From Pseudomonas chlororaphis subsp. aurantiaca (GTDB lineage Bacteria; Pseudomonadota; Gammaproteobacteria; Pseudomonadales; Pseudomonadaceae), in contig NZ_CP059162.1 in NCBI RefSeq assembly GCF_013466605.1, positions 6,634,001 through 6,698,000 on the forward strand: DNA of 64,000 nucleotides, read 5' to 3'. Numbering within the stretch: position 1 is the first letter of the stretch; each line of letters starts with the position of its first letter. The notes under the pieces were generated by a model. That model worked only from the letters and a program-made list of their open reading frames with translations, made no database searches and was not told the origin of the DNA. The position numbers and the translations under genes are program-made. This document shows, piece after piece, positions 1 through 64,000 of this stretch.

Positions 1-345
1 ACAAAGGCTCGCCGGGTCGAGCCACGCCCGGCGCCGCAGACGCCGGCGAGCAACGCCTTTTATGACGTGCAGGGCATCATCGGCAAAGCCGCACCGGGGC
101 AGGTGCAGGTCACCCTGTATTGCAATCAACGGGAGTTTTCCGAGCTGGAGCATGGCGACCAGTTGTTCGCCGCGGTCGCCCAGGAGATTGTCGGCCAGCG
201 CCGCGAAACCGAGCGTTATCGCTGCTACATCACCGATCTGGACCTGTCCGGCCTGCTCGGTGACCACCACGGCTCAAGCAATCTCTACCTGCGCTACAAG
301 GCCGACCTGGAGCGCGCCTTGAACGACGCGCTCGAGCAGGTCTAG
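1..345 (+). CDS. cyaA: Class I adenylate cyclase, C-terminal end (partial)
   Basis: The reading frame is open at the left edge and encodes about 114 residues up to a TAG stop. Class I adenylate cyclases make cAMP from ATP in the cytoplasm; the catalytic domain is N-terminal and lies outside this window. What is seen is the C-terminal tail, with the segments VQGIIGKA, VTLYCNQREFSELEHGDQL and SSNLYLRYKADLERAL, which resemble the end of Pseudomonas CyaA. The neighbouring rnk gene, convergent on the other strand, is also its neighbour in other pseudomonads. The start codon is not visible; an internal GTG at 67 is not a plausible start because the frame is open upstream of it. Confidence 0.85.
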   Translation, partial: TKARRVEPRPAPQTPASNAFYDVQGIIGKAAPGQVQVTLYCNQREFSELEHGDQLFAAVAQEIVGQRRETERYRCYITDLDLSGLLGDHHGSSNLYLRYKADLERALNDALEQV

Positions 346-362
346 CCGGTCAGAGGTGCCCC

Positions 363-776
363 TCAGAGGTGAAAGTCGCCAGCCGCTTCGGGTTGGTATT
401 CGACCTCCAGCAAGGTCAGCTTCAGGGTCTTGCCGCCCGGAGCCGGCCAGTCGATGTACTGCCCGACCTGCAAGCCGAGCAAGGCGCTGCCCACCGGCGC
501 CAGGATGGAGATCCGGCCTTCGTCGGCGTTGGCGTCCTGTGGATACACCAGGGTCAGGTGATAGTCCTTGCCGCTGCCCTCTTCGCGGCAATGCACGCGC
601 GAGTTCATGGTCACGACACCGGGCGGGACTTCATCGTGGCCCACCAGGGTTTCGGCGCGATCCAGCTCGGTCTGCAACGCAATGACGCCAGGCAGCGTGT
701 CGTCCAGGCTGTCGATCAGGCGCTCCAGACGCTGCACGTCGAGGCGGGTGAGAATGATGGAAGGTGCGGTGCTCAT
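363..776 (-). CDS. rnk: Nucleoside diphosphate kinase regulator Rnk (GreA/GreB family)
   Basis: Rnk is a small GreA/GreB-fold protein that binds RNA polymerase and influences nucleoside diphosphate kinase levels. The 137-residue product has the family pattern: an N-terminal helical part (LTRLDVQRLERLIDSL) followed by a C-terminal FKBP-like domain with VHCREEGSGKDYHLTLVYP and ISILAPVGSALLGL. The ATG chosen begins MSTAPSI and is preceded by AAGGAG at good spacing; an in-frame upstream start would add ten residues without a ribosome site. It converges on cyaA with only a short gap. Length matches the usual 136 to 137 residues. Confidence 0.93.
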   Translation of the reverse strand: MSTAPSIILTRLDVQRLERLIDSLDDTLPGVIALQTELDRAETLVGHDEVPPGVVTMNSRVHCREEGSGKDYHLTLVYPQDANADEGRISILAPVGSALLGLQVGQYIDWPAPGGKTLKLTLLEVEYQPEAAGDFHL

Positions 777-812
777 GATCCAGGCAGACTCCTTTTTTCG
801 GCACAAAAAAGC

Positions 813-841
813 AAAACCCCGTCCAGATCAGACGGGGTTTT
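813..841 (-). terminator. Rho-independent terminator downstream of the cyaY/DUF1289 transcript
   Basis: A perfect 11-bp inverted repeat (AAAACCCCGTC and GACGGGGTTTT) with a 7-nt loop. On the minus strand it ends in TTTTGC followed by a second T run. It lies after the DUF1289 gene and before rnk on that strand, so it should end the cyaY transcript and leave rnk to its own promoter. Confidence 0.8.
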
Positions 842-923
842 CACTGGCCTCGATGTGGCGAGGCGTAACCGGACACTACCACAGCAGCACAAATAAACAA
901 GCTACCGGATTTTCTGGCCAGGG

Positions 924-1157
924 CTAGCCGGCGCCGTGCGCCATCGCCCGCTTGCGCTCCAGGGCCTGGCGGCAGATGACGCGCCGTCGCTCATCGTCCG
1001 CCGAGCGCCATTCGCGAATGTCTTCGACATGCCGGAAACAACCCTTGCAGACCTTTTCCTCGTCCAGCCGGCACAGGCTGATGCAGGGCGAGGCCACGGC
1101 CGGGCTGACATTGCTGTACAGCGGCTTGGGCGGGCGCACCGGGGCGGTTGGCGTCAC
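924..1157 (-). CDS. DUF1289 family protein (small cysteine-rich)
   Basis: Small 77-residue protein with the DUF1289 signature: SPCISLCRLDEEKVCKGCFR followed by a helical region rich in Arg and Glu (REWRSADDERRRVICRQALE). The four cysteines (CxxxC and CxxC) suggest metal or cluster binding, but no function is established for the family. The GTG start at 1157 is four bases beyond the TGA of cyaY, so the two are translationally coupled; longer in-frame versions would overlap cyaY extensively. Role unknown; the coupling to frataxin is suggestive only. Confidence 0.8.
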   Translation of the reverse strand: MTPTAPVRPPKPLYSNVSPAVASPCISLCRLDEEKVCKGCFRHVEDIREWRSADDERRRVICRQALERKRAMAHGAG

Positions 1158-1161
1158 GGTC

Positions 1162-1494
1162 TCAGAGCCCTTCGAACTCAAGCTTGATGTCGGCCTGTTC
1201 GAGGACGATGCGCTCGAGCATTTCGCCCAGTTGCTCTTCGCTCTTGTCGCACATCCAGCGCTCGCTTTCTTCGTCGTAGTCGAAGTGGAAGCCACCGGAG
1301 CGCGCGGCCAGCCACAGCTGACGCAGCGGTTCCTGGCGGCTGAAGATCACCTGGCTACCGTTTTCGAACTTGACGGTGAGCACACCGGCGGAGCTCTCCA
1401 GATCGATATCCAGGTCACTCTCCTCGAAAATGTCCTCCAGCGCCTGCTGGGTGGCATCGACCAGGTCGTGGAAACGGGCTTCAGTCAAACTCAT
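1162..1494 (-). CDS. cyaY: Iron donor protein CyaY (bacterial frataxin)
   Basis: Frataxin homologue of 110 residues, which binds iron and modulates the IscS/IscU cysteine desulfurase complex in Fe-S cluster assembly. The first helix carries the acidic patch expected for iron binding (EDIFEESDLDIDLE, about residues 20 to 33). The beta-sheet core contains VLTVKFENGSQVIFSRQEP and the conserved LWLAARSGGFHFDY segment. Length is typical of CyaY. It is followed directly by the DUF1289 gene on the same strand and is divergent from lptM-lysA, an arrangement conserved in Pseudomonas. Confidence 0.96.
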   Translation of the reverse strand: MSLTEARFHDLVDATQQALEDIFEESDLDIDLESSAGVLTVKFENGSQVIFSRQEPLRQLWLAARSGGFHFDYDEESERWMCDKSEEQLGEMLERIVLEQADIKLEFEGL

Positions 1495-1670
1495 TGCGGG
1501 AACCTCGAAAAGTGTCTACTCACGCTCAAGCGCCGCAAGATACGGGCGCATCCGGGCGAATGCAAAGGATACCGATCAAGGGCGCGGGCAGCAGAGAAAA
1601 TATCCCCGCAGCCGCCGCGCCCAACCCCTGCGCCCGGGGCAAAGGCCCGCCGGACGGGTGTTCCAGCGCA

Positions 1671-1699
1671 TAGGCAAGCCGTCGGGTGGCCGGTATACT
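1671..1699 (+). promoter_or_regulatory. Candidate sigma-70 promoter for lptM-lysA-dapF
   Basis: TAGGCA and TATACT separated by 17 bp, 35 bp before the lptM start codon. Both hexamers fit the consensus moderately well (4/6 and 5/6). It lies in the gap between divergent cyaY and lptM. Confidence 0.45.
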
Positions 1700-1733
1700 C
1701 GGGCGCAATTAACGCATTCTCAAGGATTTCGCC

Positions 1734-1886
1734 ATGAAGCGCCTGATCTCTTCCCTTGCTGCGCTCGTCGCGGTTGCCTGCCTTGTCACTGCCTGCGGTC
1801 AAAAAGGCCCGCTGTATCTTCCCGATGACAGCAAATCCCCCGAAGACCAAGGTCACTCGCAGTCGCACAAGCACGACACCAACTAA
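1734..1886 (+). CDS. lptM: LPS translocon maturation lipoprotein LptM (LppL/YifL)
   Basis: A 50-residue lipoprotein precursor. The N-terminus MKRLISSLAALVAVACLVTAC is a lipoprotein signal peptide with lipobox VTAC, and the mature part starts CGQKGPLYLP, the hallmark of the LptM/YifL family. LptM is an outer-membrane lipoprotein that helps mature the LptDE lipopolysaccharide translocon. The tail is short, hydrophilic and His-rich. The stop lies nine bases before the lysA ATG, so it is the first gene of a lptM-lysA-dapF operon, the usual arrangement in gammaproteobacteria. Confidence 0.93.
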   Translation: MKRLISSLAALVAVACLVTACGQKGPLYLPDDSKSPEDQGHSQSHKHDTN

Positions 1887-1895
1887 GGGAACCCC

Positions 1896-3143
1896 ATGGA
1901 CGCTTTTAACTACCGCGACGGGCAACTGTTCGCGGAAGGTGTAGCGTTGTCCGCCATTGCCGAACGCTTTGGCACGCCGACCTACGTCTATTCCCGAGCG
2001 CATATCGAAGCGCAGTACCACGCGTACGCCGATGCCCTCGCCGGCATGCCGCACCTGGTCTGCTTCGCGGTAAAGGCCAACTCCAACCTGGGTGTACTGA
2101 ATGTCCTGGCGCGTCTGGGCGCCGGTTTCGATATCGTCTCCCGCGGCGAGCTGGAACGCGTCCTGGCAGCTGGCGGCGCGGCCGACAAGATCGTCTTCTC
2201 CGGTGTCGGCAAGACCCGTGACGACATGCGTCGCGCCCTGGAAGTCGGTGTGCACTGCTTCAACGTCGAATCCAGCGACGAGCTGGAGCGCCTGCAACAG
2301 GTCGCCGCCGAACTGAAGGTTCGCGCCCCGGTCTCGCTGCGGGTCAACCCGGATGTCGACGCGGGCACCCACCCGTACATCTCCACCGGCCTGAAGGAAA
2401 ACAAGTTCGGTATCGCCATCGCCGATGCCGAAGACGTGTACATCCGCGCGGCCCAGTTGCCGAACCTGGAAGTGGTCGGTGTCGACTGCCATATCGGCTC
2501 GCAACTGACCACCCTGGCCCCCTTCATCGATGCCCTCGACCGTCTGCTGGACCTGGTCGACCGCCTGGGCGAATGCGGCATCTACCTGCGCCACATCGAC
2601 CTCGGTGGCGGCCTGGGCGTGCGTTATCGCGATGAAGAGCCGCCGCTGGCCGCCGACTATGTCAAGGCAGTGCGCGAACGCCTCGACGGCCGCGACCTGG
2701 AACTGATCTTCGAACCCGGCCGCTTCATCGTCGCCAACGCCGGGGTACTGCTGACCCGGGTCGAGTACCTCAAGCACACCGAACACAAGGACTTCGCCAT
2801 CGTCGACGCGGCAATGAACGACCTGATCCGCCCGGCCCTGTACCAGGCCTGGATGGACGTCAGCGCCGTACGCCCGCGCGATGGCCAGGCACGTACCTAC
2901 GACATCGTCGGCCCGATCTGCGAAACCGGCGACTTCCTGGCCAAGGAACGTCAACTGGCCCTGGAAGAAGGCGACCTGCTGGCCGTGCATTCGGCCGGTG
3001 CCTACGGTTTCGTCATGAGCTCCAACTACAACACCCGCGGTCGCGCTGCTGAAGTGCTGGTCGATGGTGAACAGGCTGTTGAAGTGCGTCGCCGCGAGAC
3101 GGTAGCCGAGTTGTTTGCTGGCGAAAGCCTGCTGCCGGAGTAG
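1896..3143 (+). CDS. lysA: Diaminopimelate decarboxylase
   Basis: Catalyses the last step of lysine synthesis, decarboxylation of meso-diaminopimelate, with pyridoxal phosphate. The 415-residue product has the fold type III enzyme layout. PLP lysine K60 sits in CFAVKANSN, the strand HIGSQ and the glycine-rich LGGGLG loop hold the cofactor phosphate, and the C-terminal catalytic cysteine is in [10 protein letters not shown]. The ATG follows GGGA in the short gap after lptM. dapF starts four bases after its stop, so the last two enzymes of the DAP/lysine branch are co-transcribed. Confidence 0.97.
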
Positions 3144-3147
3144 AACC

Positions 3148-3978
3148 ATGCTGCTGCGTTTTACCAAGATGCACGGCCTGGGTAATGATTTCATGGTCCT
3201 CGACCTGGTCAGCCAGCACGCGCACATCCTGCCCAAACATGCCAAGCAATGGGGCGATCGCAACACCGGTGTCGGTTTCGACCAACTGCTGATCGTCGAG
3301 GCGCCGAGCAACCCGGACGTGGACTTCCGCTACCGGATCTTCAATGCCGACGGTTCCGAAGTGGAGCAGTGCGGCAACGGTGCACGCTGTTTCGCCCGTT
3401 TCGTGCTGGACAAGCGCCTGACCACCAAGCGCCAGATCCGCGTCGAGACCAAGAGTGGCATCATCGAACTGGATGTGCGCAACGATGGTCAGATCAGCGT
3501 CGACATGGGCGCGCCGCGCCTGGTGCCCGAGCAGATTCCGTTCGTGGCGCCGGCCCAGGCCTTGAATTACCAGGTCGAAGTCGACGGCCAGACCGTCGAG
3601 CTGGCCGCCGTGTCCATGGGCAACCCCCATGCCGTGCTGCGGGTCAACGACATCAACAGCGCGCCGGTGCATGAGCTGGGGTCGAAGATCGAACATCACC
3701 CGCGCTTTCCGGCCCGGGTCAATGTCGGCTTCATCCAGGTCATCGACCGTCAGCGCGCGCAGCTGCGTGTCTGGGAACGTGGCGCCGGGGAAACCCAGGC
3801 CTGCGGTACCGGCGCCTGCGCCGCCGCAGTGGCCGCGATCAGCCAGGGGTGGATGGATTCGCCGCTATTGATCGACCTGCCGGGCGGGCGCCTGTCCATC
3901 GAGTGGGCAGGCCCTGGCCAACCGGTGAAGATGACCGGCCCGGCAGTACGCGTATACGAAGGACAGGTGCGTCTTTGA
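3148..3978 (+). CDS. dapF: Diaminopimelate epimerase
   Basis: Converts LL- to meso-diaminopimelate, supplying both peptidoglycan and lysine. The 276-residue protein carries the two catalytic cysteines of this cofactor-independent racemase: C75 in [11 protein letters not shown] and a second near residue 219 in [11 protein letters not shown]. The start [15 protein letters not shown] is the family N-terminus. An upstream TTG in the same frame would overlap lysA and was rejected. It sits four bases after lysA. Confidence 0.97.
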
Positions 3979-3991
3979 ATGAGCGAAAACC

Positions 3992-4717
3992 ATGACTGAT
4001 CAGCCTCAGGTTCCAGCCGAACAGCCCGACGAATCTCCTGCCGAAAACCTCGAGGCGGCGGCGATCGCCGCGTACCTGGAGGCTCATCCGGACTTCTTCG
4101 TCGAGCATGAAGAACTGCTCCCGGCGTTGCGCATTCCCCATCAGCGCGGTGACACCATCTCTCTGGTGGAGCGGCAGATGAAGATCCTGCGCGAGCGCAA
4201 CATCGAGATGCGCCACCGGCTTTCGCAGTTGATGGACGTGGCCCGCGACAACGACCGGCTCTTCGAGAAGACCCGCCGCCTGATTCTCGCGCTGATGGAT
4301 GCCAATAGCCTGGAAGATGTGGTGATGAGCGTCGAAGACAGCCTGCGCCAGGACTTCCAGGTGCCTTTCGTAAGCCTGATCCTGTTCAGCGACAGTGCCA
4401 TGCCGGTAGGCCGCTGGGTCACCGCCGCCGACGCCCAGACCGCCATCGGCGGCTTGCTGACCGAAGGCAAGAGCGTCAGCGGCAGCCTGCGCGAGCATGA
4501 GCTGGACTTCCTGTTCGGCGAAGAGCAACGCCAACAGATCGGCTCCAGCGCCGTGGTCGCCATCGCTCATCAGGGCATTCACGGCGTGCTGGCCATCGCC
4601 AGCCGTGACCCGCAGCACTACAAAAGCTCGGTGGGAACGCTGTTCCTCAGCTATATCGCCGAAGTCATGGGCCGCGTGCTGCCGCGCTTCACTCACTCGC
4701 TACGCTCGGTTCTCTGA
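3992..4717 (+). CDS. DUF484 family protein (YigA-like)
   Basis: The 241-residue protein begins with an acidic leader and the DUF484 signature around [24 protein letters not shown], split as [11 protein letters not shown] then LRIPHQRG. An amphipathic helix ([19 protein letters not shown]) follows, then a GAF-like region to the C-terminus. In enterobacteria and pseudomonads the gene lies between dapF and xerC, as here. No biochemical role is established. The stop is two bases before the xerC start, so translational coupling with xerC is likely. Confidence 0.88.
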
Positions 4718-4719
4718 CC

Positions 4720-5616
4720 ATGGAACGACAACTGGACGCCTACTGCGAGCACCTGCGCAGTGAGCGCCAAGTGTCGCCCCATACGCTGCAAGCCTACCGT
4801 CGCGATCTGGAAAAGGTGCTGGCCTTCTGTGCCAAACAACAGGTCTCCAGCTGGTCCGACCTGGACATCCAGGGCCTGCGCAGCATGATTGCGCGCCTGC
4901 ACCAGCAGGGCCAATCCTCCCGCAGCCTGGCGCGCCTGCTCTCCGCCGTGCGCGGTCTGTATCACTACCTGAACCGCGAAGGCCTGTGCAATCACGACCC
5001 GGCCAACGGCCTGGCGCCGCCCAAGGGCGAGCGTCGCCTGCCCAAGACCCTGGACACCGATCGCGCCCTGCAACTGCTCGATGGCGCGGTGGAGGACGAT
5101 TTCCTCGCGCACCGCGACCAGGCGATTCTCGAGCTGTTCTACTCCTCCGGGTTGCGCCTGTCGGAGCTGACCAGCCTCGACCTCGAACAGCTGGACCTGG
5201 CCGATGGCCTGGTGCAGGTGCACGGCAAAGGCAGCAAGACCCGGGTCCTGCCGGTCGGCAAAAAGGCCCGCGAGGCGCTGCAACTCTGGCTACCGCTGCG
5301 GGCGCTGAGCAATCCGCCGGATGACGCGGTGTTCGTCAGTCAACAGGGCCGGCGCCTGGGCCCCCGGGCGATTCAACTGCGGGTCAAGGCCGCCGGCGAG
5401 CGCGAGCTGGGACAGAACCTGCATCCGCACATGCTGCGACACTCCTTCGCCAGCCACCTGCTGGAATCTTCCCAGGACCTGCGCGCCGTCCAGGAACTGC
5501 TGGGGCACTCGGATATCAAGACCACCCAGATCTATACCCACTTGGACTTCCAGCACCTGGCAGCGGTCTACGACAGCGCCCACCCACGGGCCAAACGCAA
5601 CAAAGGCGGTGAGTAA
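4720..5616 (+). CDS. xerC: Site-specific tyrosine recombinase XerC
   Basis: XerC works with XerD at dif sites to resolve chromosome dimers. The 298-residue protein has the SAM-like N-terminal core-binding domain ([18 protein letters not shown]) and the C-terminal catalytic domain. The catalytic set is visible: Arg in [12 protein letters not shown], Lys in [23 protein letters not shown] with His and Arg, [16 protein letters not shown] with the second His and nucleophilic Tyr. It is the housekeeping recombinase of the dapF-DUF484-xerC-yigB group, not a mobile-element integrase. Confidence 0.97.
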
Positions 5617-6320
5617 TGACGATCAAGCTGATCACCTTCGACCTCGACGACACGCTGTGGGATACCGCACCCGTGATCGTCAGCGCCGAAGCCGTACTGC
5701 GCCAGTGGCTGACCGACCACGCGCCGCAGCTGGGCGGTGTTCCGGTAGAGCATCTCTGGGCCATCCGTGAGCGCGTGCTGAACAACGAGCCGGGGCTCAA
5801 GTACCGCATCAGTGCGCTGCGCCGCCGGGTGCTGTTTCATGCGCTGGAGGAAGCCGGCTACGACCAGGGCCAGGCCAATGCCCTGGCCGACCAGAGCTTT
5901 GAAGTGTTCCTGCATGCCCGGCATCAGCTGGACATCTTTCCCGAGGTACAACCGACCCTGGAAGCATTGGCCAACCACTTCGCGCTGGGCGTCGTCACCA
6001 ATGGCAACGCCGATGTGCGCCGCCTGGGGCTGGCGGATTACTTCAAGTTCGCCCTGTGTGCCGAAGACATCGGCATCGCCAAGCCCGACTCACGGCTGTT
6101 TCACGAGGCCCTGCAACGGGGCGAGGCGACGCCGGACACCGCCGTACACATCGGCGACCACCCGGGCGACGACATCGCCGGGGCGCAGCAGGCCGGCCTG
6201 CGGGCCATCTGGTTCAACCCGGCCGGCAAGGCCTGGGAGGCCGAGCGGCTGCCGGATGCGGAAATCCGCAGCCTGACCGAGCTGCCGAAACTGCTGGCGC
6301 GCTGGCACAACGGCGCCTGA
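5616..6320 (+). CDS. yigB: HAD-superfamily phosphatase, YigB-like
   Basis: A 234-residue haloacid-dehalogenase phosphatase with all four motifs: FDLDDTLWDT (nucleophile and acid aspartates), VVTNGN (motif II Thr), the Lys of AKPDSRLFHEAL, and HIGDHPGDDIAGAQQAG. The helical cap lies between motifs I and II. In E. coli the gene after xerC is yigB, an FMN phosphatase, and the position here is the same; FMN as substrate is inferred from that. The start overlaps the xerC stop by one base (TAATG). A bidirectional terminator follows. Confidence 0.85.
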   Translation: MTIKLITFDLDDTLWDTAPVIVSAEAVLRQWLTDHAPQLGGVPVEHLWAIRERVLNNEPGLKYRISALRRRVLFHALEEAGYDQGQANALADQSFEVFLHARHQLDIFPEVQPTLEALANHFALGVVTNGNADVRRLGLADYFKFALCAEDIGIAKPDSRLFHEALQRGEATPDTAVHIGDHPGDDIAGAQQAGLRAIWFNPAGKAWEAERLPDAEIRSLTELPKLLARWHNGA

Positions 6321-6372
6321 TAGCACGCTAGCGACCACCACAACGCAGTACCATCGCCCAACAAACGCCCAT

Positions 6373-6403
6373 GAAAAAGCCCGCAGCGACGGCGGGCTTT
6401 TTC
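6373..6403. terminator. Bidirectional terminator between yigB and sutA
   Basis: Inverted repeat GAAAAAGCCCGC and GCGGGCTTTTTC around a 7-nt loop. It works in both directions and separates the convergent xerC-yigB and sutA transcripts. Confidence 0.85.
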
Positions 6404-6423
6404 AGCAAGCAAGTGGCGGGCGC

Positions 6424-6747
6424 TTAGATAGGCCGGCTACCGTACTTGTTATCAGGCTTCTTGGGCGGGTCGGCAACCACATTGGCCTCGACTTCCTGCA
6501 CTTTACCGCCACGGGCCAGGAACTCCTCCATGGCACGCGCCAGTGCATCACGCTCTTTGTTCTTGGCTTCGACACTCGGCAACTCGTCTACCGAGACGGC
6601 AGCCTTGGCCTTGCCTTTGGCGGTCGGGGCAGGAACATCACTGCCATCGTCTTCCACCACATCGTCGGCGGCCGCTTCAAGACCTTCTTCGGTTTCGTCT
6701 TCGTCGCCTACTTCGAGGTCGTCGTTTTCCAGATCATCGTCGCTCAT
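6424..6747 (-). CDS. sutA: RNA polymerase-interacting regulator SutA
   Basis: SutA is a small Pseudomonas protein that binds RNA polymerase and raises ribosomal and maintenance gene expression during slow growth. The 107-residue product shows the expected layout: a very acidic, disordered N-terminal third (MSDDDLENDDLEVGDEDE), a middle basic helix (KNKERDALARAMEEFLARGG), and a flexible tail ending in DNKYGSRPI. The start codon has GAGGTAG upstream. The genomic position next to xerC matches that of the P. aeruginosa gene. Confidence 0.88.
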   Translation of the reverse strand: MSDDDLENDDLEVGDEDETEEGLEAAADDVVEDDGSDVPAPTAKGKAKAAVSVDELPSVEAKNKERDALARAMEEFLARGGKVQEVEANVVADPPKKPDNKYGSRPI

Positions 6748-6848
6748 GTTCTACCTCATGACTTGCGAAAAGCAGATTAGTTATAGCCCAGCTGAGCCGA
6801 CTGTCGAAGGCCGCTGGAAAAAATCAACATCCACTGATAACCAGCGGC

Positions 6849-7274
6849 TTATGCCTTATCACCGTGCAAGGTGGCAAGGACTTTGCGGGCACCGCCATGA
6901 TCGCGATGCTCGCCCAGATAAACGCCTTGCCAGCTGCCTAACGCCAAGCGACCTGCCGATACCGGCAAGCTCAATTGACAGCCTAGCAAACTGGCCTTGA
7001 AGTGCGCCGGCAGATCATCGGGCCCTTCGTCGTCATGTTCATACCCGGCCATGCCTTGAGGCACCAGGGTGTTGAAAAAACGCTCGAAGTCACGACGAAC
7101 CGCAGGGTCGGCATTCTCGTTGATGGTCAACGAGGCCGAGGTATGCTGCAGCCACAAATGCAACAGACCGACCCGGCATGCCTTCAGCTCAGGCAGGCCG
7201 GCGAGCAACTCGTCCGTTACCAGATGAAAGCCCCGGGGCCTTGCCCGCAGGGTAATCAGAGTCTGTTGCCACAT
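6849..7274 (-). CDS. YjbQ/UPF0047 family protein
   Basis: A 141-residue member of the YjbQ/UPF0047 family, a trimeric beta-fold; some members have weak thiamin-phosphate synthase activity but the physiological role is unknown. Visible family features are [22 protein letters not shown] (as [18 protein letters not shown]), [15 protein letters not shown] and [17 protein letters not shown], which hold the conserved His/Asp/Glu set. The ATG beginning MWQQTLITL was chosen because GGAGA sits eight bases upstream; the longer open frame has no ribosome site. No gene lies between it and the amtB terminator. Confidence 0.85.
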
Positions 7275-7444
7275 ACAGTTCTCCGCACATTCGGCGCGCA
7301 TTCTAGCGCGCTCTGGGAAAAAACAAAGTGCCGAATATTCCTCCAATGCTGTAAGTCATTGACCCGAAAAAAAAGCGCTTATCAAACTGGCTGACAAGCT
7401 CTGGGAAAAACCTTTCAGCTGTCTCTCAATGACAAAACGCAGAC

Positions 7445-7476
7445 AAAAAAATGCCCGGCAAGCCGGGCATTTTTTT
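7445..7476 (-). terminator. Rho-independent terminator of glnK-amtB
   Basis: Stem of 14 bp (AAAAAAATGCCCGG with CCGGGCATTTTTTT) and a CAAG loop, nine bases past the amtB stop. Its symmetric A and T runs allow it to act in both directions. Confidence 0.9.
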
Positions 7477-7485
7477 CAGGCGAAA

Positions 7486-8823
7486 TTACAGGTTGTAACC
7501 ACGCTCGTTGTGTTGCGCCAGGTCGAGGCCGACCGACTCTTCTTCCTCGGTGACACGCAGCCCGATGACCACATCCAGCACCTTGAGGATGATGAAGGTG
7601 ACGATCGCGGTGTAGATCACCGTGAAACCCACGCCTTTGCACTGGATCCACACTTGCGCGGCGATGTCGGTCACGGTGCCGAAGCCGCCCAGCGATGGCG
7701 CGGCAAACACGCCGGTGAGGATCGCGCCAAGGATACCGCCGATACCGTGCACGCCGAAGGCATCCAGGGAATCGTCGTAACCCAGTTTGCGTTTCAGGGT
7801 GGTCGCGCAGAAGAAGCACACCACGCCCGCTGCCAGGCCGATCACCAGGGCGCCCATCGGGCCTACGGTGCCAGCGGCAGGCGTGATCGCCACCAGGCCG
7901 GCAACCACACCCGAGGCGATGCCCAGGGCGCTTGGCTTACCATGAGTCAGCCATTCGGCGAACATCCAGCCCAGCGCCGCGGCGGCGGTGGCGATCTGGG
8001 TCACCAGCATCGCCATGCCGGCCGTGCCGTTGGCGGCAGCGGCGGAACCGGCGTTGAAGCCGAACCAGCCGATCCACAGCATGGCCGCGCCCATCAGGGT
8101 GTACCCCAGGTTGTGCGGCGCCATCGGGGTGGTCGGGAAGCCTTTACGCTTGCCCAGCACCAGGCAAGCCACCAGGCCGGCGATACCGGCGTTGATATGC
8201 ACCACAGTGCCGCCGGCGAAGTCCAGCACGCCCCAGTCCCACATCAGGCCGCCGTTGCCGGACCAGACCATGTGGGCGATCGGCGCGTAGACCAGGGTGA
8301 ACCAGATGGCCATGAAGATCAGCATGGCGGAGAACTTCATCCGCTCGGCGAAGGCACCGACGATCAGCGCCGGGGTAATGATGGCGAAGGTCATCTGGAA
8401 GGTGATGAACACCGCCTCGGGGAACAGCGCCGCCGGGCCAGTCAGGCTCGCCGGGGTGACGCCGGCCAGGAAGGCCTTGCCCATGCCGCCGACGAAGGAG
8501 TTGAAGTTGACGACGCCCTGCTCCATGCCGGTGGTGTCGAACGCGATGCTGTAGCCATAAATGACCCACAGGATGCTGATCAGACCGGTAATGGCGAAGC
8601 ACTGCATCATCACGGAAAGAATGTTTTTCGAACGCACCATGCCGCCGTAGAACAGCGCCAGGCCGGGAATGGTCATGAACAGCACCAGGGCCGTCGAGGT
8701 CAGCATCCAGGCGGTGTCGCCGGAATTGAGGACTGGAGCTGCCACTTCGTCCGCCGCCATGGCCAGGCCAGGCATTACGAGGGACAGCAGGGCTCCTAGC
8801 CCTGCGATTTTACGCAGAGTCAT
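7486..8823 (-). CDS. amtB: Ammonium transporter AmtB
   Basis: Inner-membrane ammonium channel of the Amt/Rh family, 445 residues, with a cleavable signal peptide (ending near MPGLAMAADE) and about eleven membrane helices. The pore histidine pair is visible in FAGGTVVHINAGIAG and DAFGVHGIGGILGA, and the aromatic gate lies in helices near SFVGGMGKAFLAG. The C-terminal cytoplasmic tail that docks GlnK ends HNERGYNL. AGGAGA precedes the start. It is the second gene of a glnK-amtB operon; GlnK blocks the channel in nitrogen excess. Confidence 0.96.
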   Translation of the reverse strand: MTLRKIAGLGALLSLVMPGLAMAADEVAAPVLNSGDTAWMLTSTALVLFMTIPGLALFYGGMVRSKNILSVMMQCFAITGLISILWVIYGYSIAFDTTGMEQGVVNFNSFVGGMGKAFLAGVTPASLTGPAALFPEAVFITFQMTFAIITPALIVGAFAERMKFSAMLIFMAIWFTLVYAPIAHMVWSGNGGLMWDWGVLDFAGGTVVHINAGIAGLVACLVLGKRKGFPTTPMAPHNLGYTLMGAAMLWIGWFGFNAGSAAAANGTAGMAMLVTQIATAAAALGWMFAEWLTHGKPSALGIASGVVAGLVAITPAAGTVGPMGALVIGLAAGVVCFFCATTLKRKLGYDDSLDAFGVHGIGGILGAILTGVFAAPSLGGFGTVTDIAAQVWIQCKGVGFTVIYTAIVTFIILKVLDVVIGLRVTEEEESVGLDLAQHNERGYNL

Positions 8824-8858
8824 ATTGTTTTCTCCTGGGGCGTTGGGTTTGGGGCGGC

Positions 8859-9365
<507 letters not shown>

Positions 9366-9405
9366 TCACAGCGACTGCATCAGTGCATGGGTCATCAGCG
9401 ACTAA

Positions 9406-9420
9406 GCAGAAACCTTGCCA
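9406..9420 (-). promoter_or_regulatory. Candidate sigma-54 (-24/-12) promoter of glnK-amtB
   Basis: On the minus strand the sequence is TGGCAAGGTTTCTGC. GG and GC are exactly 10 bp apart, as required for sigma-54, and the -24 block TGGCA matches consensus; the -12 block is CTGC against TTGC. The implied transcript start is near 9394, giving a leader of about 200 bases before glnK. Confidence 0.7.
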
Positions 9421-9495
9421 TCTCATGAAAACCCACTGATTTCAGTCCCTTGGCCGCCGCCACGGAAACCACTTCGCCATCATCGCCACGGATAC

Positions 9496-9543
9496 GCACA
9501 ACAACGGTGCGCCACTGCCCGGCGCGATGCGCGAAAAGCGTGC
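9496..9543 (-). promoter_or_regulatory. Tandem NtrC-type enhancer sites upstream of glnK
   Basis: Two 15-bp dyads fit the NtrC pattern GCAC-N7-GTGC: 9496-9510 is GCACAACAACGGTGC (all eight symmetric bases) and 9529-9543 is GCGCGAAAAGCGTGC (seven of eight). They are 33 bp apart, three helical turns, and lie about 100 to 150 bp upstream of the predicted sigma-54 start, the usual enhancer distance. Confidence 0.65.
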
Positions 9544-9613
9544 ATCCCCGCCCGCCAATTGACTATAGACAGTGCGTGATACACTGCCCGCCATTGTTTT
9601 CAGGACACCTCCC

Positions 9614-9874
9614 ATGCTCGCGCCCAAAGACCTCCTCGATGCCCTGAGCGGCCATGCCGCCCGCCTGTTCAGCGGCGATACCCCACTGCCCCGCGCCGAA
9701 ATCGAAAGCCAGTTCAAGGCCCTGCTGCAAAGCGGCTTCAGCAAGCTGGACCTGGTCAGCCGGGAAGAATTCGACAGCCAGATGGTCGTCCTGGCCCGTA
9801 CCCGCGCCCGCCTGGAAAGCCTGGAGGCGAAGGTCGCCGAGCTGGAAGCCAAGCTCAACCCGAGCGAGCAGTAA
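9614..9874 (+). CDS. ubiK: Ubiquinone biosynthesis accessory factor UbiK (BMFP/YqiC family)
   Basis: UbiK is a small membrane-associated coiled-coil protein that assists the Ubi enzyme complex, forming a trimer and interacting with UbiJ. The 86-residue product begins MLAPKDLLDALSGHAARLF and ends in a heptad-rich coiled coil (ARLESLEAKVAELEAKL), which is the BMFP signature. The longer open frame starting 42 bases upstream was rejected because the family N-terminus is at this ATG. It is the last core gene before the accessory operon. Confidence 0.9.
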   Translation: MLAPKDLLDALSGHAARLFSGDTPLPRAEIESQFKALLQSGFSKLDLVSREEFDSQMVVLARTRARLESLEAKVAELEAKLNPSEQ

Positions 9875-9888
9875 CCTCCTCGCCCGCA

Positions 9889-9946
9889 TTTGCCGGCTTG
9901 ACCGTGCCCGCACCTGTCATTGGTCGGGCCGGTCCCTGCCGGCAAA
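9889..9946. repeat. Long interrupted hairpin at the left edge of the accessory operon
   Basis: A 58-nt dyad. The outer 9-bp stem is TTTGCCGGC with GCCGGCAAA, then GACCG/CGGTC, GCCCG/CGGGC and ACC/GGT, with small bulges. It is followed by GATTTT, so it may end the ubiK transcript, but it is larger than a normal terminator and could be a dispersed repeat. Confidence 0.6.
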
Positions 9947-10095
9947 GATTTTCCGCGCTGCCCGTTCATTTCCCTCCTACTCCGCCGATAACATGTCCAG
10001 CGTTTGCGATCCTGGCCACCCCTGGGCGAGCCATGCCGCGCAATACCGCTAAGCAACGCGAACGCTTGCCTCGACTTATTGCACCAGGTAGCCCT

Positions 10096-11157
10096 ATGAC
10101 CGCGCCAAAACCCTTCAGCCGCTTGGCCTTCTTCGTTCATACCGCCGAGATGCTCAATCACTATCAGGCGGTCTGGAGCCTGCTGGGGGCCGATGCTTTC
10201 GACGTGGTCCTGCATGGCACCCATGAAGAGCGCGCGCAAAGCCGCGAACTGATCGGCGGCCTGGGTTACAGCTGCCACGGCAGCCTGGATGTGATCAAGG
10301 CCAATCACCGCTATGACGTGGTGGTCTCCAACCACAGCATGTACGACCATGGCTCGCAGCCGATGATCAAGGCGCTGGGCCATCGGCAGGTGCGCTTCAT
10401 GTACGCCCTGGGCAAGTACAAACACAACTTTTCCAGCTGGAACCGGCACTACGACCTGATCCTGTGTTTCGGCCCCTGGCAGGCCGAGCGTCTGCGCGAA
10501 TGCTGCGACGCCGTGACCTTCCAGATGGGCTACCCGCGCTACGACGCCTACTTCCGCGAAACCTCGCGGCAAGGCCAGCATCCGACGGACCTGGGCCTGG
10601 ACCCGACGAAAAAGACCGTGCTGTGGCTGCCGACCTGGATGGAGCTGTCGTCGATCAACCGCTTCGCCGACGCCATGGCCGGGTTGTGCGAGCGCTACAA
10701 CGTCATCGTGAAGACCCATCCGCTGTCGGCGGAGGCCGATCCCGAGGCGCTGAAACTGCTTGAGCAATACCCGTTCACCGCGGTGATTACCCGCGTCTAC
10801 GACAACCTCACCCTGTTCCGTTGCGCCGACTATGTGGTTTCGGACTACGGCGGAACCGCGTTCGGCGCCCTGTACCTGGACAAGAACCTGCTGCTGTTGA
10901 ATGTACCGGACGCCGAGCAGGATGCGCTGACCGGCGAGGAGTCGCCCGATGTGCTGCTGCGCAACGACATCGTCAACCTCGACCCCGAGGCACGCTGGCA
11001 ACTGGCCGACCTGCTGGGGGATGAAAGCCTCTGGCAACAGCAGGCCGCGGTCCGCCAGCGTCTGCGTCGCCATTACTTCGCTCCCAGCTATGGTTTCTCG
11101 GCGGAGCTGGCGGTCCTGGCGCTGCGCAACATCGAAAACATACTCAAGCAGGGGTGA
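10096..11157 (+). CDS. CDP-glycerol glycerophosphotransferase-like protein (TagF/TagB family)
   Basis: First gene of the seven-gene accessory operon; 353 residues. The C-terminal half resembles the CDP-glycerol:poly(glycerophosphate) glycerophosphotransferase family: KKTVLWLPTWMELSS, VIVKTHPL and CADYVVSDYGGTAFGALYLDK correspond to the nucleotide-binding and catalytic segments (TagF has DYSS where this has DYGG). TagF enzymes move a phosphoglycerol from CDP-glycerol to an acceptor and release CMP. No signal peptide or membrane helix is seen. The ATG beginning MTAPKPFS has AGGTAG upstream; the open frame upstream of it is Pro-rich non-coding sequence. Given the CDP-phosphoramidate genes downstream, a role as the terminal phosphoramidate (or phosphoglycerol) transferase is possible, but this is inference. 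Confidence 0.72.
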   Translation: MTAPKPFSRLAFFVHTAEMLNHYQAVWSLLGADAFDVVLHGTHEERAQSRELIGGLGYSCHGSLDVIKANHRYDVVVSNHSMYDHGSQPMIKALGHRQVRFMYALGKYKHNFSSWNRHYDLILCFGPWQAERLRECCDAVTFQMGYPRYDAYFRETSRQGQHPTDLGLDPTKKTVLWLPTWMELSSINRFADAMAGLCERYNVIVKTHPLSAEADPEALKLLEQYPFTAVITRVYDNLTLFRCADYVVSDYGGTAFGALYLDKNLLLLNVPDAEQDALTGEESPDVLLRNDIVNLDPEARWQLADLLGDESLWQQQAAVRQRLRRHYFAPSYGFSAELAVLALRNIENILKQG

Positions 11158-11161
11158 AACC

Positions 11162-11689
11162 ATGGTGATCTGGCTGGTCGGCATGTCAGGAGCAGGCAAA
11201 ACCACGATCGGCCGGGCCCTGTATGCCAGCCTGAAAGCGCAACGGCCGCAGACCGTGTTCGTCGACGGCGACGAGATTCGCGCGCTGTTCCGCCATGACC
11301 AGCGGGCGGACGCCTACAGCGTTGCCGGACGCCGGGTCAACGCCGAGCGGATCCAGGCCCTGTGTGGCTGGCTCGATGGCCAGGGCATCGATGTGGTCTG
11401 CTGCATCCTGTCGATGTTCCAGGACATCAGCGACGACAACCGCCAGCGTTTCTCCAGCTACCGGGAAGTGTTCGTCGATGTGCCGCTGAGCACCCTGATC
11501 AGCCGTGACAACAAGGGGCTGTATCAGTCCGCCCTGCGGGGCGAGCAGAGCAATGTGGTGGGCGTGGACATCGAATACCCGCCGCCACAATGCCCGGACC
11601 TGGTGCTGCATAACCGTCACGAGCCCGACGATATTCCTGGCTACGTGGACCGCATTCGCCAGCTCTGTGGGTATCCACCGTCATGCTGA
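11162..11689 (+). CDS. APS-kinase-fold protein, probable cytidine diphosphoramidate kinase
   Basis: A 175-residue P-loop kinase of the adenylylsulfate-kinase family: Walker A GMSGAGKTT (about residues 7 to 15), FVDGDEIRALF, RVNAERIQALC, and REVFVDVPLSTLISRDNKGLY. By homology alone it would be called CysC. In C. jejuni, however, the same fold next to three partner genes (Cj1415) phosphorylates the 3' hydroxyl of cytidine diphosphoramidate, and all three partners are downstream here. No sulfate-assimilation genes are nearby. It starts four bases after the previous gene and its stop overlaps the next start (ATGCTGA). The APS-kinase fold is secure; the substrate is inferred from context. Confidence 0.8.
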   Translation: MVIWLVGMSGAGKTTIGRALYASLKAQRPQTVFVDGDEIRALFRHDQRADAYSVAGRRVNAERIQALCGWLDGQGIDVVCCILSMFQDISDDNRQRFSSYREVFVDVPLSTLISRDNKGLYQSALRGEQSNVVGVDIEYPPPQCPDLVLHNRHEPDDIPGYVDRIRQLCGYPPSC

Positions 11690-12255
11690 ACTACACCTAC
11701 AGCGACGGGGACCTGCTGGAAAACCCGCAGACCTACCGTTACAGCAGCTTCCAGGGCGAAGCCTTAGTCGATGCCTGGCGCACCTCGCGCCTGGCTGTGT
11801 GCGCCCACTTGCCGACGCCGGCCTTGCCCACGCTGCATCCACAAGGCCCGGCGCACGCCGCGGACAGCACGGCGCTGCTGAGCCACCTGTGCCTGGAAAT
11901 GCGCGCGGGCGCCGGAGTCTCCGGCCCGCTGGCGGCCTACTGGCTGCCGCGCCTGCTGAAGAAATTCGAAGTGAGCAAACGCCTGTATACCGGCTACGAA
12001 GCCGCGGCTCCGCACCGTCCGCTGCCCTACGGCAGCTATGGGTCCGTACCGCCTTACCTACTGCTGGCCGAGTGCATGCTGCACGGCTGGCAGGCAAGCG
12101 GCGCGGCCTATTACCTCAGTGGCCTGCTCAAGCTGACGGACACCCTGGTGTCGCAGCAGGGCCGCCTCGACCCGGACCAGGGCGCCTACCTGGCCTGGCT
12201 GCTGACCCAGGAACAACAGGTGCTGGCCACAGTCGCCCGGGAGGCCGGCCTATGA
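11683..12255 (+). CDS. Unrecognised protein of the phosphoramidate operon
   Basis: A 190-residue protein that matches no family I recognise. It has no signal peptide or clear membrane helix. The N-terminal third is Tyr/Ser-rich (MLNYTYSDGDLLENPQTYRY) and Ala/Pro-rich; the rest looks helical, with LLSHLCLEMRAGAG, YWLPRLLKKFEVSKRLYTGY, LPYGSYGSVPPYLLLAECM and LLTQEQQVLATVAREAG. Aromatics and glycines cluster around residues 100 to 145. It overlaps the kinase gene before it by seven bases and the formyltransferase-like gene after it by four (ATGA), so it is made as part of the same operon. Its codon use and GC content look like its neighbours. Confidence 0.8.
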   Translation: MLNYTYSDGDLLENPQTYRYSSFQGEALVDAWRTSRLAVCAHLPTPALPTLHPQGPAHAADSTALLSHLCLEMRAGAGVSGPLAAYWLPRLLKKFEVSKRLYTGYEAAAPHRPLPYGSYGSVPPYLLLAECMLHGWQASGAAYYLSGLLKLTDTLVSQQGRLDPDQGAYLAWLLTQEQQVLATVAREAGL

Positions 12256-12980
12256 GTCGCGCCCGCCTGCTGATCCTCTGCGCCCGCACCGCGCGCTCGG
12301 TCGCCTACCTGCAAGGCATGGCGGCAGCCGGTATCGAACCTGACGCGGTGATTGTCTATGGCCAGGGCGGCGGCGCGTTGCAAACCACCCGCGAGTTGCA
12401 GGTACAGCCACTCGCGGGACTGTTCTGCCCGGACCTGAACCAGGACATCGACACTTGCCTGGCCACCCTGGACTGGCCCCACGAGGTATGCCCGGCCCAG
12501 GCTCTCGACGACCCGCAGTTGCTCGCGCTTATCGCACGCCAGGCACCGGACCTGCTGGTCTACTCTGGGTACGGCGGGCAACTGGTGCCGGCGGCCCTGT
12601 TGAGTCGTTACCCGGTGCTGCATATCCACTCCGGCTGGCTGCCGGATTATCGCGGCAGCACCACCCTGTACTACCAGATCATCGAACAGCGCGAGTGCGC
12701 CGCCAGCGCCCTGCTGCTCGACGAGCAGATCGACACCGGCCCGGTGCTGGCGCGCAAGGCTTATCCGCTGCCGCCGCCAGGCATGGACGTCGACTACCTG
12801 TATGACAACGCGATCCGCGCCGACCTGCTGGTGCAAGTCCTTGGCCACTGGCGTCGCGAAGGCGCCCAGGCCCTGCGGCCCCTGCCGGCCGAGGCCGAGA
12901 AACCGCCGTACTTCATCATTCACCCGCTGCTCAAGCACCTGGCCCTGCTGGCGGTGGACAAGCACGAGGACGCGCCATGA
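12252..12980 (+). CDS. Formyltransferase-fold protein with altered active-site motif
   Basis: A 242-residue protein of the formyl-transferase N-terminal family (PurN, Fmt, ArnA-type), which normally moves a formyl group from 10-formyl-tetrahydrofolate to an amine. The core motif reads VLHIHSGWLPDYRGSTTLYY: the catalytic His and the LPxYRG loop are kept, but the usual Asn two residues before that His is replaced by His. The later Asp is present in LLLDEQIDTGPVL. There is no Fmt-type C-terminal domain. It overlaps genes on both sides by four bases. A formyl transfer to an amine in the operon product is plausible; loss of the Asn leaves activity uncertain. Confidence 0.78.
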   Translation: MSRARLLILCARTARSVAYLQGMAAAGIEPDAVIVYGQGGGALQTTRELQVQPLAGLFCPDLNQDIDTCLATLDWPHEVCPAQALDDPQLLALIARQAPDLLVYSGYGGQLVPAALLSRYPVLHIHSGWLPDYRGSTTLYYQIIEQRECAASALLLDEQIDTGPVLARKAYPLPPPGMDVDYLYDNAIRADLLVQVLGHWRREGAQALRPLPAEAEKPPYFIIHPLLKHLALLAVDKHEDAP

Positions 12981-15376
12981 ACCAGGCCGCCGCGAACACC
13001 ATTCGTTTCGGGACCAAGTCCGAAACCCTGGAGCGCCTGCAGCTGCGGGTCACCCGCTCGCGGATCCTGCCGCTGTACTTCTTCACCGCGCGGCAGTGGC
13101 TTGATGCCCCAGCGGACGTGCTGCAGAACATCGCCAGGATAGAGCATGGCGGTTGCGTGATCGTGCGCAGCAGCGCGCAGAACGAAGACAGCTTCAACAG
13201 CTCTATGGCCGGCCTGTTCACCAGTTGCCTGAACGTCAGCGCCACGGATCCACGGGCCCTAAACGCGGCCATCGAACAGGTGATTGCGTCCTTCGCCGAG
13301 CACCGCTGCGAGGACAACCAGGTCCTGGTCCAGCCGATGCTGACCTCGATCCAGATGAGCGGCGTGGTGATGACCCACGACCTGGAGCATGGCGCCCCTT
13401 ACTACGTGGTGAACTACGACGACGAGAGCGGCCTGACCGATACCATCACCGGCGGCCAGGGCATCCAGAAAACCGTGCTGGTCTACCGTGACACCGAGAG
13501 CCCCCAGTTGCGCTCCCCACGCCTGCAGGCGGTGATCGATGCCTGCCGGGAGCTGGAAATGCTCTGCGGTAACGTGCCGCTGGACATCGAGTTCGCCGTC
13601 GACCGCCACCAGCAGGTGTATGTGCTGCAGGTGCGGCGCATCACCCTGTGCAACACCTGGCATCCGGTCACCGAACGGCGGGTGGCGCGCCAGCTCGAGC
13701 ACATCCAGCGCTTCCTGGGCAAACGCCTGGCGCCCCAGGCCGGCCTGTATGGCGACAGCACCCTGCTGGGGGTGATGCCCGACTGGAACCCGGCGGAAAT
13801 CATCGGTACCACTCCGCGCCCGCTGGCGGCCTCGTTGTATCGGCGCCTGGTGACCGATTCGACCTGGCGCGAAGCCCGCGCCCTGATGGGCTATCACCAC
13901 CCGCGGCACCAGGCGCTGATGGTGATGCTCGGCCATCACCCGTATATCGACGTGCGCTGCAGCTTCAACTCGTTCCTGCCGGCAGGCCTGGAGCCGAAGT
14001 TGTGCAACAGGCTGGTCAACGCCTGGCTGCAGCGCCTGCAGGCCCACCCGCAATGGCACGACAAGGTCGAGTTCGAAGTCGTCCAGACCTGCCTGGACTT
14101 CACTTTCGATGCCGACTTCGCCGAGCGTTATGGCGACAGCCTCAGCGCCGCCGAACAAAGGGCCTATCGCACGGCCCTCGATCAGCTGACGCTGCGGGCG
14201 CTATGCAGTAACGGCGCCGGCGCGCTGCCGCCCTTGCTGGACCAGGTGCGCGCTCATGAGCGCCAGCAGCAAAGCCGCCGTCTCGACGCCATTCCAGCCG
14301 ACCTCGACAGCATCCACCGCTTGCTGCTGGACTGCCGCGAGCAAGGCACGCTGCCGTTCGCCATGCTCGCCCGGCATGCATTCATCGCCGAAGCCCTGCT
14401 GCGCTCGGCCTGCCGCCGTGGCGCCCTGAGCAACGAGCGCCTGCTGGCCTGGAAGCAGTCGATCCACACCGTCACTACCGAACTGACGCGCGAATACGCC
14501 CAGGTCTGCGCTGACGTCCGGACACTGCCGGCCTTTGTCGCCAAATTCGGCCATCTGCGCCCCGGTACTTACGACATCACCTCATTGCGTTATGACGAAC
14601 GCCACGACCTGTTCGCTGCCGCGACCGTCGAGCTGGGTCATGGCAAGAGTTCGCAAGCAGCCTTCCAACTGCAGCCTGAAGAACGCCAGGCCCTGCAGCA
14701 GTTGATCGACGAACAAGGCTGGCCGCTGTCGACCGAACACCTGCTGGACTATGCCAGCCAGGCCATCCAGGCCCGGGAATACGCCAAGCTGGTGTTCACC
14801 CGGGACCTGTCCGATGCCCTGCAACTGCTGGTGAGCTGGGGCGCCGACGTTGGCCTGGCCAGGGAAGACCTGTCCTTTCTCGATATCCACCCGCTGCTCG
14901 ACAGCCTCACCACGCCGCTAATGGACGACACCGACCGGGTCCTGCTGGAAGCGGCCAGCCAGGCGCGACGCAGTTATGAACAGGGTATCTCGCTGAAGCT
15001 CGGGCACCTGATCAGTGCGGTCGACGATGTGTTCGTCGCACCGCTGCATCGCAGCCTGCCCAACTTCATCACCCGGCAGAACGTCGAAGCCGTCGGCATG
15101 GAATTGCGTCAGGACACCCCAGCCTCGGCGCCGCTCAAGGGCAAGATCGTCTGCATCGAAAATGCCGACCCCGGCTACGACTGGGTCTTCACCCGCGGTA
15201 TCGCCGGGCTGGTCACCCAATACGGCGGGGCCAACTCGCACATGGCCATCCGCTGCGCCGAATTCGGCATTCCTGCGGCCATCGGTTGTGGCGAACAGCT
15301 GTTCAATCGAATCCTGCGCAGCCCGCGCATCGCCCTCAATTGTCGCGACAAGACCCTGAACCCGGTGCAGCCATGA
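12977..15376 (+). CDS. PEP-synthase/PPDK-like enzyme, probable L-glutamine kinase
   Basis: A 799-residue protein with the layout of PEP synthase-like kinases. The N-terminal ATP-grasp domain includes CVIVRSSAQNEDSFNSSMAG and later PLDIEFAVDR and VYVLQVRRI; a long helical middle follows; the C-terminal phosphohistidine domain contains GLVTQYGGANSHMAIRCAE then FGIPAAIGCG, with the phosphoacceptor His near residue 755. This is the architecture of Cj1418, which uses ATP to phosphorylate the side-chain amide of L-glutamine, giving AMP and phosphate. A true PEP synthase or PPDK would also have a C-terminal PEP/pyruvate TIM barrel, which is absent. It overlaps genes on both sides by four bases. With the amidotransferase and cytidylyltransferase next to it, glutamine kinase is the best call. 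Confidence 0.82.
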   Translation: MNQAAANTIRFGTKSETLERLQLRVTRSRILPLYFFTARQWLDAPADVLQNIARIEHGGCVIVRSSAQNEDSFNSSMAGLFTSCLNVSATDPRALNAAIEQVIASFAEHRCEDNQVLVQPMLTSIQMSGVVMTHDLEHGAPYYVVNYDDESGLTDTITGGQGIQKTVLVYRDTESPQLRSPRLQAVIDACRELEMLCGNVPLDIEFAVDRHQQVYVLQVRRITLCNTWHPVTERRVARQLEHIQRFLGKRLAPQAGLYGDSTLLGVMPDWNPAEIIGTTPRPLAASLYRRLVTDSTWREARALMGYHHPRHQALMVMLGHHPYIDVRCSFNSFLPAGLEPKLCNRLVNAWLQRLQAHPQWHDKVEFEVVQTCLDFTFDADFAERYGDSLSAAEQRAYRTALDQLTLRALCSNGAGALPPLLDQVRAHERQQQSRRLDAIPADLDSIHRLLLDCREQGTLPFAMLARHAFIAEALLRSACRRGALSNERLLAWKQSIHTVTTELTREYAQVCADVRTLPAFVAKFGHLRPGTYDITSLRYDERHDLFAAATVELGHGKSSQAAFQLQPEERQALQQLIDEQGWPLSTEHLLDYASQAIQAREYAKLVFTRDLSDALQLLVSWGADVGLAREDLSFLDIHPLLDSLTTPLMDDTDRVLLEAASQARRSYEQGISLKLGHLISAVDDVFVAPLHRSLPNFITRQNVEAVGMELRQDTPASAPLKGKIVCIENADPGYDWVFTRGIAGLVTQYGGANSHMAIRCAEFGIPAAIGCGEQLFNRILRSPRIALNCRDKTLNPVQP

Positions 15377-16005
15377 AACGCCTGGGCATCACCCTGAGAA
15401 CCTGCAACCCGCAGGCCTATCACGAACCGCGCGATGGCCTGGCCAGGGACTGGTACCGCTTTTTTACCGAACTCGGCTGTGGCAACCAATGGCTGCTGCT
15501 GCCCAATCTGGGCGAGGACACCGTGGCCTACGCCCAAGACCAGGGCGTGCAAGGGGTGATCTTCAGCGGTGGCGACGACCTCGGCGGCGACCCGTTGCGC
15601 GATCAGAGCGAACAGGCGCTGCTGGCCCACTGCGTGGCCGAGCGGCTGCCAGTGCTGGGGGTCTGCCGTGGATTGCAACTGATCCACAGCTTTTTCGGTG
15701 GCCGGCTGGCCGATGCCGACCGCGACGTGCACGTCGCGCAACGCCACCTCATCACCTTGCTGGCCGCCGACGAGCTGCCCTGGCTACCGGGCCAGGCCGC
15801 TTCGCGCTCGGTCAATTCCTTCCACGGCAAACAGTTGCTCGACCCGCTGCCCGCCACCCTGCGCCCCTGGGCCCTGGACGCTGCCGGGACCTGCGAGGCC
15901 CTGGTGCATACCAGCCTCAAGGTGGCCGGCATCATGTGGCATCCCGAGCGCGAAGCAGCGCTGGACGAAGCCGATCGACAACTGTGCCAATGGCTCTTTG
16001 AGTGA
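15373..16005 (+). CDS. Class I glutamine amidotransferase-like hydrolase, probable gamma-glutamyl-CDP-amidate hydrolase
   Basis: A 210-residue stand-alone class I glutamine amidotransferase domain of the gamma-Glu-GABA hydrolase group. The nucleophile elbow is PVLGVCRGLQLI (Cys near residue 98), and the His/Glu of the triad are in GIMWHPER. SGGDDLGGDP and VNSFHGKQLL are other family segments. No synthase partner is present, so it should hydrolyse a gamma-glutamyl amide. In the Cj1417 reaction it cuts CDP-L-glutamine to glutamate and cytidine diphosphoramidate; the flanking genes fit this role. Starts on the ATGA overlap with the kinase gene and ends six bases before the cytidylyltransferase. 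Confidence 0.82.
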   Translation: MKRLGITLRTCNPQAYHEPRDGLARDWYRFFTELGCGNQWLLLPNLGEDTVAYAQDQGVQGVIFSGGDDLGGDPLRDQSEQALLAHCVAERLPVLGVCRGLQLIHSFFGGRLADADRDVHVAQRHLITLLAADELPWLPGQAASRSVNSFHGKQLLDPLPATLRPWALDAAGTCEALVHTSLKVAGIMWHPEREAALDEADRQLCQWLFE

Positions 16006-16011
16006 CCTGAC

Positions 16012-16761
16012 ATGAAAGCCGTAATTCTCGCCGCCGGCCGCGGCTCCCGCCTGAAAGACCTGACCGCCGCACTACCCAAGCCCCTGACCTGCCTGGCTGG
16101 CAAGCCGCTGCTCGAATGGCAGCTGCAAGCCCTGAAAAACGCCGGGGTCGACGAGGTGCATCTGGTCAGCGGCTATTGCAGCGAAGCCCTTGAAGGCTAC
16201 GGCCAGAGCCGGCTGTACAACCCGCATTGGGCCAGCAGCAACATGGTGCGCAGCCTGATGCGCGCCGATGCCCTGCTGTCCAGCGAACCGACCCTGGTGT
16301 GCTACGGCGACATCGTCTATCGCCCGGATATCGTCCGCGACCTGATGGCCTCCCAGGCGCCCCTGAGCATCACCTACGACCTCGACTGGTGGGACCTGTG
16401 GTCGGCGCGTTTCGATGATCCCCTCAGCGATGCCGAAAGCTTCCGCCAACAGGCCGGCCGGCTACTGGGCATTGCTGAAAAGGTCGCCAGCCGCGAAGAA
16501 ATCGAGGGCCAATACATGGGCCTGCTGAAATTCACCCCCGAAGGCTGGAGCCAGGTCCGGGCGCTGCTGTCCGGCATGAGCGCCCCGCAGATCGACAAAC
16601 TGGACATGACCAGCCTGCTGCGCGCCCTGCTCCAGGCCGGCACCGCTATCGCCACCGTGGCCATTCGCGGCGGTTGGGTGGAAGTCGACAATCAGACGGA
16701 CATCGCCCTGTACGAACAACGCATCGTCCAACCGGGCTGGTCCCACGACTGGCGCGGCTAA
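16012..16761 (+). CDS. Sugar-phosphate-type nucleotidyltransferase, probable CTP:phosphoglutamine cytidylyltransferase
   Basis: A 249-residue nucleotidyltransferase with the Rossmann-like signature MKAVILAAGRGSRLKDLTAALPKPL, seen as ILAAGRGSRLKDLT then PKPL, followed by metal-binding GDIVY near residue 100 and a C-terminal GGWVEVDNQTDIA. The segment RLYNPHWASSNMVRSLM resembles Cj1416 and choline-phosphate cytidylyltransferases of the LicC type. In the C. jejuni pathway this enzyme joins CTP and phosphoglutamine to make CDP-L-glutamine. LicC-type substrates cannot be excluded by eye, but no licA, licB or licD gene is present. Last gene of the operon. Confidence 0.8.
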   Translation: MKAVILAAGRGSRLKDLTAALPKPLTCLAGKPLLEWQLQALKNAGVDEVHLVSGYCSEALEGYGQSRLYNPHWASSNMVRSLMRADALLSSEPTLVCYGDIVYRPDIVRDLMASQAPLSITYDLDWWDLWSARFDDPLSDAESFRQQAGRLLGIAEKVASREEIEGQYMGLLKFTPEGWSQVRALLSGMSAPQIDKLDMTSLLRALLQAGTAIATVAIRGGWVEVDNQTDIALYEQRIVQPGWSHDWRG

Positions 16762-16840
16762 GCCGGCCGCCGCAACATCCTGAGCCGATTTACCGGCGCG
16801 GCAGTGCCCCGGCCAGCGCACACCGGGGCTACGCTTGCAC

Positions 16841-16858
16841 AACCGCAGGATGCGGTTT
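16841..16858 (+). terminator. Possible weak terminator after the phosphoramidate operon
   Basis: AACCGCA and TGCGGTT around GGA, followed by only a short T run. A second hairpin (GCCCCGG/CCGGGGC, 16806-16829) lies just before it. Both sit between the operon and comM. Confidence 0.35.
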
Positions 16859-16879
16859 CCCAGTCTCAAGGAACGAGTC

Positions 16880-18373
16880 ATGTCTCTGGCCATTGTCCAC
16901 AGCCGTGCCCAGACCGGCGTGCAAGCGCCAGCCGTGTCGGTCGAAGTTCATCTGGCCAACGGCCTTCCGGCCCTGACCCTGGTGGGCCTGCCCGAAGCGG
17001 CGGTCAAGGAAAGCAAGGACCGGGTGCGCAGCGCCATTCTCAATGCCGGCTTCGATTTTCCGGCCCGGCGCATCACCCTCAACCTCGCCCCGGCCGACCT
17101 GCCCAAGGACGGCGGGCGCTTCGACCTGGCAATCGCCCTGGGCATACTGGCCGCCAGCGTGCAGGTGCCGACCCTGGCCCTGGAGAATGTCGAATGCCTG
17201 GGCGAGCTGGCGCTGTCCGGCGCGGTTCGTCCGGTGCGCGGCGTGCTGCCGGCGGCCCTGGCCGCGCGCCAGGCCGGACGCACGCTGATGGTGCCGCGCG
17301 CGAATGCCGAGGAAGCCTGCCTGGCGTCAGGACTGACGGTGATCGCAGTCGATCATTTACTGGAAGCCGTTGCACATTTCAACGGCCATACACCGATCGA
17401 GCCCTACGCCTCGGACGGCCTTCTCTACCAGAACCGACCCTATCCCGACCTGAATGAAGTACAGGGCCAACTGGCCGCCAAACGCGCGCTGCTGGTGGCC
17501 GCGGCCGGTGCGCACAACCTGCTGTTCAGCGGCCCTCCGGGCACCGGCAAGACCTTGCTGGCCAGCCGCCTGCCCGGCCTGTTGCCGCCGCTGGAGGAGC
17601 AGGAGGCCCTGGAAGTGGCTGCCATCCAGTCGGTCACCAGCCACATTCCCCTGAGCCATTGGCCGCAACGGCCCTTCCGTCAACCTCATCACTCGGCTTC
17701 TGGACCAGCGCTGGTGGGGGGTGGCTCGAAGCCGCAACCCGGGGAAATCACGCTTGCCCATCACGGTGTGCTGTTCCTCGATGAATTGCCGGAATTTGAT
17801 CGCAAGGTACTGGAAGTCCTGCGCGAGCCGCTGGAGTCGGGGCAGATCGTCATCGCCCGGGCCCGTGACCGGGTGCATTTTCCCGCGCGTTTCCAGCTGG
17901 TAGCGGCGATGAACCCCTGTCCCTGTGGATATCTTGGCGAGCCCAGTGGCCGCTGCCGCTGCACACCGGAGCAGATCCAGCGTTATCGCAACAAGCTCTC
18001 CGGGCCGCTGCTCGACCGTATCGACCTGCATCTGACCGTGGCCCGGGAAAGCACAGCCCTCAACCCCAAGCCACAAGCTGGGGACAACACCGCGCAAGCC
18101 GCGGCCCTGGTGGCCCGCGCCAGGGAGCGGCAACAGCAACGCCAGGGTTGCGCCAATGCTTTTCTCGACCTGCCGGGCCTGCGCCGGCATTGCCAGTTAT
18201 CCACAACCGACGAGCGCTGGCTGGAAACCGCTTGCGAACGCCTGACCCTGTCCCTGCGCGCCGCCCACCGCCTGCTCAAGGTCGCCCGCACCCTGGCGGA
18301 CCTCGAGCAGGTCGAGCAGATCAGCCGCGAGCACCTGGCCGAGGCGCTGCAATACCGGCCGGCCGCTAGCTAA
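16880..18373 (+). CDS. comM: YifB/ComM family Mg-chelatase-like AAA+ ATPase
   Basis: A 497-residue ComM/YifB protein. The N-terminal ChlI-like domain (VHSRAQTGVQAPAVSVEVHL as VHSRAQTGVQAP; GLPEAAVKESKDRVRSAI) precedes the AAA+ core: Walker A LLFSGPPGTGKTLLASRLP, Walker B VLFLDELPEF, and the zinc-type cysteines NPCPCGYLGEP with CRCTPEQ. The C-terminal part has RAAHRLLKVARTLADL. ComM is a helicase that promotes branch migration during natural transformation. The ATG beginning MSLAIVHS has AAGGAAC upstream; the longer frame runs into the intergenic hairpins. Confidence 0.93.
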   Translation: MSLAIVHSRAQTGVQAPAVSVEVHLANGLPALTLVGLPEAAVKESKDRVRSAILNAGFDFPARRITLNLAPADLPKDGGRFDLAIALGILAASVQVPTLALENVECLGELALSGAVRPVRGVLPAALAARQAGRTLMVPRANAEEACLASGLTVIAVDHLLEAVAHFNGHTPIEPYASDGLLYQNRPYPDLNEVQGQLAAKRALLVAAAGAHNLLFSGPPGTGKTLLASRLPGLLPPLEEQEALEVAAIQSVTSHIPLSHWPQRPFRQPHHSASGPALVGGGSKPQPGEITLAHHGVLFLDELPEFDRKVLEVLREPLESGQIVIARARDRVHFPARFQLVAAMNPCPCGYLGEPSGRCRCTPEQIQRYRNKLSGPLLDRIDLHLTVARESTALNPKPQAGDNTAQAAALVARARERQQQRQGCANAFLDLPGLRRHCQLSTTDERWLETACERLTLSLRAAHRLLKVARTLADLEQVEQISREHLAEALQYRPAAS

Positions 18374-18379
18374 AGAGGA

Positions 18380-19594
18380 TCACTCCTTGCTCAGGTCCAC
18401 CAGCGGCGTCGGCCGTACTTCGGTCTGCCGGCCGTTCTGGATCTGGCTGATCTCGGCCAGGGACTTATCCACAGCCGCCTTGTCGGCCAGCAGGCTGTAG
18501 CGGATCTGGAATTGCTTGCTCTGCCTGGCCTCGATGGTCGGTACCAGGCCCAGCGGGCGCTGGTAGCGACGGTTGTAGGAGAAGCTGGTGCCGGGCTCCA
18601 GGCCGGTCACGTAGCCCTGGCCCTGGGTATCGGTGTTTTTCCACAGGGAGAACACCGGCAACTGCCGGGTATTGAAGCCCACCGCCACACCGAGGGTGCC
18701 GGCCTTGTTGTGCAGCACCGTCAGGGTGTCGCCCTGGGCATCGGCATAAGGCACCACGTTGTAGACGGTCTCGTCGTAGTCCCGGGTCGGGCCGCGGTAG
18801 GTCTGCCAATCGGCGAGGTCGCCCTTGGCCTTGTCATTGAAAGGCGATACTTGCTTCACCGGTGCGGCGAACTTCGCGCCCTCTTCGAGGAACGGCGTGC
18901 TGAAGTTGCTGTGATACAGCGCCTGGTATTCCTTTGGGTAGTCGCCGTTGTTGGTCAGGATGTCGTTGAGGGCAAAACTGACACTGCCCGGCTCGGTCAC
19001 CAGCTCGGTGGCCACCGAGAAATCGACCTTCTTGAACGCCTGTTCCTTGAGCTCGCCGCGCAGGCTGATGGCGTATGGCGGCTTCTCGTCGATATGCAGG
19101 GTGACCTTGTTCGCCGGGATGTTCGCCGCGCGACCGTGCAAGGTCAGCAGCTCGCCGTTATCCATGCCCGGATGCCCGACCCACTCATAGCCGCAGCGGG
19201 TCACCAGCTCGTTGAAACCTTCCAGCCAGCCCAGACCGCCGCGACCGTTGAGCTCGATGAACGCCGGGTTGACCACTTCCTTGACCGGCGAATCCCACCC
19301 CATGCGCACCGGACCGATGGAGGCCTGCAGCACGTTCATGCCACGGGTCGGCACCACCGAGAGCTTCATCGCGCCATTGTCGATATAGACAATGCTCACC
19401 CCCTCCTGACGCCCGCCATGCAGGGTGCGCAGGGTCACGGAAAAGGGTTGTTCAGTCTTTACTCCCAGCTGTTGGCTGGTGATATGGAAGTCCTGGGCGG
19501 CCTTGTCGGTATCGAGCAGGACATAGTCCCAGGCCATGGCGTGGGAAGCAGCGGTGAACGCGGAAAGAGCGACCAGCAGTCTGAGCGGTGTCAT
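18380..19594 (-). CDS. Periplasmic DUF4432 (aldose epimerase-like) protein
   Basis: The 404-residue product has an N-terminal signal peptide (MTPLRLLVALSAFTAASHAMA, cleaved near residue 21) and a DUF4432 galactose-mutarotase-like beta-sandwich. Segments include KLSVVPTRGMNVLQA, GWLEGFNELVTRCGYEW and LHGRAANIPANKV. Members bind sugars and may be epimerases or lectin-like proteins, but none is well characterised to my knowledge. Its stop lies six bases from the comM stop on the other strand, so the two genes converge. Substrate unknown; periplasmic location is inferred from the signal peptide. Confidence 0.82.
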   Translation of the reverse strand: MTPLRLLVALSAFTAASHAMAWDYVLLDTDKAAQDFHITSQQLGVKTEQPFSVTLRTLHGGRQEGVSIVYIDNGAMKLSVVPTRGMNVLQASIGPVRMGWDSPVKEVVNPAFIELNGRGGLGWLEGFNELVTRCGYEWVGHPGMDNGELLTLHGRAANIPANKVTLHIDEKPPYAISLRGELKEQAFKKVDFSVATELVTEPGSVSFALNDILTNNGDYPKEYQALYHSNFSTPFLEEGAKFAAPVKQVSPFNDKAKGDLADWQTYRGPTRDYDETVYNVVPYADAQGDTLTVLHNKAGTLGVAVGFNTRQLPVFSLWKNTDTQGQGYVTGLEPGTSFSYNRRYQRPLGLVPTIEARQSKQFQIRYSLLADKAAVDKSLAEISQIQNGRQTEVRPTPLVDLSKE

Positions 19595-19700
19595 GGGCGT
19601 GTGCCTTTATTGGAGTTGTGGGATTTTTATAGCGCTGATGAATCGTTTCAGCAACCTAATTTCCGCAACCAGCCGGCACACTCGAACGCCTCTCCAGTGC

Positions 19701-20276
19701 TCAGCGAATCTTCAATAACAGCTCGACCACTTCCATCACCTCATCCATTGCCGCTGCGGCGGCCTCGGCCGAGGGTCGCAACAACAGGCCGTCGGCATAG
19801 CCCATGATCTGGGCGAAGATCTGCCGGGCTGCGCGTGCGGGTGATGCGCACTGGAAAACCTGGGCCTGCACGCCGGCTTCGATGATGCTGGCGAGCATGG
19901 CCTGCCACTGCTCATCCACCCTCTGGTAGGCCTCGGCCAGCGCGGTGTCGTGCATGGCTTCATCCCAGGCATCGAGCCACAGCGCCCAGCTGTCTTCGGC
20001 AGAAACCGGCAGGCAATCGCGCAGGAATCCGTGCAGGGCCTCCAGCGGCGGCAAGCCAACCAGGGGCGCGCCTACGGCGTCCAGTTGCTCGTTGGCAAAA
20101 CGCACGAAGGCTTCGCGACGCAATTCATTCCAGTCGCTGAAGTAGTGATAGATGTGGCTACGGGACAGGCCGGCGTGGTCCGCCAGATCGCGGGTGGAAA
20201 CCGCGGCGAAGCCCTTGCTGAGAAACAGCTCCAGGGCAGCGGCGATGATCTGGTCTTTGCGGTCGGTACGGGACAT
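19701..20276 (-). CDS. TetR family transcriptional repressor
   Basis: A 191-residue TetR regulator. The N-terminal DNA-binding domain is MSRTDRKDQIIAAALELF with the helix-turn-helix VSTRDLADHAGLSRSHIYHYF (about residues 26 to 46, shown as STRDLADHAGLSRSHIYHYF); the C-terminal half is a helical ligand and dimer domain of unknown ligand. It is divergent from the membrane-protein gene, with two palindromic operators between them, so it most likely represses both. The promoter gap is only 114 bp. Confidence 0.93.
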   Translation of the reverse strand: MSRTDRKDQIIAAALELFLSKGFAAVSTRDLADHAGLSRSHIYHYFSDWNELRREAFVRFANEQLDAVGAPLVGLPPLEALHGFLRDCLPVSAEDSWALWLDAWDEAMHDTALAEAYQRVDEQWQAMLASIIEAGVQAQVFQCASPARAARQIFAQIMGYADGLLLRPSAEAAAAAMDEVMEVVELLLKIR

Positions 20277-20321
20277 GCGGGCATTACCTCGGGACGCCGG
20301 TGGATGGATAGCGCTTGCGTT

Positions 20322-20359
20322 TTGAGCGATCGCTCAAATACCATTGAGCAGTCGCTCAA
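20322..20359. promoter_or_regulatory. Twin TetR operators in the divergent promoter
   Basis: Two 16-bp palindromes: TTGAGCGATCGCTCAA (perfect) at 20322-20337 and TTGAGCAGTCGCTCAA (same half-sites, imperfect centre) at 20344-20359. Centres are 22 bp apart, two helical turns, on the same face of the DNA. Confidence 0.8.
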
Positions 20360-20390
20360 TAATAGCGTTTATCTTCCATCCGGTGCACTC

Positions 20391-21314
20391 ATGCCAGCCG
20401 TTACCCCGCAAGTCCTGATCGATGAAAGCAAAAAAATCGGCCAGCAATCCGCCAGCCAGACCCTGAAAGCCATCGCCCGCGCCTACCCCGGCAAGCTGTT
20501 CTGCACCTTGTCGCTGGTGGCGCTGGAGAACGCGCTACTGCTGGCCTACCCGCTGTTTGCCGGGTTCGCTGTGGACTCGATCATTCGCGGCGACGCCGGC
20601 AGTGCCCTGGTCTATGCGCTGGTGGTGCTGGGGTTCTGGGTGGTCGGGGCTGCGCGGCGGGCGGTGGATACCCGCACCTTCACGCGGATCTACGCCGACC
20701 TGGCGGTGCCGGTGATCCTCAACCAGCGCCTGCAGAACCAGAGCACCTCCACCGCCGCGGCGCGGGTGGTGCTGGCCCGGGAGTTCGTCGACTTCTTCGA
20801 GAAACATGTACCGACCATCGCCACCGCGCTGGTCTCGATTGTCGGCGCGGCAGTGATGCTACTGGTGATCGAACCCTGGGTCGGCCTGGCCTGCCTGGTG
20901 GCCTTGCTGCTGTGCATCACCCTGCTGCCGCGCTTTGCCCGGCGCAATCAGGAACTGCATGAGCGCCTCAACGACCGGCTGGAAAAGGAAATCGGCCTGG
21001 TGGCCAAGGTCGGGGCCACGTCCCTGCAACGGCACTACCGGCTACTGTCGCGGCTGCGGATCTGGCTGTCGGACCGCGAGGCGGCGGCCTATCTGCTGCT
21101 CGGCTCGGCGGCCGCGCTGCTGTTCGTGATCGCCATCAGCCAGTTGGCCCTGACCGAGGGGGTCAAGGCCGGGCATGTGTATGCGGTGATGACCTATCTG
21201 TGGACCTTTGTCAGCAGCCTGGATGAAGCACCGACCATGGTCGATCAACTGGCGCGCCTGCGGGATATCGGCAAGCGGGTGGACCCTGGGTTGGGGGAGA
21301 AGGCCGAGGGATAA
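20391..21314 (+). CDS. ABC-type six-helix membrane domain protein without an ATPase
   Basis: A 307-residue inner-membrane protein with about five to six hydrophobic helices, matching the ABC-transporter six-transmembrane region family. Recognisable stretches are LVALENALLLAYPLFAGFAV, LVYALVVLGFWVVGAARRAV, the coupling-type segment RNQELHERLNDRLEKEI, and LLGSAAALLFVIAISQLAL. There is no Walker A, signature or Walker B, and no ATPase gene adjacent. The ATG lies 31 bp from the second TetR operator; no strong ribosome site is seen. Transport cargo unknown; induction through the TetR protein is likely. Confidence 0.78.
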   Translation: MPAVTPQVLIDESKKIGQQSASQTLKAIARAYPGKLFCTLSLVALENALLLAYPLFAGFAVDSIIRGDAGSALVYALVVLGFWVVGAARRAVDTRTFTRIYADLAVPVILNQRLQNQSTSTAAARVVLAREFVDFFEKHVPTIATALVSIVGAAVMLLVIEPWVGLACLVALLLCITLLPRFARRNQELHERLNDRLEKEIGLVAKVGATSLQRHYRLLSRLRIWLSDREAAAYLLLGSAAALLFVIAISQLALTEGVKAGHVYAVMTYLWTFVSSLDEAPTMVDQLARLRDIGKRVDPGLGEKAEG

Positions 21315-21331
21315 GGCGGTCGGTCTGACGT

Positions 21332-21406
21332 GATCGCGGGCAATCGAGCGTCGACCGGCCGCTCCTACAGATGCCGTAACCCTGTAGGAGCGAGGCTTGC
21401 CCGCGA
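21332..21406. repeat. REP pair (REPIN-like), one copy diverged
   Basis: The right copy is CTGTAGGAGCGAGGCTTGCC continuing CGCGA (21382-21406). The left copy is inverted, beginning TCGCGGGCAA and ending GCTCCTACAG (21333-21370), with a different, longer centre. The pair lies between the membrane-protein gene and the chemoreceptor gene. Confidence 0.75.
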
Positions 21407-21411
21407 GGCTG

Positions 21412-23388
21412 TCAGCGGAAGCGGTCGACTTCCTGGCGCAAGTCCGCCGCCAGCTTCTCCAGTTCCTTGGCGGTGATCGCCAGGTTCGACACCACTTCGC
21501 GCTGTTCGCTGTTGGCCAGGGCAATGCTTTGCAGGTTGCTGCTGAGCAGGGTCGCGGTGCTGCTCTGCTCCTGGGTCGCGGTGGTGATCGCGGCGAACTG
21601 CTGGCCGGCCGAGCGGCTCTGCTCGTCGATGCGCGCCAGGGCCGAGGCGACATTGGCGTTGCGCGACAGGCCTTCCTGCATCAACACATTGCCCTGCTCC
21701 ATGGTGGCGATGGCGTTGCCGGTTTCCTGCTGGATGCTGTTGATCATCCCCGAGATTTCGTCGGTGGCTTCACGGGTCCGCGAGGCCAGGTTGCGCACTT
21801 CGTCGGCGACCACGGCAAAGCCGCGACCTTGTTCGCCGGCGCGCGCGGCTTCGATGGCGGCGTTGAGCGCCAGCAGGTTGGTCTGGTCGGCAATCGCGGT
21901 GATCACCCCGACGATGCCGCCGATTTCCTCGGAGCGCTGGCCCAGGGTATTGATCACCGTCGCGGTGCTGTTCAAGGCGCCGGCGATCTGCTCCAGCGAG
22001 GCCGAGGCCTCCTCCATCGAGGCGCGGCCGATCCGGGTCTGCTGGGTATTTTCCTGGGCCAGGCGCTCGGTGTTGCCCATGTTGTCGGCGATGTTCAGCG
22101 AGGTGGCGCTGAACTCCTCCACCGCCCCGGCCATGCTGCTGATCTCGCCCGACTGCTGCTCCATGCCCTCGTATGCCCCGCTCGACAACCCGGACAGCGC
22201 CTGGGCCCGGCCATTGACCTCCTCGGCGGCCTTGCGGATGTGCTCGACCATGGTCGACAGGGCCTGGCCCATCTGGTTGAAGCTGCCCGCCAACTGGCCG
22301 ATCTCATCCTGGCTGGAAACATTCAGGCGCGCGCTCAGGTCACCCTTGCCCAAAGCATCGGCCTGGCGCACCAGATCACCCAGGGGCGCAAGCTTGCTGC
22401 GCAGCAGCCAGACCGTGGCGCCCACCGCCAGCAGCATCGCCAACAGACTGCCGATGACCAGGCGCGTACCGACGCTCCAGGTCACCGCCCGGATTTCGGG
22501 CTTCGGCATGCTCGCCACCACCGACCAGGGCCCGCCTTCGAAGGGGACGGCGACACTGTAGAAATCCTCGCTCTTGTCGCTCCAGAAGCGGCCCTTGCCC
22601 GGCTGCCTGGCCAGTTCGGTAATGGTCGTCCCCGCCTGCTCCAGGGCCTGTACGCCAGCCGGCGGAACCAGCCATTTATGCTGCTCGTCGAGCAACGCCA
22701 GGGAACCGGTCTGGCCGATGCGGAAGCGCTTGAGGTTGTCGAACTGGGCGTTCTGCGCGTCGGTGTAGTCGAAGCCGACGAACAGCACCGCGATCACCTT
22801 GCCGGCGCTGTCCCGCACCGGGGTGTACTGGGTCATGTACAGGCGCTCGAAGAGCAGCGCGCGGCCGACATAGCTCTGCCCCGCCATGAGTTTCTGGTAG
22901 GCCGGGTGCGCGTGGTCCAGCAGGGTGCCAATCGCGCGGCTGCCATCCTGCTTGCTCAGCGAGGTGCTGACACGAATGAAGTCGTCGCCACTGCGCACGA
23001 ACACGGTCGCCACGCCGGCGGTCATCTGCTTGAACTCGTCAACTTCCTCGAAGTTGTTGTTCAGCACTACGTCACCCAGATGCAGGCCCGGGGTCTGGGT
23101 ACCGGCTACGGTCACCGGCTGGTCCGGGTGCAGGCTCAGGCCGCCGCTGAAACGCTTTTCGAACAGCCCGCTCAGGCGCTGGGTGCTTTCGCGCAGGGTG
23201 CTGTGGAAGGTATTGAGCTGGTCGGCCAGCAGCCGTGCCTCACTGGCCAGGTGTTCTTCCCGGGTGTCGAGGTTGGCGGCGTCCAGCGAGCGCAGGGCGA
23301 AGACAGTACTGCCGCTGATCACGATCGCCAGTACCACGGCGAGTGCGAGACCAAGCTGCGAGGCGATCCGGGCACGAGGTTGAGGCAT
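21412..23388 (-). CDS. Methyl-accepting chemotaxis protein, Cache-type sensor
   Basis: A 658-residue chemoreceptor. Membrane helix 1 is near residues 8 to 31 ([20 protein letters not shown]), followed by a periplasmic Cache_3-Cache_2 type domain of about 290 residues ([17 protein letters not shown] and [17 protein letters not shown] are typical). Membrane helix 2 ([20 protein letters not shown]), a HAMP domain and a signalling domain follow, with hairpin tip [20 protein letters not shown]. There is no C-terminal CheR-docking pentapeptide. The ligand cannot be told from sequence; organic acids are common for this sensor class. AGGAG precedes the start. Confidence 0.92.
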
Positions 23389-23577
23389 GACAACTCCTGG
23401 CCGAGAGACCGGATCGTCCTGATCGCGTCACACGCTCGGCAATGGTTCTAATAAGAATGAGATGTCGGAACCGATCAGAACGAAGGTTCCACTTCCAAGG
23501 ATTCGGCGGCGTCGCTCAATACTTGAGCGAGTTGCACGGGTATCGCGCAGGCCCCTTGCCGTGGGGCCTTCATTGTT

Positions 23578-24498
23578 TCAGCCGAGGCGCTCTACGTCGG
23601 GCAGTTGCATGGCCCGGACCTCGTTCTGGAGAAAATCGCTGAGGCGGCGCAAACGTTCACCTCCAGGCCGGGTCTTGGGCCAGACCAGGTAGTAGTTCTC
23701 GCCACTGGCCACCGCCGTCGGCCAGGGCAGGCTCAGCCGTCCCTGGGCCACATCCTCGGCCACCATCAGCAGATCGCCCATGGAAACCCCGTAGCCCCGG
23801 GCCGCGGCGATCATGCCCAGCTCCAGGGTGTCGAACACCTGCCCGCCCTTGAGCGAGACCTGCTCGGACAGCCCCATGCGCTCCAGCCAGTTGCGCCAGT
23901 CGCGGCGATCCGGAGTCGGGTGCAGCAACTCGGTGGCGGCCAGTCGCGCCACGTCCCACGGTTGGTCGTTGAGCAGGTTCGGCGCACCCACCGGGATCAG
24001 CAATTCCGGAAACAGGTAGCTGGCCTCCCAGTCCGGCGGAAAGTGGCCGTTGCTCAGCAGCACCGCGCAGTCGAAAGGCTCCTGGTTGAAGTCCACCGAA
24101 TCGACGTCCATCCAGGCGCTGGTCAGTTGCACCTCGTTGCCCGGCTGCAGATGGCGGAAGCGGCTCAGGCGCGCCAGCAGCCAGCGCATGGTCAGGGTCG
24201 AGGGCGCCTTCATGCGCAGGATGTCGTCTTCGGCGCGCAGGGTATTGCAGGCGCGCTCGAGGGCAGTGAAGCCTTCGCGGATACCCGGCAACAGCAGGCG
24301 CGCGGCCTCGGTCAGTTGCAGGTTGCGCCCGCTGCGCTGGAACAGCCGGCAGGCGAAGTGATCTTCCAGGGTGCGGATATGCCGGCTGACCGCGCTCTGG
24401 GTGATCGACAGCTCCTCCGCCGCGCGGGTGAACGAGCTGTGTCGCGCCGCGGCTTCAAAGGCACGCAAGGCATACAGGGGCGGAAGACGACGGGGCAT
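23578..24498 (-). CDS. LysR family transcriptional regulator (GcvA-like)
   Basis: A 306-residue LysR regulator. The N-terminal helix-turn-helix spans LYALRAFEAAARHSSFTRAA then EELSITQSAVSRHIRTLEDH, and the C-terminal part is a substrate-binding domain. The wording MPRRLPPLYALRAFEAAARH is typical of the GcvA subgroup. The ATG beginning MPRRLPP was taken; a GTG or ATG ten residues upstream gives no family sequence. It is divergent from the MATE pump gene, about 150 bp away, so it may regulate that gene, but the effector is unknown. Confidence 0.9.
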   Translation of the reverse strand: MPRRLPPLYALRAFEAAARHSSFTRAAEELSITQSAVSRHIRTLEDHFACRLFQRSGRNLQLTEAARLLLPGIREGFTALERACNTLRAEDDILRMKAPSTLTMRWLLARLSRFRHLQPGNEVQLTSAWMDVDSVDFNQEPFDCAVLLSNGHFPPDWEASYLFPELLIPVGAPNLLNDQPWDVARLAATELLHPTPDRRDWRNWLERMGLSEQVSLKGGQVFDTLELGMIAAARGYGVSMGDLLMVAEDVAQGRLSLPWPTAVASGENYYLVWPKTRPGGERLRRLSDFLQNEVRAMQLPDVERLG

Positions 24499-24649
24499 GG
24501 CAGCACTCCACAGGCGCAATGGCGCCAACTTACCAGAATCGGCAAAGCATGAGTTTTAATCATGCCACCAATCGTTTTTATCCCTTTGTGAAAGTCGCCG
24601 AGAGCGCCGAGAATCAAGCCTCTTAACTGCCTCCCCCGTATCGAGACCG

Positions 24650-26065
24650 ATGACCATGCAGCATCCAGCACGCACCGAACTCTGGGCCATCCTGCGGCTG
24701 GCCGGGCCGCTGATCGCCTCACAGTTGGCGCACATGCTGATGGTGCTGACCGACACCCTGATGATGGCCCGCTTGAGCCCGGAAGCCCTGGCCGGCGGCG
24801 GTCTCGGCGCGGCCACCTATTCGTTCGTGTCGATCTTCTGCATCGGCGTGATCGCGGCGGTCGGGACCCTGGTCGCGATTCGCCAGGGCGCCGGCGACAT
24901 CGAAGGCGCCGCGCGCCTGACCCAGGCCGGGCTCTGGCTGGCGTGGCTGATGGCGCTGGTCGCCGGCCTGCTGCTGTGGAACCTCAAGCCGGTGTTGCTG
25001 CTGTTCGGCCAGACCGAAACCAACGTGCAGTCCGCCGGTCAGTTCCTGCTGATCCTGCCGTTCGCCCTGCCCGGCTACCTGAGCTTCATGGCCCTGCGCG
25101 GCTTCACCAGCGCCATCGGCCGCGCCACGCCGGTGATGGTCATCAGCCTGGGCGGCACGGTGGCCAACTTCCTGCTCAATTACGCCTTGATCACCGGCAT
25201 GTTCGGCCTGCCGAAACTGGGGCTGGTGGGGATCGGCCTGGTCACCGCGATCGTCGCCAACTGCATGGCCCTGGCACTGGCCTGGCACATCAAGCGCCAC
25301 CCGGCCTATGCCGCCTACCCGCTGCGCCAGGGCCTGGCGCGGCCCAATCGCCAATACCTGCGGGAACTCTGGCGCCTGGGCCTGCCCATCGGCGGCACCT
25401 ACGCGGTGGAAGTCGGGCTGTTCGCCTTCGCCGCGCTGTGCATGGGCACCATGGGCAGCACCCAGCTGGCGGCGCACCAGATCGCCCTGCAGATCGTCTC
25501 CGTGGCCTTCATGGTGCCGGCCGGGATCTCTTACGCGATCACCATGCGCATCGGCCAGCACTACGGCGCCGGGCAGCTGTTGCACGCGCGCATGGCCGGG
25601 CGGGTCGGGATCGCCTTTGGTGGCGCGGCCATGCTGGGCTTCGCCATGGTGTTCTGGCTGTTGCCGAACCAGTTGATCGGGCTGTTCCTCGACCATGACG
25701 ACCCGGCCTTTCGCGACGTGATCAACCTGGCGGTCAGCCTGCTGGCGGTCGCGGCCTGGTTCGAGCTGTTCGATGGCACACAGACCATCGCCATGGGTGC
25801 GATTCGCGGGCTCAAGGACGCCAAGACCACCTTCCTCGTGGGCCTGGGCTGCTATTGGCTGATCGGTGCGCCGGCGGCCTGGCTGATGGCCTTCACCCTG
25901 GGCTGGGGCGCGACCGGCGTGTGGTGGGGCCTGGCATCGGGGCTGGCATGTGCCGCCATCAGCCTGACCCTGGCCTTCGAATGGAAGATGCGCCGGATGA
26001 TTCGCCGGGAAGGTGCGGAGCCTGTCGCGCGGGATAACTTCCAGGCCGCCCAGGATTCCCTGTAG
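24650..26065 (+). CDS. MATE family multidrug efflux transporter (NorM/PmpM-like)
   Basis: A 471-residue inner-membrane protein with twelve predicted helices in two related halves, the MATE fold. Typical segments are LAGPLIASQLAHMLMVLTDT, RLSPEALAGGGLGA, FTSAIGRATPVM in the first half and MGSTQLAAHQIALQIVSVAF, GAIRGLKDAKTTF in the second. MATE pumps of this group export cationic drugs and dyes in exchange for H+ or Na+. A second in-frame ATG lies two codons downstream. Divergent from the LysR gene and convergent with the GGDEF/EAL gene, with a hairpin spanning its stop codon. Confidence 0.92.
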   Translation: MTMQHPARTELWAILRLAGPLIASQLAHMLMVLTDTLMMARLSPEALAGGGLGAATYSFVSIFCIGVIAAVGTLVAIRQGAGDIEGAARLTQAGLWLAWLMALVAGLLLWNLKPVLLLFGQTETNVQSAGQFLLILPFALPGYLSFMALRGFTSAIGRATPVMVISLGGTVANFLLNYALITGMFGLPKLGLVGIGLVTAIVANCMALALAWHIKRHPAYAAYPLRQGLARPNRQYLRELWRLGLPIGGTYAVEVGLFAFAALCMGTMGSTQLAAHQIALQIVSVAFMVPAGISYAITMRIGQHYGAGQLLHARMAGRVGIAFGGAAMLGFAMVFWLLPNQLIGLFLDHDDPAFRDVINLAVSLLAVAAWFELFDGTQTIAMGAIRGLKDAKTTFLVGLGCYWLIGAPAAWLMAFTLGWGATGVWWGLASGLACAAISLTLAFEWKMRRMIRREGAEPVARDNFQAAQDSL

Positions 26066-26097
26066 CGGCATGAGCTCGAGGGCTCCTGCAGCTACAG
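26060..26097. terminator. Hairpin spanning the end of the MATE gene
   Basis: CTGTAGC pairs with GCTACAG and the inner arms are mostly complementary (GGCATGAGC with GCTCCTGCA). It includes the MATE stop codon and sits between two convergent genes. There is no T run, so termination is uncertain. Confidence 0.45.
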
Positions 26098-26107
26098 CGG
26101 GATGCCG

Positions 26108-27781
26108 TCAGCTGACCTCGCCGACCAGGACCTGCTGGCTTGCGCCGAACGTCAGGTATTCCACCAGTTCCGCCAGCGGCAGCGGCTTGCTGATCAGGTA
26201 GCCTTGCGCCTGATCGCAACCGAAGCTGCGCAGCAAGGCCAGTTGCTCGGGGGTTTCCACGCCTTCGGCCACCACCTCGAGATGGAGGTTGTGAGCCAGG
26301 TTGATCATGGCGTGCACCAGCTTGCGGTTCTCTTCGCGCTGCTCCATGCCGCCAACGAAGCTCTTGTCGATCTTGAGCAAGGCAATCGGCAGGCTGTTGA
26401 GGTGCACGAAAGACGAGAACCCGGTGCCGAAATCGTCCAGGGAAAACCGCACCCCCAACCGGCCCAGCGCGTCCATGGTCTGCTTGACCAGATCGCTGCG
26501 GCGCATCACCGCGGTTTCGGTCAACTCGAACTCCAGCCATTGCGCCTCGACACCCCGCTCGGCGATCAGCCGGCTGAGAGTCGACAGCAGCTGGCTGTCC
26601 TGGAACTGGCGGAACGACAGGTTGACCGCCATGTGCAGCGGCGCCAGGCCGCGTTCGCGCAGGGCCTGCATGTCGCGCAGCGCCCGGGAGATCACCCAGT
26701 AGCCCAGCGGCACGATCAGGCCGCTCTGCTCGGCCAGCGGCACGAACTCGCTCGGCGGCAACAGCCCGCGCTCGCCATGGCGCCAGCGCACCAGGGCCTC
26801 GAGGCCGACGATCTGCCCGTCATGCAGGTTCAGGCGCGGCTGGTAGTGCAGCTCCAGCTCGTCGCGGCGCAAGGCCCGGCGCAGTTCGCTTTCCAGGTCG
26901 GCGAGGCTGCGGGCATTGCGGTTGATGCGTTCGTTGAAGATATGAAAGGTACAGCCCTGGGTGCTTTTGGCCTGCTGCATGGCGATGTGCGCATGCCACA
27001 TCAGCGGGTCGGCGCCGGCATTCGCCCTGGCGTGGGCGATGCCCAGGCTGCAGCCGATCAACAGGCTTTCGCCATCGATCCAGTACGGCTCGGCCATGAC
27101 TTCGACGATGCGCTCGGCCATCCACTCGGCGCGCTGCGGCGCCCGGCGGGTATCGATCAGCAGGGCGAACTCGTCGCTGCCCAGGCGCGCCAGCTGGTCC
27201 CCGGCCTCAAGCTGGCTCTTGAGCCGCGAGACCACTTGCAGGATCAACCGGTCGCCGGCCTGGTGGCCCAGCGCATCGTTGGCATGCCGGAAGTTGTCCA
27301 GATCCAGGTGCCCCAGCGCCAATCCGCGCCCTTCGTTTTCCGCCAGGCGCGCCGCCAGCAGGGTCTGGAAACCCTGGCGGTTGGCGATGCCGGTCAAAGG
27401 GTCCTGCTCGGCCAGGCGCAACAGGGTGCTTTCCAGCACCCCGCGCTCACGCACATGGCGCAGGCAACGGCGCACCGTATCGGTACTGAGGTTTTTATTC
27501 ACCAGCCAGTCGCTGGCGCCGGCTGGCGTGTTCAGCGGCTCCTGCTCCAGCAGCAATACCGTGGGCAGGCTGCAACGACCGGGAGCCGGTTGCAGTTGGG
27601 GAACGGTCAACAGAATCGCAGAGCGGTCTTCATCGAACAGACGGCTGACAGATTCCCAGGTCGGCGCACTGATCAGCACCACCGAGTCTCCCAACGGAGC
27701 GAGACACTCGCGCAACAACGCTGCCCACGCCGGCTCTTCGGCCAGCAGCAGCAAGCGCAAGGGTTCGACAGGCTTGGACAA
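26108..27781 (-). CDS. GGDEF/EAL domain protein with degenerate receiver-like N-terminus (PA5295/ProE-like)
   Basis: A 557-residue cyclic-di-GMP enzyme. Residues 1 to 110 look like a receiver domain, but the phospho-acceptor region is not conserved. The GGDEF domain has RLGSDEFALLI, so the second Gly of the motif is Ser. The EAL domain keeps its metal and catalytic residues: LEALVRWRH, NLSFRQFQ, ELTETAVM, LDDFGTGFSS, LKIDKSFV and AEGVET. It should therefore act mainly as a phosphodiesterase. Its place just before rep matches P. aeruginosa PA5295 (ProE), an active phosphodiesterase. Start is TTG with GGGAG upstream. A Fur-like site lies 65 bp upstream. Confidence 0.88.
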   Translation of the reverse strand: MSKPVEPLRLLLLAEEPAWAALLRECLAPLGDSVVLISAPTWESVSRLFDEDRSAILLTVPQLQPAPGRCSLPTVLLLEQEPLNTPAGASDWLVNKNLSTDTVRRCLRHVRERGVLESTLLRLAEQDPLTGIANRQGFQTLLAARLAENEGRGLALGHLDLDNFRHANDALGHQAGDRLILQVVSRLKSQLEAGDQLARLGSDEFALLIDTRRAPQRAEWMAERIVEVMAEPYWIDGESLLIGCSLGIAHARANAGADPLMWHAHIAMQQAKSTQGCTFHIFNERINRNARSLADLESELRRALRRDELELHYQPRLNLHDGQIVGLEALVRWRHGERGLLPPSEFVPLAEQSGLIVPLGYWVISRALRDMQALRERGLAPLHMAVNLSFRQFQDSQLLSTLSRLIAERGVEAQWLEFELTETAVMRRSDLVKQTMDALGRLGVRFSLDDFGTGFSSFVHLNSLPIALLKIDKSFVGGMEQREENRKLVHAMINLAHNLHLEVVAEGVETPEQLALLRSFGCDQAQGYLISKPLPLAELVEYLTFGASQQVLVGEVS

Positions 27782-27845
27782 GCTAGCTCCCTAGACTCTG
27801 TAATAGAAGTTGGCGGCGGGCATTATGACGCGTGGATAAACAATG

Positions 27846-27864
27846 ACAAATGATATTGATTATC
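27846..27864. promoter_or_regulatory. Candidate Fur box upstream of the GGDEF/EAL gene
   Basis: ACAAATGATATTGATTATC matches 14 of 19 positions of the classical Fur consensus (GATAATGATAATCATTATC), including an unbroken AATGATA and ATTATC. It lies 65 bp before the GGDEF/EAL start and about 180 bp before rep. Confidence 0.5.
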
Positions 27865-28047
27865 AAGCGCAATTTCTTGTACCGCTCTAACTCGAACATT
27901 AGACGCATATTCAGCGCGCATCCTGAGGGAAAGTATCAAAACCGGCAAATTTAGATAGCGTGCTGCGTCACAAGTCGGAGAGAGCAGCAGAATCCGTCCA
28001 GCCTGTTAAAATGCCCGCCCATTTCGCTACAGACCCCTTTTTTCGTC

Positions 28048-30057
28048 ATGTCCCGACTCAATCCCCGGCAGCAAGAAGCCGTGAACTATGTCGGCGGCCC
28101 TCTTTTGGTGCTCGCCGGTGCAGGCTCCGGCAAGACCAGTGTAATCACGCGCAAGATCGCCCACCTGATCCAGAACTGCGGCATTCGCGCGCAGTACATC
28201 GTCGCCATGACCTTCACCAACAAGGCCGCGCGGGAGATGAAGGAGCGGGTCGGCACCCTGCTGCGCAGTGGCGAAGGCCGCGGCCTGACCGTGTCGACCT
28301 TCCACAACCTGGGGCTGAACATCATCCGCAAGGAGCATGTGCGGCTGGGCTACAAGCCGGGCTTCTCGATCTTCGACGAGACCGACGTCAAGGCCCTGAT
28401 GACCGACATCATGCAAAAGGAATACTCGGGCGACGATGGCGTCGACGAGATCAAGAACATGATCGGCGCCTGGAAGAACGACCTGATCCTGCCGGCCCAG
28501 GCCCTGGAGAATGCGCGCAATCCCAAGGAACAGACCGCGGCCATCGTCTACACCCACTACCAGCGCACGCTCAAGGCGTTCAACGCGGTGGACTTCGACG
28601 ACCTGATCCTGCTGCCGGTGAAGCTGTTCGAGGAACACGCCGACATCCTGGAGAAGTGGCAGAACAAGGTGCGCTACCTGCTGGTGGACGAATACCAGGA
28701 CACCAACGCCAGCCAGTACCTGCTGGTGAAAATGCTCATCGGCAAGCGCAACCAGTTCACCGTGGTGGGCGACGACGACCAGTCGATCTACGCCTGGCGC
28801 GGCGCCCGCCCGGAAAACCTGATGCTGCTCAAGGAGGACTACCCGTCCTTGAAGGTGGTGATGCTCGAGCAGAACTACCGCTCCACCAGCCGCATCCTGC
28901 GTTGCGCCAACGTGCTGATCTCCAACAATCCCCACGAGTTCGAGAAACAGCTGTGGAGTGAGATGGGCCATGGCGACGAGATCCGCGTGATCCGCTGCCG
29001 CAACGAGGACGCCGAGGCCGAGCGGGTGGCCATGGAAATTCTCAGCCTGCACTTGCGCACCGACCGCCCCTACAGCGATTTCGCGATCCTCTATCGCGGC
29101 AACTACCAGGCCAAGCTGATCGAGCTGAAGCTGCAGCATCACCAGATTCCCTATCGCCTGTCCGGCGGCAACAGCTTCTTCGGGCGCCAGGAAGTGAAGG
29201 ACCTGATGGCCTACTTCCGCCTGATCGTGAACCCGGACGACGACAACGCCTTCCTGCGGGTGATCAACGTGCCGCGCCGGGAAATCGGCTCCACCACCCT
29301 GGAAAAGCTCGGCAACTACGCCACCGAACGCAAGATCTCGATGTACGCCGCCACCGACGAGATCGGCCTGGGCGAGCATTTGGACAGCCGCTTCACCGAC
29401 CGCCTGGCGCGCTTCAAGCGCTTCATGGACAAGGTGCGCGAGCAGTGCGCCGGCGAAGACCCGATCTCCGCCCTGCGCAGCATGGTCATGGACATCGACT
29501 ACGAGAACTGGCTGCGCACCAACAGCTCCAGCGACAAGGCCGCCGACTACCGCATGGGTAACGTGTGGTTCCTGATCGAGGCGCTGAAGAACACCCTGGA
29601 AAAAGACGAAGACGGCGAAATGACCGTCGAAGACGCCATCGGCAAGCTGGTATTGCGCGACATGCTGGAGCGTCAGCAGGAAGAGGAAGACGGTGCCGAG
29701 GGCGTGCAGATGATGACCCTGCATGCCTCCAAGGGCCTGGAATTCCCCTATGTATTCATCATGGGCATGGAGGAGGAAATCCTCCCCCACCGCTCCAGTA
29801 TCGAAGCCGACACCATCGAGGAAGAACGCCGCCTGGCCTACGTGGGCATCACCCGCGCGCGCCAGACCCTGGCCTTCACCTTCGCCGCCAAGCGCAAGCA
29901 GTACGGTGAAATCATCGACTGCGCCCCCAGCCGCTTCCTTGACGAACTGCCGCCGGACGACCTGGCGTGGGAAGGCAACGACGACACCCCGACCGAGGTC
30001 AAAGCCGTTCGCGGCAATAACGCGCTGGCGGATATACGGGCGATGTTAAAACGCTAG
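28048..30057 (+). CDS. rep: ATP-dependent DNA helicase Rep
   Basis: Superfamily 1A 3'-5' helicase of 669 residues that helps replication forks past protein blocks. It begins MSRLNPRQQEAVNYVGGP; Walker A is LAGAGSGKTSVI (about residues 22 to 33). Motif II is LLVDEYQDTNASQY, motif III VVGDDDQSIYAWRGA, motif IV EQNYRSTSRIL, motif V TLHASKGLEFPYVF and motif VI ERRLAYVGITRARQTL. Length and motifs fit Rep rather than UvrD, which is longer. It is divergent from the GGDEF/EAL gene. The ribosome site is weak. Confidence 0.96.
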   Translation: MSRLNPRQQEAVNYVGGPLLVLAGAGSGKTSVITRKIAHLIQNCGIRAQYIVAMTFTNKAAREMKERVGTLLRSGEGRGLTVSTFHNLGLNIIRKEHVRLGYKPGFSIFDETDVKALMTDIMQKEYSGDDGVDEIKNMIGAWKNDLILPAQALENARNPKEQTAAIVYTHYQRTLKAFNAVDFDDLILLPVKLFEEHADILEKWQNKVRYLLVDEYQDTNASQYLLVKMLIGKRNQFTVVGDDDQSIYAWRGARPENLMLLKEDYPSLKVVMLEQNYRSTSRILRCANVLISNNPHEFEKQLWSEMGHGDEIRVIRCRNEDAEAERVAMEILSLHLRTDRPYSDFAILYRGNYQAKLIELKLQHHQIPYRLSGGNSFFGRQEVKDLMAYFRLIVNPDDDNAFLRVINVPRREIGSTTLEKLGNYATERKISMYAATDEIGLGEHLDSRFTDRLARFKRFMDKVREQCAGEDPISALRSMVMDIDYENWLRTNSSSDKAADYRMGNVWFLIEALKNTLEKDEDGEMTVEDAIGKLVLRDMLERQQEEEDGAEGVQMMTLHASKGLEFPYVFIMGMEEEILPHRSSIEADTIEEERRLAYVGITRARQTLAFTFAAKRKQYGEIIDCAPSRFLDELPPDDLAWEGNDDTPTEVKAVRGNNALADIRAMLKR

Positions 30058-30063
30058 AATTGA

Positions 30064-30728
<665 letters not shown>

Positions 30729-30729
<1 letters not shown>

Positions 30730-30745
30730 AGAGGCGTTGCCTCTT
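30729..30745 (+). terminator. Possible terminator of xpt
   Basis: AAGAGGC and GCCTCTT around GTT, overlapping the xpt stop. Only a short T stretch follows. Confidence 0.45.
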
Positions 30746-30748
30746 CAA

Positions 30749-30811
30749 TCGCAAGCAAGCCTCGCACCCACAGACGTCGCCCGCTTCTGCAGGAGCGAGG
30801 CTTGCCCGCGA
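30749..30811. repeat. REP pair (REPIN-like)
   Basis: A diverged inverted copy, TCGCAAGCAAGCCTCGCACC continuing CACAG (30749-30773), faces a good copy, TGCAGGAGCGAGGCTTGCCC continuing GCGA (30788-30811). The pair lies between xpt and the convergent hydrolase gene. Confidence 0.75.
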
Positions 30812-30833
30812 TGACGCTGCCCAGGCGTCTACC

Positions 30834-32759
<1,926 letters not shown>

Positions 32760-32850
32760 CCGATCCTCCAGAACCTTCCATGAATTGAGGTTGGATCGAG
32801 CTTGCCGGGTCTTTGCTGCAATGAACAGTCCCGGCCGGATCGCAGGCATG

Positions 32851-32878
32851 AAAAAAGCCGCTCGTAAGCGGCTTTTTT
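32851..32878 (-). terminator. Rho-independent terminator of the cytochrome c5 gene
   Basis: AAAAAAGCCGCT and AGCGGCTTTTTT with a CGTA loop, 15 bases after the cytochrome stop on the minus strand. Symmetric A/T runs. Confidence 0.88.
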
Positions 32879-32893
32879 GCGGAAGATACGCGC

Positions 32894-33319
32894 TTACTTC
32901 AAGCCGGACATCTTCTGGATGGCACCCTTGAGCTCTTCGTCGGAGCAGTCGGCGCAGGTGCCTTTAGGCGGCATGGCGTTGATACCGGTAATGGCCTTGG
33001 CCAGGATGCCATCGAGGCCGCCCTGGTGATCCGCACGCTCTTTCCAGGCAGCGGCGTCGCCGATTTTCGGCGCGCCCAGCAGGCCGGAGCCGTGGCAAGC
33101 ATTGCAATGCTTGGCAATCACTTCGTCTGGAGTCTTCGCACCACCGCCACCGGCGGCAACAGCGACTTCCATGCCCTTGCATTCCTGACCCTGGACGCAG
33201 ACCTGGCCAACCGGCTCGAGGCGCTTGGCAATGTCGTCGTTGGTCGCAGCTTGAGCGCTGACAGCCCAGAGGGCCAATATGGTTGCTGGTGCAGCCAGCA
33301 TTTTCATAATTAGGTTCAC
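32894..33319 (-). CDS. cycB: Cytochrome c5
   Basis: A periplasmic c-type cytochrome of 141 residues. A signal peptide of about 24 residues (ending VSAQA) precedes the mature protein. Haem attaches at CNACHG (C72, C75, H76), and the axial Met is in GINAMPPKG. The extra cysteine pair in GTCADCSDEE is characteristic of cytochrome c5. The GTG start is preferred over an ATG four codons downstream because GAGGG sits seven bases before it. It lies next to pauR as in P. aeruginosa PA5300-PA5301. Redox partners are not evident. Confidence 0.93.
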   Translation of the reverse strand: MNLIMKMLAAPATILALWAVSAQAATNDDIAKRLEPVGQVCVQGQECKGMEVAVAAGGGGAKTPDEVIAKHCNACHGSGLLGAPKIGDAAAWKERADHQGGLDGILAKAITGINAMPPKGTCADCSDEELKGAIQKMSGLK

Positions 33320-33490
33320 GCGTACACCCTCAATGGTGGCTAGTCACGCCCACGGCCACGGTTTCGCGGGCGGGCGCAAGTATAGCGGTTAGCCCGCCAC
33401 TCTGAAACAACCCTAGATTCAAAGGGGGATTAGAGAGGGGCGAAATACTGCTTCGGGCACCGCCGCAATCCTTGCAGGACGCCTCTTCTA

Positions 33491-34039
33491 TTAGAAGTTC
33501 GCGGGCGTGGCTGCGCTGATTAGTCGCGCGGGCGCATCGAAAGGATTACGGAAACGGTGCGGCTTGGTGCTTTCGAAATAGTAGCTGTCACCGGCTTCGA
33601 GCACGAATGTCTCAAGGCCCACCACCAGCTCCAGGCGTCCTTCCACGAGAATCCCGGTTTCCTCGCCTTCGTGGGTGAGCATCTCTTCACCGGTGTCGGC
33701 GCCCGGCGGATAGATCTCGTTGAGAAAAGCGATCGCCCGGCTCGGATGCGCCCGGCCCACCAGTTTCATGGTCACCGCGCCATCGGAAATATCGATCAAC
33801 TCGTTGGCTTTGTAGACGATCTGGGTGGGTTTTTCCTGGAGGATTTCTTCCGAGAAAAACTCGACCATCGACATGGGAATGCCGCCAAGAACCTTTCTCA
33901 GCGAACTGATCGAGGGGCTGACGCTGTTCTTCTCGATCATCGAAATAGTGCTGTTGGTGACGCCCGCGCGCTTGGCGAGTTCACGCTGGGAAAGGCCTTT
34001 GAGTTTACGGATGGATTGCAGTCGTTCACCGACGTCCAA
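33491..34039 (-). CDS. pauR: XRE-cupin transcriptional repressor PauR
   Basis: A 182-residue regulator with an N-terminal XRE helix-turn-helix (RLQSIRKLKGLSQRELAKRA then GVTNSTISMIEKN) and a C-terminal cupin (EEMLTHEGEETGILVEGRLE and AGDSYYFESTKPHRFRNP). It is the PuuR/PauR type, which represses gamma-glutamyl-polyamine catabolism and is relieved by polyamines. The start is TTG, with AGGAGG eight bases upstream, and no ATG fits. The presence of pauB-like and kauB genes within 12 kb supports the name. Nested dyads lie upstream. Confidence 0.88.
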   Translation of the reverse strand: MDVGERLQSIRKLKGLSQRELAKRAGVTNSTISMIEKNSVSPSISSLRKVLGGIPMSMVEFFSEEILQEKPTQIVYKANELIDISDGAVTMKLVGRAHPSRAIAFLNEIYPPGADTGEEMLTHEGEETGILVEGRLELVVGLETFVLEAGDSYYFESTKPHRFRNPFDAPARLISAATPANF

Positions 34040-34066
34040 TGCGGCAGCCTCCTAGGGATCAGGCGT

Positions 34067-34114
34067 TGTTGTAGTTGAGCGTTATCATGGCGATAGCGTT
34101 CAGTATTTACAACA
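34067..34114. promoter_or_regulatory. Nested dyad upstream of pauR
   Basis: Outer perfect 7-bp inverted repeat TGTTGTA / TACAACA and an inner CGTTATC / GATAGCG with one mismatch, nearly concentric, 28 bp before the pauR start. A likely operator, possibly autoregulatory. Confidence 0.45.
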
Positions 34115-34167
34115 CTTGGGCCCCAATCCCGGGGGGCAAGGCGACTTTCGGCAGTGCGCTACGCTGT

Positions 34168-35244
34168 TCAGCCCCCGGAATAGACGCGTGGCACCCGGCG
34201 CAGGTTGCAGAACAGCTGGTAAGGGATGGTATCGGCGGCGGCCGCCAGCTCGCTGGCGAGGATGTTCTTGCCCCACAGCTCGACGGTAGAACCCAGCCCG
34301 GCCTCTGGCACGTCGGTCAGGTCGATGCACAGCATGTCCATGGAAACCCGGCCGAGCAGTTGGGTACGCTGCCCCGCCACCAGCACCGGCGCACCGGTCG
34401 GCGCATGCCGCGGATAACCGTCGGCGTACCCCATGGCCACCACGCCGATCCGCATTGGCCGCGGCGTAACGAATTTGGCGCCGTACCCCACCGGCTCGCC
34501 AGCCGGCAATTCGCGCACGCAGATCACCTTCGACTCCAGGGTCATCACCGGTTGCAGGCGCGCGGCCAACGGATGCGGCTCTTCGAACGGAGTCGAGCCA
34601 TACAGCATGATGCCGGGGCGTACCCAGTCACTGGGGATATTCGGCCAGCCGAGCACGGCCGGCGAGTTGCGCAGGCTGATCTCGGCGGACAAACCCTGGC
34701 GCGCCGCCTCGAACACCGCGACCTGCTCGTCGCTGCGGCTGCAGCTGAGCTCGTCGGCGCGGGCGAAGTGGCTCATCAGCACGATCTTCGCCACCTTGCC
34801 GCTGGCCAGCAGCCGTTGATAAGCCGGCTGGTAATCCTTGGGATGCAGGCCGACGCGGTGCATGCCCGAATCCAGCTTGAGCCATACCGTCAGCGGCTTG
34901 GCGACGCTGGCCTGCTCGATGGCTTCCAGCTGCCACAGCGAATGCACCACGCACCAGAAATCATGCTCGACGATCAGGTCCAACTCGTCGGCCTCGAAAA
35001 AACCTTCAAGCAGCAATATTGGCGCGCGAATCCCCGCCGCCCGCAGTTCCAGGGCTTCTTCGATACAGGCCACGGCAAAGCCATCGGCTTCGGCTTCCAG
35101 CGCCTGGGCGCAACGCACCGCGCCATGGCCATAGGCATCGGCCTTGATCACGGCGAGCGCACGGGCGCCCGGCGATGCTTCCCGGGCCAGTTGGTAGTTG
35201 TGACGCAGGGCTTGAAGATCGATCAGGGCACGGGCAGGACGCAT
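34168..35244 (-). CDS. dadX: Alanine racemase, catabolic (DadX)
   Basis: PLP-dependent racemase of L- and D-alanine, 358 residues. The PLP lysine is in [13 protein letters not shown] near residue 34, and the second catalytic Tyr and the domain join are in the C-terminal beta-domain ([20 protein letters not shown] in parts). It is the last gene of the dadA-ridA-like-dadX operon, which lets the cell use either alanine isomer; this context separates it from the biosynthetic Alr. Confidence 0.94.
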
Positions 35245-35335
35245 GGCGGCAGACTTCTAGGCGGTCATGTGGGAAGAAAAAACCGGCGCCGGCCGACAGC
35301 GTTAACCATTGGTGGCGCCGGGAGAGGGATCTTGC

Positions 35336-35689
35336 TTAAGGCAGAGCGGCCACGACGGACAGCTCGACCAGGATTTCCGGTTCGCAGAGCTTGGCTTCGA
35401 CGGTTGCGCGGGCGGGGGCGACGCCTTTTGGCAGCCACTGGTCCCATACGCTGTTCATTCCGGCGAAGTGCGCATCGATGTCCTTCAGGTAGATAGTCAC
35501 CGACAGCAGGCGCGACTTGTCGGTGCCGGCCAGGTCCAGCAAACGCTCGATGTTGGCGAGGGTTTCACGGGTCTGCTGCTCAATCCCGGCGTTCAGGTCG
35601 TCGCCGACTTGCCCGGCCAGATACACGGTACCGCTGTGAACGACGATCTGGCTCATGCGCTCATTGGTGAGCTGGCGCTGGATTGACAT
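35336..35689 (-). CDS. RidA family protein of the dad operon
   Basis: A 117-residue RidA/YjgF-type protein. It retains the family trimer core: [39 protein letters not shown] and the C-terminal [20 protein letters not shown], with the Arg and Glu of the imine-binding site. RidA proteins hydrolyse reactive enamine/imine intermediates; here it could clear iminopyruvate made by DadA. The start overlaps the dadA 3' end by 29 bases, with AGGAG inside dadA. It is distinct from the canonical ridA downstream of spoT. Confidence 0.92.
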
Positions 35690-36962
35690 GTTTTGCAGGC
35701 TCCTGAGGATTACCGTAACGAGAAATATCGAGACCTTCGGCGCTGATCTGCGGCTTTTTCTTCGCCATCAGATCGGCCAGCAGACGACCGGAACCACAAG
35801 CCATGGTCCAGCCAAGCGTGCCATGCCCGGTGTTCAAGAACAGGTTGCGCATGGGTGTGGCGCCAACGATCGGCGTGCCGTCCGGAGTGGTAGGACGCAG
35901 GCCGGTCCAGAAACTGGCCTGGGACAGATCGCCGCCCTGAGGATAAAGATCGTTGACGATCATCTCCAGCGTTTCGCGCCGACGCGGGTTCAGCGAGAGG
36001 TCAAAACCGGCGATTTCCGCCATGCCGCCAACGCGAATACGGTTGTCGAAACGGGTGATCGCCACCTTGTAGGTTTCATCGAGGATGGTCGAAGTAGGGG
36101 CCATGGCCGGGTTGGTGATCGGCACGGTCAGCGAGTAACCCTTGAGCGGATACACCGGGGCCTTGATGCCCAGCGGCTTGAGCAGTTGCGGCGAGTAGCT
36201 GCCGAGGGCCAGCACGTAGCGGTCGGCGGTCTCCAGCTTGCCGTCGATCCAGACGCCGTTGATGCGGTCGCCGGCGAAGTCCAGGCGCTGGATGTTCTGG
36301 TCGAAGCGGAATTCCACACCCAGCTTGGTGCACATTTGCGCCAGGCGCGTGGTGAACATCTGGCAGTCGCCGGTCTGGTCGTTCGGCAGGCGCAGGGCGC
36401 CGGCCAGGATGTCGGTCACGCTGGCCAGGGCCGGCTCGACGCGGGCAATGCCTTCACGGTCCAGCACTTCGAAAGGTACGCCGGATTCCTTGAGCACGGC
36501 GATATCCTTGGCCGCGCCATCCAGTTGCGCCTGGGTGCGGAACAGCTGGGTGGTCCCCAGGCTGCGGCCTTCATAGGCGATGCCGGTCTCCAGGCGCAGT
36601 TCGTCGAGGCAGTCGCGGCTGTACTCGGACAGGCGGACCATGCGCTCCTTGTTCACGGCATAGCGGGCAGCGGTGCAGTTGCGCAGCATCTGCGCCATCC
36701 ACAGGTATTGATCGATATCGGCGGTGGCCTTGATTGCCAGCGGCGCGTGGCGCTGCAGCAGCCACTTGATGGCCTTGAGCGGCACGCCCGGCGCGGCCCA
36801 GGGCGAGGCATAACCCGGCGAAACCTGGCCGGCGTTGGCGAAACTGGTTTCCATGGCAACGGCCGGCTGACGGTCGACAACCGTCACTTCGAAACCGGCA
36901 CGGGCCAGATAGTAGGCACTGGTGGTACCGATCACGCCGCTACCCAAGACCAGAACGCGCAT
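35661..36962 (-). CDS. dadA: D-amino acid dehydrogenase small subunit
   Basis: FAD-dependent membrane-associated dehydrogenase that oxidises D-alanine to pyruvate and ammonia and passes electrons to quinone; 433 residues. The N-terminal dinucleotide motif is [20 protein letters not shown]; later [20 protein letters not shown] and [18 protein letters not shown] are the family C- and N-terminal signatures. The ATG of MRVLV was chosen because GAGGG lies eight bases before it; two closer ATGs upstream are too near the ribosome site. First gene of the dad operon and divergent from lrp, its expected activator. Confidence 0.96.
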
Positions 36963-37118
36963 TTTCATATCCCTCATCGCGGATAACCGCTGACGTTTGT
37001 TATTCAGAGCGAAGATGCGCGCAGTATAAAAAGCAATGACCAGTGCTTTTCACTATATAAACGCCTATATTTGGCGAGAATTCTCGGCAAAAACCCTTTT
37101 CACGGAGGCGCATCCCCT

Positions 37119-37607
37119 ATGCGTACCAACCATCAGACAAAGCGTGAGCTGGACAAGATAGATCGCAATATCCTGCGCATCCTGCAGGCCGATGGGCGCA
37201 TCTCCTTTACCGAGCTGGGGGAAAAGGTCGGGCTGTCGACCACGCCGTGCACCGAGCGGGTCCGCCGCCTGGAGCGCGAAGGCATCATCATGGGCTACAA
37301 CGCCCGGCTCAACCCGCAGCACCTCAAGGGTAGCCTGCTGGTGTTCGTCGAAATCAGCCTGGACTACAAGTCCGGCGACACCTTCGAGGAGTTCCGGCGC
37401 GCGGTGCTGAAACTGCCGCACGTATTGGAATGCCACCTGGTGTCGGGGGACTTCGACTATCTGGTGAAGGCGCGGATTTCCGAAATGGCCTCGTACCGCA
37501 AACTGCTGGGCGACATCCTGCTCAAGCTGCCCCACGTGCGCGAATCCAAGAGTTATATCGTGATGGAAGAAGTGAAAGAGAGCCTGAACCTGCCGATTCC
37601 GGATTGA
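37119..37607 (+). CDS. lrp: Leucine-responsive regulatory protein Lrp (dad operon activator)
   Basis: A 162-residue Lrp/AsnC regulator. The N-terminal helix-turn-helix is LDKIDRNILRILQADGRISF then TELGEKVGLSTTPCTERVRR, and the C-terminal RAM effector domain includes VFVEISLDYKSGDTFEEF and VSGDFDYLVKARI. The ATG has GGAGG upstream. It is divergent from dadA with a 156-bp AT-rich gap (TATAAA-like boxes), a typical position for an Lrp that activates dadAX in response to L-alanine. Confidence 0.95.
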   Translation: MRTNHQTKRELDKIDRNILRILQADGRISFTELGEKVGLSTTPCTERVRRLEREGIIMGYNARLNPQHLKGSLLVFVEISLDYKSGDTFEEFRRAVLKLPHVLECHLVSGDFDYLVKARISEMASYRKLLGDILLKLPHVRESKSYIVMEEVKESLNLPIPD

Positions 37608-37634
37608 TTACCCCTTGCCCTCACGGCAATCGCT

Positions 37635-37660
37635 TTCGCGGGCAAGCCTCGCTCCTACAG
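37635..37660. repeat. Single REP element
   Basis: TTCGCGGGCAAGCCTCGCTC continuing CTACAG. One inverted-orientation copy between lrp and the YkgJ-type gene; no partner was seen nearby. Confidence 0.8.
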
Positions 37661-37687
37661 ATGATGCATGTCCACGATGGCCTCGGG

Positions 37688-38041
37688 TCAGACCAGCACC
37701 TGCCGCGTGCTGGCCATGTATTCATGGATCTGCTTCTCCACCCGCGGGTGGATCAGCTCCACCGGGCGCCGGCCGTTGGGGCATGGCAGGCTCGGCGTGG
37801 TCCCGAACAGGCGGCAGATCAGTGGCCGCTCGTCATACACCGTGCAGCCGTTGGGCCCCAGGTGCACACAGTTCAGCTCCTCCATCGCCGCGTCCTGCTC
37901 GGCCCGGGTCTTGCGCGGCAGGCGCGACATCTCTTCGGTCGAGGTGGTGACCGGACCGCAGCAGTCGTGGCAGCCAGGCACGCACTCGAACGAGGGGATC
38001 TGCTGTCGGAGCATGCGGACTTTCTGGCTGTTGCAGCTCAT
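37688..38041 (-). CDS. YkgJ family cysteine cluster protein
   Basis: A 117-residue protein with the zinc- or iron-binding cysteine cluster of the YkgJ family: FECVPGCHDCCGPV near the N-terminus and CVHLGPNGCTVYDERPLICR further on, shown as CVHLGPNGC and YDERPLICRLFG. Members are of unknown function. It lies between lrp and the pauB-like gene on the opposite strand from both, so it is probably transcribed alone. Confidence 0.85.
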   Translation of the reverse strand: MSCNSQKVRMLRQQIPSFECVPGCHDCCGPVTTSTEEMSRLPRKTRAEQDAAMEELNCVHLGPNGCTVYDERPLICRLFGTTPSLPCPNGRRPVELIHPRVEKQIHEYMASTRQVLV

Positions 38042-38189
38042 CGAAGCGCTTACCGGGAGTATGGAGAGGCGGCGATTTTGCCCTAAAAGCCCTGTTCCAG
38101 ACAGCGCTGGCCGACCAATGTTGCCGCGCCGGAAAGGTCCGGCTTATGCTCCGTCAAATTTTCCAAACACACGAATCAGGATGATCCAC

Positions 38190-39503
38190 ATGAACACCCG
38201 TGTTCAGCCGTCGGGGCCAGGCCATTCGCACCCCGCCTCCTACTATGCCGCCAGCAGCCTGCCCCAGCCCGATTATCCGGCGCTGGCCGGCGAGCATCAG
38301 GCGGATGTATGCGTGGTCGGCGGCGGCTTCTCCGGGCTCAACACCGCGATCGAGCTGGCCGAGCGCGGGCTCAGCGTCATCCTGCTGGAAGCGTGCAAGA
38401 TCGGCTGGGGCGCCAGCGGGCGCAACGGCGGGCAACTGATTCGCGGAGTCGGTCACGGCCTCGAGCAGTTCGCCCCGATAATCGGCGAGGACGGCGTGCG
38501 CCAGATGAAACTGATGGGCCTGGAAGCGGTGGAAATCGTCCGCCAGCGCATCGAACGCTTCCAGATTCCCTGCGACCTGACCTGGGGTTATTGCGACCTG
38601 GCCAACAAGCCGCGCGACCTCGAAGGTTTCGCCGAAGATGCCCAAGAGTTGCGCGACCTGGGCTATCGCCATGAAACCCGTCTGCTGCAAGCCCATGAGA
38701 TGCACAGTGTGGTGGGTTCCGACCGCTACGTCGGCGGCCTGATCGACATGGGCTCGGGACACCTGCACCCGCTGAACCTGGCCCTGGGCGAAGCCGCGGT
38801 CGCGCAGCAATTGGGCGTGCGCCTGTTCGAACACTCGGCCGTGACCCGCATCGATTACGGGCCGCAGGTCAAGGTCCATACCGCCCAGGGTTCGGTGCGC
38901 GCCAACACCCTGGTGCTGGGCTGCAACGCCTACCTCAACGACCTCAACCCGCAACTGGGTGGCAAGGTGCTGCCGGCCGGCAGCTACATCATCGCCACCG
39001 AGCCCTTGAGCGAAGAGCTGGCCCACGCCCTATTGCCCCAGAACATGGCGGTCTGCGACCAGCGAGTGGCCCTGGACTACTACCGCCTTTCGGCCGACCG
39101 TCGCTTGCTGTTCGGCGGTGCCTGCCATTATTCCGGCCGCGACCCGCGGGACATCGCCGCTTATATGCGGCCGAAGATGCTGCAGGTGTTCCCGCAACTG
39201 GCGGCGGTGAAGATCGACTATCAATGGGGCGGCATGATCGGCATCGGCGCCAACCGCCTGCCGCAGATCGGCCGGCTCGAGGACCAGCCCAATGTGTATT
39301 ACGCCCAGGCCTATTCGGGCCACGGCGTGAATGCCACGCACCTGGCCGGCAAGCTGCTGGCCGAAGCCATCAGCGGCCAACAGAGCGGCGGTTTCGATCT
39401 GTTCGCCCAGGTCCCGCACATCACCTTCCCGGGCGGCAAACACCTGCGCTCGCCCCTGCTGGCGCTGGGGATGCTCTGGCATCGGTTGAAAGAGCTGATC
39501 TGA
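38190..39503 (+). CDS. pauB4: Gamma-glutamylputrescine oxidoreductase-like FAD protein (PauB/PuuB)
   Basis: A 437-residue FAD-dependent amine oxidase of the DAO family. The FAD-binding motif is DVCVVGGGFSGLNTAIELAE near residue 38, followed by GWGASGRNGGQL; the C-terminal FAD contact is YSGHGVNATHLAGKLLAEAI. PuuB/PauB enzymes oxidise gamma-glutamyl-putrescine and related polyamine conjugates to aldehydes. The place next to lrp matches P. aeruginosa PA5309 (pauB4). The ATG beginning MNTRVQPSG follows AGGATGA; an ATG three codons earlier has no ribosome site. The aldehyde would be taken by the KauB-like dehydrogenase nearby. Confidence 0.88.
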   Translation: MNTRVQPSGPGHSHPASYYAASSLPQPDYPALAGEHQADVCVVGGGFSGLNTAIELAERGLSVILLEACKIGWGASGRNGGQLIRGVGHGLEQFAPIIGEDGVRQMKLMGLEAVEIVRQRIERFQIPCDLTWGYCDLANKPRDLEGFAEDAQELRDLGYRHETRLLQAHEMHSVVGSDRYVGGLIDMGSGHLHPLNLALGEAAVAQQLGVRLFEHSAVTRIDYGPQVKVHTAQGSVRANTLVLGCNAYLNDLNPQLGGKVLPAGSYIIATEPLSEELAHALLPQNMAVCDQRVALDYYRLSADRRLLFGGACHYSGRDPRDIAAYMRPKMLQVFPQLAAVKIDYQWGGMIGIGANRLPQIGRLEDQPNVYYAQAYSGHGVNATHLAGKLLAEAISGQQSGGFDLFAQVPHITFPGGKHLRSPLLALGMLWHRLKELI

Positions 39504-39531
39504 TAGCCGTAGCCGCCACACGACAGGCATG

Positions 39532-39570
39532 AAAAAGGCCGCATCCGGTGAAGTTGGATGCGGCCTTTTT
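39532..39570. terminator. Bidirectional terminator after the pauB-like gene
   Basis: 15-bp stem AAAAAGGCCGCATCC / GGATGCGGCCTTTTT with a 9-nt loop, between the convergent pauB-like and DUF1127 genes. Confidence 0.9.
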
Positions 39571-39628
39571 GCGATTGCTCCGCAACCGATCGCAGGCTGC
39601 GCCAGCGGCTACCGGTCAGCGAAGGCTT

Positions 39629-39874
39629 TCACAGCCGCCAGAACGGCTTGAGCCCTTCCTGCCGCGCCTGTTCGCGGCTCAGGCCGATATCGCGCAGCTG
39701 TTCGGTGCTCAACTCAAGCAGTGCCTTGCGTGTACGCAGTCGATGCCAGTACAGGCCCCAGAGACCGAGGCCGGACGGCGCATTGCGGGCGGACGTCGCC
39801 CCTGCTGCCCGCTCCTGCCCAGCCGCCAGTTCCTGACTGTGTAACGACAGACGCACATCGCTCAAGCCGTTCAT
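39629..39874 (-). CDS. DUF1127 domain protein
   Basis: An 81-residue protein whose C-terminal half is a DUF1127 (YjiS-type) domain: LYWHRLRTRKALLELSTEQL then RDIGLSREQARQEGLKPFW. The N-terminal half is low-complexity. DUF1127 proteins are small Arg-rich factors, some of which bind RNA or affect stress and phosphate metabolism. AGGAG precedes the ATG. It is divergent from the MocR-type gene; in pseudomonads such pairs suggest that the MocR protein controls it. Confidence 0.88.
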   Translation of the reverse strand: MNGLSDVRLSLHSQELAAGQERAAGATSARNAPSGLGLWGLYWHRLRTRKALLELSTEQLRDIGLSREQARQEGLKPFWRL

Positions 39875-40054
39875 GTTTGCTGCTCCTGTTTACTTGGGTC
39901 GCTATGAGCAGACATCATGCGCGGGAGCTAAAAACCATTACAGATTCAAAGCACCGCTATTATTTCCATACAGAATTTCCCCTATCCGGGCTGAATCCTG
40001 TAATTTTGCGCCATCTGTACTGGTTACCCGATTAAATCACCCCGAGGCTGCGCC

Positions 40055-41485
40055 ATGACCCTGTACGTCAATCTCGCCGAACTGCTGGGCACACGTATCG
40101 AACAAGGCTTCTATCGCCCCGGCGACCGACTGCCATCAGTACGGGCCTTGAGTGTCGAACACGGGGTCAGCCTGAGTACCGTGCAGCAGGCTTATCGGGT
40201 GCTGGAGGACAGCGGCCTGGCGACGCCCAAGCCCAAATCCGGCTACTTCGTGCCGGTCAGTCGCGAGCTGCCGGCACTGCCCGTGGTGGGCCGCCCGGCG
40301 CAGCGGCCAGTGGAGATTTCGCAGTGGGACCAGGTGCTGGAGCTGATCCGCAGCGTGCCGCGCAAGGACATCGTCCAACTGGGCCGCGGCATGCCCGACG
40401 TCACCAGCCCGACCCTCAAGCCCCTGCTGCGCGGGCTGGCCCGCATCAGCCGGCGCCAGGACATGCCCGGCCTGTATTACGACACCATCTACGGCGTGCA
40501 CGAACTGCGTGAGCAGCTGGCGCGGCTGATGCTCGATTCCGGCTGCCAGATCGGCGCCAACGACCTGGTGATCACCACCGGCTGCCATGAAGCCCTGTCC
40601 ACCAGCATCCGCGCCACCTGCGAGCCCGGGGATATCGTCGCCGTCGACTCGCCGAGCTTCCATGGCGCCATGCAGACCCTCAAGGGCCTGGGCATGAAGG
40701 CCCTGGAAATCCCCACCGACCCGCTCACCGGCATCAGCCTCGATGCCCTGGAACTGGCCCTGGAGCAATGGCCGATCAAGGCCATACAGTTGACCCCCAA
40801 CTGCAACAACCCGCTGGGCTATATCATGCCGGAGTCGCGCAAACGGGCCCTGCTGACCCTGGCCCAGCGCTTCGACGTGGCGATCATCGAAGACGATGTG
40901 TATGGCGAGCTGTCCTACACCTACCCACGCCCGCGGACCATCAAGTCGTTCGACGACGATGGCCGGGTGCTGCTGTGCAGTTCCTTCTCCAAGACCCTGG
41001 CACCGGGGCTGCGCATCGGCTGGGTCGCCCCCGGGCGCTACCTGGAGCGGGTGCTGCACATGAAATACATCAGCACCGGCTCCACCGCGCCGCAGCCGCA
41101 GATCGCCATCGCCGAGTTTCTCAAGAGCGGCAATTTCGAGCCGCACCTGCGGCGCATGCGCACCCAGTACCAACGCAACCGTGACCTGATGATCGACTGG
41201 GTCAGCCGCTACTTCCCCACCGGCACCCGCGCCAGCCGGCCGCAAGGCGGGTTCATGCTGTGGGTCGAACTGCCGGAAGGTTTCGATACCCTGCGCCTGA
41301 ACCGCGCGCTGCTCGGCCAGGGCGTGCAGATCGCCGTGGGCAGCATCTTTTCGGCCTCGGGCAAATACCGCAATTGCCTGCGGATGAACTACGCTGCCAA
41401 ACCAACGGCACAGATCGAGGAAGCCGTACGCAAAGTCGGAGCCGCGGCCATCAAGCTGCTGGCTGAAGAGTGCGCAACGGACTGA
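40055..41485 (+). CDS. MocR-type PLP-dependent transcriptional regulator (GntR family)
   Basis: A 476-residue fusion of an N-terminal GntR winged helix (LGTRIEQGFYRPGDRLPSVR, then SLSTVQQAYRVLEDSGLATP) and a C-terminal class I aminotransferase domain. The PLP lysine is in LCSSFSKTLAPGLRIGW, with the Asp and Tyr in AIIEDDVYGELSY and the Asn in LTPNCNNPLGY. These proteins sense an amine or amino acid through PLP chemistry. It is divergent from the DUF1127 gene across 180 bp, its likely target. The ligand is unknown. Confidence 0.93.
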   Translation: MTLYVNLAELLGTRIEQGFYRPGDRLPSVRALSVEHGVSLSTVQQAYRVLEDSGLATPKPKSGYFVPVSRELPALPVVGRPAQRPVEISQWDQVLELIRSVPRKDIVQLGRGMPDVTSPTLKPLLRGLARISRRQDMPGLYYDTIYGVHELREQLARLMLDSGCQIGANDLVITTGCHEALSTSIRATCEPGDIVAVDSPSFHGAMQTLKGLGMKALEIPTDPLTGISLDALELALEQWPIKAIQLTPNCNNPLGYIMPESRKRALLTLAQRFDVAIIEDDVYGELSYTYPRPRTIKSFDDDGRVLLCSSFSKTLAPGLRIGWVAPGRYLERVLHMKYISTGSTAPQPQIAIAEFLKSGNFEPHLRRMRTQYQRNRDLMIDWVSRYFPTGTRASRPQGGFMLWVELPEGFDTLRLNRALLGQGVQIAVGSIFSASGKYRNCLRMNYAAKPTAQIEEAVRKVGAAAIKLLAEECATD

Positions 41486-41545
41486 CCTTTTCCTGTGAGA
41501 CCAGCGTCACAGCTAGAACACCGCTGCGATTCGAGATGAGCTGAC

Positions 41546-43114
41546 TTGAGATCCCGACAGGCCTTGGCCTTCCTTATGCTGATCGCGCTGTGCCTGGGCG
41601 GCTGCGTCAGCCTCAATGTGCCACGCGAGCCCAGCCAGGTACTGCCAGCCACCAACTCGGCCTTCGGTCGCTCGATCCAGGCCCAGGCCGCGGCCTATCA
41701 GGGACGCTCCGGCTTTCGCCTGCTGTCCGACAGCAGCGAAGCCTTCATCGCTCGCGCCGAGCTGATCCGCAACGCCCAGAGCAGCCTCGACCTGCAGTAC
41801 TACATCGTCCATGACGGCATCAGCACCCGGATGCTGGTGGATGAACTGCTCAAGGCCGCCGACCGCGGCGTGCGCATCCGCATCCTGCTGGACGACACCA
41901 CCAGCGACGGCCTGGAACAGACCATGGCCACCCTCGCCGCCCATCCGCGGATACAGATCCGCCTGTTCAACCCCCTGCACCTGGGGCGCAGCACCGGCGT
42001 GACCCGTACCATGGGGCGCCTGTTCAACCTGTCGCTGCAACATCGGCGGATGCACAACAAGCTGTGGCTGGCGGACAACAGCGCGGCCATCGTCGGTGGG
42101 CGCAATCTGGGGGACGAGTACTTCGATGCCGAACCCAACCTGAACTTCACCGACATCGACATCCTCGGTTTCGGCCCGGTGGCCGAACAGCTCGGGCACA
42201 GCTTCGACCAGTACTGGAACAGTGCCCTGAGCAAACCCATCGGCGAATTTCTGTCACGCCTGCCATCGGCCAGGGAACTGGCCAACACCCGACTGCAACT
42301 GCAGCAATCGCTGGACGACGTCCAGCAGCAGGATCATGCGCTGTTTCAGGAGCTCAAGGCCTATCGGACCCAGCCGCGCATGAACGTCTGGCGCAAGGAA
42401 CTGATCTGGGCCTGGAACAAGGCGCTGTGGGACGCCCCGAGCAAAGTCTTGTCCGACGGCGAGCCCGACCCGCACCTGCTGTTGACCACCCAGCTGGCGC
42501 CGGAGCTACAGAGCGTCAGCAAAGAGTTGATGATGGTTTCGGCCTACTTCGTCCCCGGCCAACCGGGCCTGGTTTACCTCACCGGACGCGCCGACGCCGG
42601 GGTTGCGGTGAGCCTGCTGACCAACTCCCTGGAAGCCACCGACGTACCAGCGGTCCACGGCGGCTACGCACCGTATCGCAAGGCGCTGCTGCAACACGGC
42701 GTGAAACTCTACGAACTGAGGCGTCAACCCGGTAACGGTGGCGGCAGCGGCCCTCATCTGTTCCACAGCGCGTCGTATCCTGCCTCGGACTCCAGCCTGC
42801 ACAGCAAGGCGATGATTTTCGATCGCCAGAAGTCCTTTATCGGCTCCTTCAATTTCGACCCGCGCTCGGTGCTGTGGAACACCGAAGTCGGGGTACTGGT
42901 GGACAGCCCGGAGCTGGCCGAACGCGTTCGCAGCCTGGCGCTGCAAGGCATGGCGCCGGCCCTGAGCTACGAAGCGAAGCTGCAGGACGGCAAGTTGGTC
43001 TGGGTCACCGAAGACAACCAGCAATTGCACACCCTGACCCGCGAGCCAGGCAGCTGGTGGCGGCGCTTCAATGCCTGGATGAGCAATACCATCGGCCTCG
43101 AACGGATGCTCTGA
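41546..43114 (+). CDS. Phospholipase D-family lipoprotein (ClsC-like)
   Basis: A 522-residue lipoprotein with two PLD domains. The N-terminus has a lipobox (LIALCLGGC), so the protein is probably anchored at the outer membrane or periplasmic face. The two HKD motifs are HNKLWLADNSAAIVGGRN and HSKAMIFDRQKSFIGSFNFD. This layout is that of YmdC/ClsC-type cardiolipin synthases or related phosphodiesterases. The start is TTG; the next in-frame ATG would remove part of the signal peptide. It is the only gene between the MocR gene and a REP pair. Confidence 0.85.
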   Translation: MRSRQALAFLMLIALCLGGCVSLNVPREPSQVLPATNSAFGRSIQAQAAAYQGRSGFRLLSDSSEAFIARAELIRNAQSSLDLQYYIVHDGISTRMLVDELLKAADRGVRIRILLDDTTSDGLEQTMATLAAHPRIQIRLFNPLHLGRSTGVTRTMGRLFNLSLQHRRMHNKLWLADNSAAIVGGRNLGDEYFDAEPNLNFTDIDILGFGPVAEQLGHSFDQYWNSALSKPIGEFLSRLPSARELANTRLQLQQSLDDVQQQDHALFQELKAYRTQPRMNVWRKELIWAWNKALWDAPSKVLSDGEPDPHLLLTTQLAPELQSVSKELMMVSAYFVPGQPGLVYLTGRADAGVAVSLLTNSLEATDVPAVHGGYAPYRKALLQHGVKLYELRRQPGNGGGSGPHLFHSASYPASDSSLHSKAMIFDRQKSFIGSFNFDPRSVLWNTEVGVLVDSPELAERVRSLALQGMAPALSYEAKLQDGKLVWVTEDNQQLHTLTREPGSWWRRFNAWMSNTIGLERML

Positions 43115-43123
43115 GCCCAGCCC

Positions 43124-43219
43124 TTGTAGGAGCGAGGCTTGCCCGCGATAGCGGAACCACATTCAATCAAGATGTTGACTGTCAGCCCCTCATCGCGGAC
43201 AAGCCTCGTTCCTACAAAG
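43124..43219. repeat. REP pair (REPIN) with 40-bp spacer
   Basis: TTGTAGGAGCGAGGCTTGCC continuing CGCGATA (43124-43150) and its inverted copy CATCGCGGACAAGCCTCGTT continuing CCTACAAAG (43191-43219). The MFS stop codon lies inside the right-hand copy. Confidence 0.85.
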
Positions 43220-44360
43220 CTTGTGGCTGGACCGCGCCAAACGCGCCTTCACGCAACAACAGCACAATCAGCCCCAGGGCCCCGGCCGCCATCAGCAACA
43301 GCAGGGCATGCCCACTGATCCACTGGCTGCCCGCCCCCGCCACCAGCGGCCCGATCAGGCAGCCGATGCCCCACAGCTGGGCGACATGGGCATTGGCGCG
43401 CACCAGCGCATCGTCGCGGTAGCGTTCGCCGATCAGAATCAACGACAAGGTGAACAGCCCCCCGGCGCTGGCGCCGAACAGCACCCACAGCGGCCAGATC
43501 AGCAGGGTGTCGAGCAGCAACGGAATGGCCAGGCTCGACAGCAGCAGGATCACCGCGCAGCCGGCGAACAAGGCGCGCCGCGATACGCGATCGGCCAGGG
43601 CGCCGATTGGCAACTGCAACAAGGCATCGCCCACCACCACGGTGCTGACCATCGCCAGGGCGATTTCCTCGGTAAACCCTTGGCGCAGGCAGTAGACCGG
43701 CAGCAGGGTCAGGATCATCGCTTCAAACGCGGCGAACAGCGCCACCGCCCAGCCAATGGCCGGCAGGCCACGGCAGAACCGCCATAGGTCACCGAAGGTC
43801 ACGCTGCAGGACTCGCTGCTCGGCGCGCCGCTGCGGCCCATCAGCAGCAGAGGCGACACCACCAGTAGCACGACGCCCACCCAGAAACCGTAGTCATGCT
43901 CGGTGCCCAAGGCCCCCAGCAGCAGCGGGCCGGCCAACTGGCTCAGGGCATAGCTGCTGCCGTACAGCGCCACCAGGCGACCGCGCCACTGCTCCACCAC
44001 CAATTGGTTGATCCAGCTTTCGCCAAGAATGAAGACGATGGTCAGCACCACGCCGATCATCAGCCGCAGCACCAGCCATAGGGGATAACTCGGCAACAGC
44101 GCCAGCAGGCCAATGGAGATCGCCCCGCCCCACAGGCACAGGCGCATCAGCCCCGCCGTGCCAAAGCGCGCCGCCAGGCGGCTGGACACCTTGGCCCCAA
44201 GCAAGACGCCAATCGCCGGCATCGAGGCCATCACCCCGATTGCAAAGGGCCCATACCCCCAACTCTCCAGGCGAAACGACACCAGCGGCATACTCACGCC
44301 CAGGGCCAGGCCCACACTCAGGACAGCCGCCAAAACGGCGAAATAAGTTGCCCAGCGCAT
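43212..44360 (-). CDS. MFS transporter (PA5311-like)
   Basis: A 382-residue inner-membrane protein with twelve predicted helices, major facilitator type. The helix 2-3 loop is VLLGAKVSSRLAARFG and the equivalent in the second half is LQLPIGALADRVSRRALF. The ATG beginning MRWATYFAV was chosen over a GTG two codons upstream because AGGAG is seven bases away. Its last codons and stop are inside a REP element. In P. aeruginosa the comparable gene, PA5311, also lies next to kauB. Substrate unknown; possibly linked to polyamine use. Confidence 0.88.
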   Translation of the reverse strand: MRWATYFAVLAAVLSVGLALGVSMPLVSFRLESWGYGPFAIGVMASMPAIGVLLGAKVSSRLAARFGTAGLMRLCLWGGAISIGLLALLPSYPLWLVLRLMIGVVLTIVFILGESWINQLVVEQWRGRLVALYGSSYALSQLAGPLLLGALGTEHDYGFWVGVVLLVVSPLLLMGRSGAPSSESCSVTFGDLWRFCRGLPAIGWAVALFAAFEAMILTLLPVYCLRQGFTEEIALAMVSTVVVGDALLQLPIGALADRVSRRALFAGCAVILLLSSLAIPLLLDTLLIWPLWVLFGASAGGLFTLSLILIGERYRDDALVRANAHVAQLWGIGCLIGPLVAGAGSQWISGHALLLLMAAGALGLIVLLLREGAFGAVQPQAL

Positions 44361-44501
44361 TTCCACGCTCCTGTGGATGTTTTTTCATGACAGAGACAAC
44401 GCAGCCGGACCTCCCTGGCGGAAAGTCCGGCTGCGATATGGATCGGCTAACGGTGCGCGGGACGGCGCCTGTTCAGACGCCCGATATCCGCGCCCCTTGA
44501 A

Positions 44502-45995
44502 TTACAGCTTGATCCAGGTCGCCTTCAGTTCGGTGTACTTGTCGAACGCGTGCAGCGACTTGTCGCGACCGTTGCCCGACTGCTTGAAGCCGCCGAACGG
44601 CGCGGTCATGTCGCCGCCGTCGTACTGGTTGACCCAGACGCTGCCGGCACGCAGCGCCTTGGCGGTCAGGTGGGCCTTGGAGATATTGGCCGTCCATACC
44701 GCCGCGGCCAGGCCATACGGCGTGTCGTTGGCGATCTGGATGGCTTCTTCCACCGTGTCGAAGGCGATGACCGAGAGCACCGGGCCGAAGATCTCTTCCT
44801 GGGCGATCTTCATCGCGTTGCTGACGCCGTCGAAGATGGTCGGCTCAACGTAGGTACCGCCGGTTTCCTGCAGGGTGCGCTTGCCGCCCACCACCAGCTT
44901 GGCGCCGTCGGCATGGCCGGACTCGATGTACGACAGCACGGTGTTCATCTGCTGGGTATCCACCAGCGCGCCGACGTTGGTGGCCGGGTCCAGTGGGTTG
45001 CCCGGCTTCCAGGCCTTGAGGGCCTCGATCACCAGCGGCAGGAATTTATCCTTGATCGAGCGCTCCACCAGCAGGCGCGAACCGGCGGTGCAGACTTCGC
45101 CCTGGTTGAAGGCAATGGCGCTGGCCGCGGATTCGGCCGCGGCCTGCAAGTCCGGGGCGTCGGCGAACACGATGTTCGGGCTCTTGCCGCCAGCCTCCAG
45201 CCAGACGCGCTTCATGTTCGATTCGCCGGAGTAGACCATCAGTTGCTTGGCGATCTTGGTCGAACCGGTGAACACCAGGGTATCGACGTCCATGTGCAGG
45301 GCCAGGGCCTTGCCTACCGTGTGGCCATAACCTGGCAGCACGTTGAGCACGCCGGCCGGAATCCCGGCCTCGACAGCCAGCGCAGCGATACGGATAGCGG
45401 TCAGCGGCGATTTTTCCGATGGCTTGAGGATCACCGAGTTACCGGTGGACAGTGCCGGACCGAGTTTCCAGCAGGCCATCATCAGCGGGAAGTTCCACGG
45501 CACGATGGCGCCGACCACGCCCACCGGCTCGCGAGTCACCAGGCCCAGTTGATTGTGGGGCGTGGCGGCGACTTCGTCGTAGATCTTGTCGATGGCTTCG
45601 CCGCTCCAGCTCAGCGCTTGCGCCGCGCCTGGAACGTCGATGCCCAGGGAGTCGCTGATCGGCTTGCCCATGTCCAGGGTTTCGAGCAGGGCCAGCTCTT
45701 CGGCGTGCTGCTTCAGCAGGCCGGCAAAACGAATCATGGTGGCCTTGCGCTTGACCGGCGCCAGGCGCGACCAGACACCGGAGTTGAAGGTGGCGCGGGC
45801 GTTTTCCACGGCACGTTGCGCGTCGACGGCGTCACAACTGGCAATACTGGCCAGCAGACGGCCATCGACCGGACTGATGCATTCGAAGGTTTCGTTGGAA
45901 ACGGCGGCGGTGTATTCGCCATTTATATAGGCGCGGCCTTCGATTTTCAGTTCGCGGGCGCGTTGTTCCCAGTCGGCTCGAGTCAGGGTGGTCAT
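44502..45995 (-). CDS. kauB: Gamma-glutamyl-aminobutyraldehyde / 4-guanidinobutyraldehyde dehydrogenase (KauB)
   Basis: NAD(P)-dependent aldehyde dehydrogenase of 497 residues, acting on aldehydes from polyamine and agmatine breakdown. The catalytic Cys is in NQGEVCTAGSRLLVERS, the general-base Glu in WLEAGGKSPNIVFADAP, the cofactor Gly motif in FTGSTKIAKQLM and the Asn in IVPWNFPLMMACWK. The polyamine substrate is inferred from similarity to PA5312 and from the pauB-like and pauR neighbours. GAGGA precedes the ATG. The transaminase that follows it in P. aeruginosa is not present here. Confidence 0.9.
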   Translation of the reverse strand: MTTLTRADWEQRARELKIEGRAYINGEYTAAVSNETFECISPVDGRLLASIASCDAVDAQRAVENARATFNSGVWSRLAPVKRKATMIRFAGLLKQHAEELALLETLDMGKPISDSLGIDVPGAAQALSWSGEAIDKIYDEVAATPHNQLGLVTREPVGVVGAIVPWNFPLMMACWKLGPALSTGNSVILKPSEKSPLTAIRIAALAVEAGIPAGVLNVLPGYGHTVGKALALHMDVDTLVFTGSTKIAKQLMVYSGESNMKRVWLEAGGKSPNIVFADAPDLQAAAESAASAIAFNQGEVCTAGSRLLVERSIKDKFLPLVIEALKAWKPGNPLDPATNVGALVDTQQMNTVLSYIESGHADGAKLVVGGKRTLQETGGTYVEPTIFDGVSNAMKIAQEEIFGPVLSVIAFDTVEEAIQIANDTPYGLAAAVWTANISKAHLTAKALRAGSVWVNQYDGGDMTAPFGGFKQSGNGRDKSLHAFDKYTELKATWIKL

Positions 45996-46157
45996 GCGAG
46001 TGTCCTCCTCTTGTTGGATACAGGCGCCACGCGATCGATGCCGGCACCTTCAGGAATTCTGCCCGGCCAGCCTGCTTCGGCCCATGGCATTCGCCACCCT
46101 AAACCAGCGGCACCCGAAGTTTCAATATATTTGACAGAGGCCGGGCAAACGCCATTG

Positions 46158-46181
46158 CTATGTTCATTTTAATAAACATAG
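46158..46181. promoter_or_regulatory. Inverted repeat between kauB and the cupin gene
   Basis: CTATGTT and AACATAG, a perfect 7-bp dyad with a 10-bp AT-rich spacer, in the divergent gap. A possible operator for a regulator of kauB or the cupin gene. Confidence 0.4.
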
Positions 46182-46230
46182 ACTTTGGGCTTTCCAGCCA
46201 CTCGCAGTGCAACCAGGGGGGAATACCAGC

Positions 46231-46593
46231 ATGAGCATCCAGGACATCGTCGACTTCAATCAGGCCAACACTGCGGCCGAGCGGTATCGCCCCGCCCAGG
46301 AAAAAGTCCTCAAGGGCGACCCTGAGCAAACCGTGTTCAACCACTACAACAGCCCGTGCGGCCAGATGAACGCCGGAGTATGGGAAGGCGAGGTCGGCCA
46401 GTGGACGGTGAGCTACACCGAGCATGAGTATTGCGAGATCGTGCTGGGGGTTTCGGTCCTGCGTGACGGCGAAGGCAATGCCAAGACCTTGCGCGCCGGT
46501 GACCGCTTCATCATTCCCGCCGGTTTCCGCGGCACCTGGGAGGTGCTGGAGCCGTGCCGCAAGATCTATGTGATCTTCGAACCGAAAGCCTGA
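46231..46593 (+). CDS. Cupin domain protein (DUF861)
   Basis: A 120-residue single-domain cupin: NAGVWEGEVGQWTVSYTEHE then YCEIVLGVSVLRDGEGN, and the second motif AGDRFIIPAGFRGTWEVLE. The DUF861 cupins are related to ureidoglycolate- and sugar-binding cupins; the function of this one is unknown. The ATG has a GGGGGG ribosome site; an upstream GTG in frame is less likely. It is divergent from kauB, which suggests a link to polyamine use. Confidence 0.85.
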   Translation: MSIQDIVDFNQANTAAERYRPAQEKVLKGDPEQTVFNHYNSPCGQMNAGVWEGEVGQWTVSYTEHEYCEIVLGVSVLRDGEGNAKTLRAGDRFIIPAGFRGTWEVLEPCRKIYVIFEPKA

Positions 46594-46602
46594 ACCCCAG
46601 GC

Positions 46603-46636
46603 ACAAAAAAACCCGCTTGAAGGCGGGTTTTTTTGT
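46603..46636. terminator. Bidirectional terminator between the cupin gene and rpmG
   Basis: 14-bp stem ACAAAAAAACCCGC / GCGGGTTTTTTTGT, loop TTGAAG. Convergent genes on both sides. Confidence 0.92.
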
Positions 46637-46651
46637 CAGAAGAAAAATCAA

Positions 46652-46807
46652 TTACTTGATTTTGCCTTCCTTGTAGATCACGTGCTTACGAACAACCGGA
46701 TCATATTTCTTGATCTCGATTTTGTCCGGAGTAGTGCGCTTGTTCTTGTCGGTAGTGTAGAAGTGACCAGTACCGGCGCTCGAAATCAAACGAATCAATT
46801 CACGCAT
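46652..46807 (-). CDS. rpmG: 50S ribosomal protein L33
   Basis: A 51-residue ribosomal protein: [20 protein letters not shown] continuing [20 protein letters not shown] and ending YKEGKIK. It is the zinc-free form, with no CxxC pairs. It follows rpmB by 11 bases, the conserved rpmB-rpmG order, and shares its transcript. Confidence 0.97.
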
Positions 46808-46818
46808 GATTAGCTCCC

Positions 46819-47052
46819 TTAAACCTTGCCATCGCGACGAAGTTCGGCCAGCACGACATCAATGCCACGCTTGTCGATGATACGCATGCCCTTGGCAGAT
46901 ACGCGCAGACGCACAAAACGCTTCTCGGACTCAACCCAGAAGCGGTGATGCTGCAGGTTCGGCAGGAAACGACGACGGGTTTTGTTGTTTGCGTGGGAAA
47001 TGTTATTCCCAGTCACCGGACCCTTACCGGTAACTTGACAGACTCTCGACAT
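46819..47052 (-). CDS. rpmB: 50S ribosomal protein L28
   Basis: A 77-residue ribosomal protein with the L28 signature: [20 protein letters not shown] at the start, [20 protein letters not shown] in the middle, and [18 protein letters not shown]. First gene of the rpmB-rpmG operon. A candidate promoter lies about 150 bp upstream, giving a leader with a GC-rich hairpin. Confidence 0.97.
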
Positions 47053-47597
47053 GCCTCAGCCCTCTAAAACCACATGCCCAACCCGGCATGGGTTGGCCGC
47101 TTAATCTCTCAGTCATTTGGCGCCAGGCGCCGCGTTTCTTTAGGGTCTTACCGGCTACACCTACAAGCGAAGGAACCGGGCCCCTAGAAAAGAGCGCTGC
47201 TTTATACCAGAAAGACCCCGTAGCAACAACAGCCGGTGTACTTTGGATTTCGAAAAGTCCCTGTTTTCTTGCTCCGGATGCCTGCACCAAAGGCTGGGGC
47301 CATGACTGACCGCTCGTCGCAGAATAAATTTTCCGTGGACGAAACAGACGGCAAAACCAGCATGAACAGCCGCTGTGCCGGTGACTCCAAGTCAATATAT
47401 GGAAAAAACCTCTGTCAATTTATGCCTAGTGTAACCATGGCAGTTGGCCGCAGAGAGGCTTGGCGCAGCAATAAACGCAAACCTTTCCGGCCCGCAGCCC
47501 CAAAAAGGGGATAGTCATTTTCCAGTGAGGCCACTAGGGTAAGCCTTTTCCAGACTGCACTCGCAGATGGGCCTTCGATCTGCAAAGGAAGCCAAAC
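47053..47597. other. 545-bp gap between rpmB and the dipeptide-binding gene
   Basis: No gene is supported here. It holds the rpmB promoter candidate, a short GC-rich dyad near 47075-47095 in the rpmB leader, and the ribosome site of the next gene (AAGGAAG). Two open frames of 73 and 92 codons have no ribosome site and no recognisable sequence. Confidence 0.6.
47201..47229 (-). promoter_or_regulatory. Candidate rpmB-rpmG promoter
   Basis: On the minus strand TTGTTG, 17 bp, then TATAAA preceded by TGG (extended -10). About 150 bp before rpmB. Confidence 0.45.
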
Positions 47598-49187
47598 ATG
47601 CGCCTCGCTGCCCTCCCGTTCCTGTTCGCCCCTCTTCTTCTGAGCCCGCTGGCCCACGCCGCCGCGTTAAGCGTGTGCACCGAGGCCAGCCCGGAAGGTT
47701 TCGACGTGGTGCAGTACAACTCGCTGACCACCACCAACGCCTCGGCCGATGTGCTGATGAATCGCCTGGTGGACTTCGACGCCAGCAGCGGCAAGGTGGT
47801 ACCGAGCCTGGCCGACAGCTGGGAAGTCTCGGCCGACGGCCTGACCTATGTGTTCAAGCTGCACCCGAAAGTGAAGTTTCACCGCACCGCGTACTTCAAC
47901 CCGAGCCGCGAGCTGACCGCCGAAGACGTGAAGTTCAGCTTCGACCGCATGCTCGACCCGGCCAACTCCTGGCATAAAGTGGCGCAGAGCGGCTATCCCC
48001 ATGCCCAGTCGCTGCAACTGCCGGCGCTGATCAAGAAGATCGACGCCCTGGATCCGCTGACCGTGCGCTTTACCCTCGACCACGCCGATTCGACCTTCCT
48101 CGCTACCCTGAGCATGGGGTTTGCGTCGATCTACTCCGCCGAATACGCCGACCAGTTGCTCAAGGCCGGCACCCAGGACAAGCTCAACAGCCAGCCAATC
48201 GGCACCGGCCCCTTCGTTTTCGGCCGTTTCCAGAAAGACGCGTCGATCCGCTACAAGGCCAACCCCGACTACTTTGCCGGCAAGCCGGCGGTGGACTCGC
48301 TGATCTTCGCCATCACCCCGGACGCCAACGTGCGCCTGCAGAAGCTGCGCCGCAACGAATGCCAGATCGCCCTGTCGCCCAAGCCGCTGGACGTGACCGC
48401 CGCGCTTGAAGAGCCGGCGCTCAAGGTCGAGAAAACCGCGGCCTTCATGACCGCGTTCGTCGCGATCAACAGCCAGCACCCACCGCTGGACAAACCTGAA
48501 GTGCGCCAGGCCATCAACCTCGCCTTCGACAAGGCCAACTACCTGAAAGTGGTCTTCGAAAACACCGCGGAACCCGCCAACGGCCCCTTCCCGCCCAACA
48601 CCTGGAGCTACGCCAAGGAGTTGCCGGGCTACGCCCATGACCCGGCGAAAGCGCGCCAGCTGCTGGCCAAGGCCGGCCTGAAAGACGGTTTCCAGACCAC
48701 GATCTGGACCCGCCCTTCCGGCAGCCTGCTGAACCCCAACCCGAGCCTAGGCGCGCAACAGCTGCAAGCGGACCTGGCGGAAGTGGGGATCCAGGCGGAG
48801 ATCCGCGTGATCGAATGGGGCGAACTGATTCGTCGGGCCAAGGCCGGCGAACACGACCTGCTGTTCATGGGCTGGGCCGGCGACAACGGCGACCCGGATA
48901 ACTTCCTCACCCCGCAGTTCACCTGCGCGGCAGTCAAGTCCGGGACCAACTTCGCCCGCTACTGCGACCCGGGCCTGGACAAGCTGATCACCGCCGGCAA
49001 GACCACCACCGAGCAGGGCGTGCGCAGCAAGCTTTACCAGCAGGCGCAAACCCAGATCCAGCAGCAGGCCCTGTGGCTGCCGCTGGGCCATCCGACCGCC
49101 TTCGCCCTGACGCGCAAGGATGTCCATGGATACCAGGTCAGCCCATTCGGTCGCCAAGACTACTCGAGGGTCAGCCTCAAGCCCTGA
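47598..49187 (+). CDS. Periplasmic dipeptide/oligopeptide-binding protein (ABC transporter, PA5317-like)
   Basis: A 529-residue family 5 substrate-binding protein with a signal peptide (cleaved after about residue 22, SPLAHA). The family pattern is clear: VVPSLADSWEVSADGLTYVF, KFHRTAYFNPSRELTAEDVK, NSQPIGTGPFVFGRF, RQAINLAFDKANYL and near the end LFMGWAGDNGDPDNFL. Such proteins bring peptides to a Dpp/Opp importer. No permease or ATPase genes are adjacent, so it must work with a transporter encoded elsewhere. AAGGAAG precedes the ATG. Confidence 0.93.
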   Translation: MRLAALPFLFAPLLLSPLAHAAALSVCTEASPEGFDVVQYNSLTTTNASADVLMNRLVDFDASSGKVVPSLADSWEVSADGLTYVFKLHPKVKFHRTAYFNPSRELTAEDVKFSFDRMLDPANSWHKVAQSGYPHAQSLQLPALIKKIDALDPLTVRFTLDHADSTFLATLSMGFASIYSAEYADQLLKAGTQDKLNSQPIGTGPFVFGRFQKDASIRYKANPDYFAGKPAVDSLIFAITPDANVRLQKLRRNECQIALSPKPLDVTAALEEPALKVEKTAAFMTAFVAINSQHPPLDKPEVRQAINLAFDKANYLKVVFENTAEPANGPFPPNTWSYAKELPGYAHDPAKARQLLAKAGLKDGFQTTIWTRPSGSLLNPNPSLGAQQLQADLAEVGIQAEIRVIEWGELIRRAKAGEHDLLFMGWAGDNGDPDNFLTPQFTCAAVKSGTNFARYCDPGLDKLITAGKTTTEQGVRSKLYQQAQTQIQQQALWLPLGHPTAFALTRKDVHGYQVSPFGRQDYSRVSLKP

Positions 49188-49193
49188 GCCCGG

Positions 49194-49868
49194 CTACATC
49201 CAGCCGTATTCGGCCATCGACAGCGGCTCACCCTCGCCGACGATGAAATGGTCGAGTACGCGCACATCCACCAGGTCCAGCGCTTCCGTGAGCCTGCGGG
49301 TCAGCACCCGATCCGCCTGGCTCGGCTCGGAAACGCCCGAAGGATGGTTGTGACACAGGATCAGCGCGGCGGCGTTGTGCGCCAGGGCACGCTTGACCAC
49401 CTGCCGCGGATAGACGCTGGTGGTGTTGATGGAGCCCTGGAACAGCGCCTCGAACGCCAGCACCCGGTGCTTGGAGTCGAGGAACAGGCAACCGAAGACC
49501 TCATGCGGCTCATGCCGCAACATCGCCTTGAGGTAGTCGCGGACCGCCACCGGGCTTTCCAGCACCGAATTGCGGCTGAGCTTTTCCGCCAGATGCCGCC
49601 GCGCCATTTCCAGCACCGCCTGCAATTGCGCGAACTTGGCCGGGCCCAGGCCCAGTTGCCGGCTGAAGGTCAATTGGTCCGCCTCGAGCAGGCCACGCAG
49701 GCTGCCGAACTGATGCAACAGGTGTCGCGCCAGGTCGACCGCGCTTTTTCCGGCGACCCCGGTGCGCAGGAAGATCGCCAGCAACTCGGCATCGGAAAGG
49801 GCCAGCGCGCCCTGCTCGAGAAGCTTCTCCCGCGGGCGCTCCGCCGCAGGCCAGTCGCGAATGCTCAT
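49194..49868 (-). CDS. radC: RadC family JAB-domain protein
   Basis: A 224-residue RadC protein with an N-terminal helix-hairpin-helix part ([20 protein letters not shown]) and a C-terminal JAB/MPN metal-binding domain ([19 protein letters not shown], His-x-His and Asp). Once thought to act in DNA repair, its function is unresolved. The start [17 protein letters not shown] has GGAGG seven bases upstream. It is divergent from coaBC, as in other gammaproteobacteria, and converges on the peptide-binding gene. Confidence 0.94.
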
Positions 49869-49999
49869 AGCACCTCCATGTGTGTGGGCGCCGCTGTTCC
49901 ATAGCGGTCGCTGTGCTATCTTAGCCCATCTTTTTGCGTGGGATTTCCCCTGGGGAGGGGGTGTTACACGCAGCAATCATTGAACTGAAAGGCAGGCCT

Positions 50000-51208
50000 A
50001 TGCAGCGGCTGTATCGGAAACGCATCGTTCTCGGCGTCGGCGGCGGCATCGCTGCCTATAAGAGTGCCGAGCTGGTTCGCCGACTCCTCGACCATGGCGC
50101 GGAAGTGCGTGTGGTCATGACCCGTGGCGGCAGTGAATTCATCACCCCGCTGACCATGCAGGCCCTGTCCGGGCACCCGGTCCACCTGGACCTGCTCGAC
50201 CCCGCGGCCGAAGCCGCCATGGGCCATATCGAACTGGCCAAATGGGCCGACCTGGTGCTGATCGCCCCGGCCACCGCCGACCTGATCGCCCGTCTGGCCC
50301 AAGGCATCGCCGACGACCTGCTGACCACCCTGGTCCTGGCCACCGATGCCACCGTCGCCATCGCCCCGGCCATGAACCAGGCCATGTGGCGCGACCCGGC
50401 CACCCAGGCCAACACCCAGTTGCTGCAAAGCCGCGGACTGAAAGTCTTCGGCCCGGCTTCCGGCAGCCAGGCCTGTGGCGACGTCGGCCTGGGCCGCATG
50501 CTCGAAGCCAACGATCTGGCGCTGTGCGCCGCCGACTGCTTCCAGCACCTGGCGCTGACCGGCAAACACGTGCTGATTACCGCCGGCCCGACCCAGGAAA
50601 ACATCGACCCGGTGCGCTACATCACCAACCACAGCTCCGGAAAAATGGGCTTTGCCCTGGCTGAAGCCGCGGTCGAAGCCGGCGCCCGGGTGACCCTGAT
50701 CACCGGTCCGGTGCACCTGCCGACCCCGGATCGCGTGACCCGGATCGACGTGGTCAGCGCCCGCGACATGCTCGCCGCCTGTGAAGCCGCCATCCCCTGC
50801 GACCTGTTTATCGCCTCGGCCGCGGTCGCGGACTACCGCCCGGAAGTCGTCGCCCCACAGAAACTGAAGAAAGACCCTACGAACGGCGACGGCCTGCTGC
50901 TGCAGATGGTGCGCAACCCGGACATCCTGGCCAGCATCGCCACCCGCCCCGACCGTCCGTTCAGCGTCGGCTTCGCCGCTGAAACCGAACACTTGCTCGA
51001 CTACGCTGCGCGCAAACTCAAAGACAAGAACCTCGACCTGATCGTCGCCAACGACGTGGCCAACCCGAGCATTGGCTTCAACAGCGAGGAAAACGCCTGC
51101 AGCGTGATTGACCGGGAGTTGCACGCAACTCTCTTCGCCCAGACCAGCAAGGGCAAGATTGCCCGCCAACTGATCTCTTTCATCGCCGAACGGCTGAACC
51201 AGGTTTAA
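50000..51208 (+). CDS. coaBC: Bifunctional phosphopantothenoylcysteine decarboxylase/synthase CoaBC
   Basis: Coenzyme A synthesis enzyme of 402 residues. The N-terminal FMN decarboxylase (CoaC) has [18 protein letters not shown], the [14 protein letters not shown] substrate clamp and the catalytic Cys in [13 protein letters not shown]. The C-terminal synthase (CoaB) has [20 protein letters not shown] and the CTP-binding [20 protein letters not shown]. The ATG of [12 protein letters not shown] follows AAAGGCAGG. It is followed by dut after five bases, the conserved coaBC-dut operon. Confidence 0.96.
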
Positions 51209-51213
51209 CTCGC

Positions 51214-51669
51214 ATGCACGCTTTACAAGCCAAGATCCTCGATCCACGTATCGGCAACGAATTCCCTCTGCCGCAGTACGCCACGCCAGGCTCCGCCGGC
51301 CTCGACCTGCGCGCCATGCTCAAGCAGGACACTATCCTGGAACCAGGCCAGACCCTGCTGATTCCTACCGGCCTGTCCGTCTACATCGGCGACCCTGGCC
51401 TCGCGGCGCTGATCCTGCCGCGCTCCGGCCTGGGTCACAAGCACGGCATCGTCCTGGGCAACCTGGTCGGCCTGATCGACTCCGATTACCAGGGCGAACT
51501 CATGGTCTCCTGCTGGAACCGTGGCCAGACCACGTTCAACATCGCGGTGGGCGAACGCATTGCCCAGTTGGTGCTGGTGCCCGTGGTCCAGGCGCACTTC
51601 GAAGTGGTCGAAGCCTTCGTCGAAAGCCAGCGCGGCGCGGGCGGTTTCGGTCACTCCGGCAGCCATTGA
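51214..51669 (+). CDS. dut: Deoxyuridine 5'-triphosphate nucleotidohydrolase
   Basis: Trimeric dUTPase of 151 residues that hydrolyses dUTP to dUMP. The five motifs are seen: [60 protein letters not shown] and [13 protein letters not shown] at the C-terminus. Directly downstream of coaBC. A GC hairpin follows. Confidence 0.97.
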
Positions 51670-51680
51670 GCAAAAAAACG

Positions 51681-51701
51681 GGCCGAGCCAACGGCTCGGC
51701 C
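51681..51701 (+). terminator. GC hairpin after dut (terminator-like, no T run)
   Basis: GGCCGAGCC / GGCTCGGCC with an AAC loop. It is preceded by an A run but not followed by T residues, so termination for dut may need Rho. In reverse orientation it would look like a proper terminator, but no gene reads into it. Confidence 0.4.
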
Positions 51702-51926
51702 TGAGATTGGCGGGTTGTGTTTCAACGCTAAAGTTCAGCTGCTTTACTCAGAGACTGAACCGCCCGGAATCAAGGCTGAAGGTGGTCGAAAAAGAGCTGA
51801 CGCTCATCAGATGGCATTTTTGCACCATGAACCCAAGGGCAAAAACGCCGTCATACCCTTCAGTTTGAGCCTTCCGGTCAGTATTCCGACCTGTCCTGCC
51901 CCCTTTTAGACGGAGCACCCCCAGTG

Positions 51927-53324
51927 ATGAGCAATGCAGCCCAAGTCGTACCCAAGTTCCCTGAAAGCATCTTTCGCGCTTACGACATTCGCGGAACCGT
52001 TCCGGAAACCCTGAACGCAGAAACCGCCTACTGGATCGGTCGCGCCATTGGCTCCGAGAGCCTGGCCCAGGGCGAACCCAACGTTTGCGTAGGCCGTGAC
52101 GGTCGCCTGTCCGGCCCCGAGCTGGTGGAGCAACTGATCCAGGGCCTGCACGACAGTGGTTGCCACGTCAGCGATGTCGGCCTGGTACCGACACCGGCGC
52201 TGTATTACGCGGCCAATGTGCTGGCTGGCAAATCCGGGGTGATGCTCACCGGTAGCCACAACCCGTCGAACTACAACGGCTTCAAGATCGTCATCGCCGG
52301 CGATACCCTGGCCAACGAACAGATCCAGGCCCTGCACGATCGCCTCAAGACCAACAACCTGAGTAGCGGCCAGGGCAGCATCACCAAGGTCGATATCCTC
52401 GATCGCTACGGCAAGGAAATCACCGCCGACGTCAAACTCGCCCGGCGCCTGAAAGTGGTGGTCGACTGTGGTAACGGCGCGGCCGGCGTCATCGCGCCTC
52501 AGCTGATCGAAGCCCTGAACTGCGAAGTCATCCCGCTGTTCTGCGAAGTGGACGGCAACTTCCCCAACCACCACCCGGACCCGGGCAAGCCCGAGAACCT
52601 GGAAGACCTGATCGCCAAGGTCGCAGAGACCAACGCCGATATCGGCCTGGCCTTCGACGGTGATGGCGACCGCGTGGGCGTCGTGACCAACACCGGCAGC
52701 ATCGTCTTCCCCGATCGCCTGCTGATGCTGTTCGCCAAGGACGTGGTAGCCCGCAACCCGGGTGCGGAGATCATCTTCGACGTCAAATGCACCCGCCGCC
52801 TGATCCCGCTGATCAAGGAATACGGCGGTCGCCCACTTATGTGGAAGACCGGCCACTCGTTGATCAAAAAGAAAATGAAGCAGACCGGCGCGTTGCTGGC
52901 CGGTGAAATGAGCGGGCATGTCTTCTTCAAGGAACGCTGGTTCGGTTTCGACGACGGCATCTACAGCGCCGCGCGGCTGCTGGAGATCCTCAGCAAGGAA
53001 AAATCCAACGCGGAAGAGCTGTTTGCCACCTTCCCGAACGATATTTCTACACCGGAAATCAATATCCATGTGACCGAAGAGAGCAAATTCAGCATCATTG
53101 ATGCGCTGCACGACGCGCAATGGGGCGAAGGCGCCGACCTGACCACCATCGACGGCGTACGAGTCGACTACCCCAAAGGCTGGGGCCTGGTTCGCGCCTC
53201 CAACACCACGCCGGTGCTGGTGCTGCGCTTCGAGGCCGATGACGAAGCCGAACTGCAGCGCATCAAGGATGTGTTCCACACCCAGCTGAAACGTGTTGCA
53301 CCTGACCTCCAACTACCGTTTTGA
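51927..53324 (+). CDS. algC: Phosphomannomutase/phosphoglucomutase AlgC
   Basis: Makes mannose-1-phosphate and glucose-1-phosphate for alginate, LPS and rhamnolipid in Pseudomonas. The 465-residue protein has the four-domain phosphohexomutase fold: catalytic Ser110 in MLTGSHNPSNYNG, metal loop DIGLAFDGDGDRVGVV, sugar loop GEMSGHVFFKERWFG and phosphate loop RASNTTPVLVLRFE. GTG three bases upstream is an alternative start. Followed by argB after 39 bases. Confidence 0.95.
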   Translation: MSNAAQVVPKFPESIFRAYDIRGTVPETLNAETAYWIGRAIGSESLAQGEPNVCVGRDGRLSGPELVEQLIQGLHDSGCHVSDVGLVPTPALYYAANVLAGKSGVMLTGSHNPSNYNGFKIVIAGDTLANEQIQALHDRLKTNNLSSGQGSITKVDILDRYGKEITADVKLARRLKVVVDCGNGAAGVIAPQLIEALNCEVIPLFCEVDGNFPNHHPDPGKPENLEDLIAKVAETNADIGLAFDGDGDRVGVVTNTGSIVFPDRLLMLFAKDVVARNPGAEIIFDVKCTRRLIPLIKEYGGRPLMWKTGHSLIKKKMKQTGALLAGEMSGHVFFKERWFGFDDGIYSAARLLEILSKEKSNAEELFATFPNDISTPEINIHVTEESKFSIIDALHDAQWGEGADLTTIDGVRVDYPKGWGLVRASNTTPVLVLRFEADDEAELQRIKDVFHTQLKRVAPDLQLPF

Positions 53325-53363
53325 TTTTCTTCAAGCGCCTTTATTGAAGTGCCGGAGCCCTGA

Positions 53364-54269
<906 letters not shown>

Positions 54270-54280
54270 GCGCTGCAAAC

Positions 54281-54319
54281 AAAAAGCCCCTGCCTGGCCA
54301 AGCCAGGCGGGGGCTTTTT
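54281..54319. terminator. Bidirectional terminator between argB and pyrE
   Basis: AAAAAGCCCC and GGGGCTTTTT with an inner GCCTGGC/GCCAGGC stem and CAA loop. argB and pyrE converge on it. Confidence 0.93.
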
Positions 54320-54331
54320 TATTACGTCTCT

Positions 54332-54356
54332 ATTAGGAGCGAGCCTGCCCGCCCCT
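54332..54356. repeat. Degenerate REP-like fragment
   Basis: TTAGGAGCGAGCCTGCCCGC resembles the window's REP unit but lacks three bases of GAGGCTTGCCC. It adjoins the pyrE stop. Confidence 0.5.
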
Positions 54357-54362
54357 ACGTAG

Positions 54363-55007
54363 TCAGACGCCGAATTGTGCGCGGTAGGCTTCCACCGCTG
54401 GCAGATGCTGCTTGAGCGCCGGATCGTCCGCCAGGAACTGCAGGACCTGGGTCAGGGAAACGATGCTCACCACCGGAATGCCGAAGTCGCGCTCGACTTC
54501 CTGGATCGCCGACAACTCACCGTTGCCACGCTCCTGACGGTTCAGGGCGATCAACACACCCGCCGCCTTGGCGCCTTCCTGGGATTCGATGATCTGCATC
54601 ACTTCGCGAATCGCGGTGCCCGCGGTGATCACGTCGTCGATGATCAGCACGTCGCCAGTCAATGGCGCGCCGACCAGGCTGCCGCCTTCGCCGTGAGCCT
54701 TGGCTTCCTTGCGGTTGAAGCACCATGGCAGATCGCGCTGATGATGCTCGGCCAGGGCCACGGCCGTCGCTGCCGCCAAAGGAATACCTTTGTACGCAGG
54801 ACCGAAAAGCACATCGAAAGAAATGCCGCTGTCGACGATCGCCGCGGCATAAAAACGCCCCAGCTGCGCCAGGGCCGAACCGCTGTTGAACAGGCCGGCA
54901 TTGAAGAAGTAAGGACTGGTACGCCCGGACTTCAGGGTGAACTCACCGAAGCGCAAAACCCCGCGATCGATGGCAAAACGAATGAAATCGCGCTGATACG
55001 CCTGCAT
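54363..55007 (-). CDS. pyrE: Orotate phosphoribosyltransferase
   Basis: Pyrimidine synthesis: joins orotate and PRPP to give OMP. The 214-residue protein has the PRPP motif [20 protein letters not shown] near residue 117 and the [17 protein letters not shown] loop with the catalytic Lys. The N-terminus [20 protein letters not shown] is typical. It is divergent from crc with about 80 bp between them, an arrangement conserved in Pseudomonas. Confidence 0.97.
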
Positions 55008-55088
55008 GAAAAAGCCCCAAATACCACGGATTTAGCTAATTAGGTAGACCTCGGGTATCATACACGCACGTGATTTTTGGGGCCATTT

Positions 55089-55868
55089 ATGCGGATCATC
55101 AGTGTGAACGTCAATGGTATTCAGGCTGCAGTGGAGCGAGGTTTGCTCAGTTGGCTGCAAGCACAGAATGCCGACGTCATCTGCCTGCAGGACACCCGCG
55201 CCTCCGCCTTTGAACTGGACGATCCAGCCTTCCAACTGGATGGCTACTTCCTTTATGCCTGCGATGCCGAAGTTCCCGCCCAAGGCGGTGTGGCTTTGTA
55301 CTCGCGGTTGCAACCGAAGGCTGTCATCAGCGGTCTCGGCTTCGAGACGGCCGACCGCTACGGGCGCTACCTGCAAGCCGATTTCGACAAGGTCAGCATC
55401 GCGACCTTGCTGCTTCCTTCCGGACAGAACGGCGATGAAGACTTGAACCAGAAGTTCAAGCTTATGGACGACTTCGCCCGTTACCTGGATAAACAGCGGC
55501 GCAAACGTCGCGAGTACATTTATTGTGGCTCGCTGTACGTGGCGCAACAGAAGCTGGATATCAAGAACTGGCGTGACAGCCAGCAATCTCCGGGCTTCCT
55601 GGCGCCTGAGCGTGCCTGGATGGACGAGATTGTCGGCAACATGGGTTATGTCGACGCCCTGCGCGAAGTCAGCCGTGAAGGCGATCAATACAGCTGGTGG
55701 CCAGACAACGAACAGGCCGAGATGCTCAACCTGGGCTGGCGCTTCGACTATCAGCTGCTGACTCCGGGCCTGCGTCGCTTCGTGCGCAGCGCACGCCTGC
55801 CACGCCAGCCGCGCTTCTCGCAGCACGCGCCGCTGATCGTGGACTACGACTGGACGCTGACCATCTAA
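55089..55868 (+). CDS. crc: Catabolite repression control protein Crc
   Basis: Crc acts with Hfq to block translation of mRNAs for non-preferred carbon sources. The 259-residue protein has the exonuclease III/EEP fold (MRIISVNVNGIQAAVERGLL, ADVICLQDTRAS, WRFDYQLLTPGL, FSQHAPLIVDYDW). Catalytic residues of real exonucleases are changed: the usual LQETK is LQDTR and the NPD-type motif is CGSLYVA, so no nuclease activity is expected. The ATG beginning MRIISV is used; an ATG-like start four codons upstream lacks a ribosome site. Confidence 0.95.
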   Translation: MRIISVNVNGIQAAVERGLLSWLQAQNADVICLQDTRASAFELDDPAFQLDGYFLYACDAEVPAQGGVALYSRLQPKAVISGLGFETADRYGRYLQADFDKVSIATLLLPSGQNGDEDLNQKFKLMDDFARYLDKQRRKRREYIYCGSLYVAQQKLDIKNWRDSQQSPGFLAPERAWMDEIVGNMGYVDALREVSREGDQYSWWPDNEQAEMLNLGWRFDYQLLTPGLRRFVRSARLPRQPRFSQHAPLIVDYDWTLTI

Positions 55869-55882
55869 GCGTCTTTTCGCAG

Positions 55883-55920
55883 CCACAAAAAAGCCGACAT
55901 CACTGTCGGCTTTTTTGTGG
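55883..55920. terminator. Bidirectional terminator between crc and the DUF4870 gene
   Basis: 17-bp perfect stem from CCACAAAAAAGCCGACA to its complement, loop TCAC. Convergent genes on both sides. Confidence 0.93.
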
Positions 55921-55929
55921 GCGCCCGGC

Positions 55930-56298
55930 CTACTTGATCAATCGCCAGGTGAATGGGTAACGATACGCCACCCCTTCATTGGCCTTGACCCCGGCGATGA
56001 TGGTCAGCACCAGGGCGCCGATCGCCAGCAGACCGAAAAGCAGGAAACCCACCAGCACCACCATCAGCAGGAAGCAGACCAGCGAGGCAAGGGCCACGGT
56101 GATCTGAAAGTTCAGCGCCTCCTTGCCCTGGGCATCGATGAACGGGTCCGTCTCGCGCTTCATCTGCCAGAGAACCAGCGGGCCGATCAGGGTCCCGAAC
56201 GGAATCCAGATGCCCAGCAAGGCCGACAGGTGACAGAACATCGCCCACTGACGCACCTCATGGCTCGGAACAGGTTGCGGAAGCTGGTCGTCGTTCAT
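55930..56298 (-). CDS. DUF4870 domain membrane protein
   Basis: A 122-residue inner-membrane protein with three or four hydrophobic helices (WAMFCHLSALLGIWIPFG then TLIGPLVLWQMKRETDPF, and two near VALASLVCFLLMVVLVGFLL and GLLAIGALVLTIIAGVKANE). This is the DUF4870 (Tic20-like) pattern, including QGKEALNFQIT. Function unknown. The ATG of MNDDQLPQ has AAGGAGAGC upstream; a longer frame overlaps the rph 3' end without evidence. It lies 31 bases from rph on the same strand. Confidence 0.85.
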   Translation of the reverse strand: MNDDQLPQPVPSHEVRQWAMFCHLSALLGIWIPFGTLIGPLVLWQMKRETDPFIDAQGKEALNFQITVALASLVCFLLMVVLVGFLLFGLLAIGALVLTIIAGVKANEGVAYRYPFTWRLIK

Positions 56299-56329
56299 GC
56301 TGCTCTCCTTGCTGAAAGCTACCGGGCAA

Positions 56330-57052
56330 TCAGTCAGCCAGGGCTGCCTGTTGCAATTCAAAGATCTCGCTCATGCCTTTCTTGGCCAGCGCCAGCATCG
56401 CGTTCAGCTCTTCCGGCTGGAATGGCGCGCCTTCGGCAGTCCCCTGGACTTCGATGAAACCACCAGTGCTGGTCATGACCACGTTGAGGTCGGTCTCGGC
56501 CGCCGAGTCTTCCAGGTAATCCAGATCCAATACCGGCTCACCCTGGTACATGCCCACGGACACCGCCGCGATCATTTGCTTGATCGGGTCGCCGCCCTTC
56601 AGGCCGCCACGCTTCTTGATCACTTTCAGCGCATCCACCAGGGCCACCATGGCACCGGTGATCGACGCGGTACGGGTACCGCCATCGGCCTGGATCACAT
56701 CGCAGTCGACATACAGGGTGACGTCGCCCAGCTTGGTCATGTCCAGCGCAGCGCGCAGGGAACGACCGATCAGACGCTGGATCTCCAGGGTGCGACCGCC
56801 TTGCTTGCCGCGACTGGCTTCACGCTGGTTACGCTCGCCGGTGGCGCGCGGCAGCATGCCGTATTCGGCGGTCAACCACCCCTGGCCCTGGCCCTTGAGG
56901 AAGCGGGGCACGCCGTTCTCTACGCTGACCGTGCAGATCACTTTGGTATCACCAAACTCGACCAGTACAGATCCCTCGGCGTGTTTGGTGTAGTTGCGGG
57001 TGATGCGGATCGAGCGAAGCTGATCGGCAGCGCGACCACTTGGACGTTTCAT
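56330..57052 (-). CDS. rph: Ribonuclease PH
   Basis: Phosphate-dependent 3' exoribonuclease that trims tRNA 3' ends; 240 residues. Family signatures are [60 protein letters not shown] and [20 protein letters not shown] with the phosphate-site residues. Divergent from yicC across about 270 bp. Confidence 0.96.
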
Positions 57053-57321
57053 AGGGAATACCTGTACGGGGACGGAAAACTGCCGATCATTATAGAGCCC
57101 ACGGCCTTGCCTGGGCAGTTCTAAAAACCCCGGCCCGTCGGCGATACCTCTGGAACGGCCCTCCGGTCGCTTTGCAGTGCTTTGTCACACCCGCAGTTTG
57201 GGAGCATCCACCGCACTGCGCTACAATCCTGCGCCTTCGCAGCCTGTCGGCTTCAATTCATTCATATCGGGCCCGTGCAACCCTTCGCGGTTGGTGGCGG
57301 ACCTGTATCGGAGGTACCTCC

Positions 57322-58185
57322 ATGGTGCACAGCATGACCGCCTTCGCCCGGGTAGAACGGGCCGGCACTCAGGGCACCCTGAGTTGGGAACTGCGCTCGG
57401 TCAACAGCCGTTACCTGGAACCGCACCTGCGCTTGCCGGAATCCTTTCGCGACCTGGAAGGCGCGGTCCGCGAGGCTTTGCGCCAGGGACTGTCGCGCGG
57501 CAAGCTCGAATGCACCTTGCGCTTCACCGAAGAAACCACCGGCAAACCACTGCAGGTCGACCGGGAGCGCGCCGCGCAACTGGTGGCGGCAGCCGAGTCC
57601 GTTGCCAGCCTGATCAAACAGCCGGCGGCGCTGAACCCGCTGGAAGTCCTGGCCTGGCCCGGCGTCCTGGTGGCCGATGCCAGCGACCCGCAGGCGCTGA
57701 ACAATGAAGCCCTGAGCCTGTTCAACCAGGGCCTGAAAGAGTTGAAGAGCGGTCGCGAGCGCGAAGGCGCGGAGCTGGCCCGACTGATCAACGAACGCCT
57801 GAGCTCCATCGAGGAAGACGTCGTGACCCTGCGTGAACTGGTCCCACAGATGCTCGCGACCCAGCGCCAGAAGGTTCTCGATCGCTTCTCCGACATGCAG
57901 GCCGAACTGGACCCGACGCGCCTGGAACAGGAAATGGTGCTGCTCGCCCAGAAGAGCGACGTCGCCGAAGAACTGGACCGCCTGAGCACCCACATCATCG
58001 AAGTGCGCCGCGTACTCAAGTCCGGCGGCGCCGCTGGCCGGCGCCTGGACTTCCTGATGCAGGAACTCAACCGCGAAGCCAACACACTGGGCTCCAAGGC
58101 CTTCGACCCGCGCAGCACCCAGGCTGCGGTCAACCTCAAGGTGTTGATCGAGCAGATGCGCGAACAAGTACAGAATATTGAGTAA
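57322..58185 (+). CDS. YicC family endoribonuclease
   Basis: A 287-residue YicC/YloC protein, a family recently shown to include endoribonucleases acting on small RNAs. The N-terminal domain begins MVHSMTAFARVERAG and has LSWELRSVNSRYLEPHLRLP; the C-terminal DUF1732 domain has RLEQEMVLLAQKSDVAEELD and RRLDFLMQELNREANTLGSK. GGAGG seven bases before the ATG is one half of a 12-bp palindrome. gmk follows after 12 bases, the usual yicC-gmk order. Confidence 0.92.
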   Translation: MVHSMTAFARVERAGTQGTLSWELRSVNSRYLEPHLRLPESFRDLEGAVREALRQGLSRGKLECTLRFTEETTGKPLQVDRERAAQLVAAAESVASLIKQPAALNPLEVLAWPGVLVADASDPQALNNEALSLFNQGLKELKSGREREGAELARLINERLSSIEEDVVTLRELVPQMLATQRQKVLDRFSDMQAELDPTRLEQEMVLLAQKSDVAEELDRLSTHIIEVRRVLKSGGAAGRRLDFLMQELNREANTLGSKAFDPRSTQAAVNLKVLIEQMREQVQNIE

Positions 58186-58818
<633 letters not shown>

Positions 58819-58885
58819 ATAGCACTTCCCAAAACCGCTGCAAGGGCTTTACATTGGCGCTTGTAGCGCATCGGAAAGCTTGGTT

Positions 58886-58922
58886 AAAAAATCAGCGCTT
58901 CCCTAATCGCTGGTGATTTTTT
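58886..58922 (+). terminator. Probable terminator between gmk and rpoZ
   Basis: AAAAAATC pairs with GATTTTTT and AGCG with CGCT, with a 3-base bulge and a 10-nt loop, ending in six T residues. Confidence 0.65.
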
Positions 58923-58985
58923 AAACTGTTGAGTCCGCTCGCCCATCCGGGCAGCGCGCATATTGCATTTGCTACGAGGAAGACC

Positions 58986-59249
58986 ATGGCCCGCGTAACC
59001 GTTGAAGACTGTCTAGAACACGTGGATAACCGCTTTGAGCTGGTCATGCTCTCTACCAAGCGTGCCCGTCAACTGGCAACCGGCGGCAAAGAGCCGAAAG
59101 TAGCATGGGAAAACGACAAGCCTACCGTCGTCGCCCTGCGTGAAATCGCTGAAGGCCTGATCGACTACGCAGCTATCGCCGAAGCCGAAATCGTTGAAGA
59201 TGAACCGCTTTTTGCTGCTTTCGAGGACGAGTCCAACGAGGCCGTCTAA
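58986..59249 (+). CDS. rpoZ: RNA polymerase omega subunit
   Basis: An 87-residue omega subunit: [36 protein letters not shown] and [20 protein letters not shown]. It aids RNA polymerase assembly and forms one ppGpp site. GAGGAAG precedes the ATG. spoT follows by 57 bases, as in E. coli, so omega and the ppGpp enzyme are made together. Confidence 0.97.
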
Positions 59250-59306
59250 GCCTATGCCTGGTCGACGTAGCACGGCGCGGGATCACAGCCTACGGCAGGA
59301 GTCATC

Positions 59307-61412
59307 ATGCCGAGCATAGACGCCCTCGCCGATCGCTTATCGACCTATCTCGGCACGGACCAGGTCAATCTGGTCCGCCGAGCGTATTTCTACGCCGAAC
59401 AAGCCCATGACGGTCAGCGCCGTCGCAGCGGCGAGGCGTACGTCACGCACCCATTAGCGGTCGCAAACATTCTTGCCGACATGCATATGGACCATCAGAG
59501 CCTGATGGCGGCCATGCTGCATGACGTGATCGAAGACACCGGTATCGCCAAAGAAGCGCTGCAGGCGCAGTTCGGTGAAACCGTGGCCGAACTGGTCGAC
59601 GGGGTCAGCAAACTGACCCAGATGAATTTCGAGACCAAGGCCGAAGCCCAAGCGGAAAACTTCCAGAAGATGGCCATGGCCATGGCGCGCGACATTCGCG
59701 TGATCCTGGTCAAGCTGGCCGACCGCCTGCACAACATGCGCACCCTGGAAGTACTGTCCGGTGAAAAACGCCGGCGGATCGCCAAGGAAACCCTGGAGAT
59801 CTACGCGCCCATCGCCAACCGCCTGGGCATGCACAGCATCCGCATCGAGTTCGAAGACCTCGGGTTCAAGGCCATGCATCCGATGCGTTCCGCGCGGATC
59901 TACCAGGCGGTCAAGCGCGCCCGGGGCAACCGCAAGGAAATCGTCAACAAGATCGAAGAATCCCTGAGCCACTGCCTGGCCATCGACGGCATTCAGGGCG
60001 AAGTCAGCGGCCGCCAGAAGCACTTGTATGGCATCTATAAAAAGATGCGCGGCAAACGCCGGGCCTTCAACGAGATCATGGACGTCTATGCGTTCCGGAT
60101 CATCGTCGACAAGGTCGACACCTGCTACCGCGTGCTCGGCGCCGTACACAACCTGTACAAGCCGCTGCCGGGTCGCTTCAAGGATTACATCGCGATCCCC
60201 AAGGCCAACGGCTACCAGTCGCTGCACACCACGCTATTCGGCATGCACGGCGTTCCGATCGAAATCCAGATCCGCACCCGCGAAATGGAAGAGATGGCCA
60301 ACAACGGCATCGCCGCCCACTGGCTGTACAAATCCAGCGGCGACGAGCAGCCAAAGGGCACTCATGCCCGGGCCCGCCAGTGGGTCAAGGGCGTGCTGGA
60401 GATGCAACAACGCGCCGGCAACTCCCTGGAATTCATCGAGAGCGTGAAGATCGACCTGTTCCCGGACGAGGTCTACGTGTTCACGCCGAAGGGCCGGATC
60501 ATGGAGCTGCCCAAAGGCTCCACCGCAGTGGACTTCGCCTACGCGGTGCACACCGACGTCGGCAACAGCTGCATCGCCTGTCGTATCAATCGCCGTCTGG
60601 CGCCGCTGTCCGAACCGCTGCAAAGCGGCTCCACCGTGGAAATCGTCAGCGCCCCGGGCGCGCGCCCCAACCCGGCCTGGCTCAACTTCGTGGTCACCGG
60701 CAAGGCTCGCACCCACATTCGCCACGCCCTGAAACTGCAACGCCGCTCCGAGTCCATCAGCCTGGGCGAGCGCCTGCTGAACAAGGTACTCAACGGTTTC
60801 GACAGCGCGCTGGAAAAGATCCCCGCCGAACGCGTGCAAGCGATGCTCACCGAGTATCGCCTGGAACTGATAGAAGACCTGCTGGAAGACATCGGCCTGG
60901 GCAACCGCATGGCCTATGTGGTCGCCCGCCGCCTGCTCGGCGAAGGCGAACAGCTGCCAAGCCCGGAAGGTCCGCTGGCCATTCGCGGTACCGAAGGCCT
61001 GGTCCTGAGCTATGCCAAGTGCTGCACGCCGATCCCGGGCGACCCGATTGTCGGCCACCTGTCCGCGGGCAAGGGGATGGTGGTGCACCTGGACAACTGC
61101 CGCAATATCAGCGAAATCCGCCACAACCCGGAAAAATGTATCCAGCTTTCGTGGGCCAAGGATGTCACCGGCGAATTCAACGTCGAGCTGCGCGTCGAGC
61201 TGGAACACCAGCGTGGCCTGATCGCCCTGCTGGCCAGCAGCGTCAACGCGGCCGACGGCAATATCGAGAAAATCAGCATGGACGAACGGGATGGTCGCAT
61301 CAGCGTGGTCCAACTGGTGGTCAGCGTGCACGACCGCGTGCACCTGGCTCGCGTGATCAAGAAACTGCGCGCCCTGACCGGGGTCATTCGCATCACTCGC
61401 ATGCGTGCATAG
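59307..61412 (+). CDS. spoT: Bifunctional (p)ppGpp synthase/hydrolase SpoT
   Basis: RelA/SpoT enzyme of 701 residues. The N-terminal HD hydrolase domain has RRSGEAYVTHPLAVANIL, LMAAMLHDVIEDTG and VKLADRLHNMRTL, all metal and catalytic residues present, so it can degrade ppGpp. The synthetase domain has VSGRQKHLYGIYKKM and DYIAIPKANGYQSLHTTLFG. TGS (DEVYVFTPKGRIMELPKGST) and C-terminal ACT (FNVELRVELEHQRGLIALLA) domains follow. An intact HD region marks it as SpoT rather than RelA. Confidence 0.97.
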   Translation: MPSIDALADRLSTYLGTDQVNLVRRAYFYAEQAHDGQRRRSGEAYVTHPLAVANILADMHMDHQSLMAAMLHDVIEDTGIAKEALQAQFGETVAELVDGVSKLTQMNFETKAEAQAENFQKMAMAMARDIRVILVKLADRLHNMRTLEVLSGEKRRRIAKETLEIYAPIANRLGMHSIRIEFEDLGFKAMHPMRSARIYQAVKRARGNRKEIVNKIEESLSHCLAIDGIQGEVSGRQKHLYGIYKKMRGKRRAFNEIMDVYAFRIIVDKVDTCYRVLGAVHNLYKPLPGRFKDYIAIPKANGYQSLHTTLFGMHGVPIEIQIRTREMEEMANNGIAAHWLYKSSGDEQPKGTHARARQWVKGVLEMQQRAGNSLEFIESVKIDLFPDEVYVFTPKGRIMELPKGSTAVDFAYAVHTDVGNSCIACRINRRLAPLSEPLQSGSTVEIVSAPGARPNPAWLNFVVTGKARTHIRHALKLQRRSESISLGERLLNKVLNGFDSALEKIPAERVQAMLTEYRLELIEDLLEDIGLGNRMAYVVARRLLGEGEQLPSPEGPLAIRGTEGLVLSYAKCCTPIPGDPIVGHLSAGKGMVVHLDNCRNISEIRHNPEKCIQLSWAKDVTGEFNVELRVELEHQRGLIALLASSVNAADGNIEKISMDERDGRISVVQLVVSVHDRVHLARVIKKLRALTGVIRITRMRA

Positions 61413-61448
61413 CTCGCTATACAGCCCGCCCATTACAAGGAGTCATTC

Positions 61449-61829
61449 ATGACCAAGACCGTTATCACCAGCGACAAGGCACCCGCCGCGATCGGCACCT
61501 ATTCCCAGGCGATCAAGGCGGGCAACACCGTCTACATGTCCGGCCAGATCCCGCTCGATCCAAAGACCATGGAACTGGTGGAAGGCTTCGAAGCCCAGAC
61601 CGTCCAGGTATTCGAGAACCTCAAGTCCGTGGCCGAGGCCGCCGGTGGTTCGTTCAAGGACATCGTCAAGCTCAACATCTTCCTCACCGACCTGAGCCAC
61701 TTCGCCAAGGTCAACGAGATCATGGGCAAGTACTTCCAGCAGCCTTACCCTGCCCGCGCCGCCATCGGCGTTGCCGCCCTGCCAAAAGGCGCGCAGGTTG
61801 AAATGGATGCCATCCTGGTCATCGAGTAA
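61449..61829 (+). CDS. ridA: 2-iminobutanoate/2-iminopropanoate deaminase RidA
   Basis: A 126-residue canonical RidA that hydrolyses the enamine/imine products of PLP enzymes. [20 protein letters not shown] at the N-terminus, [20 protein letters not shown] in the middle and [20 protein letters not shown] with the substrate-binding Arg and the Glu at the end. AAGGAGTC precedes the ATG. Downstream of spoT, its usual place. Confidence 0.96.
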
Positions 61830-61884
61830 CACGTCCGGCGCGGCTACCCAGGCCGCGCCGTCTTCGTTCTGAAAGGATTTCCTC

Positions 61885-62625
61885 ATGCGCAAAGCGCTAG
61901 CCCTCTCGTTGTGCGCCCTGTTCCTCGGCGGCTGTGCCAGCGATCCCGCCGACCGTGACATCAGTGGCACCTGGATCAATCAGGTCGCCATCGACGCCGC
62001 CGCCAAAGGCGGACCGCTGCGCGAAGCCCTGCAAGGCTACGGCCCGAACCTGGAATGGGACGTCAACACCAAGGCCAGCCAGGCGCGCTACACCAACGGC
62101 TTCGAAAACGTCGAAGGCAAGGTGCTGGCTGAAGAGTCCGGCTCCTGGAAAATCGATTTCTACGGCAGCTCCGCCAGCGAATTGAAACGCGACGGCAAAC
62201 AATTGCTGCAAGAAGCCAACGACAACGAGCCGGAACAGGTCTTCGATCGTCCCAAGGACCCGGCCCCGGAAGGCGCGCCACTGGGCGCCAACTTCGAGCG
62301 CGCACTGTACTCGGCCTACCTGGGCGGCGAATGGAAAATCGTCAATGGCCCGGGCCAAGGCGGCACCGTGCTGTTCCAGTCCAACGGCCAGGTCATGGGC
62401 CTGCCGGGCGCCGATCGCTACGCACTCTGCCTCGCCGGCGACTGCGCGTCGATGAGCGGCGGCTATGACAACCTGTGGCTGCAGCTCAACGGCCAGGGCA
62501 ACCCGTGGATCTTCGCGCGTAACGGTGAGCAACTGGAGATCTTCCAGACCATCAACACCGCCCAGGCGGATGAGGTACCTTCCCTCACCCCAGGTACGCG
62601 CCAGTGGCTACTGGAAAAACAGTGA
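61885..62625 (+). CDS. Predicted lipoprotein of unknown function
   Basis: A 246-residue lipoprotein precursor: MRKALALSLCALFLGGCASD with lipobox LGGC. Asp at mature position 4 follows Ala-Ser, so outer-membrane sorting is likely. The mature part has two beta-rich stretches of similar style (DISGTWINQVAIDAAAKGGP with VEGKVLAEESGSWKIDFYGS, and LGGEWKIVNGPGQGGTVLFQ with YDNLWLQLNGQGNPWIFARN), which might be two related small barrels. A cysteine pair (LCLAGDC) could form a disulfide. I recognise no family function. AAAGGA precedes the ATG. Confidence 0.82.
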   Translation: MRKALALSLCALFLGGCASDPADRDISGTWINQVAIDAAAKGGPLREALQGYGPNLEWDVNTKASQARYTNGFENVEGKVLAEESGSWKIDFYGSSASELKRDGKQLLQEANDNEPEQVFDRPKDPAPEGAPLGANFERALYSAYLGGEWKIVNGPGQGGTVLFQSNGQVMGLPGADRYALCLAGDCASMSGGYDNLWLQLNGQGNPWIFARNGEQLEIFQTINTAQADEVPSLTPGTRQWLLEKQ

Positions 62626-62631
62626 TCCAGC

Positions 62632-62657
62632 AAAAAGGAGCCCAAAGGCTCCTTTTT
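62632..62657. terminator. Bidirectional terminator after the lipoprotein gene
   Basis: AAAAAGGAGCC / GGCTCCTTTTT, loop CAAA, between convergent genes. Confidence 0.92.
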
Positions 62658-62674
62658 CTTTATCTATCTGCAAC

Positions 62675-63532
62675 TCAGCCCTGCCCCTGGATAATCTCCG
62701 CATACCCCTCGCGAAAACTCGGATAACGCGGCTCCCAGCCCAGGGCCCTGGCGCGGGCATTGCTGCAGCGCTTGCTGCCAGAACGCCGCACACTCGAATT
62801 GTCCGCCCACTCGGTCACGCCCAGGTACTCGCGTAGCCAGCCCACCACCTCCGCCAGAGGCACCGGCGCGTCGTCGACCCCGATGTAGCAGTCCTCAAGC
62901 GGCACGCCACGCCGATCGGCCTGGAGCAGGAAGGCCAGCAACCCCGCAGCGTCGTCGGCGTGGATGCGGTTGCCATACAACGGTGGATCGATGGCCACGC
63001 GATACCCCTGGCGCACTTGGTTCAACAGCCATTCCCGCCCTGGGCCATAGATCCCGGTCAGGCGCACCAGGCTGGCTGGAATGCCGCTCTGCAACGCCAC
63101 TTGCTCGGCCTCGAGCATCAGCCGGCCGGAATAGCTGTCAGCCTGCGCGGGCGAAGCCTCATCGATCCACTCGCCGTCTTTCTGCCCATAGACGCTGCTG
63201 CTGGAAACGAACAGCAGTCGCTTCGGCGACTGCCCGTTCTGCTTGAGCCAGCCCAGCACGTGGGTCAACCCCTCGACATAGGCCGCGCGATAGCCCGCCT
63301 CGTCATGCTCGGTGGCGGCCGCGCTGTACACCAGGTAATCCAGCGGCGCGGTGGGCCAGGCAGCCGGACACTGCTCACTGAAAAGATCGCCCGCCACGCC
63401 GATCACAGCTTCCGGCAATTGCGAAACCGTGCGCCGCAGGCCGTAGACCTGCCAGTTTTCAGCCAGCAGTTGCTTCGCCAGACGGCTGCCGACATCACCG
63501 CAGCCAGCGATCAGAACAGAAGGGGCGGACAT
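62675..63532 (-). CDS. SDR/NAD-dependent epimerase-like protein
   Basis: A 285-residue extended short-chain dehydrogenase-like protein. The N-terminal dinucleotide motif is VLIAGCGDVGSRLAKQLLAE; LLFVSSSSVYGQKDGEWIDE resembles the active-site Ser/Tyr region, but the YxxxK motif is not obvious (YSGRLMLEAE has Tyr without Lys at +4). VRLTGIYGPGREWLLNQVR and NRIHADDAAGLLAFLL are other epimerase features. It is similar to YeeZ-type proteins. Loss of the catalytic Lys may mean a non-enzymatic or altered role. AGGAG precedes the ATG. Confidence 0.82.
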   Translation of the reverse strand: MSAPSVLIAGCGDVGSRLAKQLLAENWQVYGLRRTVSQLPEAVIGVAGDLFSEQCPAAWPTAPLDYLVYSAAATEHDEAGYRAAYVEGLTHVLGWLKQNGQSPKRLLFVSSSSVYGQKDGEWIDEASPAQADSYSGRLMLEAEQVALQSGIPASLVRLTGIYGPGREWLLNQVRQGYRVAIDPPLYGNRIHADDAAGLLAFLLQADRRGVPLEDCYIGVDDAPVPLAEVVGWLREYLGVTEWADNSSVRRSGSKRCSNARARALGWEPRYPSFREGYAEIIQGQG

Positions 63533-63719
63533 CGGAAAACTCCTATCAGAAAGGCACAGACTAGCGTCGGCAATGGACGAGCGGCTAGCAATCAAAGAAA
63601 AAAAGATACTCTATTACTTCTGTTAACAAGAATTAGTTGCAATAATGACGACCCATTTGTTCTCGGCCCTGCGAGGCCTAGAAGGACACTTACCCTTTTC
63701 CCTCTCAGGTCCGGCCAGC

Positions 63720-64000
63720 ATGACACGCAATCCATTCTCCGCTTCGCCAACCCAACGCCCAAGCCCGCTGCGCGCCATGAGCGCGGCCGCAGCGTTGCTG
63801 TTCAGCCTGCTGCTGGCACCGACCGCGGCCTTCGCCGATGAGCAGGCCCCGACTGGCGCCTCGACACCTGCGGCAGCCCACGCGCCGGCCGATGCCGCGG
63901 CGCCGGCACCTGCCGAAGGCGAGCCGGCCGAAGACGCACCTGAAGTCCTCGAAGCGGACAACAGCCTGGGCATGGCCCACGACCTGTCCCCTTGGGGCAT
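63720..64000 (+). CDS. exbB: TonB-system biopolymer transport protein ExbB (partial, 5' end)
   Basis: The window ends inside this gene; 93 codons are visible. The N-terminus has a signal-like hydrophobic helix (AAAALLFSLLLAPTAAFADE), a long Ala/Pro-rich acidic linker, then the start of the ExbB core (EADNSLGMAHDLSPWG). The extended N-terminus is typical of Pseudomonas ExbB. With ExbD and TonB, presumably downstream, it powers outer-membrane iron uptake. The 187-bp AT-rich region upstream could hold a Fur site, but I found no good match. Confidence 0.87.
   Translation, partial: MTRNPFSASPTQRPSPLRAMSAAAALLFSLLLAPTAAFADEQAPTGASTPAAAHAPADAAAPAPAEGEPAEDAPEVLEADNSLGMAHDLSPWG

Follow-up and report, generated by a model that had tools for sequence, protein, structure and literature searches.

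A seven-gene Pseudomonas operon with the enzyme families of an activated phosphoramidate pathway and a probable role in surface glycan decoration

The closest described system is the MeOPN donor pathway of Campylobacter jejuni, in which we take Cj1418 to be a glutamine kinase, Cj1416 a cytidylyltransferase, Cj1417 a hydrolase and Cj1415 a 3'-kinase. As a set, Cj1415–Cj1418 are reported to convert glutamine, ATP and CTP to CDP-phosphoramidate 3'-phosphate (PMC11800397), and the glutamine kinase step is described in PMC6429109. Mutation reportedly shows that MeOPN decoration of two C. jejuni sugars requires Cj1421 and Cj1422, while two 2025 papers describe Cj1419 and Cj1420 as still without assignment and leave the enzymatic decoration steps to future work. 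Unmethylated phosphoramidates are cited from the LPS of Xanthomonas campestris and Shewanella (in PMC3907429), and are probably the same kind of end product as that of the Pseudomonas operon considered here.

This operon lies within a window of 64,000 nt from Pseudomonas chlororaphis subsp. aurantiaca (NZ_CP059162.1, positions 6,634,001 to 6,698,000); features are given below in window positions, and all are on the forward strand. A sequence-only reading of the window had described seven genes with junctions of no more than 6 bp. The seven ORFs (g1–g7) are there and the operon is real, but the g2/g3 overlap is longer than that: in gene order, the junctions are a 4-bp gap, this 7-bp overlap, three 4-bp overlaps and a 6-bp gap. 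The site is the ubiK–comM gap, as the same reading had it, with ubiK (9572..9874) on the left border and comM (16835..18373) on the right, names which we take from position and family. Matches to ubiK were found in 36/36 sampled genus genomes, and comM starts within 1.4 kb of it in 18 of the 30 genus loci examined. The accessory character proposed for the operon also holds up: of 298 Pseudomonas genomes sampled, 23 have its kinase, and the remaining 275 give no match to it at E 1e-40. A sigma-70-type promoter was looked for at the operon and none was found.

Four of the genes match the same enzyme families as Cj1415–Cj1418, likewise from adjacent genes, a likeness judged by family matches. The largest, g5 (12977..15376), is a PEP-synthase-like kinase and a proposed glutamine kinase in the role of Cj1418. 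Pfam lists a PPDK_N domain (52.9 bits) and a PEP-utilizers mobile domain (48.1 bits) but no PEP-barrel domain at E 0.001, and the family NF004508/PRK05849, which carries only the NCBI name “hypothetical protein”, matches at 961.3 bits, well above its cut-off of 501. H755, the candidate phosphohistidine, is kept in 25/25 aligned rows. The next gene, g6 (15373..16005), encodes a class I amidotransferase of the Peptidase_C26/GATase family, proposed as the gamma-glutamyl-CDP-amidate hydrolase (Cj1417 role). NF045546, the family of that name, is the best of 17 for g6 at 100.4 bits (the runner-up has 43.6), but its curated cut-off is 250 bits, so g6 counts as a relative rather than an equivalog; the cut-off was passed in 0 of 57 genomes tested. 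All 48 aligned g6 rows match NF045546 (best E for the set 6.9e-38, as against 5.7e-18 for the next family), and the triad C98 H190 E192 is present in every one of them, including the g6 of the window. R76, D77, H120, N148, S149 and H151 are further conserved residues of g6.

For g7 (16012..16761), the proposed phosphoglutamine cytidylyltransferase (Cj1416 role), Pfam gives NTP_transf_3 (PF12804) at 65.6 bits, of MurU/LicC type. Among structures it matches LicC (1jyk) at 48.3 bits and 4y7t, annotated “Nucleotidyl transferase”, at a higher 55.4, and taken alone it is a generic NTP transferase. The APS-kinase-fold protein g2 (11162..11689), a proposed CDP-NH2 3'-kinase (Cj1415 role), has an APS_kinase match of 101.5 bits in Pfam and passes the cut-off of PRK05541 (147.6 bits against 127) but not that of the apsK equivalog, CysC (104.8 against 138.7). 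Three further apsK matches in the same genome are above the cut-off, one of them with an internal stop. The four families are thus those that the earlier reading had named (kinase, nucleotidyltransferase, amidotransferase and APS kinase), and its four-enzyme assignment stands by family matches; it left out g1, g3 and g4, which bear on how the donor is used.

By these family relations, the core of g5, g6, g7 and g2 fits the C. jejuni route from glutamine to 3'-phospho-CDP-NH2. As in the families with assayed C. jejuni members, g5 would phosphorylate the amide of glutamine, g7 would combine phosphoglutamine with CTP to give CDP-glutamine, g6 would hydrolyse off glutamate to leave CDP-NH2, and g2 would add a 3'-phosphate. 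The P-NH2 group would then be moved by g1 from the CDP donor to a glycan hydroxyl, and g3–g4 could perhaps be a two-part enzyme of the same branch, most likely in acyl or one-carbon transfer to donor or acceptor. The best explanation of the whole, which we consider probable, is that an activated phosphoramidate is made by the operon and used to decorate a surface glycan. Unlike the C. jejuni system, the operon has g1, g3 and g4 next to the core and, by Pfam, no methyltransferase among its seven genes; its phosphoramidate would therefore lack the methyl group of MeOPN.

A 2022 review terms the glutamine kinase C. jejuni-specific (PMC9561416), but the kinase family is not specific to Campylobacter. 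At least 539 stretches encode relatives of g5, and the best 80 of these span many phyla, archaea included. The supposed rarity of P-N chemistry of this kind needs correcting on this evidence and on the presence of the kinase in 23 of the 298 Pseudomonas genomes. Among 80 named loci retrieved by their kinase, g6 and g7 both lie within reach of it in 70 (the other ten include contigs that end early), and in 56 of those 70 g5, g6 and g7 are contiguous, in the same order and on one strand, so the association is not due to chance. In G141, G269, G130 and G014, g1–g4 and g5–g7 form two oppositely oriented sets (g3 has no separate gene call in G141), and end modules change repeatedly across the kinase tree. 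For g4, 13 gains or losses are needed on this tree, and starred branches force every one of them, a pattern to be expected of a donor-making core that plugs into different users. The members tested from clusters c6 and c14 are methyltransferases; one or other cluster occurs in 26/80 named loci, and these families offer testable methylating enzymes.

The genes g3 and g4 form an unnamed pair. No Pfam or NCBIfam match was found for g3 (11683..12255), an all-helical protein of an unnamed family with an AlphaFold model of six helices (pLDDT 94.4). It is the partner of g4, with which it is fused as a single ORF in L063, L068, L070 and L082; in L104 and L099 it is fused to g2. A formyltransferase fold was recognized in g4 (12252..12980) by Pfam (PF00551, 38.9 bits) and confirmed by Foldseek (best E 4.3e-12), the nearest solved relatives being Fmt and sugar N-formyltransferases. 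Asn is a catalytic residue in this family, within an N-x-H...D arrangement. Compared with Fmt, ArnA, WbkC and QdtF, g4 shares the fold, Asp161 and the second His, but has His for the first catalytic residue, Asn (H-x-H), in 31/31 aligned rows, GSTT and C-terminal IHPxLKH motifs of its own, and a separate partner in g3. H124, H126, D161, H224 and H229 are kept in all 31 rows. At E 1e-15, every genome found with this His form also carries the kinase, both among the 298 Pseudomonas genomes (10/10) and among 398 sampled Pseudomonadota genomes (3/3).

Two readings of this pair may be weighed, neither of them favored. It is possible, though on the unlikely side, that g3–g4 formylates an amino sugar, as a second sugar N-formyltransferase with no connection to the P-N group, which would be compatible with the explanation preferred for the other genes; the fold, the nearest solved relatives and the amino-sugar genes often found nearby point this way, while the His substitution, the confinement of the His form to kinase carriers and a separate ankyrin-bearing formyltransferase already present in the partner locus argue against it. 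An equally tentative suggestion is that g3–g4 is a new enzyme class modifying the phosphoramidate itself, for instance by formylating or otherwise acylating the nitrogen of P-NH2, giving a glycan decoration never described; on this reading the core would also be a widespread modular P-N donor system of bacteria and archaea, its end module (methyl, g3–g4 or the SGNH-like c18) swapped like a cartridge.

A candidate source of the acceptor is found 1.5 Mb from the operon in the same genome, where GT61, PhyH, FdtA, DegT and formyltransferase genes form a cluster (G000:C1:5135888-5141360). By family relation, its product is presumably a dTDP-3-(formyl)amino-3,6-dideoxyhexose. In P. sp. JUb42 such genes adjoin the operon, in the order formyltransferase (facing away), PhyH, two GT61, FdtA and DegT, followed by g1–g7. 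The GT61 of the window's genome was matched at E 1e-60 in four of 298 Pseudomonas genomes, exactly the four with the g1–g7 operon type; in two of these it is unlinked to the operon, and all four are in one kinase clade. FdtA was found in 8/8 genomes with g1–g4, whereas the 37 other genomes examined yielded eight matches, one of them marginal. Shared ancestry links the genomes of the sample, and probabilities for such co-occurrences therefore overstate independence. In P. fuscovaginae (L065), where g1–g7 are present, FdtA and GT61 are absent within 10 kb on either side. This distant cluster probably builds the glycan that serves as acceptor, and on the best reading the two loci form one system placing phosphoramidate on a surface glycan.

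The same donor might instead end in a small secreted P-N natural product, with g1 and g3–g4 as tailoring enzymes. No glycosyltransferase is encoded within the operon, and in type IV Pseudomonas loci the core stands with an ATP-grasp protein; the one such locus tested also has a CDP-alcohol phosphotransferase. We consider this improbable, as there is no peptide synthetase or exporter among the seven genes, GT61 co-occurs with the operon in 4/4 sampled genomes of its type, and many kinase relatives have polysaccharide genes around them, from families in which the members tested are DegT, FdtA, NeuB, CTP_transf_3 and GT61.

Judging by its family, g1 (10096..11157) is likely to be the transferase of the phosphoramidate. 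It passes the Pfam gathering cut-off of the CDP-glycerol glycerophosphotransferases (PF04464; 44.5 bits against 22.1), a family that uses CDP-activated phosphate donors and includes TagB, TagF and TarB. There is no CDP-glycerol gene among the seven, the match to TagF is weak (3l7i; E=0.0027, 20 bits), and a g1-family profile found no solved relative. A teichoic-acid-like or phosphocholine-like decoration, with g7 making CDP-glycerol or CDP-choline for transfer by g1 and the kinase and amidotransferase chemistry unrelated, would suit the family of g1 and the LicC resemblance of g7, but is very improbable given that Pfam finds no choline or glycerol kinase among the seven and that g6, nearest to the gamma-glutamyl-CDP-amidate hydrolase, accompanies g7 beside the kinase in those 70 loci.

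The breadth of the kinase family suggests that glycans with P-N decorations may be common but overlooked because the genes bear routine names. Phage F336 recognises the C. jejuni capsular phosphoramidate, by a title cited in PMC9561416, so the Pseudomonas decoration could likewise affect contact with phages. As to transfer, g1 was found in 17 of the 80 named kinase loci, all with g2, g3 and g4, and not in the other 63, so it cannot be the general transferase. Three Pseudomonas architectures each have a neighbour of the kinase core from a family with CDP-activated donors, PF04464 here and in L191 (28.3 bits) and CDP-OH_P_transf (PF01066) in L194 (56 bits), and in harmless bacteria these proteins, repeatedly paired with the core, are testable transferases.

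Seven ORFs (g1–g7, 10096..16761) occupy one strand of the ubiK–comM interval (ubiK 9572..9874, comM 16835..18373) on a 6.95-Mb Pseudomonas chromosome, of which the window spans G000:C1:6634001-6698000; they are joined by overlaps of 4–7 bp or gaps of 4–6 bp. Of PEP-synthase-family domains, the kinase, g5, carries just two, one for ATP binding and the mobile phosphohistidine domain, and it scores 961 bits against PRK05849 (cut-off 501). The closest NCBIfam family to the class I amidotransferase, g6, is gamma-glutamyl-CDP-amidate hydrolase, at 100 bits, below its cut-off of 250; in an alignment of g6 with 47 relatives picked from kinase loci, all 48 rows match this family, and C98, H190, E192, R76, D77, H120, N148, S149, and H151 are identical throughout. 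An NTP transferase of MurU/LicC type is encoded by g7, and g2 is APS-kinase-like, under the APS-kinase equivalog cut-off, which three further matches in this genome exceed. In C. jejuni, Cj1415–Cj1418 are described as jointly converting Gln, ATP, and CTP to CDP-phosphoramidate 3'-phosphate (PMC11800397), with N-phosphorylation of glutamine given as the opening step (PMC6429109). From family relation we infer, as for every reaction of the operon, that g2 and g5–g7 would take these four roles. What the analysis establishes is gene content and order, family membership, co-occurrence, conserved residues, and the exchange of modules. The sequence-only reading, which proposed this pathway, is very probably right as to its kind, and incomplete in scope, as it omitted g1, g3, and g4.

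A profile scan of GTDB contigs found at least 539 stretches encoding kinase relatives. The best 80, kept as loci, come from Pseudomonadota, Bacteroidota, Verrucomicrobiota, Omnitrophota, Planctomycetota, Bacillota, Desulfovibrio-type bacteria, and others, including three archaea. At E 1e-40, the kinase is present in 23 of 298 sampled Pseudomonas genomes and 15 of 398 sampled Pseudomonadota. With early contig ends scored as misses, g6 was found in 71 of the best 80 loci, g7 in 73, and both in 70, with g5-g6-g7 contiguous in 56 of the latter. Judged at the level of the protein family, the specificity to C. jejuni stated for glutamine kinase in a review passage (PMC9561416) does not hold, whichever substrates the relatives use. 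The archaeal contigs (L124, L125, and L129; two Woesearchaeota and one halophilic archaeon) carry kinase, amidotransferase, and NTP-transferase genes. A 9540-bp faecal sequence labelled bacteriophage and UNVERIFIED (L204, MT837632.1), perhaps bacterial DNA, has a 1011-aa kinase-amidotransferase ORF. Nine of the best 80 loci (L072, L080, L091, L096, L101, L123, L129, L132, L137) have within 10 kb of the kinase a member of family c17, of which the one tested member is a B12-binding radical SAM protein.

Three end modules adjoin this core: g2-g3-g4, g2-c18, and g2 with methyltransferase c6 (family labels for c6, c14, and c18 are from Pfam on one member each). In the best 80 loci, c6 was found in none of 35 with g4 vs. 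15 of 45 others (Fisher 7e-5), and g4 in none of the eight with c18; g4, c18, and c6 were all undetected in 22. Methyltransferase c14 is in 11 loci, six with g4 and five with c18. On a 94-row kinase tree, made by a quick method with SH-aLRT as sole support, 13 changes are needed for g4, 13 for c6, and five for c18, all forced by starred branches, and each label is also clustered. Two neighbouring Desulfovibrionaceae kinases differ in module (L081 with c6, L135 with g4), and three Pseudomonas rows with g1–g4 (type Ib) group with the c6-bearing Pseudomonas kinase of G175, far from the window kinase. In four genomes (G141, G269, G130, G014) the g1–g4 set is oriented opposite to g5–g7 (in G141, g3 was not called separately). 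Such module swaps and opposite orientations are expected if a core that makes the donor is combined with interchangeable modules that use it. The c18 protein (~420 aa; L095:14327-15580 and seven relatives) is weakly SGNH-like with a GDS motif, occupies the place where g3-g4 are absent, and adjoins g2 in several loci.

The operon contains one unnamed enzyme pair, g3-g4, which is strongly tied to the core. Among the best 80 loci, g3 is detectable in 28 of 35 with g4 vs. one of 45 without, and the two are fused as a single ORF in L063, L068, L070, and L082. A six-helix structure is predicted for g3, whose family is unnamed, and a formyltransferase fold for g4 (pLDDT 89.8; top Foldseek E 4.3e-12), with His replacing the catalytic Asn in 31 of 31 rows and H126, D161, H224, and H229 invariant. 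All ten g4 matches in the 298 Pseudomonas genomes (eight strong; G196 and G111 at ~65 bits) have H-x-H and fall within the 23 kinase-bearing genomes. Four of the 398 Pseudomonadota genomes matched; G320 was ruled out as an ordinary N-x-H protein, and the other three are kinase-positive. Any chemistry for the pair is a guess.

The first gene, g1, belongs to PF04464, whose members transfer phosphate groups off CDP-activated donors. It is found in 17 of the best 80 loci, all with g2, g3, and g4. Another Pseudomonas kinase locus (L191) has a different PF04464 protein (28.3 bits), with a look-alike at the same place in L192. In the G224 and G165 loci (L194, L195), g5-g6-g7 share an ATP-grasp-like neighbour, accompanied in L194 by a CDP-alcohol phosphotransferase (PF01066); their P-N product may be of another kind, possibly even resembling a phospholipid. 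The family of g1 and these recurrent PF04464/PF01066 neighbours point to it as a putative transferase, and the operon renders the transfer step testable. A further candidate transferase is x390 (~390 aa; L174:5113-6282 and nine relatives), just upstream of g2 in all ten genomes with a type II Pseudomonas operon (x390-g2-c6-g5-g6-g7). The two members tested had no Pfam match, and hhalign gave no tie to g1 (1%).

As to the probable acceptor, a row of genes leads straight into g1–g7 in P. sp. JUb42 (L138): a formyltransferase gene that faces away, then PhyH, two GT61 genes, FdtA, and DegT. The window's genome has its PhyH, GT61, FdtA, and DegT genes 1.5 Mb from g1–g7, at G000:C1:5135888-5141360, together with an ankyrin-bearing formyltransferase that we take to be QdtF-like. 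By family, FdtA, DegT, and formyltransferase would presumably yield a dTDP-3-formamido-3,6-dideoxyhexose. At E <=1e-60, this GT61 occurs in four of 298 Pseudomonas genomes (G000, G092, G089, G101), exactly those with the window's operon type, and is unlinked to the operon in G000 and G092; the chance of this is 3e-9 under species independence, which does not hold. FdtA is present in eight of eight genomes with g1–g4 vs. eight of 37 others examined, one marginal (Fisher 6e-5). P. fuscovaginae (L065), however, counts against a two-locus link: it has g1–g7, but the nearby DegT is a short piece and neither FdtA nor GT61 was found within 10 kb on either side. No methyltransferase is among the seven genes, which suggests an unmethylated phosphoramidate as end product; Xanthomonas campestris and Shewanella are reported to carry that form on their LPS (cited in PMC3907429).

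At the operon's site, comM starts no more than 1.4 kb from ubiK in 18 of 30 genus loci sampled. Two of the other 12 are those of G019 and of the window's genome; the last ten have comM within ~3 kb of ubiK, with no g1–g7 genes detected in between. The operon also occupies this site in G092 and in P. morbosilactucae (L059), whose amtB-glnK-ubiK DNA is 90% identical. Type II operons lie directly 3' of comM in six of their ten genomes, so comM hosts such operons on either side. After comM in G019 (L193, G019:C1:6393500-6408000), where the kinase has no match at E 1e-40 and g2 and the methyltransferase were undetected, g6 and g7 alone were found, probably an operon remnant.
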